Part shown: positions 1 to 27,116 of the stretch, one piece after another
Position numbering within the stretch: the first letter of the stretch is position 1
Layout of the letters: the number at the start of each line of letters is the position of its first letter
Origin: a virus
Virus record (IMG/VR): IMGVR_UViG_3300040960_000927
Span: 1-27,116 of that record
DNA length: 27,116 nucleotides
Reading direction: 5' to 3' (one strand)
The notes under the pieces: generated by a model
The model's database searches: none
The model's input: only the letters and a program-made list of their open reading frames with translations
Told to the model about the DNA's origin: nothing
Program-made: the position numbers and the translations under genes

Positions 1-2
1 TA

Positions 3-284
3 CGTGGTCTTTACGAAAGTGGCGTGCTTTTTGGGTTCTCTTCAAGAGCAATGGGCTCACTTCAAGAAGGTCGTGACGAATATGGAAACTCAGTTCAAGT
101 TGTACAACCAGACTTACAACTTATTTGCTTTGACGCTGTTTCAGAGCCCTCTTCCCCAGGTGCTTATGTAATGGACGGCGTAAATGGCGGGGTAAAACTT
201 CGTATGTCTGAGAATACAACAAAAGACTTTTTTGATAAAAACTATAGAATCAATCGTGCTCTAAACGAGATACTAAAGGGATAA
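3..284 (+). CDS. gp21: Prohead core protease, gp21-like (5' end cut by window)
   Basis: The reading frame is open from base 3, so only the last 93 codons are present; the GTG at 24 is internal. The visible part contains GFSSRAMGS followed about 30 residues later by FDAVSEPSSPGAYV, the pattern I know from the C-terminal half of T4 gp21 and related herpesvirus/HK97-fold prohead proteases (peptidase U9 type). A serine of the FSSRA motif is the probable nucleophile; the catalytic histidine would lie upstream of the window. The T4 enzyme is packaged in the prohead and cleaves scaffold, capsid and internal proteins after L/I-x-E. Position just before the scaffold and capsid genes agrees with this. 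Confident for family, less so for the exact catalytic residue. Confidence 0.85.
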   Translation, partial: RGLYESGVLFGFSSRAMGSLQEGRDEYGNSVQVVQPDLQLICFDAVSEPSSPGAYVMDGVNGGVKLRMSENTTKDFFDKNYRINRALNEILKG

Positions 285-291
285 AATCAAA

Positions 292-972
292 TTGAAGATT
301 ACTGAAAGACAACTAAGGCAGATTATTCGTGAGGAACTTCTAAAAGAAGGACTTTTAGATACAATCAAAGGTTTTTTTGGCAAAAGCGAAGAAGAAAAAG
401 CAGCAGATATTAAAGCGCTTAAGAGAATAGAAGCTATTCACAACAAATACTATCCAAAAAAGTATCACCTCCCAGGTGGCTTTATGGATAAGACAGGGCT
501 GACTGCTTTCGCTAAGGCGTTCTCAGTTAGAAAAGACAATCGACTTGCTGCTCCTGGTGATCCTGTGAAGCCTATAATCCCAGATCCCAACCTGAGATTG
601 GAGATAGGTTACTCTGGTGAATCTGTTTTTGATTTAGATAAGAATGAGACAAGACCAAGGGAGCAAGAAGTAGTTGCCTATATAGCGGACTTTTTACAAG
701 ATCAGTTTTCACCTGATGGCGATCTAAGGGAAAATCCAGCAGAAAATCTAAAAGCCTTATTCTCAAACATCAAAAAAGTAGCGGGATTAGCAAAGCAAGC
801 TGCTAAGTATGATAAACACATTACAAAGTCAGGATATCGAAAACAACCTAACCCTGATCGTGAAGGAAGCATCCAGTCGAAAGACCCAACGGACACTGAG
901 GATATAGACTTTTCAGAATCACTTAAAAAAATAATCAGAGAAGAGATTATAAAGTTCGCAGAGGTAAAATGA
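292..972 (+). CDS. Putative capsid-targeted internal/core protein with IIREE helices
   Basis: A 226-residue protein starting at TTG, preceded by AAAGGG and lying 7 bases after the protease. I do not recognise the body. Its N-terminus (ITERQLRQIIREELLKEG) is an amphipathic helix ending in L-K-E followed by G20, which fits the L/I-x-E cleavage rule of T4-type gp21 proteases and resembles the removable capsid-targeting peptides of T4 internal proteins. A second copy of the helix sits at the very C-terminus (SLKKIIREEIIK, residues 210-221, against QLRQIIREELLK at 7-18). The middle (about 50-150) looks globular; 165-205 is polar and probably disordered. The gene overlaps the next by ATGA. Targeting to the prohead is inferred from the motif and from position beside the protease; the eventual role, structural or injected, is unknown. 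Confidence 0.6.
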   Translation: MKITERQLRQIIREELLKEGLLDTIKGFFGKSEEEKAADIKALKRIEAIHNKYYPKKYHLPGGFMDKTGLTAFAKAFSVRKDNRLAAPGDPVKPIIPDPNLRLEIGYSGESVFDLDKNETRPREQEVVAYIADFLQDQFSPDGDLRENPAENLKALFSNIKKVAGLAKQAAKYDKHITKSGYRKQPNPDREGSIQSKDPTDTEDIDFSESLKKIIREEIIKFAEVK

Positions 973-1388
973 AAAAAACACAACTCAAAAAAGTTATTAA
1001 GCCTATCGTAGAAGAATGTCTAAATGAAGTTCTCCTAGAGAAAGGCTTATTGTCCAGCATCATTTCAGAGGTTGTAAAGGGTATTCAACCAATCCAACAA
1101 CCAGTAGTTCAACAAAGACCTGTAATACAAGAGAATAAACTTATGTCACAGCAGCGTCAAGAACTAGAAGAGCAGAAACTTGAAATGATGAAAGCACAAA
1201 AGAGAAAGTTACTCGACGCTGCTGGTTTTGGTGTTGATGTGTTCGCAGGAACACAGCCTATCTCAGAAGCAGCAGACCCTTCCAATGGGCAAGCCAGTGC
1301 TCTAAGCGGTGTAGCGGCTGATGACCCTGGTGTGGATATTAATGGAATTATGGCAATCGCTAACCGTGATTGGTCCAAAATGATTTAG
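969..1388 (+). CDS. Small Gln-rich prohead-core-like protein, probable protease substrate
   Basis: A 139-residue protein whose ATG overlaps the preceding stop (ATGA), implying translational coupling. The first 38 residues form a basic then hydrophobic helix with several L/I-x-E sites (L18-N-E20, L22-L-E24, I32-S-E34). The stretch LLEKGLLSSI parallels LLKEGLLDTI in the upstream protein, suggesting a shared targeting signal. Residues 40-80 are Gln/Glu-rich and coiled-coil-like, and the rest is Ala/Gly/Asp-rich and probably disordered. No enzymatic motif is visible. T4 encodes the small prohead core proteins gp67 and gp68 next to gp21, so a core or internal protein is the best guess by position; I see no direct similarity to either. 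Confidence 0.55.
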   Translation: MKKTQLKKVIKPIVEECLNEVLLEKGLLSSIISEVVKGIQPIQQPVVQQRPVIQENKLMSQQRQELEEQKLEMMKAQKRKLLDAAGFGVDVFAGTQPISEAADPSNGQASALSGVAADDPGVDINGIMAIANRDWSKMI

Positions 1389-1396
1389 AGGTTATT

Positions 1397-1633
1397 ATGG
1401 GAAAGAAAAGACCAGTTCACGTCGAGGTAAAGCCACGACACAGAGATGAACCAGTAGAAAAGTTAATCAAACGTTTTAGCAAAAAAGTGAAAAATGAGAG
1501 AATCATTGAGAAAGTTTTAGCTAGAAAAAGATTTGAAAAACCATCAGTTAAGAGGCGCAAAGAAAAAATTAGAAAACAAAGACTCCTCCAAAAACTTCAG
1601 CGAGAGCGCCAACTCCGTGAAGAACAAAGGTAA
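1397..1633 (+). CDS. rpsU-like: Ribosomal protein bS21 homologue (phage-encoded)
   Basis: A 78-residue, extremely basic protein. ATG 1397 is chosen because GAGG at 1388-1391 sits 5 bases upstream; a longer frame from GTG 1370 would run inside the previous gene and has no ribosome site. The sequence follows bacterial bS21 closely in layout: a short beta strand (RPVHVEVK), then EPVEKLIKRFSKKV, then the bS21-like pattern RKRFEKPSVKRRKEK, then a long basic helix rich in Arg, Lys and Gln. In bacteria bS21 sits on the 30S platform near the anti-Shine-Dalgarno end of 16S rRNA and helps initiation. Phage copies are known, so takeover or tuning of host ribosomes is the likely role. It is unusual to find it between prohead protease and scaffold. 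Confidence 0.85.
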   Translation: MGKKRPVHVEVKPRHRDEPVEKLIKRFSKKVKNERIIEKVLARKRFEKPSVKRRKEKIRKQRLLQKLQRERQLREEQR

Positions 1634-1654
1634 AAATAGGTTTTTAGAGATTTA

Positions 1655-1676
1655 ATAACTAATTAATGTTAGTTAT
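1655..1676 (+). promoter_or_regulatory. Inverted repeat and probable late promoter region before scaffold
   Basis: Perfect 8-base inverted repeat (ATAACTAA at 1655-1662, TTAGTTAT at 1669-1676) around a TTAATG loop, followed by the ribosome site GGAG. The left part contains the 12-mer TAACTAATTAAT (1656-1667), which also occurs 35 bases before the sheath gene (7687-7698). A shared element before two major late genes suggests a promoter or leader element; the hairpin may also affect access to the ribosome site. Confidence 0.45.
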
Positions 1677-1690
1677 AAAAGGAGATTCGT

Positions 1691-2833
1691 ATGTCCTCAA
1701 TGTTAGAACAAGCTATTATTGACGCCGAGCAACTAAAAGAAACTGCTCAAAGAACTGCTGAAGAAGCAGTAATTGAAAAGTATCAGTCTGAAATTAAAGA
1801 GGCTGTAAATACTATTTTAGAGCAGGAAGAGCCTATGGAAGAAGAGGCTGCTATGGTAATCGACGAAGAAGGCACTAAAATCGTTGAAGATCTACCTTCA
1901 GCACAATTGACAGAAGAGGGCGAAATCGTAGAAATCAACTTAGACCAACTAGAAGAGATGATGGCTAAAGAGATCGAAGAGGGCGAGGCTAATGCTGCTG
2001 ATATGCTTGAGCGTGAAGAAGTAGTAGAAGGTTTAGAAGAAGAACTCGACGAGGAAATTGAGTTAGACGAAGATATCAATGACCTTTTAGAAGAGGAAGA
2101 CCTTGACGAAGCGACAATCGAGATTGATGACGACAAACTAGCAGCAGCCATCACAGGTCAACTAGATGAAGAAATTGAAATCGATGAGGCTCAATTAGCT
2201 GACGTTATCGCTGAACTTCTTTCCGAGGAAGAGGACGAGCTTGGTCCTGATGTAGAAGGCGAGGAAAAGGTCGAGGTAGTTGAGGAAGCAGAGGAGCTTA
2301 AAAACCCTGAAAAGGCTGATCTAGATAAAGACGGCGATTTATCCCCATATGAGGAGAAGAGAGGCAAAGCCATTGAGAAAGCTATGGCTAATGAGTCCAA
2401 ACTCCTTCAAAAAGAGAACAAAACTCTCCTAAGAGAGCAAAAGAAAATGAACAACAAAGTCCAGTTGTTAGAAACTAAAGTAGAAAAGTATGGCACAGTC
2501 ATTGAACAGCTTAAAGAAAAGCTGGATGAGAGCAACTTAACTAACGCTAAGTTGTTATACCAAAACCGCATTTTAAATAGCATCTCCCTGAATGAGCGAC
2601 AAAAAGATAAAATTGTCGAAGCTATCTCGAATGCAACTAGTGTTGAAGAAGCAAAGATTATTTTTGAAACTCTTCAAAGTGCAGTGGGCATTAAGTCTAA
2701 GAAGACTCGCAAGCAAGAATCACTGAACGAAGTTGTAACACGTAGCTCTTCAGCGTTTATTCCTCGCAAAGAGGTAAAACCCAATACAAACGCTTTTTCC
2801 GAAAGAATGCAGCGTTTGGCAGGATTAAAATAG
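1691..2833 (+). CDS. gp22: Prohead scaffold (core) protein, gp22-like
   Basis: A 380-residue protein directly before the major capsid gene, the position of T4 gene 22. Residues 1-205 are extremely acidic with many L/I-x-E sequences, as expected for a scaffold degraded by the gp21 protease during maturation. Residues 210-221 (DLDKDGDLSPYE) match an EF-hand calcium loop, with D at 1, 3 and 5, G at 6 and E at 12. Residues 235-290 are a charged heptad-like coiled coil, and the C-terminus ends in ERMQRLAGLK, similar to gp22 C-termini as I remember them. Scaffolds of this type form the inner core of the prohead and are removed before DNA packaging. Ribosome site AAAGGAG just upstream of ATG. Longer than T4 gp22 (about 270 residues), mainly through the acidic N-terminal half. 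Confidence 0.8.
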   Translation: MSSMLEQAIIDAEQLKETAQRTAEEAVIEKYQSEIKEAVNTILEQEEPMEEEAAMVIDEEGTKIVEDLPSAQLTEEGEIVEINLDQLEEMMAKEIEEGEANAADMLEREEVVEGLEEELDEEIELDEDINDLLEEEDLDEATIEIDDDKLAAAITGQLDEEIEIDEAQLADVIAELLSEEEDELGPDVEGEEKVEVVEEAEELKNPEKADLDKDGDLSPYEEKRGKAIEKAMANESKLLQKENKTLLREQKKMNNKVQLLETKVEKYGTVIEQLKEKLDESNLTNAKLLYQNRILNSISLNERQKDKIVEAISNATSVEEAKIIFETLQSAVGIKSKKTRKQESLNEVVTRSSSAFIPRKEVKPNTNAFSERMQRLAGLK

Positions 2834-2855
2834 AATAAACAAAGGAGATTAAATA

Positions 2856-4628
2856 ATGTCTATTTTACAAAAACTTACAGAAGGTGTCGTTTCACGTGAC
2901 ATGCGTAAGGAAGGTGCGGCACTCCTCAACAAGTGGGAGCAAACCGGTCTTCTAGAGGGTCTTCAAGGCGACGTAGAGAAGAACAACATGGCTCGTCTTC
3001 TTGAGAACCAAGCAAAGCAGCTTCTCAAAGAGGCAGCAACAACTATGCAAAGCGGTGACGTAGAAGGTTTCGCTGCTGTAGCATTCCCAATTGTCCGTCG
3101 TGTATTCGGTGGTCTTATTGCTAATGACCTTGTAAGCGTTCAGCCAATGAGCCTTCCATCAGGTCTTATCTTTTTCCTTGACTTCACATTCGGTGGTATC
3201 GAGGGTGAAGCAAATCGTCTAGGTTTCAACGACGGTGCTTCACTTTATGGTCAAGGTCGTGTTGGTTCACAGATCACAGGTGGTGCTAATCTTGCTGGTG
3301 ATGTTGGTACAGCTGCTGGTCAGTTCTACAACTTGACCAACGGTTATTCCTCACCAACCGGTTCTGACGAAAACTCAACTGTTGTCATTCTTGTTTCCGG
3401 TACTTACGGTGACGCTGGTGGCATTGGTGGTGGTACCATCACAGATTACGATGTCGTTCAAGACATTCTTCGTTACGACCCAGCTTTCGTTTCTGGCTCT
3501 ACAAACTATCTTATTGCTACTCTAGATTCAGACGACCTAGCTGGTCTTAACAAGGACAACCTTGTAAGCATCACACCTACTAGTGGTGCGGCACAGATCA
3601 GCGGTACTATGGTGAGAAGACTAACTCAGTTCTCACACTCACTTGGTAATGCTCCAGATCGTTCCCAAAACTTGCTTTTCGTTGTATTGGCTTCTGATAC
3701 TGTTTCAGCTGACACTCTTTCTGAGTCTCTAGATACCAATCCTAACTTCGACTTCGCAGTCGAAGACAACTTCGACACAGGTTCAGCATTGGGTTCTGTT
3801 GCTGGTTCAGAGACTGCTCCAGGTTGGGGTCTTGAGGACACTTCTGATATCCCAGAGATTAACCTCAATGTTGATTCCGTATCAGTAACAGCAGTAACCA
3901 AGAAGCTTAAGGCTAAGTGGACACCAGAGTTGGGTCAAGACCTCAACGCTTACCACAACCTTGACGCAGAGGTTGAGCTTACTTCAATCCTTTCAGAGCA
4001 GATTGCTCTTGAGATTGACCGTGAGATCGTAGAAGACCTCGTAAAAGGCGCTTCAGGTGCTGTATACTACTGGTCACGTAGCCCAGGTCTTTTCGTAGAC
4101 CGCACAACTGGTGCCGAGGTTGGTGCTAACACAGCTGCTCCAGACTTCACTGGTACTGTTTCAGAGTGGTACGAGACTCTTGGCGAGACCATTAACGATG
4201 TTTCAGCCCAGATTCACCGTAAGACTCTACGTGGTGGCGCTAACTTTATCGTCACTTCACCAGAGATGGCTTCAATCATGGAGTTCATGTCAGGTTTCCG
4301 TGCTAACGTAACTCCAGACGCAGACAAGGGCACCGCAGGCGCACAGCAAGTTGGTACTTTGAGCAAGCGTTATGACGTTCATGTTGACCCATACTTCCCA
4401 CGTAACCTCGTTCTCGTTGGTCGTAAGGGTGGCTCATTCCTAGAGAGCGGTTATGTATACGCTCCATACGTGCCATTACAAGTCACTCCTACCATCTTCG
4501 GTGTGGAGGACTTCGTACCACGTAAGGGTGTCATGACCCGCTACGCCAAGAAGATGGTCCGTCCAGATATGTACGGTCTCGTTATCTGCCGTGGTCTTCT
4601 AGGCGAGTCAGGCGAAGCAGCACCATAA
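2856..4628 (+). CDS. gp23: Major capsid protein, gp23-like
   Basis: A 590-residue HK97-fold capsid subunit. Segments matching T4 gp23 are VRRVFGGLIANDLVSVQPM (against VRRAIPNLIAFDICGVQPM) and, from residue 356, TPELGQDLNAYHNLDAEVEL with LEIDREIV soon after. ENQAKQLLKEA near residue 55 resembles the T4 maturation region; cleavage after L57-K-E59 would give a mature chain of about 531 residues. T4 gp23 is cut after E65. The region about 125-345 is longer than in T4 and rich in Gly, Ser, Thr and Asp, consistent with an enlarged insertion or surface domain. Codons are biased to CGT (Arg) and AAG (Lys), unlike the later baseplate genes, as expected for the most abundant phage protein. The ribosome site AAAGGAG precedes the ATG, and a strong terminator follows. 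Confidence 0.95.
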   Translation: MSILQKLTEGVVSRDMRKEGAALLNKWEQTGLLEGLQGDVEKNNMARLLENQAKQLLKEAATTMQSGDVEGFAAVAFPIVRRVFGGLIANDLVSVQPMSLPSGLIFFLDFTFGGIEGEANRLGFNDGASLYGQGRVGSQITGGANLAGDVGTAAGQFYNLTNGYSSPTGSDENSTVVILVSGTYGDAGGIGGGTITDYDVVQDILRYDPAFVSGSTNYLIATLDSDDLAGLNKDNLVSITPTSGAAQISGTMVRRLTQFSHSLGNAPDRSQNLLFVVLASDTVSADTLSESLDTNPNFDFAVEDNFDTGSALGSVAGSETAPGWGLEDTSDIPEINLNVDSVSVTAVTKKLKAKWTPELGQDLNAYHNLDAEVELTSILSEQIALEIDREIVEDLVKGASGAVYYWSRSPGLFVDRTTGAEVGANTAAPDFTGTVSEWYETLGETINDVSAQIHRKTLRGGANFIVTSPEMASIMEFMSGFRANVTPDADKGTAGAQQVGTLSKRYDVHVDPYFPRNLVLVGRKGGSFLESGYVYAPYVPLQVTPTIFGVEDFVPRKGVMTRYAKKMVRPDMYGLVICRGLLGESGEAAP

Positions 4629-4656
4629 GCTGACCTAGTTTAGACTATTAAACTGA

Positions 4657-4689
4657 CCCCGTGCTTCTTATGAGGTGCGGGGTTTTTTT
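4657..4689 (+). terminator. Intrinsic terminator after major capsid gene
   Basis: CCCCG (4657-4661) pairs with CGGGG (4678-4682); the interior arms can continue pairing with some G-U pairs. A run of seven T follows (4683-4689). A second inverted repeat, AGTTTA/TAAACT (4637-4642 and 4649-4654), lies just upstream. It starts within 30 bases of the capsid stop codon, so it should define the 3' end of an abundant capsid transcript. Confidence 0.9.
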
Positions 4690-4700
4690 ATGTCTAAACA

Positions 4701-4712
4701 ACTACTTATAAG
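4701..4712 (+). promoter_or_regulatory. AT-rich promoter-like element after the terminator
   Basis: ACTACTTATAAG follows the terminator and precedes the strong ribosome site AAAGGAGG of the next gene. It is a near variant of the ACTATTTATAG element found at 5059 and 15751. A restart of transcription is expected here because the terminator blocks read-through from the capsid gene. Assignment as a late promoter is inference. Confidence 0.4.
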
Positions 4713-4727
4713 AAAGGAGGAGTTTAA

Positions 4728-5039
4728 ATGAATCCAAGAAAAAGAAAATATTTAAAGCAAAAAGCGCTTGAGGCGAAAAGAGCAGCCGCCGCAAAAAAAG
4801 CTGCGCCAACTCCAAAGCCTGAACCAAAGGTTAAACCTGCTCCGAAGCCTGAGCCAAAACCAGAGCCAGTTATTGAAGCTCCTGCCCCTAAAGTGGAACC
4901 GAAACCGGAACCAAAGCCAGAGCCAAAAGCTGTTCCGAAGTCAGAAGATAAACCAAAAAAATCTTCAGAGAAAAAGACTTCAAAGCCAAAGAAATCACCT
5001 TTCGCTAGAACTACAAAAACTAAACCATCCGACGATTAA
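4728..5039 (+). CDS. Small Lys/Pro-rich low-complexity protein
   Basis: A 103-residue protein with one of the best ribosome sites in the window (AAAGGAGG). It starts with a basic Ala/Lys helix (residues 1-28), continues as proline-rich repeats of the PKPEPK type with alternating Lys and Glu (about 29-72), and ends in a Ser/Lys-rich basic tail. No globular domain is expected. Such composition resembles TonB-type spacers or histone H1-like tails. A charged virion accessory, DNA-condensing or linker protein are all possible; none can be shown. The strong ribosome site and stand-alone position between terminator and neck genes argue for a real, well-expressed gene. Confidence 0.6.
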   Translation: MNPRKRKYLKQKALEAKRAAAAKKAAPTPKPEPKVKPAPKPEPKPEPVIEAPAPKVEPKPEPKPEPKAVPKSEDKPKKSSEKKTSKPKKSPFARTTKTKPSDD

Positions 5040-5051
5040 GCCATTTAGACC

Positions 5052-5078
5052 TTCTCCTACTATTTATAGGGAGGAGAA
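5052..5078 (+). promoter_or_regulatory. Hairpin that can mask the ribosome site of the gp13-like gene
   Basis: TTCTCCT (5052-5058) is perfectly complementary to AGGAGAA (5072-5078), which includes the Shine-Dalgarno sequence of the gene starting at 5085. The 13-base loop carries ACTATTTATAG (from 5059), the element repeated before other late genes. Transcripts starting upstream would contain the whole hairpin and have a closed ribosome site; transcripts starting at the loop element would lack the left arm. No T run follows, so it is not a terminator. Confidence 0.55.
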
Positions 5079-5084
5079 CTATAA

Positions 5085-6347
5085 ATGTCTGAACCCACAC
5101 TAACACCAGTATCACAAACAAGCGTAGTTGTTTTACCTAGTGGTAGTAACTATACAGAGGCAGCTGCTGCCCAATTCCCATTTACTGTTTACACTGACAA
5201 TGATTATTTCTTATCAGGCGCAGCAGACCAAGTGGCATACACCTATCACAAGCTAGGTGGTGATGTCCTTGATATTGAACTAGTAAAAGAACAAGTGTTT
5301 TCTGCTTATCAAGAGTCAGTTTTAGAATACTCTTATCTTCTCAATATACATCAAGCAAAGAACGCAATAGGCGATCTTTTGGGAGCTAAGACCGGTTCTT
5401 TTAATGAACAGGGTGAGCTAATAGATGACACAGATCTTGAAGATGTAGCGCTAAAATTCCCTAAGTTTAAGTTCGAATATGCTAGACGTGTTGGTCATGG
5501 GTTTGCCACAGAAGCAGGTATTGGTGGCGTTACTCCAATTTATTCTGCTTCTTTCACAACCACAGTAAATAAGCAAGACTATGATTTACAAGATATTGTT
5601 TCTTCTTCAGCGGCTACAGACCCAGATGTACCTTACTACGATTTAATCGGAGACGCAAGAATAAATGTAACAAAAGTATATTATAAAACACCACAAGCTA
5701 TGTGGAGGTTCTATGGATACTATGGCGGTCTAAACACAGTAGGAGACTTGGCTAGCTACGGTCAATATGCTGACGATAGTACTTTTCAACTAGTACCAAC
5801 TTGGCAGAACAAAGCACAAGCAATGGCTTTTGAAGATGCTATCTATACAAGAAATAGTCACTATAGCTTTGAGATTAAAGATAACAAGTTGAGAATCTTT
5901 CCAAATACAGTAAATGTAAGCCCAAAAGAAATGTGGATTGAATTCTTCATTGATACAAATACACCCTGGAAAGAAGATGGCTCAACAGATAATGGAGTTG
6001 ATGGTATTAATAACATTAACACATTGCCGTTTGAAAACACTCCTTATGAGTCCATCAACTCTATTGGCAAACAGTGGATTAGAAGATTTGCGCTTGCTCT
6101 CTCTAAAGAGACGCTGGGTAATATTCGTTCAAAGGTCAGCAGCATACCTATCCCTGGTGACAGCATCACCCTAGACGGTCCAGCGCTTATTTCTCAAGGT
6201 CAAACAGAACAAGAGAAACTTCGTGAAGAACTAAAAACAATCTTTGATGAACTTACCTATGGAAAGATTGCCCAAGGTGATGTTGATTTATCAGAGGCAG
6301 TTAACAAAGTTCAGGAGAGAATCCCAATGCGGATTTTCGTGGGATAA
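5085..6347 (+). CDS. gp13: Neck / head-completion protein, gp13-like
   Basis: A 420-residue protein. The best evidence is the C-terminal third: WIRRFALALSKETLGNIRSK, then a PIPGDSITLDGPALI segment, then EQEKLREELKTIFDEL and a final FVG. This matches the order of T4 gp13 (WVKDYATALAKELNGQI, MLPGGVTIDGQRLI, EALREEL, LVG). The region about 30-110 (amphipathic helices, AYQESVLEYSYLLN) resembles the N-terminal part of gp13. T4 gp13 joins gp14 on the portal vertex after DNA packaging, closing the head and giving the tail attachment site. This copy is about 110 residues longer than T4's 309. It is followed after 3 bases by the gp14-like gene, keeping the T4 13-14-15 order. Confidence 0.8.
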   Translation: MSEPTLTPVSQTSVVVLPSGSNYTEAAAAQFPFTVYTDNDYFLSGAADQVAYTYHKLGGDVLDIELVKEQVFSAYQESVLEYSYLLNIHQAKNAIGDLLGAKTGSFNEQGELIDDTDLEDVALKFPKFKFEYARRVGHGFATEAGIGGVTPIYSASFTTTVNKQDYDLQDIVSSSAATDPDVPYYDLIGDARINVTKVYYKTPQAMWRFYGYYGGLNTVGDLASYGQYADDSTFQLVPTWQNKAQAMAFEDAIYTRNSHYSFEIKDNKLRIFPNTVNVSPKEMWIEFFIDTNTPWKEDGSTDNGVDGINNINTLPFENTPYESINSIGKQWIRRFALALSKETLGNIRSKVSSIPIPGDSITLDGPALISQGQTEQEKLREELKTIFDELTYGKIAQGDVDLSEAVNKVQERIPMRIFVG

Positions 6348-6350
6348 TAA

Positions 6351-6839
6351 ATGGCTGATAACGAATGGACACAACCAGACGCTCCACCACCACCGTTATT
6401 TCTTGGTGAGAAAGAGCGAGACTTTGTAAAACAAGTTAATGATGAACTCATTGAGCGCATTATTGGTCAGGGTATATTTTATTACCCTATCAGCATGGAA
6501 CACACAAACTATCACCCACTTTATGGCGAGGCAATAGAAAAGAACTTTTTGTCACCAATAAGAGTTTATGCTCTCGTTATGTGGGAGGGATACGAAACAC
6601 AAACAACCAATCTAGGTATTGACCGTAGACCTTCTATCATTATCCACTTCCACAAGAGAAGACTGACAGAAGATCAAGATCTTTATGTCAGAGAAGGCGA
6701 CTTTGTTTTGTATGGTGAAACCTACTATGAAATCGTTCAGTTAAACGAACCAAAGCAGATATTTGGTCAAGTAGACCATAAAATGGAAATAGAAGCAAAG
6801 TGTATTAAGGCACGTCAAGGAACATTCAATGCCAAGTGA
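6351..6839 (+). CDS. gp14: Neck / head-completion protein, gp14-like
   Basis: A 162-residue protein lying between the gp13-like and gp15-like genes. It contains FLGEKERDFVKQVNDELIER near the N-terminus, then YYPISMEHTNYHPLYGEA, then beta-rich segments ending with GDFVLYGETYYEIVQL and GQVDHKMEIEAKC. The theme, a protein that is almost entirely beta after a short helix and has a DFVxYGxxxYEI-like late segment, is what I remember from gp14-type neck proteins of marine T4-like phages. It is shorter than T4 gp14 (256 residues). Expected role: completes the head with gp13 and joins the tail. The call relies on gene order as well as sequence. The start has no clear ribosome site beyond GGGAT. Confidence 0.65.
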   Translation: MADNEWTQPDAPPPPLFLGEKERDFVKQVNDELIERIIGQGIFYYPISMEHTNYHPLYGEAIEKNFLSPIRVYALVMWEGYETQTTNLGIDRRPSIIIHFHKRRLTEDQDLYVREGDFVLYGETYYEIVQLNEPKQIFGQVDHKMEIEAKCIKARQGTFNAK

Positions 6840-7686
6840 AGTATATGAAATACAACCGTCAACTTTAGAGACAATAGATTATGCTCTATTTGATTTTATT
6901 AACGATAAGATGGGCAATCGTTCTACCACAAATGAGGGCTGGAAAAAAGTTCCTGTGATCTGGGTTAGTTCCGAGAGGGCATTTCTTTCTAAGAATAACA
7001 AAGATTTAAGAGATGACGACGGAACACTTAAACTTCCTCTTATAACCATTGAAAGAACTTCAGTAGCAAAAGACTTAAACTTTAAAGGCGCTTATTATGG
7101 TAATCCTGTAAACTTTACAGATCCAACAAAAGGTGGAAGAATATCTATTTCAAGAAAAATCGTTAAAGATAAAACTAATAATTTTGCTGTAGCAGATAAT
7201 ATCAAAGATATGGATGGTATAAGAAGAACTCCAAACGGTCAAGCTTATTACCCAATAAAAAATAATGAGAAAGTTGTATATGAAACTCTCAATATGCCGA
7301 TGCCAGTTTACTTAACTATAAACTACACAGTTACAGTCAGAAGTCAATACATACAACAAATGAATGAACTAACAACGCCCTTTGCCACTTTGGGTGGTCA
7401 CATTAATTCATTTTTGATTAGAAAAGATGGTCATCGTTATGAAACTTTTGTACAGTCTGATTTTACTTTAGGAAATAATGTATCCAATCTCGGTGTAGAC
7501 GAAAGAATGTATGATACAAAGTTCAACTTTAAAGTTTTAGGCTATATCATAGGCGAAGGTCCGAATGGAGATAGACCAAAGATTATTAAAAGAGAAAATG
7601 CTGTAGAAGTTAAGATTCCTCGGGAAAGAGTTATTTTAGGCGAAATCCCAGAGCGTAACGACAATAAAGGATTTTACAGAGACTAG
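6829..7686 (+). CDS. gp15: Tail terminator / sheath-stabilising protein, gp15-like
   Basis: A 285-residue protein overlapping the gp14-like gene by 11 bases. Landmarks correspond to T4 gp15: an early VPVIWVSSERAFL segment (T4: VPITYASKEHFM), a LPLITIERTSV strand, then the central YLTINYTVTVRSQYIQQMNE and ITTPFAT-like part (T4: YELSIFTRYEDDMFQIVEQI), and a C-terminal beta segment MYDTKFNFKVLGYII. gp15 caps the tail tube and sheath as a hexameric ring and docks the tail to the gp13/gp14 neck. The residues after about 245 are charged and probably extended. The neighbouring sheath gene supports the call. Confidence 0.75.
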   Translation: MPSEVYEIQPSTLETIDYALFDFINDKMGNRSTTNEGWKKVPVIWVSSERAFLSKNNKDLRDDDGTLKLPLITIERTSVAKDLNFKGAYYGNPVNFTDPTKGGRISISRKIVKDKTNNFAVADNIKDMDGIRRTPNGQAYYPIKNNEKVVYETLNMPMPVYLTINYTVTVRSQYIQQMNELTTPFATLGGHINSFLIRKDGHRYETFVQSDFTLGNNVSNLGVDERMYDTKFNFKVLGYIIGEGPNGDRPKIIKRENAVEVKIPRERVILGEIPERNDNKGFYRD

Positions 7687-7725
7687 TAACTAATTAATAA
7701 AGAACTTTAAACCTTTAAAGGGAGA
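7687..7725 (+). promoter_or_regulatory. Leader of the sheath gene: shared 12-mer and hairpin next to the ribosome site
   Basis: TAACTAATTAAT (7687-7698) is identical to the sequence at 1656-1667 before the scaffold gene. A short hairpin (CTTTAA at 7705-7710, TTAAAG at 7715-7720) ends at the ribosome site GGGAGA (7720-7725). A promoter-plus-leader role is inferred from recurrence before two abundant late genes. Confidence 0.45.
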
Positions 7726-7732
7726 ATAGCTA

Positions 7733-10700
7733 ATGTCCGTAGATAAATATAAGTTTATTTCACCTGGAATTTTCACAAGCGAAATTGACAATACAGGTAG
7801 AACCGCAACACCAGAAGACGTAGGACCAGCGATTATTGGTCGTGCCGAGAAGGGTCCAATCCTTCAGCCAACAAAAGTAGAATCATTCTTTGATTTTGTA
7901 CAGACCTTTGGGGAACCCATCCCAGGCGGTGGAGGTGGTGACATTGTTCGTAACGGAAATTATACTTCTCCTACTTATGGTGCTTACGCAGCACAAGCTT
8001 GGTTTAGAAACAATGCCCCAGTAACTTTCGTTCGCCTTGGTGGTCAAGCTTCCGAGGAAGCAGTATCAGGCGGCGAGGCAGGCTGGAAGACAACAGAACT
8101 CGACCCAAGTTCAAGCAACGATAACGGTGGTGCTTTTGGTCTTTTCATTTCAAATGCTCCAGATGTTTCCTCAATCCAGATAAGCGCTTCAAACTCTGCT
8201 TCTGTTGATGACATTGTTTTCTTCAACATTGGTGGAACATCTGTAACACTTACCGGCTCTGATGATGACACTAGTGCTCTTGGTTTTAACACAGGCTCTA
8301 GCGCTGATGACTTGATCGATCAAATCACAGCTTCTTTGTTGTTAGCAGATTTTCCAGGTACTTTTACAAAGAGCGACAGTGTAGCTGTTGTAACGTTAGA
8401 CTTAGATGGTACTCTAGCATCTGGCTCGCTTTCAGTTAGTGCTTCGACTGCGGACGATTTCACTCTTAAGATTGCCGGTGACAATATTACTAATGCCCAG
8501 ACAGGAACAATCAGCTACGATCCAGTAACAGGAACCCTAGCGGCTGTTTGGTATATTGACCAAAGTGCCTCAATCGGTCTTTCTGGTTCACGTTCTGATG
8601 ACGGAACTGCTGACATTGGCGCAGGTATTTATTTCGACTCTGTTGGAACAAATGAGTTCAAGGTTCAGATTAGCTCATCTGCCCAAAACACACAAGGTGT
8701 ACTAGTTGACACATCATTCAACTTTTCTGATACAAGTGATAAGTTCATTAGAAAGGTATTCAACACTAATCCAACTCTAACAAATGATCAGGTTGTAGAT
8801 ACAGATAACAACTCTTTTACTCGTTACTGGTTGGGTGAGTCATATGAAGGCGCTGTTAGCCAACTAGAAGGTGGTCGCACAGGAACACAGATTGGTGTTA
8901 TCCTTCCGCTTTTAAGTGGTACAACGGCAAAAGGTGGCGATTTCAACAGAGATTATGAAAATGCTGAAACTGGCTACTTCTTTTCACAGGATACACAAAC
9001 CGGTGAGTCTGCTACCGGTAGCTACTCATACGATAATATGCAAAATCTTTTCAAGCTAGTAGCTAGAAACAGTGGCGATTATGTTGCCAGAAATCTAAAA
9101 GTTTCTATCTCTGACTTGAGAGCAGCCCCTGATGCCACCGCTGACCAACCTTATGGCTCTTTCAGCGTTCTAATCAGAAAACTTTCAGATACTGACAACA
9201 GAATAGAGATTGTTGAGCAGTTTAACAACTGTAACTTAAATCCAAATTCTGAAAACTTTATTGGAAAGAAGATTGGCGATACATATTTAGAATGGGACGA
9301 CGGAGAGAAAAGATACAGACAGTTTGGTGATTATCCAAATCTATCAAAGTACGTCTATGTCGATATGCCAGAGGCAGTAAAATTAGGTCAAACCGATCCA
9401 CTGTTATTACCTTTCGGTGTTCGTGGTCCAATCCAGTTTAAACCTTTTAATGACCAAACCGGTTCAGCGGATAGCGGCGGTCGTCAAACCCTAGTTTCTG
9501 GTAACTACAACAACTACGGCGGCACTGCTGTTACAAGTTTCATCAGCGGTGCTCAAGCAACAAATGGCGACATTGAGTTTGAGTTCCCACAACTTCGCCT
9601 AAGAGTTTCAGCTTCTGAGGGAAGCCCAGTTGATCCTATCTCTGTTTTCTACGGAGTTGATACAACATTTGATACTTCAAGATTGGATAAATCAGTTAGA
9701 GATCATCTTAAGATTTTCCCAAGAGGTATTAGCAACTTCACCGCTGACAGTGACTTAACAGAGGTGTCATTTAACTTCTCACTTGATGATATGTGCTATA
9801 CAACCGGCTCAACAGCAGAAGTTAAGTTTTATGCTTATAAAGAGGGTTCTAGAGCAGCAACAGGATCTAGAGACGGTCTAAGTTACCTTCGTGGTACTGG
9901 ATCATACACAGAAGTTCTTGATGCCGGAGTCGATAGATTCACAACAGTTTTTGCTGGTGGTTTCGACGGTTTAGATATTACAGAATCTGAACCTTTACGT
10001 GAGGTTAACTACCCAAGCTCTGGTGTACCTTCACGCACTAACAGCGCAGTGTTCAACTCTGTCAACGTTGCGATAGATTCTTTAAGAGATCCAGAGGTTG
10101 TAGAATACAACCTAGCAGCAATGCCGGGTGTTGTCAACTCAACTCTCAACACCAAGTTGGTTGACATGTGCGAGTCACGGGGCGATGCTCTAGCGATTAT
10201 TGACTTGAAAGGCGGCTTTAAACCTCCAGAGCAAAGTACTGAAGACGCTGATCAGAGAAAAGGAAGCGTTAACGAAGTAGTTAACACATTAAAAACAGCT
10301 GTAATCAACTCAAGCTATGGCGCTGCTTACTACCCATACGTTCAGATTAGAGATTTGAATAATGGTCAAACAGTAACCGTTCCACCTTCTGTTCCAGCAA
10401 TCGGTGCTTTATCTTATAGCCAGAAGGTTTCTGAGCTTTGGTTCGCACCAGCTGGTTTTACTCGTGGCGGTCTTTCAGCGGGTAGAGCAGGGCTTCCTGT
10501 TGTCGGTGTAAAAGATAGATTAACTTCTCGTGATCGTGATAAACTTTATGAGAACAGAATCAACCCGATTGCTCAATTCCCAGCGGAGGGTATTGTAATC
10601 TTCGGTCAGAAGACTTTACAAATCCAAGGTTCAGCTTTGGATAGAATCAACGTAAGAAGATTAATGATTTATTTAAAGCGTGAGATCTCAAGATTTGCGG

Positions 10701-10957
10701 CTACAATCTTATTTGATCAAAATGTTCAAACAACTTGGAACAGATTCCGTGGTCAGGTAGAACCTTTCTTGAGAGGCGTTCAGGCTGGTCTTGGTATCAC
10801 CGACTTCAAGATGGTACTTGACGAGACAACAACAACTCCTGATTTGGTTGATAGAAATATCTTGTACGCAAAGATCTTCATCAAGCCAGCAAGAGCGATT
10901 GAATTTATCGCAGTTGACTTTATTTTAACCGATTCGGGCGCAGCTTTTGAGGACTAG
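7733..10957 (+). CDS. gp18: Tail sheath protein, gp18-like (enlarged)
   Basis: A 1074-residue contractile sheath subunit. The N-terminus has the standard sheath opening (FISPGIFTSEID, then GPAIIGRAEKGP, then a PTYGAYAAQAWF and FVRLGG segment at about 80-105). The C-terminal 250 residues carry the conserved core: GVKDRLTSRDRDKLYENRIN, INVRRLMIYLKREISRFA, FDQNVQTTWNRFRGQVEPFL and the final strand KPARAIEFIAVDFILTDSG. T4 gp18 has 659 residues, so about 400 extra residues lie between the conserved ends, mostly Ser/Thr/Asp/Gly-rich beta sequence that probably forms additional surface domains. The sheath surrounds the tube and contracts during infection. Ribosome site GGGAGA. Confidence 0.95.
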   Translation: MSVDKYKFISPGIFTSEIDNTGRTATPEDVGPAIIGRAEKGPILQPTKVESFFDFVQTFGEPIPGGGGGDIVRNGNYTSPTYGAYAAQAWFRNNAPVTFVRLGGQASEEAVSGGEAGWKTTELDPSSSNDNGGAFGLFISNAPDVSSIQISASNSASVDDIVFFNIGGTSVTLTGSDDDTSALGFNTGSSADDLIDQITASLLLADFPGTFTKSDSVAVVTLDLDGTLASGSLSVSASTADDFTLKIAGDNITNAQTGTISYDPVTGTLAAVWYIDQSASIGLSGSRSDDGTADIGAGIYFDSVGTNEFKVQISSSAQNTQGVLVDTSFNFSDTSDKFIRKVFNTNPTLTNDQVVDTDNNSFTRYWLGESYEGAVSQLEGGRTGTQIGVILPLLSGTTAKGGDFNRDYENAETGYFFSQDTQTGESATGSYSYDNMQNLFKLVARNSGDYVARNLKVSISDLRAAPDATADQPYGSFSVLIRKLSDTDNRIEIVEQFNNCNLNPNSENFIGKKIGDTYLEWDDGEKRYRQFGDYPNLSKYVYVDMPEAVKLGQTDPLLLPFGVRGPIQFKPFNDQTGSADSGGRQTLVSGNYNNYGGTAVTSFISGAQATNGDIEFEFPQLRLRVSASEGSPVDPISVFYGVDTTFDTSRLDKSVRDHLKIFPRGISNFTADSDLTEVSFNFSLDDMCYTTGSTAEVKFYAYKEGSRAATGSRDGLSYLRGTGSYTEVLDAGVDRFTTVFAGGFDGLDITESEPLREVNYPSSGVPSRTNSAVFNSVNVAIDSLRDPEVVEYNLAAMPGVVNSTLNTKLVDMCESRGDALAIIDLKGGFKPPEQSTEDADQRKGSVNEVVNTLKTAVINSSYGAAYYPYVQIRDLNNGQTVTVPPSVPAIGALSYSQKVSELWFAPAGFTRGGLSAGRAGLPVVGVKDRLTSRDRDKLYENRINPIAQFPAEGIVIFGQKTLQIQGSALDRINVRRLMIYLKREISRFAATILFDQNVQTTWNRFRGQVEPFLRGVQAGLGITDFKMVLDETTTTPDLVDRNILYAKIFIKPARAIEFIAVDFILTDSGAAFED

Positions 10958-10958
10958 C

Positions 10959-10970
10959 ACTATTTACTAT
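10959..10970 (+). promoter_or_regulatory. ACTATTTA element before the tail tube gene
   Basis: ACTATTTACTAT lies between the sheath stop and the tube ribosome site AAGGAGA. The first eight bases are identical in the gaps at 5059, 15751 and 20089. Here the distance to ATG (17 bases after the element) permits a promoter with a short leader. Confidence 0.4.
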
Positions 10971-10987
10971 AACAAGGAGACTTATTA

Positions 10988-11554
10988 ATGGGATTCTGGA
11001 ACGATGTTACAACCGAACCTAAACGAGCGTTTAGATATTATGCCACCTTTGGTGGTAATGATCCTGGTTCTAAAATAGAATCATATGCTATCAAGAGTGT
11101 TAAAAAGCCCTCTTTTCAGGTTAGTTCTGTGCCGCATCAATATGTAGCACACACTTTTTACTACCCTGGTAGAATAACATGGGCTCCCGTTGATATTAGT
11201 TTTGTAGATCCAGTAGATCCAGATAGTTCAGCAGTTATTAGTAATATGATTTATCAAGCTGGTTATAGAAAGCCTGCTAATGAGACAATCGCAAGAAAGT
11301 CTTTTAGCAAGGAAAACTTTAAAAATGCGCTTGGTCAAATCACATTCAATCAGATTGATGCTGATGGTAATAACGTTGACCAATGGAGCCTTGTTAACTG
11401 CTTCTTCACTAATGTGGATTATGGACAGTTGGATTATGGCACAGAAGATTTAGTTATGCTTTCAGTCACTGTCCAATATGACTATGCTGAGTATAGCAAC
11501 TTCAACTCAGCTAGTCCAAATTCATTATTAGCTAGCAATAATGTTCTAGCTTAA
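10988..11554 (+). CDS. gp19: Tail tube protein, gp19-like (copy 1)
   Basis: A 188-residue tube-fold protein placed straight after the sheath as in T4 (18-19). Typical features are an FRYYATFGG strand near residue 15, the KKPSFQVSS strand, YYPGRITWAPVDISFVD (the strand-turn-strand seen in gp19), a helix around 85-95, ITFNQIDADGN, and the final pair TEDLVMLSVTVQYDYAEY. Tube subunits stack as hexameric rings inside the sheath. Preceded by AAGGAGA, a much better ribosome site than copy 2 has, so this is probably the abundant main tube subunit. Confidence 0.9.
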   Translation: MGFWNDVTTEPKRAFRYYATFGGNDPGSKIESYAIKSVKKPSFQVSSVPHQYVAHTFYYPGRITWAPVDISFVDPVDPDSSAVISNMIYQAGYRKPANETIARKSFSKENFKNALGQITFNQIDADGNNVDQWSLVNCFFTNVDYGQLDYGTEDLVMLSVTVQYDYAEYSNFNSASPNSLLASNNVLA

Positions 11555-11568
11555 GATTGGCGCTTTAA

Positions 11569-12093
11569 ATGGCTTTTTGGAATAACGTACAATCAGAGCC
11601 AAAAATGTCCTTTAGATGGTTCGCATCTTTTGGCATTAACAATGGCGAAGTTAAAACCTACACCTTGAGGTCTTTCCAGAAGCCTTCTTTCAACATCGCA
11701 ACATCAGAATACATTTGGCTAAATGACGTTGGATTTCGCCCAGGTGTCATCACCTGGGAGCCTATCGAAATAGTCTTAACTGATGGCGAGAGAAGAGATG
11801 CAAATAACACAAATAAGCTTGTTAATATTCTAAAAAACTCTGGGTATCAAACTAATGATGAGAATAAACCAAGGTCAATTATAGAAAAGAAAAAGTCTTC
11901 TGCCTCCTTGGGTAATCAGTTGTTTTTTACTCAAATCGACTCCGATGATAATCCAATAGAAGAGTGGGTTTTAATTAATCCATTTTTACAATCTGTTAAT
12001 TTTGGTCAAGCAAACTATGGAGCAGATGAAATTATGTCTATCTCCTTAGTTATTCGTTATGATTACGCTAACTATAATGAAATGTCTATTTAA
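11569..12093 (+). CDS. Second tail-tube-fold protein (gp19 paralogue)
   Basis: A 174-residue paralogue of the preceding gene, starting 14 bases after it. The two align along their whole length: MAFWNNVQSEPKMSFRWFASF against MGFWNDVTTEPKRAFRYYATF, FRPGVITWEPIEIVLTD against YYPGRITWAPVDISFVD, FFTQIDSDDNPIEEWVLINP against ITFNQIDADGNNVDQWSLVN, and IMSISLVIRYDYANYNE at the end. It has no Shine-Dalgarno sequence (GCGCTTTAAATGG), which suggests lower expression than copy 1. Likely roles are a special ring at one end of the tube, such as the initiator that T4 makes with gp48 and gp54, or an alternative subunit. Duplication is seen directly; the role is inferred. Confidence 0.85.
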   Translation: MAFWNNVQSEPKMSFRWFASFGINNGEVKTYTLRSFQKPSFNIATSEYIWLNDVGFRPGVITWEPIEIVLTDGERRDANNTNKLVNILKNSGYQTNDENKPRSIIEKKKSSASLGNQLFFTQIDSDDNPIEEWVLINPFLQSVNFGQANYGADEIMSISLVIRYDYANYNEMSI

Positions 12094-12105
12094 ACAATAA
12101 CAGAT

Positions 12106-12120
12106 TATAATATATAATAA
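12106..12120 (+). promoter_or_regulatory. Very AT-rich promoter-like stretch before the gp26-like gene
   Basis: TATAAT (12106-12111) is followed by TATAATAA (12113-12120) in a 43-base gap. No good -35 box is present at the right distance; TATAATAA is one change away from the T4 late box TATAAATA. Weak evidence. Confidence 0.3.
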
Positions 12121-12136
12121 ACAAAAAGAGGTTAAA

Positions 12137-12970
12137 ATGTCAAGAAATAAAAGTAGGGTAGTCACTAATACTGCGCCGCCATCCCAAGTCCCAGACGCAC
12201 CAGTACAGGTTCCCGCTGAGACGCAAGCCAGCCCGTTTAATTTTATTGTTCCAACAGAACTGGTTGATTTACCAAGCAAGGGCGAGTACTATCCAGAAGG
12301 TCATCCATTACATAATGTCTCTTCAGTTGAAATAAGACATATGACAGCTAGAGAAGAGGATATATTAACTTCTCAAAGCTTGATTAAAAAGGGATTAGCG
12401 ATTAATAAAGTCTTAGAAAGTATCTTAGTTGATAAAAGAATCAAAGTTGATGATCTTTTGATTGGCGATAAAAATGCTTTGATAATTGCTTCTAGAGTCT
12501 ATGGCTATGGTTCAGACTATAATGTGACTCTTAACTGTCAAAATTGTGGCAATACTTTTGATACAACAGTTGACTTATCAGAGTTTGAGGCAAAAGATAT
12601 TATTCCTTCAGATATTGTTACTAAAACCGAAAACAATACATTTCTATGTAATCTTCCAAAAAGCGGGTTTGAGGTAGAGTTTAGACCTTTGACATCAAAA
12701 GATGAAGATTTTATATCAAAAGGAAAAAATAGAGGAACAACAAATCTGCTGAAATTGATTATTGTTTCTATTAATGGTCAAACTGACACTTTCTTTATCG
12801 AGAGGGCGCTACAAGTTCTTCCAATCTTAGATTCAAGCACTCTCAAGAAAGCATATGCTTCAGTGTCACCAGACGTTGACATGTCTTGTGAAGTACAATG
12901 TACAGATTGTATGGAAACTTTTGATATGGAGGTTCCGCTTACTGCGGAGTTTTTTTGGCCTAACCTCTGA
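12137..12970 (+). CDS. gp26: Baseplate hub assembly protein, gp26-like, with Cys pairs
   Basis: A 277-residue protein. After a Pro/Gln-rich N-terminus (1-35) comes LPSKGEYYPEGHPL, then VEIRHMTAREEDILTSQSLI, then KRIKVDDLLIGDKNALII, the signature I know from the T4 baseplate gp26 family. Two Cys pairs are present, C134-x2-C137 and C255-x2-C258 (plus C251), consistent with one zinc site built from two halves; T4-like relatives in marine phages show similar pairs. gp26-type proteins act as chaperones or minor parts in hub assembly rather than as bulk structure. In this frame it stops at 12968-12970, but the +1 frame stays open past the stop and encodes a helical domain (see next two entries), so a longer fusion form is likely. 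Confidence 0.75.
   Translation: MSRNKSRVVTNTAPPSQVPDAPVQVPAETQASPFNFIVPTELVDLPSKGEYYPEGHPLHNVSSVEIRHMTAREEDILTSQSLIKKGLAINKVLESILVDKRIKVDDLLIGDKNALIIASRVYGYGSDYNVTLNCQNCGNTFDTTVDLSEFEAKDIIPSDIVTKTENNTFLCNLPKSGFEVEFRPLTSKDEDFISKGKNRGTTNLLKLIIVSINGQTDTFFIERALQVLPILDSSTLKKAYASVSPDVDMSCEVQCTDCMETFDMEVPLTAEFFWPNL
12934..12956 (+). promoter_or_regulatory. Hairpin plus T7 run: probable frameshift or RNA slippage site
   Basis: TCCGC (12934-12938) pairs with GCGGA (12944-12948) around a TTACT loop, and is followed by G and seven T (12950-12956) inside the last codons of the gp26-like gene. Loss of one U (or +1/-2 ribosome shifting) moves into the frame that continues to 13151. The same structure also looks like a weak intrinsic terminator, a known setting for RNA polymerase slippage. 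Confidence 0.55.
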
Positions 12971-13151
12971 TTATGTTAAAGACATCTACGAACAGATGTT
13001 TTTTATGAACTATATTGGGAACTGGTCTATTACCGAGCTTTACAATCTACCTGTAGGGCTACGACGCTGGTTCGTTGAAAGGACTGTAAAACAAAAAGAA
13101 CTTGAAAACGAAGCAGTAGAAAAAGTCTCTAAAGGTTCAAAAGTAAGATAA
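12957..13151 (+). CDS. Frameshift extension of the gp26-like protein (gp51/tail-chaperone-like)
   Basis: Sixty-four codons in the +1 frame relative to the gp26-like gene, starting right after its T7 run. The product is helical: SDYVKDIYEQMFFMNYIGNW, then ITELYNLPVGLRRWFVERT, then a Lys/Glu-rich tail. Similar short segments, with a YN(L/M)P turn and (K/R)WF after it, follow gp26 in marine T4-like phages as I remember. No good independent start exists: the first in-frame ATG (12996) has no ribosome site and would remove the first helix. A fusion of gp26 residues 1-273 with this domain would have 337 residues, recalling the G/GT tail-assembly chaperones made by frameshifting just before a tape measure gene. 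Frame and openness are seen; the fusion is inferred. A sequencing error in the T run is the main alternative. Confidence 0.6.
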   Translation, partial: GLTSDYVKDIYEQMFFMNYIGNWSITELYNLPVGLRRWFVERTVKQKELENEAVEKVSKGSKVR

Positions 13152-13170
13152 ATCCCTCAAAACACTAATT

Positions 13171-13190
13171 ATACAAAAGGAGTTTTGTGT
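13171..13190 (+). promoter_or_regulatory. Hairpin presenting the ribosome site in its loop
   Basis: ATACAAAA (13171-13178) can pair with TTTTGTGT (13183-13190) with one U-G pair, leaving GGAG (13179-13182), the Shine-Dalgarno core for the ATG at 13192, as a four-base loop. Just upstream is ACTAATTATAC (13165 region), resembling the AT-rich element before other late genes. A translational control role is possible. Confidence 0.4.
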
Positions 13191-13191
13191 A

Positions 13192-13539
13192 ATGAACAAG
13201 CCTACTATTATTAACATATCTAAAGAACAGTTATTAACTGAATCTTCAATAGCTACATTCGCAGCACAGATTAAAAATATTTTAAGAAATGTTTTGTCTC
13301 TAGAGGCATACAGAGCTATTATAAGAGAAGAGGATGAAGAACAAGAAAAGTTTATTATTAAGGGTTCTAAAAAAGATGTAGTGGCTTTTGCTGATACCTT
13401 GGAAAAAGAAAAACAATACGCAAAAGATTATATGGAGCATGGATTAGGCTCCCAACAACTTACCGACACAAAACTTGAATTAGAAAAATCAATTCACAAC
13501 TTTGAAAAAACCACAGGCATTATTTGGCCTATAGGATAA
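13192..13539 (+). CDS. Unknown small protein before the tape measure gene
   Basis: A 115-residue protein that I do not recognise. It is mixed alpha/beta, with an early amphipathic helix (residues 18-45) ending in a charged EEDEEQEKF turn, a FIIKGSKKDVVAFADTLEKE strand-helix (about 50-70), and a final helix leading to TTGIIWPIG. The FIIKGSKKDVxxFxxTL pattern looks like a small ferredoxin-like half-fold. It starts after AAAGGAG and ends 6 bases before the tape measure gene, so it is probably made together with it; a tail-assembly chaperone or minor hub part would fit this location (T4 keeps gp26, gp51, gp27, gp28 and gp29 together). Confidence 0.6.
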   Translation: MNKPTIINISKEQLLTESSIATFAAQIKNILRNVLSLEAYRAIIREEDEEQEKFIIKGSKKDVVAFADTLEKEKQYAKDYMEHGLGSQQLTDTKLELEKSIHNFEKTTGIIWPIG

Positions 13540-13545
13540 CTTTAA

Positions 13546-15738
13546 ATGGCTGAAAACCTAACACCAGAAGAACTAGAAGAGAAAATTCGCTTACTTGAAA
13601 AGGAAGCAGAAGTAAGAAGAAAGAGCGCCGATACGCTGCGAGAAGAATTAGAGATTCAAAAGGATATAGCTAAAGAGTTAGGGAACGTTGAAGAGTTAAA
13701 GCGTCTGGAGTTACAAACTGAGAGGCTGAAGGTTGATGTGGCTCAAGAAGCTTTAGATCAAGCTATTAAAAACGGTGAAGAAACAGCTGAACTGATAGCG
13801 ACACTAAAGCAGGTTACAGTTGAATATGAAAAACAAAAGAAATCCCTAAGTGAACAAGAAAAATACATACAAACAATTGATGCCGATGCCGATCAAATCT
13901 TAACCAGTTTCTTTGGTATAACTTCTCAAACAAAACAGTTTGCTAAAACTCTAGAGCAAGGTGGTGGATTAGCCAATGTTTTAAAAGCCAGGATGAGTAA
14001 GGTAAAAGAAAGCCTGACCTTATCCAACGTACAAGCAAAATTAATTCAAAAATCTTTTGAGAATATAAGTAGGCTAGGTAAATCCGTACAAGAGGCAGTT
14101 CTAAAGCCAGCAGAAGAATCACTTGACCTTGTAACAAACATAGAGAGAGCAACAAAAAGACAAGATGAGTTTCGTTTAGCAGCTAGAGATGTTGGCAACA
14201 CAACTGGTGCAGAGATTGCCTCTTTAAGTCAAAAGTTTATGCGGCTGGGTCAAGAAACCGATGGCACTACTGAAGATTTTATTAAAATCAATAAAACGTT
14301 ATTTAACACATCTAGATTATTTAGAGAGTTAAAAAATGTTAATGATTCCTCTAGAGAGTCGCTAGAAAGAACCGCACAAACACTAGAGAGAAGATTTAAT
14401 GTTTCTGCGGCAGATGTAGCAAACACAGCCGATATTTTAGGACAAACATTTGGCAAGAGCGCAATAGAGATAAGCCAACTACAAGAAGAGTTGGTAGTCA
14501 CTGCAGATGTTCTAGGGCTGGATGCCAAAAGAGCTTTATCTGATTTCGCTCAGCAAGCAAATAATCTAGCTAAATTTAACGTTCCAGATCTGGTTGGAAC
14601 ATTTACTAAATTAAGCGCAATAAGTCAAAAGACAGGTATATCGATTGATTCTATGATGAGTTCTTTAGATAGTCTTTCTACATTCCAAGGAGCCCTAGAT
14701 GCTTCCTCTAAACTTAATGCTGTTTTTGGAACTACTATAAGTGGCTTAGAAATGATGGATACCATAAACATAGAAGGTCCAGTAGCAGGGTTTATAAAAC
14801 TAAGAGAGCAAATAGAGTTAAGTGGTCTAGATATAGACAATTTAAATCGTTCCCAGATGAGAGCGCTTACTAGTACTATTGGACTAACAGCTGAAGAAGT
14901 AAAACAGCTTGGTCGGGTATCAACAGATGAGCTTGAAAATCTAGCTAATCAAGGACTATCAATACAGCAAGTACAGGCAAAGTTAAGCGAAGGAAGAAAA
15001 GAAGCGCAAACAACAGAGGAGAAAATAGCAGAAAACATAGATAACTCTACAACTGCTATGAATAATCTAGGAAAGTCGATTGATGGCATGTCCAGAAGTA
15101 TTAGTGACGCTATATCTGGCTTTGAAAAAATGCTTTCTATAATTGGTTTTATAGGTCCAGCTATTGGTGCTGCACTATTAATACCTCTAACGAGAGCCGT
15201 AACAAAAACCATCCCCGCCTTGATATCAGGATTAGCCACTGCGAACGCTACCGCATCTGGCACTGGGTTAACTGGTCTTGGAGGTGCGGGTGCCGCCGCC
15301 GGAGGCTTTGGTCTCTTGGCAGGCAGCGCCGCAGTATTAGCCGGTGGTGCCATAGGTGTCGGCGCTGGGATGGGAATAAATAGAATGCTGCGAAGTTCAG
15401 GATTCTATGAAAAAGATGAAGAGCTTGATTATAATATTTTTGGAAGAAACATATTCGGACCTGGACAAAACTATATAAGCCAAAACACTCCGGGGGTGAT
15501 AGCTGAAGTGCCTGGAGCAGAAACTTATACCACACGAACAAATAAACTCTTAAAAGCAGGTGATTCTCTTACTAAAACAACCCCTGGTAGCTCACCAAGT
15601 CAGTTACAACTAACAGTCAACTTTGTCACACCAGATGGTAAAACTTTAGATAGTAAAAGTATTACAAAAAATCTTGATGAGAATGGCGTCAAAAACATTA
15701 TCACCCAGTATCTTAAAGATAACGTAAGTTTAGCTTAA
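13546..15738 (+). CDS. Tape-measure-like tail protein (gp29 position)
   Basis: A 730-residue protein with the layout of a tail length-determining protein. Residues 1-115 are a nearly continuous charged coiled coil (EELEEKIRLLEKEAEVRRK and onward). Residues 120-490 are helical, with many polar heptads and a segment TQTLERRFNVSAADVANT-like region around 275-300. Two hydrophobic stretches occur at about 529-552 (MLSIIGFIGPAIGAALLIPL) and about 574-612 (Gly/Ala-rich), typical of tape measures that enter the host membrane. The C-terminal 100 residues are polar with a predicted strand QLQLTVNFVTPDGKTL. At the usual 0.15 nm per residue it would specify a tail of about 110 nm. T4's equivalent is gp29 (590 residues). 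The ATG is preceded by AGGATAACTTTAA, a weak ribosome site. Confidence 0.8.
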   Translation: MAENLTPEELEEKIRLLEKEAEVRRKSADTLREELEIQKDIAKELGNVEELKRLELQTERLKVDVAQEALDQAIKNGEETAELIATLKQVTVEYEKQKKSLSEQEKYIQTIDADADQILTSFFGITSQTKQFAKTLEQGGGLANVLKARMSKVKESLTLSNVQAKLIQKSFENISRLGKSVQEAVLKPAEESLDLVTNIERATKRQDEFRLAARDVGNTTGAEIASLSQKFMRLGQETDGTTEDFIKINKTLFNTSRLFRELKNVNDSSRESLERTAQTLERRFNVSAADVANTADILGQTFGKSAIEISQLQEELVVTADVLGLDAKRALSDFAQQANNLAKFNVPDLVGTFTKLSAISQKTGISIDSMMSSLDSLSTFQGALDASSKLNAVFGTTISGLEMMDTINIEGPVAGFIKLREQIELSGLDIDNLNRSQMRALTSTIGLTAEEVKQLGRVSTDELENLANQGLSIQQVQAKLSEGRKEAQTTEEKIAENIDNSTTAMNNLGKSIDGMSRSISDAISGFEKMLSIIGFIGPAIGAALLIPLTRAVTKTIPALISGLATANATASGTGLTGLGGAGAAAGGFGLLAGSAAVLAGGAIGVGAGMGINRMLRSSGFYEKDEELDYNIFGRNIFGPGQNYISQNTPGVIAEVPGAETYTTRTNKLLKAGDSLTKTTPGSSPSQLQLTVNFVTPDGKTLDSKSITKNLDENGVKNIITQYLKDNVSLA

Positions 15739-15750
15739 AACTAAAGATTA

Positions 15751-15761
15751 ACTATTTATAG
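15751..15761 (+). promoter_or_regulatory. ACTATTTATAG element abutting a start codon
   Basis: ACTATTTATAG is identical to the sequence at 5059-5069 and ends one base before the ATG at 15763, where a Shine-Dalgarno site would normally stand. A promoter here would start transcription inside the coding region, so a translation or processing role should be considered. Confidence 0.35.
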
Positions 15762-15762
15762 T

Positions 15763-16596
15763 ATGCCTGTAACCAGTAAAGCAAGCAAAGGATTTAAACA
15801 TATAACGATAAAGCCTCTGCATATTAAAAACGCAGAGACATTATATTTCAGTAGCATTATTACTGAATATTCTGATTCTTGGAACCCAAGATGGTCACAG
15901 GATAATGTATATGGACGTATGGACCCTTTATCTTTTTACGGCGGTACTAGCAGAGAATTAAGTATTGGATTTCGGATTGTTTCGGATGACGCTGAAGAAG
16001 CAAGAATAAATATGGGTAAGATACAAAAACTTGTTCAGTATCAATACCCAACTTATTCAATAACAAACACAATAAACGCACCACCTTATTTTGAGTTTCA
16101 ATTCCTTAATGTTCTCAAAAGTAGCACAGAAGGTTCTGTACTGACAGGGTATATTAATGGAGCATTACAAATCAATCCAGGCTTCCAAACAAAAGAACAA
16201 GCTCAATACTTTAATTCGGCTTTTGATAAATTATACTTTTCAGATGTAACAATAGGGCTAAGAATACAAGTATTACATCAAGGCTCTATTGGTTGGGGTA
16301 CTGATTCTAACTTTACTCACAAAAATTACCCATATGATGTTGATGATTCAGAGTCGGTGGCAAAAACTCCTCCACCGGCTGCTGGAGCTACGTCGGAGAA
16401 GCCAAGTGAAAAAGCTGGAATCGAAACAATGAAGTCTGATGTTTCATTTGGTGTGGGTTTAAGCATTGGAGAAGAATATGATCCGGTCGCCGCTGCGGAA
16501 GCCAGAATTGCTTTAGCTGCTTCAGCTGCTTCTAATAAACCTATTAACGTTGGAATGATTTTATCACCAGCGAAAAAATTGAGCGTGGAATTTTAA
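15763..16596 (+). CDS. Baseplate / tail-tube-cap protein (gp48/gp54-like)
   Basis: A 277-residue protein. Residues 20-110 contain an all-beta segment with WNPRWSQDNVYGRMDPLSFY, then TSRELSIGFRIVSDDAEEAR, a helix, and LVQYQYPTYS. This xYGRMDP ... R-x-L-x-x-x-F pattern is common in baseplate and tube-end proteins next to LysM-type wedge genes of myophages. A second beta region spans 115-185. Residues 190-240 are Pro/Ala/Glu-rich and probably flexible. By order (after the tape measure, before a gp53-like gene) it matches T4 gp48/gp54, which close the baseplate end of the tube. No Shine-Dalgarno site; upstream in-frame stop at 15742 leaves ATG 15763 as the only reasonable start. Confidence 0.55.
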   Translation: MPVTSKASKGFKHITIKPLHIKNAETLYFSSIITEYSDSWNPRWSQDNVYGRMDPLSFYGGTSRELSIGFRIVSDDAEEARINMGKIQKLVQYQYPTYSITNTINAPPYFEFQFLNVLKSSTEGSVLTGYINGALQINPGFQTKEQAQYFNSAFDKLYFSDVTIGLRIQVLHQGSIGWGTDSNFTHKNYPYDVDDSESVAKTPPPAAGATSEKPSEKAGIETMKSDVSFGVGLSIGEEYDPVAAAEARIALAASAASNKPINVGMILSPAKKLSVEF

Positions 16597-16598
16597 TA

Positions 16599-16949
16599 AT
16601 GGCAATATCTAGATATAACGAAAGAGAAGTAATAACAACAAATGATTCTCAATATACTTTATCAAGCATCTTCAAAAAAAGAGGAGTGACTTCTATTGAT
16701 AATTTTGCCTCACCACAACTAAATTATTTGACTTCTCAAGATTATGTTAATATATCGGAAACAACTCGTATATGGGGAGTTGGTTCTAAGTATTTTAAAC
16801 TAGCAAAAGAATTTTATGATGATGAAGAGTACTGGTGGGTTATAGCGTGGTATAATCTTAAGCCGCTCGAAACTGATTTCAATGTTGGAGATGTCGTATA
16901 CATACCAACCCCACTAGAAGAAATACTAGCTATTTATGAGGTAATTTAA
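16599..16949 (+). CDS. gp53: Baseplate wedge protein with LysM-like fold, gp53-like
   Basis: A 116-residue protein. Its second half, IWGVGSKYFKLAKEFYDDEEYWWVIAWYN, then FNVGDVVYIPTP, has the LysM pattern (a strand, a helix containing A..FY.....WW.IA..N, a helix, and a GDVVYIP strand). T4 gp53 has the same pattern (ELANAIYGNPQLYWVLLMCN) and joins neighbouring wedges in the baseplate. This copy is shorter than T4 gp53 (196 residues), keeping mainly the LysM part plus an N-terminal tail of about 50 residues. Such small LysM proteins normally sit beside tube-end and hub genes, as here. Start follows the preceding stop by 2 bases with no clear ribosome site, suggesting coupling. Confidence 0.7.
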   Translation: MAISRYNEREVITTNDSQYTLSSIFKKRGVTSIDNFASPQLNYLTSQDYVNISETTRIWGVGSKYFKLAKEFYDDEEYWWVIAWYNLKPLETDFNVGDVVYIPTPLEEILAIYEVI

Positions 16950-16953
16950 AAAT

Positions 16954-19900
16954 ATGGCAACGCCTTCACCACCAGCACCAGGAGCAGTGCCTTCTGTATC
17001 CAGTAGCTCTAAAGAGGCAAAAGAAACTGCGGAAAGAGCAAAACTATATACTGAAAGACATGTTCCTTCTTTTGGTTCTCAATGTTTTTTATTAGAAAAA
17101 GCCGAAGAAATCTATTTAGAGCCAAGTATGGCTTCACAGCCAGGAACACCAGTTGATGGTCGTAGTATGCCCGTTAGACAAATAGGAATTAGATTACCTC
17201 CAAAAAGCAAGTTTAAATCAGTACACACATATAAAACAAATTTAAATTATATACAATACCTAACAAGATTAAAACAAGAATATTTCAGAAAATATTTTAA
17301 TTTTACACCAGACCAAATAGCAAGAATCAGTCATTACGTTAGAATAAGAGAAAGATTTGACACAAGAGGACCAAAAAGTAAAACTACATATGCCCCCATC
17401 TTTAAAGAAAAAAGTCAAAAAGAGTTTTACAGCGACGGCTTGCTATCTTCACGTAGTCGCAGATTAGGTGCTGGTATAAGAAGCGTTGATGTTGATTTTG
17501 ATGGTGTAGACTCTTTTACTAAAAAACAAGTCGTTGTTAAAGCTAGTTTTATTTTCCAAGATATCAAGGAAATGATGTCAAGCCCATATGATAAGTTATT
17601 TGTACTTGAAACCGACAGAGATGGCAAGCTTCGCACAATCGAATTTAAACTTGGTTGGAAATCCGAAGACAAAGATTTAAAGGCAGCTGTAGAAAACCTA
17701 GATTTAACGATTAGAGCAACTTTATTTAAATATGATTTTGACGTAAGGCAGGACGGTTCAATAGTTGCTGACGCAATGTACAGAGGGCAATATGTAGATA
17801 CATTCAATGGTCCAGGTTCAAATGTCTTGGAGATAGCTAAAAACAGGTACAAACAAATAAAAGACCAGCTAGATGAAATAGAAAAAACAAAAGCTCAAAT
17901 TGTTTCTCAGTCTACCAAAAACGCTAGCGAGGCACAGGAACAATTACAAGTTCTAGAAAATTATATAACAGCAGCAGATTTAACTAGAGATGAAATCGCT
18001 GCTGGATCAAGCACCAGTCTGAGTGCCACAGCAACAACATCCTCTGGAGTTAAGGCAAAAAATAGAATTAGAGAAATTGCTTTAAACAGGGTAGAAGCAA
18101 GTTATAAAGCCGGTGGTTTTACTACTGCGGCAATAAAAAGCAAGAAGGGTAAGGCTTCAAGTATATACAACTCTATATACAAGTCAGTCGGAGATGTGCC
18201 AACTACAACAACTAAAACACTAGAAGATTATATTAATGAACTTAAGCAGCAAGCTGTTCTTAAAAAATCGTTAATAACAACTAATAAATCAAACGCAACA
18301 AATGCCGCTTTATATGCCTCAAAATATGCGACAGACGCACAGCTAAGAAAAGCAAACTTAGGTAAACTATTAGCTTTACAAATAATAGGTGATAATTTAA
18401 TATCAACAGACAGAATAAAATATGCTTTAATCGATAGAGAAGTGATAAAACAATTTAAACTAGCTTCCTCTATTGGCGACCGGTCGGGTGTAGCTGCTGT
18501 GTTGGATGGCTTATCAGCGGGAGACTATGTTAAAAATAAATCTGCTTATGATGCTGTAATGAATAAAGAAGCGATAGACTCTACACAATATCAAGTTATT
18601 CCATTTATTTATTTAGGTGAGTTTATTGATAGTATCTTAAGAGTTCCTGTCGATTTTAACAAAGACGCATCAGGTAAAATGGTACCTAACAAAAAAGAAA
18701 CAGTTTATGATTTAATGAAGAAAGAAGGGTCAGATTTCAGAGTGGACTTAGGATTTGTTTCTTACAATACACCTTTTTCTTCAAATAGAATAAGCAGTTT
18801 GCCAATGTACTACTTACCAATTTCTTTACTAGAAATAAATAATTTTTTTGTTAGAGAAGTAATAGCAAAGGGAAAGTCCTTTTACTCTTTTAACGATTTA
18901 ATATTAGATGTAATAAAGAGATTTTTAACTGGTGTTTTTTCTTCTTGCGCCAAAGAAGCTAATACGCAATCATTTTCTCCACCAAAGGTTGCTACTGTCC
19001 TTGGCGAAAGAAAAGAAAATAAGAAAAAAGTTACCCAATTTTTTATCTATGGGGCAAAAAATGTGATAGCAGACTTAGAAGGGAAAGGGCTTAACAGTGC
19101 TAAAAACTTTGGCAGATACGGAAAAAACTTAGCTGCTAGTGTTCCGCACTTTTATTTATTTGGTAGAAATAAAGGAATCGAAAAGAGTATAAAGATAAGT
19201 GATAATGCTGATGATACAATAAAGACTGCCGTTTACTATAGTCAACGATCCTCTTTGGTGAGTGAATTAGATGGTGGCAATGCTATGAAATTTACAGGTT
19301 TTATGCCAGCAGTCTTTACAGCGGATATACAAACGATTGGCTTCCCTTTAATGTCTCTTGGGCAGCTGATATATTTAGATTTAAAGTCGCAGCTAACAGA
19401 AAAAAAAGAAAACTCTAGACCTTTTAAGGCTAGTGGGTATTATAATGTACACAAAGTTAGCCACAGCTTTACAGTTGATACTTTTTCAACAAACATAAGT
19501 GCCATAATACAAGTACCTTATGTTAATAGAAAAAATCTTGTTATAAGTGATAAAGTAAAACGTACATCGGCTGACGCAAGTGGTTATAAAAAGGCTACTT
19601 CTTTGGTTGTTGGTGGCACTGGAGGCGCAACTTTTACCACCACATTAGCCAAAGTAAAAGGAGGGACAACGCCTATTTCAATCGATCTTGGAAAATCTGA
19701 TTTTAAAGTAAAGCCAACCAAAGTAACGTCCCCACCATCAGCAGCGGACTTAGTAAAAGATGATAAAGCTATTTTTGAAACCGCAAGAACTTCTAGTCCA
19801 ATGGATTTTACAAGTCTTGTTGGGGATTATAGACCAGATTCAGCAAAGACAATTAGTGCCTTAAAAGCCGATATGGGGACTGATGTATACAACGCAAGAA

Positions 19901-20079
19901 GCAACCTTTCTAGCTTATCTCCATATTCTAGTTTAGATCCACGAGTTATTGAGTTGATTAAAAAAGATATAGAAGAAACTCATAAAACAAACCCTGCTTT
20001 ATTAAACCAAAGATTGTATTATATATATATTTATGATGATGGCACTTCAGACGTTATTGTGGAAGTCATTTACAATTAA
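16954..20079 (+). CDS. Large baseplate hub-like structural protein (gp27-type features)
   Basis: A 1041-residue protein. Residues 90-290 are beta-rich with tube/hub-like strands (for example QVVVKASFIFQDIKEMM). Residues 295-345 are a charged coiled coil followed by low-complexity Ser/Thr/Ala and Lys-rich helices to about 500. Residues 530-870 form a second globular region with VPHFYLFGRNKG near 720, AMKFTGFMPAVFTADIQTIG, MSLGQLIYLDL and SGYYNVHKVSHSFTVDTFST, the ordered set of strands that ends hub proteins of the gp27/Mu gp44/gpD type, where a G.L-x-x-LD-like strand is followed by G-Y-Y-x-V-x-x-V-x-H-x-F. Residues after 890 are flexible. Much larger than T4 gp27 (391), probably by insertion of the helical middle. 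No lysozyme domain is visible. The hub call is moderately supported. Confidence 0.55.
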   Translation: MATPSPPAPGAVPSVSSSSKEAKETAERAKLYTERHVPSFGSQCFLLEKAEEIYLEPSMASQPGTPVDGRSMPVRQIGIRLPPKSKFKSVHTYKTNLNYIQYLTRLKQEYFRKYFNFTPDQIARISHYVRIRERFDTRGPKSKTTYAPIFKEKSQKEFYSDGLLSSRSRRLGAGIRSVDVDFDGVDSFTKKQVVVKASFIFQDIKEMMSSPYDKLFVLETDRDGKLRTIEFKLGWKSEDKDLKAAVENLDLTIRATLFKYDFDVRQDGSIVADAMYRGQYVDTFNGPGSNVLEIAKNRYKQIKDQLDEIEKTKAQIVSQSTKNASEAQEQLQVLENYITAADLTRDEIAAGSSTSLSATATTSSGVKAKNRIREIALNRVEASYKAGGFTTAAIKSKKGKASSIYNSIYKSVGDVPTTTTKTLEDYINELKQQAVLKKSLITTNKSNATNAALYASKYATDAQLRKANLGKLLALQIIGDNLISTDRIKYALIDREVIKQFKLASSIGDRSGVAAVLDGLSAGDYVKNKSAYDAVMNKEAIDSTQYQVIPFIYLGEFIDSILRVPVDFNKDASGKMVPNKKETVYDLMKKEGSDFRVDLGFVSYNTPFSSNRISSLPMYYLPISLLEINNFFVREVIAKGKSFYSFNDLILDVIKRFLTGVFSSCAKEANTQSFSPPKVATVLGERKENKKKVTQFFIYGAKNVIADLEGKGLNSAKNFGRYGKNLAASVPHFYLFGRNKGIEKSIKISDNADDTIKTAVYYSQRSSLVSELDGGNAMKFTGFMPAVFTADIQTIGFPLMSLGQLIYLDLKSQLTEKKENSRPFKASGYYNVHKVSHSFTVDTFSTNISAIIQVPYVNRKNLVISDKVKRTSADASGYKKATSLVVGGTGGATFTTTLAKVKGGTTPISIDLGKSDFKVKPTKVTSPPSAADLVKDDKAIFETARTSSPMDFTSLVGDYRPDSAKTISALKADMGTDVYNARSNLSSLSPYSSLDPRVIELIKKDIEETHKTNPALLNQRLYYIYIYDDGTSDVIVEVIYN

Positions 20080-20088
20080 GCAAACAAA

Positions 20089-20096
20089 ACTATTTA
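20089..20096 (+). promoter_or_regulatory. ACTATTTA element just before a start codon
   Basis: Fourth intergenic copy of ACTATTTA, seven bases before the ATG at 20103, continuing as ATACAT. As at 15751, it occupies the place of a ribosome site in a gap without any Shine-Dalgarno sequence. Confidence 0.35.
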
Positions 20097-20102
20097 ATAC
20101 AT

Positions 20103-21497
20103 ATGCCAAACTATAAACCACCCTTCATAGCAAAAAGCGGAACTACTTTGAAATCTTATTTTCTTTATGAAAATAGAAGATGGTACCAAGAAAAAACAAC
20201 AGAAATATTTGAAGATATTAATCCCAATTATATAGATTTATGGTATGATGTGCCCTATTATGGTAAAGTAAGCCCTTCTGGTGAGTTTGTCTTTCCAAAT
20301 CCAAAAAAAATTGTATTTCCATTAGGAAATCCTGGTAGTGATAAAAACTTAACTGGTTTTGATTTTGCCCTAGAAGCTCTAAATGAAATGCTTTTCTTTT
20401 TAAAGAGAGGTTCTGCTTCTGGAAAAACCGGACTAGGTTCACTTCTAAACAATTTTGAAGCAGTTGGCTCGTTTGTTAATCAGCAACAGATATCCAAACA
20501 AGAAGCCTTTGATACAATGTCAGCTTATAATAGAATGATAAACATATATGGACTAAATCATAAAGTATTGAACTTCAATCAATATGTTTGTAATTTTATA
20601 TCCATGCTAAAGAAAGAAAACTTTAAGTTTACTTTTTTTCATAAATATACTGGGATTGGTTCAAGTATAAGCTCAACCGGGCTTTCTTTTGAGTTCTCAG
20701 AAGCAGATCATGATGATGATAATCTTAAAAATCGCTTCTTTAAACATCCAGAGTTTCACAAATATGTAAAAACGACTGCTAATTTTGGATTCAGAATCAA
20801 CAAAAACGCACCCTGGATGATCATCGTAGATGTAAACTCAAAGCCAATGCTACAGGAAAGAAAAATAAAAAGATCTTGGGAGCAAGCAACAGGGAAAAAA
20901 AGAATAATAACAACAGCTGGCTATCTTCAATCAAGATTTATCACCGACTCAGAGATATTCTTTTCTACATATTATAAAAACGTAATGCTTGAGTCTTTTA
21001 ATATATTTAAAGAGGCAATGATTGCTGGATATAATAACTACCAGAGGGGAATGTTTTATGCTTTTGATCATGGTAGTCCTCTTATAGCTTCAACAAAAGA
21101 GTTTAGACTGATATCAGATATCAGAATAAGCAGGACAAAAACCAAACAAATGGAGATTAAGCCATTTGTAGAACAAGAATACCCAAGTCTTTATTTTGTT
21201 GACAAGTTTAACGAAGTCCTAAGCAACGAATTTTCTGGTCAGTATGACCATAATCATTATAAACAATACAAAAGAAATCTAGAAAAAAGTACAAAGAGAG
21301 AGAAAGATTTATATAAATCAATCGATTTAATAGATAAGTTTTATACATTAAATAAGATATATGACCCAAAGACTAAAAAACCAGCCTGGACACAGCTAAA
21401 AAAACCATTGACATCGGCAAAAAGCTATGCTAATCTACAGTCCAAGCCGCAACCAACAGTTGGTAAGCTTGTAACTGAATTTATGCCGGATATTTAA
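20103..21497 (+). CDS. Unknown probable virion/baseplate protein
   Basis: A 464-residue protein that I cannot assign. It is rich in Phe, Tyr, Asn and Lys, with alternating helices and aromatic strands: LWYDVPYYGKVSP around 45, FALEALNEMLFFLKRG around 90, KFTFFHKYTGIGSSISSTGL around 175, and WMIIVDVNSKPM around 240 followed by FITDSEIFFSTYYKNVM. The last 90 residues are basic and probably extended. No enzyme motif or signal peptide is visible. Its place at the end of the baseplate run, the shared AGA/AAA codon style and the ACTATTTA leader argue for a structural protein made late. It overlaps the polymerase start by one base. Confidence 0.6.
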   Translation: MPNYKPPFIAKSGTTLKSYFLYENRRWYQEKTTEIFEDINPNYIDLWYDVPYYGKVSPSGEFVFPNPKKIVFPLGNPGSDKNLTGFDFALEALNEMLFFLKRGSASGKTGLGSLLNNFEAVGSFVNQQQISKQEAFDTMSAYNRMINIYGLNHKVLNFNQYVCNFISMLKKENFKFTFFHKYTGIGSSISSTGLSFEFSEADHDDDNLKNRFFKHPEFHKYVKTTANFGFRINKNAPWMIIVDVNSKPMLQERKIKRSWEQATGKKRIITTAGYLQSRFITDSEIFFSTYYKNVMLESFNIFKEAMIAGYNNYQRGMFYAFDHGSPLIASTKEFRLISDIRISRTKTKQMEIKPFVEQEYPSLYFVDKFNEVLSNEFSGQYDHNHYKQYKRNLEKSTKREKDLYKSIDLIDKFYTLNKIYDPKTKKPAWTQLKKPLTSAKSYANLQSKPQPTVGKLVTEFMPDI

Positions 21498-22684
21498 TGC
21501 TTTTCCAAACATTCGATGAAAAAAATAAATGTTCCCTAATCTACAGGAAGGGGTCGTTTAGCGAACAAATTGGTGACAACTGCACCCAAACTTGGTCCTA
21601 TGCTACTTACCTGAGACACAAGGAGGTCGAGTATGCTAATCTTTACACCGGGGGTGAATCCCTGGAAACCCTTTGCCCTGAAGGTCTTAAAGGGGAGTGG
21701 TCCTCCGTCCAGGCAAGAATTAAAGCAGCACTCAAAGCAGCAAACGAAGTAGGTTTAAACCTTGACGAACACTGTGTCTACGAGATCATTCCGAGGCACT
21801 ATCTACAAAACTTCGCAGAAATAAAAAATAAAATTTGTGAAGATGTCTTCAACAACCATCCTAAACCCCAAAACTACGACCAGTTGTTGAAGATAAACAA
21901 GGTAATCGCAGACATTCGTCTACAAAAGGTCAACATTGACCCTACACAGATAGAGCGACTTACAGTTCAAGACCGTAATATGTTTAAAACTATCAGCCAA
22001 TGCCGACCTTACATTGAGTATGATATGTTTAAAACAGTCACCGGTCGTTTAGCAACAAAGCCTAACTCATTTCCAGTGATGACACTTCCAAAAAAGTATC
22101 GTCAAGTCCTTACCCCGACTAATGACTGGCTATTTGAGTTAGACTTCAATGCTTGTGAACTACGAGTTGCCCTTGCTCTGCTCGGACACGACCAGCCCAA
22201 AGAAGACTTACACGATTGGAATATGGAAAATGTCTTTACCAGGACAAAAAGTAGAGAAAACGCAAAGAAAAGGATATTTTCTTGGCTTTACAACCCAAAT
22301 AGTACCGACGATAAGGTAGATAAGATATACGACCGTAAAATACTAAAAGATATGTATTATGACAAAGTTTTAGGCAAGGTTTACACACAATTCGGTCGTG
22401 AGATTGATGCCGATGAAGACCATGCTCTAAACTACATTATCCAATCTACCGCTGCTGACCTTGTTTTCGAGCAAATGTATAAAGTTTGGAAATTTCTTGA
22501 GGGCAAGAAGTCTTTTATCAAGTTTTGTAATCACGACAGTCTGGTTATCGATCTTTCAGAAGAAGATCAATACGACATAAATAAGATTTCAAAACTATTT
22601 AGTAATACAAGATTTGGCAAGTTTAAAGTAAACCACGAGGGCGGTAAAAACTGGGCTCAAATGAAACCATTAAGCATTAAATGA
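21497..22684 (+). CDS. Family A DNA polymerase, polymerase domain only
   Basis: A 395-residue stand-alone polymerase module. TVTGRLATKPNSF (181-192) matches the TGRLSS..PN segment. Motif A is D216-FNACELR, with E221 at the steric-gate position of E. coli Pol I E710. Motif B is R253-x3-K257-x3-F261-x3-Y265, exactly the spacing of R754/K758/F762/Y766. Q316-STAAD matches the Q.TAAD helix. Motif C is H346-D347-S348, with the catalytic Asp kept but Glu replaced by Ser. No 3'-5' or 5'-3' exonuclease motifs are present. The distance from motif B to C is about 82 residues against about 116 in Pol I, so the fingers are trimmed. ATG overlaps the previous stop (TAATG) without a ribosome site, so expression depends on coupling. 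T4 itself uses a family B enzyme. Confidence 0.85.
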   Translation: MLFQTFDEKNKCSLIYRKGSFSEQIGDNCTQTWSYATYLRHKEVEYANLYTGGESLETLCPEGLKGEWSSVQARIKAALKAANEVGLNLDEHCVYEIIPRHYLQNFAEIKNKICEDVFNNHPKPQNYDQLLKINKVIADIRLQKVNIDPTQIERLTVQDRNMFKTISQCRPYIEYDMFKTVTGRLATKPNSFPVMTLPKKYRQVLTPTNDWLFELDFNACELRVALALLGHDQPKEDLHDWNMENVFTRTKSRENAKKRIFSWLYNPNSTDDKVDKIYDRKILKDMYYDKVLGKVYTQFGREIDADEDHALNYIIQSTAADLVFEQMYKVWKFLEGKKSFIKFCNHDSLVIDLSEEDQYDINKISKLFSNTRFGKFKVNHEGGKNWAQMKPLSIK

Positions 22685-22691
22685 GGAATAT

Positions 22692-23540
22692 ATGCAAACC
22701 GTCATTGGTTTGGGTAAAGCAGGTTGTAGCATCGCAGATCACCTATCTCAATACCCACAATATCAAATAAAAAAAATAGATGTAGACCTAAAAAAGACCA
22801 AGACTACTTTTGGTCTTAAGCATCAGGACAGTCCAGAACTTTATGAATCAACCCAACTACCGAAAGGTATAAACAACTTCTTAGAGGGGGTGATGTCCGA
22901 AACTTTATTCATTACAAGTTGTGGTTCTGTTTCTGGTGCTTCCCTAAAAATATTACAGAAAATACACACGAAAACCAAAATACGAGTAATGTATATCCTT
23001 CCACAAGAAGACGACCTTGTAGGTCAAAAACTCTTACAAAACCGCCTTCTTTTCAACGTCTTCCAAGAATATGCTCGGTCAGGCTTACTTGACCGTGTTT
23101 TTTTAGTTGACAATTCTAAATTATCTGGTATAATGGGTCCAGTTCCAATAATGAAGTTCTGGGACTCAATGAATAACTTGGTGGCAACAACTTATCACAT
23201 GTTGAATGTTTTTCAAAATACACAGTCAGTAATGACTACGCAGACCAAGCGTATCGACACTGCTCGTGTATCTACCTTTGGTTTGCTCAACCCAGAAAAT
23301 AATGAAGAGAAAATGTTTTTTGAGCTTGACATTCCAAGAGAAAAAAGTTATTATTATGGAGTTCCGAAAAAACAATTAGAAGAAGATCCTAACTTGATGG
23401 AGGTTATTCGTGGAAACCTAAAAGCAAATACAGAACACGAAAAAATGAAAACAACTTATTCGGTTCATTCAACCGATTATAATGAGCTAATAGCTTACTG
23501 CGAAAAAAGCAGCACTTTAATACAACAACTAGCAGTGTGA
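22692..23540 (+). CDS. FtsZ/tubulin-like protein (divergent, predicted)
   Basis: A 282-residue protein. Segment order follows FtsZ: TVIGLGKAGCSIADHL at 3-18 (FtsZ loop GVGGAGGNAV), a strand ending in an acid (KKIDVD), LFITSCGSVSGAS at 72-84 in place of the GGGTGTG signature (G, then S-V-S-G-A, a milder T-x-T to S-x-S change), RVMYILPQED at 98-107, the helix QNRLLFNVFQEY at 116-127, DRVFLVDNSKL at 134-144 (FtsZ IPNDKL), then the long helix FWDSMNNLVATTYHMLNVF. The C-terminal 90 residues look like an alpha/beta domain. It is shorter than FtsZ and than the PhuZ spindle protein, and the phosphate loop is altered, so GTP binding is uncertain. A plain Rossmann dinucleotide-binding protein is the main alternative. 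Ribosome site GAGGA. Confidence 0.5.
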   Translation: MQTVIGLGKAGCSIADHLSQYPQYQIKKIDVDLKKTKTTFGLKHQDSPELYESTQLPKGINNFLEGVMSETLFITSCGSVSGASLKILQKIHTKTKIRVMYILPQEDDLVGQKLLQNRLLFNVFQEYARSGLLDRVFLVDNSKLSGIMGPVPIMKFWDSMNNLVATTYHMLNVFQNTQSVMTTQTKRIDTARVSTFGLLNPENNEEKMFFELDIPREKSYYYGVPKKQLEEDPNLMEVIRGNLKANTEHEKMKTTYSVHSTDYNELIAYCEKSSTLIQQLAV

Positions 23541-23555
23541 AAGATCAACGCACTG
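23533..23555 (+). ncRNA. Leader hairpin, copy 1 of a covarying pair
   Basis: Stem CAGTGTG (23533-23539) and CGCACTG (23549-23555), seven pairs with one G-U, around the loop AAAGATCAA. It overlaps the stop codon of the FtsZ-like gene and lies 30 bases before the TTG start at 23586. Copy 2 at 24298-24320 has the same stem length, the loop AAAGATAAA, and compensating stem changes; both are followed by TG, A or T, and CTATAA. Confidence 0.6.
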
Positions 23556-23585
23556 ACTATAACTAAGATAACTAAGGAGAAGAAA

Positions 23586-24275
23586 TTGGAAATTGAAGAA
23601 TACCTACAAAGAATCCCGCAAAGCGGAGATGTTCGTAGAAGAAAAGGAGGAAAATGGGTCTATAAAAACCCAACAGGAGAAACTTCTTGTTTTGAAACAA
23701 AGAAAAAGGCTCTTGAATCTCGTCAAAAGTGGATGCCGTGGCAGTCACAGTTTGTAACGCTGGGTATTTTGAGTCATGGAGATACTTTGACCTATCAATC
23801 GTATCGCTCAAATACAAGAGAGATTGTAACTGTCATGGGGACACAATCAAAAAAACTCTTAGTAAGACACAATGGGAAAGAAAAGACACTTGAGCAGGTT
23901 CAAGTTGATTTGAACGGTCCAAGGGGTGGCTTATCTTTCAACAGCTTCAAGATTGACAAGCTCGGAGGAAAGTCGCTACAGCAAGTAAAAAAAGAAATCC
24001 AACGCCACTGTCGTAAGGAGAAAGTTTCTCCTGAAGAAACTCAAATGTCACTAGAGCTACCAGTAACTACTGCTACTGAATCAGCTACACAAGAACAACT
24101 TACAGTAAGTGTAACAAATCTAGTGTCGAGTGAGACTTCTTTTACTAGTCAGATTGTGAATTTCACCGAAACTGCTATCTCACTAATGCCAGGAAATGTA
24201 TCTATCGAAGATCGTGTCGGCAGGATTGGAAGAGCGTTGGTAGCAATTAGTTCGACAAAAGTGGTTGACAACTAA
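23586..24275 (+). CDS. Unknown protein upstream of the SSB gene
   Basis: A 229-residue protein, not recognised. TTG 23586 is used as start because AAGGAG lies 6 bases upstream and no ATG is nearby in frame. Residues 1-50 are basic with RRRKGGKWVYKNPTG and a helix KKKALESRQKWM. Residues 57-110 (LSHGDTLTYQSYRS, then REIVTVMGTQSKKLLVRH and KEKTLEQVQVDL) look like a small SH3/Tudor-type beta barrel. Residues 120-140 form a basic helix. The remainder is Thr/Ser/Glu-rich, then a helical end. It lies directly before gp32 and behind a leader hairpin of the same type, so a role in replication or recombination, perhaps with SSB, is suggested by context only. Confidence 0.6.
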   Translation: MEIEEYLQRIPQSGDVRRRKGGKWVYKNPTGETSCFETKKKALESRQKWMPWQSQFVTLGILSHGDTLTYQSYRSNTREIVTVMGTQSKKLLVRHNGKEKTLEQVQVDLNGPRGGLSFNSFKIDKLGGKSLQQVKKEIQRHCRKEKVSPEETQMSLELPVTTATESATQEQLTVSVTNLVSSETSFTSQIVNFTETAISLMPGNVSIEDRVGRIGRALVAISSTKVVDN

Positions 24276-24293
24276 AAAAATATTTATTATAAT
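24265..24293 (+). promoter_or_regulatory. Consensus sigma-70 promoter for the gp32-like gene
   Basis: TTGACA (24265-24270) and TATAAT (24288-24293) are perfect consensus boxes separated by exactly 17 bases. Transcription would begin near 24300, placing the hairpin 24298-24320 at the very 5' end of the message. The -35 box overlaps the last codons of the upstream gene. This would be read by unmodified host RNA polymerase, as for T4 early genes. Confidence 0.9.
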
Positions 24294-24297
24294 ACAG

Positions 24298-24320
24298 CAA
24301 TACGAAAGATAAACGTATTG
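24298..24320 (+). ncRNA. Leader hairpin, copy 2, at the 5' end of the gp32 message
   Basis: Stem CAATACG (24298-24304) and CGTATTG (24314-24320), seven Watson-Crick pairs around AAAGATAAA. Compared with copy 1, stem pairs 3 and 5 change from G-C to A-T and pair 6 from U-G to C-G, so pairing is kept while sequence changes. It is 26 bases before the ATG at 24347. T4 gp32 controls its own translation through a leader structure; a similar operator is possible, or mRNA stabilisation. Confidence 0.65.
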
Positions 24321-24346
24321 TCTATAAAACAAAGGAGAAAATTATT

Positions 24347-25099
24347 ATGGGAATTAATATGGAGAAAATGCGTGCTCGTATGGAGGCGCTTCAAGGAAAT
24401 GGAAACAACGCACGAAAGAATAACTTTTGGAAACCACAAGAGGGCGAGCAAACTGTTCGTCTTGTCGCTCCATCAGATGGAGATGTTTTCCGTGATCTTT
24501 GGTTTCACTATGACGTAGCGGGTGAGCCAGGGTTCCTATCGCCAAAGCGTAACTTTGGAGAGGACTGTCCGCTCGATGACTACGTTCGTGCTCTATGGCG
24601 TGAGGGTTCAGAGGAGTCCAAGCGTGTAGCACGTAAATTGGGTGCGAAGCAGCGTTTCTTTGCTCCAGTAGTAGTTCGAGGTGAAGAGACAGAAGGTGTC
24701 AAAGTTTGGGGCTTCGGTAAACGTGCCTATGAGACCTTGCTTCGTCTTGTACTAAACCCAGAATATGGCGATATTTCAGACCCAACCGATGGAACTGATT
24801 TGGTTATCACTTACTCAAAACCAGCGGGAGCATCTTATCCAGAGACTAAGATTACTCCACGCCGTAAGTCTTCTCTTCTTCACGAGGACGAGACACAAGC
24901 ACGCACTCTAATGGAGTCTGTGCCTGACTTTGATGAGGTCTTCGCTGACGCTCGTCGTTCTTCTACGCAAGTAGCAGACATTCTTGACCGCTTCCTCAAC
25001 ACAGTTGACGAGGCTGTCGCTAACCAGCCAGTAGCCTCAACTTCTACTGGTGCTGTCTCTGATGTCGATAAGGCATTCTCCGAACTACTCGGTAGTTAG
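24347..25099 (+). CDS. gp32: Single-stranded DNA-binding protein, gp32-like
   Basis: A 250-residue protein. The N-terminal MEKMRARMEAL helix and basic stretch match the cooperativity region of gp32-type proteins. FWKPQEGEQTVRLVAP (27-42) followed by WFHYDVAG is the usual beginning of the OB-fold core, and KVWGFGKRAYETLLRLV with PEYGDISDPTDGTDLVITYSK its second half. The C-terminus ends with DVDKAFSELLGS, an acidic-amphipathic tail of the kind that binds replication partners. T4 gp32 has zinc ligands H64, C77, C87 and C90; here the matching positions are H54, S65, C74 and D77, so the zinc site seems lost. Length is shorter than T4 (301). Codons favour CGT for Arg, as in the capsid gene, suggesting high expression. 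It has its own promoter and terminator. Confidence 0.85.
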   Translation: MGINMEKMRARMEALQGNGNNARKNNFWKPQEGEQTVRLVAPSDGDVFRDLWFHYDVAGEPGFLSPKRNFGEDCPLDDYVRALWREGSEESKRVARKLGAKQRFFAPVVVRGEETEGVKVWGFGKRAYETLLRLVLNPEYGDISDPTDGTDLVITYSKPAGASYPETKITPRRKSSLLHEDETQARTLMESVPDFDEVFADARRSSTQVADILDRFLNTVDEAVANQPVASTSTGAVSDVDKAFSELLGS

Positions 25100-25105
25100 G
25101 ACTTT

Positions 25106-25129
25106 GGGGGGCTTGTCCCCCCTTTTTTT
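25106..25129 (+). terminator. Intrinsic terminator after gp32
   Basis: GGGGGG (25106-25111), loop CTTGT, CCCCCC (25117-25122) and then seven T. It begins six bases after the stop codon, so the gp32-like gene, with promoter at 24265, forms a complete single-gene transcription unit. Confidence 0.95.
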
Positions 25130-25156
25130 ATTTTTATTACAAAGAAAGGGGAAGAA

Positions 25157-25438
25157 GTGTTCGTAAAAGCTATTAAGTGTGAAGAGTGTAATTCAACTGT
25201 TTATTCAAGAGCAAGAGAAGATGTGAGAGAATGCGAGTGTGGACGAGTAATGGTCTACGGAGGTTTTCTAACTCACTTCAAATACGATATCAAAGATAAA
25301 AAAACAAAGTTCAAAACCCTCAAGATGAACATTAAAGCAACTCCAAACGATCTCTACAATGATTATGAGAGTATGGAAGATAAGTTTGGGTTGATCAGAC
25401 AACAAAAAAAAGAAACCAATTCAACTTACACATTTTAG
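25157..25438 (+). CDS. Small zinc-ribbon protein, function unknown
   Basis: A 93-residue protein starting at GTG after AAAGGGGAAG. The N-terminal 35 residues contain IKCEECNSTVYSRAREDVRE followed by CECGRVMVYGG: C-x2-C about 17 residues before C-x-C, the outline of a one-zinc ribbon. The later half is charged, with KDKKTKFKTLKMNIK and an acidic ending. Short ribbon proteins with a YSR...D.R.C.CG layout occur in many phages without known role. Its position between SSB and the recombinase hints at nucleic-acid binding, but this is context only. Confidence 0.6.
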   Translation: MFVKAIKCEECNSTVYSRAREDVRECECGRVMVYGGFLTHFKYDIKDKKTKFKTLKMNIKATPNDLYNDYESMEDKFGLIRQQKKETNSTYTF

Positions 25439-25447
25439 GAGATAACC

Positions 25448-25771
25448 GTGAAAAAATGGAAAAGAGGAGAAGAAGGTTTTGAAGCTGCTCTTCAAGATTT
25501 AGCAACCAAGTACAAAGGTCTTGGTGGAGGACCAGACTCTGAGTCTTCAGTCCACGCCTCAAAACAAGACATTAAAGAAGGCTATGCTTGGTTCTGGTCT
25601 GATAATAGCGACGTTTCTAACCTTATTCAGCGCTCCCAAGACTATATCCTAGAAGTCAGAGACTTCGGAGGTAACGTGTCTATGAAACTAGATAGACGTG
25701 GATACCGTGGACCTATTTACGCTTTTAGACCCGACAAGAACGAAAGTTCAGAGGAGGAAGACGTTGGCTAA
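25448..25771 (+). CDS. Unknown 107-residue protein
   Basis: Starts at GTG 25448 with TAGGAGA just upstream, 9 bases after the previous stop, and overlaps the recombinase start by 8 bases. The protein has a basic beginning (MKKWKRGEEGFEAALQDL), a Gly-rich linker (about 25-32), then KEGYAWFWSDNSDVSNLIQR and a beta-rich part SQDYILEVRDFGGNVSMKL ending RRGYRGPIYAFRP, followed by an acidic tail. I know no family. The compact beta end and the tight coupling to UvsX suggest a small accessory factor for recombination, which the sequence cannot prove. Confidence 0.55.
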   Translation: MKKWKRGEEGFEAALQDLATKYKGLGGGPDSESSVHASKQDIKEGYAWFWSDNSDVSNLIQRSQDYILEVRDFGGNVSMKLDRRGYRGPIYAFRPDKNESSEEEDVG

Positions 25772-26870
25772 AAAGAAAGCCGCTGGTCGCTTATCAATAG
25801 ACCAGATGAGAAAATTAATTAATAAAAAAGCAGGACAGGAAGTCTCTGTTGACCTAACAGACCCAGACAATCCAACAACTGTAAAGCAATGGATTCCAAC
25901 AGGTGCTCGTTGGTTAGATAGTATTATCTGCCGAGGTAAAGTTGCCGGTATTCCAGTTGGTAAAGTTACAGAGATTGCTGGTCTGGAAGCAAGTGGTAAG
26001 TCCTATATGGCAGCGCAAATAGCAGGAAACGCCCAGAAAATGGGTATTGATGTTGTTTATTTTGACTCCGAGTCTTCACTTGACTTCAACTTTTTGGAGA
26101 AAGCAGGATGCGACCCTTCAAAGATTCTTTATGTTCAAGCAACCTCAGTAGAGTTTGTTTTGGAAACAATCGAGGAACTACTTTCTTCAACAGATAGTCA
26201 GTTTCTTTTTATCTGGGATAGTTTGGCTCTTACTCCATCTATTTCAGATGTAGAAGGCGACTTCAACCCACAGTCAACTATGGCTGTAAAGGCTCGCATT
26301 CTATCCAAAGGAATGTCAAAACTAACTGTTCCTATTGCGAATAGTCAGTCTACTTTCCTAGTGCTAAACCAGTTGAAGGCAAACATTACTCGTTCGCCAT
26401 CTGAAGCACTTACCACTCCTTATATGACACCGGGTGGTAAAGCGATGGTTTACACTTACTCACTACGCATTTGGTTGACCCGACCAAAAGCAAAGGCATC
26501 TTTCGTCACAGACGATAAAGGTTATCGCATCGGTAACACCGTGAAAGTAAAACTTGAAAAGTCTCGTTTTGGTTCACAAGGTCGTCAGTGTCAGTTCCAA
26601 ATCCTCTGGGGAGACACCGTAGGTGTTGCTGACGAGGAAAGTTGGTTTGACGCCATTCAAGGCTCAGAGCACTTAGAACGCTCTGGTGCTTGGTATGAAC
26701 TTAAGTTTGCCGATGGCACAAGTGAGAAGTTTCAGTCTGCTCGATGGTTAGATAAACTTCAAGATGACAAGTTTAAAGCCCGTGTTTTAGAAATCATGGA
26801 CGAAGAGGTTGTTATGAAATTTGATAAACGTTCAGGAGACGCAACAGAGTTCTACGAAGAAACTGCTTGA
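25764..26870 (+). CDS. uvsX: RecA/UvsX-type recombinase
   Basis: A 368-residue ATPase. TTG 25764 is chosen because GGAGG lies 6 to 10 bases upstream; a longer frame from 25698 would lie wholly inside the previous gene with an unrelated N-terminus. Walker A is GLEASGKS (73-80), the catalytic Glu follows as FDSES (E103), and Walker B is FLFIWDS (147-153). FLVLNQLKANI corresponds to the RecA L2-flanking strand with a conserved Gln/Asn region, and MTPGGKAMVYTYSLRIWL and VKLEKSRFG are typical of UvsX/RecA. It forms filaments on single-stranded DNA, normally working with gp32 in recombination-dependent replication; both genes are here. The C-terminal 80 residues after QFQILWGD differ from bacterial RecA, as in T4 UvsX. 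Confidence 0.9.
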   Translation: MAKKKAAGRLSIDQMRKLINKKAGQEVSVDLTDPDNPTTVKQWIPTGARWLDSIICRGKVAGIPVGKVTEIAGLEASGKSYMAAQIAGNAQKMGIDVVYFDSESSLDFNFLEKAGCDPSKILYVQATSVEFVLETIEELLSSTDSQFLFIWDSLALTPSISDVEGDFNPQSTMAVKARILSKGMSKLTVPIANSQSTFLVLNQLKANITRSPSEALTTPYMTPGGKAMVYTYSLRIWLTRPKAKASFVTDDKGYRIGNTVKVKLEKSRFGSQGRQCQFQILWGDTVGVADEESWFDAIQGSEHLERSGAWYELKFADGTSEKFQSARWLDKLQDDKFKARVLEIMDEEVVMKFDKRSGDATEFYEETA

Positions 26871-26895
26871 CATTTCTTATAATTTAGTTTAGTAT
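26867..26895 (+). promoter_or_regulatory. Promoter-like boxes before the deaminase gene
   Basis: TTGACA (26867-26872), overlapping the uvsX stop, and TAGTAT (26890-26895), 17 bases apart. A perfect TATAAT at 26878-26883 also exists but is only 5 bases from TTGACA, so the two cannot act together. The TAGTAT arrangement would start transcription near the ATG at 26902, giving a message almost without leader; TATAAT alone would leave about 12 bases. No ribosome site is present. Confidence 0.5.
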
Positions 26896-26901
26896 TTCTA
26901 C

Positions 26902-27116
26902 ATGAACTGCAAGACTAAAACCCTCTCTAAAAAAGAGCGAAACTATGTCGATTTGGCGTCTCGGATAAGTTATCAGTCCGACCACCAACATCGGCATGGT
27001 GCCGTTCTTGTCAAAGGTTCCCGCATAATAAACGCCTCCCACAACAAAATGAAGTTTAACTCATTTGCTTCTCGGTTCTTTCCAAGGGAAAAAGAATGGG
27101 CTACAGTCCATGCTGA
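26902..27116 (+). CDS. Deoxycytidylate/cytidine-type deaminase (3' end cut by window)
   Basis: Seventy-one complete codons before the window ends. GAVLVKGSRIINASHNK is the first strand pair of the zinc-dependent deaminase fold, and the window ends in TVHA followed by GA, which would complete HAE, the motif with the zinc-binding His and catalytic Glu, if the next base is A or G. The second motif PCxxC lies beyond the edge. Enzymes of this type in T4-like phages convert dCMP to dUMP for thymidylate synthesis; other members act on cytidine or tRNA, so the substrate is open. It has its own promoter-like boxes and ATG without ribosome site. Confidence 0.75.
   Translation, partial: MNCKTKTLSKKERNYVDLASRISYQSDHQHRHGAVLVKGSRIINASHNKMKFNSFASRFFPREKEWATVHA

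Follow-up and report, generated by a model that had tools for sequence, protein, structure and literature searches.

The locus studied here raises the question of what a 282-residue protein, encoded between a DNA polymerase gene and the gene for a single-strand DNA-binding protein, might do for its phage. It lies in a window of 27,116 nucleotides that spans the entire 27.1-kb IMG/VR record IMGVR_UViG_3300040960_000927, which is probably a fragment of a larger genome. The virion genes of the window, coding for a T4-type major head protein, a tail sheath, two tail-tube proteins and a baseplate hub protein, correspond to a contractile-tailed phage; they are followed by genes for a short family-A DNA polymerase (polA), the protein in question (hereafter TubS), a gp32-type single-strand DNA-binding protein and UvsX (Table 1). 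The tandem tail-tube genes (10988-11554 and 11569-12093) both match one PHROG family, phrog_4542. A first-pass annotation had described the open reading frame as a divergent FtsZ/tubulin-like gene; we observed that the frame exists and that it contains all the segments quoted in its support. The same annotation placed it in a T4-type replication region, which is correct with regard to the gp32-like and UvsX-like neighbours, but not with regard to the polymerase, a short enzyme of family A that is not of the T4 gp43 type. An exonuclease domain is apparently absent from this short polymerase.

Table 1. Features of the TubS locus and of TubL, with positions in the window unless a locus is named
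Feature	Position	Strand	Evidence and remarks
TubS, divergent tubulin/FtsZ-superfamily protein, 282 aa, ATG start	22692..23540	+	ORF; AF2; Foldseek; hhalign
T1-type glycine loop and start of H1 (IGLGKAGCSI, residues 5-14)	22704..22733	+	G6, G8, G11, C12 in 75/75; model
Loop at the T4 position (ITSCGSVSGAS, residues 74-84)	22911..22943	+	Model; GGGTG(S/T)G signature absent
Asn141, T6 position	23112..23114	+	75/75; aligned with E. coli FtsZ N165, guanine contact (PMC8456036)
H7-type core helix, residues 153-175, 23 residues	23148..23216	+	Model; Asn161 on E. coli FtsZ N187, 75/75
Loop at the place of T7/H8, residues 176-192	23217..23267	+	Model: helix absent; conserved acid absent
C-terminal beta domain, residues 193-282, smaller than in FtsZ	23268..23537	+	AF2, with the TubL model as comparison
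Short family-A DNA polymerase, 395 aa	21497..22684	+	PF00476 E 1.8e-13; synteny; ends 7 bases before TubS
gp32-type single-strand DNA-binding protein	24347..25099	+	PF08804, phrog_1192; synteny
UvsX/RecA-type recombinase	25698..26870	+	PF00154, phrog_97; tree
TubL examples	L187:1030-2121 (G004:C1:103407-104477), L195-L274, L424	- for L187	Canonical FtsZ-like

When used alone, TubS gave no significant match in Pfam, PHROGs, NCBIfam, PADLOC, the PDB sequences or INPHARED (50,697 phage records); its sole Pfam match was a weak one to MurD-like_N (E 0.083), and the matches of profile A1 to the PDB sequences were at chance level (best SirA, E 0.048). A description of the family was not found in a literature search. 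Relatives were nevertheless detected on at least 589 IMG/VR contigs, with identities that range from 95% to about 35%. A pattern search of GTDB contigs from 84,980 prokaryote genomes returned 96 matches, none of which is a relative of TubS, so that a cellular or prophage copy was not found with the patterns used. The alignment of 180 homologous ORFs (75 non-redundant at 85%) revealed 19 positions that are invariant in all 75 sequences: G6, G8, G11, C12, Y24, D30, L85, Y101, Q125, R129, S130, N141, N161, M170, N172, G197, Y220, Y263 and Y269. The median dN/dS among close relatives was 0.11 and, as judged from these sequences, TubS is under strong purifying selection.

The AlphaFold2 (AF2) model of TubS (pLDDT 92.5, pTM 0.91, from a 37-row alignment) exhibited a tubulin/FtsZ fold in which the elements follow the order of the superfamily: beta-H1-beta, beta-H3, beta, helix 111-129, beta, H7 and a C-terminal beta domain. 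The segments lie in this model where the first-pass annotation had put them. A strand at residues 2-7 leads into the GLGKAGC turn, strand 24-31 ends in IDVD, strand 70-75 is followed by the CGSVSGAS turn and helix 79-91, and strand 96-103 contains RVMYILPQ; then come helix 111-129 (QNRLLFNVFQEY), strand 135-140 with N141 after it, and the long helix 153-175. A Foldseek search against the PDB returned 630 matches at E ≤ 0.001, the best 50 of which are all FtsZ, TubZ or tubulin (best match E 2.1e-12, query TM about 0.7), and among viral models the best named matches are annotated as FtsZ, cell division protein or tubulin. Evidence of homology that does not rest on the structure model was obtained with hhalign, since the 75-sequence TubS profile matched eight PhuZ proteins with a score of 40.1 (E 8.7e-5) and eight FtsZ proteins with a score of 35.2 (E 5.7e-4), while the highest score among column-shuffled nulls (30 each for PhuZ and FtsZ) was 21.6. 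PF00091 was matched weakly by 12 of 37 TubS members (best E 0.0014). Scores above those of the shuffled nulls, together with the invariant residues and the low dN/dS, bear out the view that the quoted segments are not a chance resemblance, and the negative single-sequence searches agree with the prediction that simple searches might miss so remote a relative.

TubS could instead be an unrelated Rossmann-type nucleotide-binding enzyme that merely resembles FtsZ, as the weak MurD-like_N match and the N-terminal GxGxAG might suggest. This is the outcome that the first-pass annotation had set against its own proposal, namely Rossmann proteins as best matches, without an H7-type core helix and a C-terminal domain. 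However, Rossmann proteins do not appear among the best 50 of the 630 PDB matches, the H7-type helix and the C-terminal beta domain are both present, and the profile matches PhuZ and FtsZ, all of which leaves a Rossmann enzyme with a negligible probability. TubS is almost certainly a member of the tubulin/FtsZ superfamily in fold and in descent.

The residues that line the nucleotide pocket and those that would act on a neighbouring subunit have had different fates. In FtsZ, N165 hydrogen-bonds the guanine base, and residues of H7 also recognise guanine (PMC8456036). Both guanine-contact positions, at T6 and H7, are kept in TubS (N141 and N161, 75/75). The phosphate loop is degenerate, as had been noted before, with the GGGTG(S/T)G signature of T4 replaced by SCGSVSGAS and variants of it such as GGGGKISSAS, and with so degenerate a loop TubS could bind nucleotide differently or no longer bind it. 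In FtsZ and tubulin, the T7 acids (NxDxxD/E) of one subunit supply the missing part of the active site of the next. Between residues 174 and 192 of TubS, no position carries an acid in more than 49% of the 75 sequences. A [DE]xx[DE] pattern in another register occurs in 25 of the 75, but its positions differ. In the AF2 model, helix H8 is absent and residues 176-192 form a loop.

Because the T7 acids are needed at the active site of the neighbour, their loss makes canonical hydrolysis by TubS unlikely, as far as sequence and model can tell, and a T7-type hydrolysis by TubS itself is probably lacking. Guanine-nucleotide binding is predicted with somewhat less assurance, yet is still likely. The GTP-binding pocket thus seems to be kept, whereas the part that splits GTP and joins filaments seems to have been lost; this combination favours nucleotide binding without self-catalysed turnover. 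Since the T4 signature, the T7 acids and H8 are all missing, TubS belongs to the superfamily by fold and homology, and is not an FtsZ, a TubZ or a PhuZ. The earlier proposal of a filament protein, understood as a self-assembling PhuZ-like filament, finds no support in the model and the alignment, as the absence of T7 and H8 deprives TubS of one longitudinal face.

The loss of one longitudinal face along with the catalytic loop could also reflect a monomeric nucleotide switch, that is, a protein that senses GTP/GDP and regulates the polymerase or the single-strand DNA-binding protein without forming a polymer. Other tubulin-fold proteins that have lost assembly exist, and the fixed polA-TubS-gp32 order described below would suit such a regulator. 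However, TubS retains the tubulin fold in full, with both the H7 helix and the C-terminal domain, and we regard a switch as unlikely.

The position of the gene in phage genomes is nearly constant. Of 156 loci that extend far enough, 154 have polA directly upstream of TubS; gp32 lies downstream in 139 of 140, and the start codon of TubS often overlaps the end of polA or comes within 10 bases after it. As a precaution against selection bias, loci were also fetched with polA and gp32 probes, some of them on contigs already found with TubS probes; TubS occupied the polA-gp32 junction in 57/57 gp32-anchored loci and in 17 of the 18 polA-anchored ones. The count becomes 18/18 with L337, where TubS seemed absent but is present beyond two inserted ORFs and is cut by the contig end. 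On this gene order, TubS belongs to the core genes of its phage clade, within the replication operon (75/75 anchored loci). Since it is a core gene that adjoins the polymerase gene and is under strong purifying selection, a role in replication or its organisation is favoured over an optional attack on the host, although gene neighbourhood alone is no proof of shared function.

These results bear on the preference of the first-pass annotation for a decoy or cap, in which TubS would dock on the exposed T7 face of the host FtsZ and block its assembly and host division. TubS has indeed kept the nucleotide-side face and lost the T7/H8 face, as a cap might. Inhibition of FtsZ is known in other phages, by Gp0.4 of T7 (PMC13423816), Kil of lambda and T5.008, and MciZ caps FtsZ ends (PMC8456036). 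The constant place of TubS in the replication operon and the purifying selection on it are nonetheless unlike what is typical of host-takeover genes. The phage FtsZ inhibitors known so far are, moreover, small and unrelated proteins, often accessory ones. The decoy is therefore as improbable as the switch, and the preference for it is not upheld.

A caveat to reading a shared function from this gene order is that, in the window, gp32 is preceded by a promoter-like site of its own and followed by a terminator. Directly 5' of gp32 there is a perfect TTGACA-17-TATAAT site (24265-24293), and directly 3' of it a strong GGGGGGCTTGTCCCCCC-T7 terminator (25106-25122) that was seen again in several relatives. 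Within the TubS gene itself (23076-23134), a hairpin that resembles a terminator and ends in a run of T is followed by a perfect extended sigma-70-type promoter, TTGACA-16-TATAAT; this promoter is intact in every letter in all 20 relatives with more than 80% identity and in 25 of 47 at 45-80%, and nearly absent in remoter ones. The promoter-like sites near and inside the gene give only a hint of a host with ordinary sigma-70 promoters. Flavobacteriales are the hosts predicted for other Far-T4 phages (PMC13037479), with which such sites would fit less well, again only as a hint. Two further ORFs flank gp32 in the window. The one between TubS and gp32 (23586-24275, 229 aa) has homologues in few of the fetched loci (6 hits) and is apparently an insertion in the lineage of the window itself. 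The one after gp32 (25157-25438, 93 aa) shows a zinc-ribbon-like CxxC...CxC pattern and has no PHROG match.

In a UvsX tree, the sampled TubS phages formed one clade with a support of 100/100. Their closest major head proteins are those of Microcystis phage Mel-JY01, Rhodothermus phage RM378, an uncultured jumbo phage and Flavobacterium phage immuto, and among the Far-T4 phages, which also comprise freshwater contigs, the head proteins of Mel-JY01 (38.5%) and RM378 (34.4% over 96%) are the nearest. The TubS clade is, by these sequence comparisons, a large uncultured group of Far-T4-like myoviruses. Mel-JY01 carries polA, gp32 and UvsX in the same order as the TubS phages, but these differ from the five related Far-T4-like records that we searched (Mel-JY01, RM378, the uncultured jumbo phage, immuto and Thermus phage phiLo), in which TubS is absent and PF00091 scores are at chance level, with no convincing tubulin. 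The ORF at the TubS position of Mel-JY01, between polA and gp32 (L299:3714-5000), is S-adenosylmethionine-lyase-like and not a tubulin, and the phages that carry only TubL (see below) have other, unrelated genes at this junction, including one of about 180 aa. The polA-gp32 junction thus seems to be an insertion hotspot. The main text of three Far-T4 papers (PMC4360716, PMC7198788, PMC13037479) mentions neither FtsZ nor tubulin.

Searching large TubS contigs with PF00091 uncovered a second FtsZ-like protein, TubL, which is 364 aa long on the 166-kb L128 contig. TubL proteins, of about 345-410 aa, occur in large uncultured phages, part of which also carry TubS, and gave no match in cultured phages. 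Like TubS, TubL belongs to the superfamily and has invariant Asn residues at T6 and H7; unlike TubS, it keeps T1, T4, T7 and H8 intact (motifs GVGGGGGK, GGGGGTGS and FDSKDLER), and T7 and H8 are also visible in its AF2 model. It matched TIGR00065 below the cut-off (E 9.5e-8) and CetZ in Foldseek (E 5e-20), and has an acidic, conserved N-terminal segment (DDFDFV.HYG). The comparison of the TubS and TubL profiles gave a score of 20, at the null level, which indicates that TubL is not a close or recent paralogue of TubS. In TubL-only sister phages, a DnaQ-like exonuclease is encoded by a separate gene near polA (L313:7458-8294).

The two proteins are encoded on one contig in eight cases, five of them above 165 kb and, as TubL has both T7 and H8, TubS could be its partner or regulator in an alpha/beta-like pair where TubL would supply the catalytic T7 loop. 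However, TubL was not detected on six TubS contigs of 172-190 kb, which may be incomplete, and TubL occurs without TubS in a separate UvsX clade; neither protein thus appears to need the other, and such a pairing is very unlikely. For the TubS clade this suggests a core TubS and an accessory TubL, although incomplete contigs weaken the absences.

Among the known systems close to TubS, PhuZ (phiKZ TubZ) of nucleus-forming jumbo phages is a phage-encoded member of the superfamily, gave the best profile match among those tried, and has a similar GGAG-type T1 loop and an SG-containing T4 loop. PhuZ, however, keeps the T7 acids (two invariant Asp) and has a long C-terminal tail, whereas TubS is shorter, lacks the conserved T7 acid, ends after the beta domain and sits in the polA-gp32 operon. 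Nine TubS contigs gave no match to the nuclear shell protein of phiKZ (chimallin), a weak test, as the query recognised only one of the three control phages that carry PhuZ. In the tubZRC partition system, tubR and centromere repeats adjoin tubZ; the neighbours of TubS are polA and gp32. With bacterial FtsZ, TubS shares the fold (Foldseek E 2e-12, TM about 0.7) and the T6 and H7 Asn positions at an identity of 10-14% in the structure alignments; it differs in lacking the GGGTGTG signature of T4, the NxDxxD of T7, H8 and an FtsZ-type C-terminal tail. Divergent members of the FtsZ-tubulin superfamily have been described before as FtsZl1 and FtsZl2, one of them with a T6-H7 region not confidently identified (Makarova and Koonin 2010, PMC2875224); these are cellular and keep the GGGTG(S/T)G loop, while TubS is viral and lacks this signature.

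Taken as a whole, the evidence is best explained by a guanine-nucleotide-binding, non-hydrolysing tubulin-fold scaffold that is core to a Far-T4-like replication module, a reading to which we give a probability of about 0.45. TubS would be co-produced with the polymerase and act at the phage replication site, where it would bind GTP/GDP in its N-terminal pocket and could not make up a canonical T7-catalysed active site with a neighbouring subunit. It may then work as a nucleotide-dependent scaffold or positioning subunit, with slow or absent hydrolysis, and not as a treadmilling filament. The assignment of TubS to scaffolding or positioning at the replication site is itself tentative, with odds slightly short of even. 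The missing T7/H8 face counts against canonical self-assembly, and a scaffold would accordingly need another contact. It is more doubtful that TubS represents a new functional class of viral tubulins, replication-linked, devoid of T7 and binding GTP without hydrolysis of its own. Such a class would serve to build or anchor the replication site in a Far-T4-like clade that is both uncultured and widespread, some of whose phages would run two tubulin systems.

To date, phage tubulins have been studied mainly in jumbo phages that form a nucleus and in plasmid-like phages. The tubulin-fold gene described here belongs to the core of the replication module in a clade of uncultured phages; it is present on hundreds of contigs and unmentioned in the main text of the three Far-T4 papers cited above. 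Since T7 and H8 have been lost naturally, TubS also lends itself to asking how much of the tubulin fold must be kept for a nucleotide to be bound but not hydrolysed. If TubS works at the replication site, subcellular organisation by relatives of tubulin would not be limited to phages that form a nucleus.
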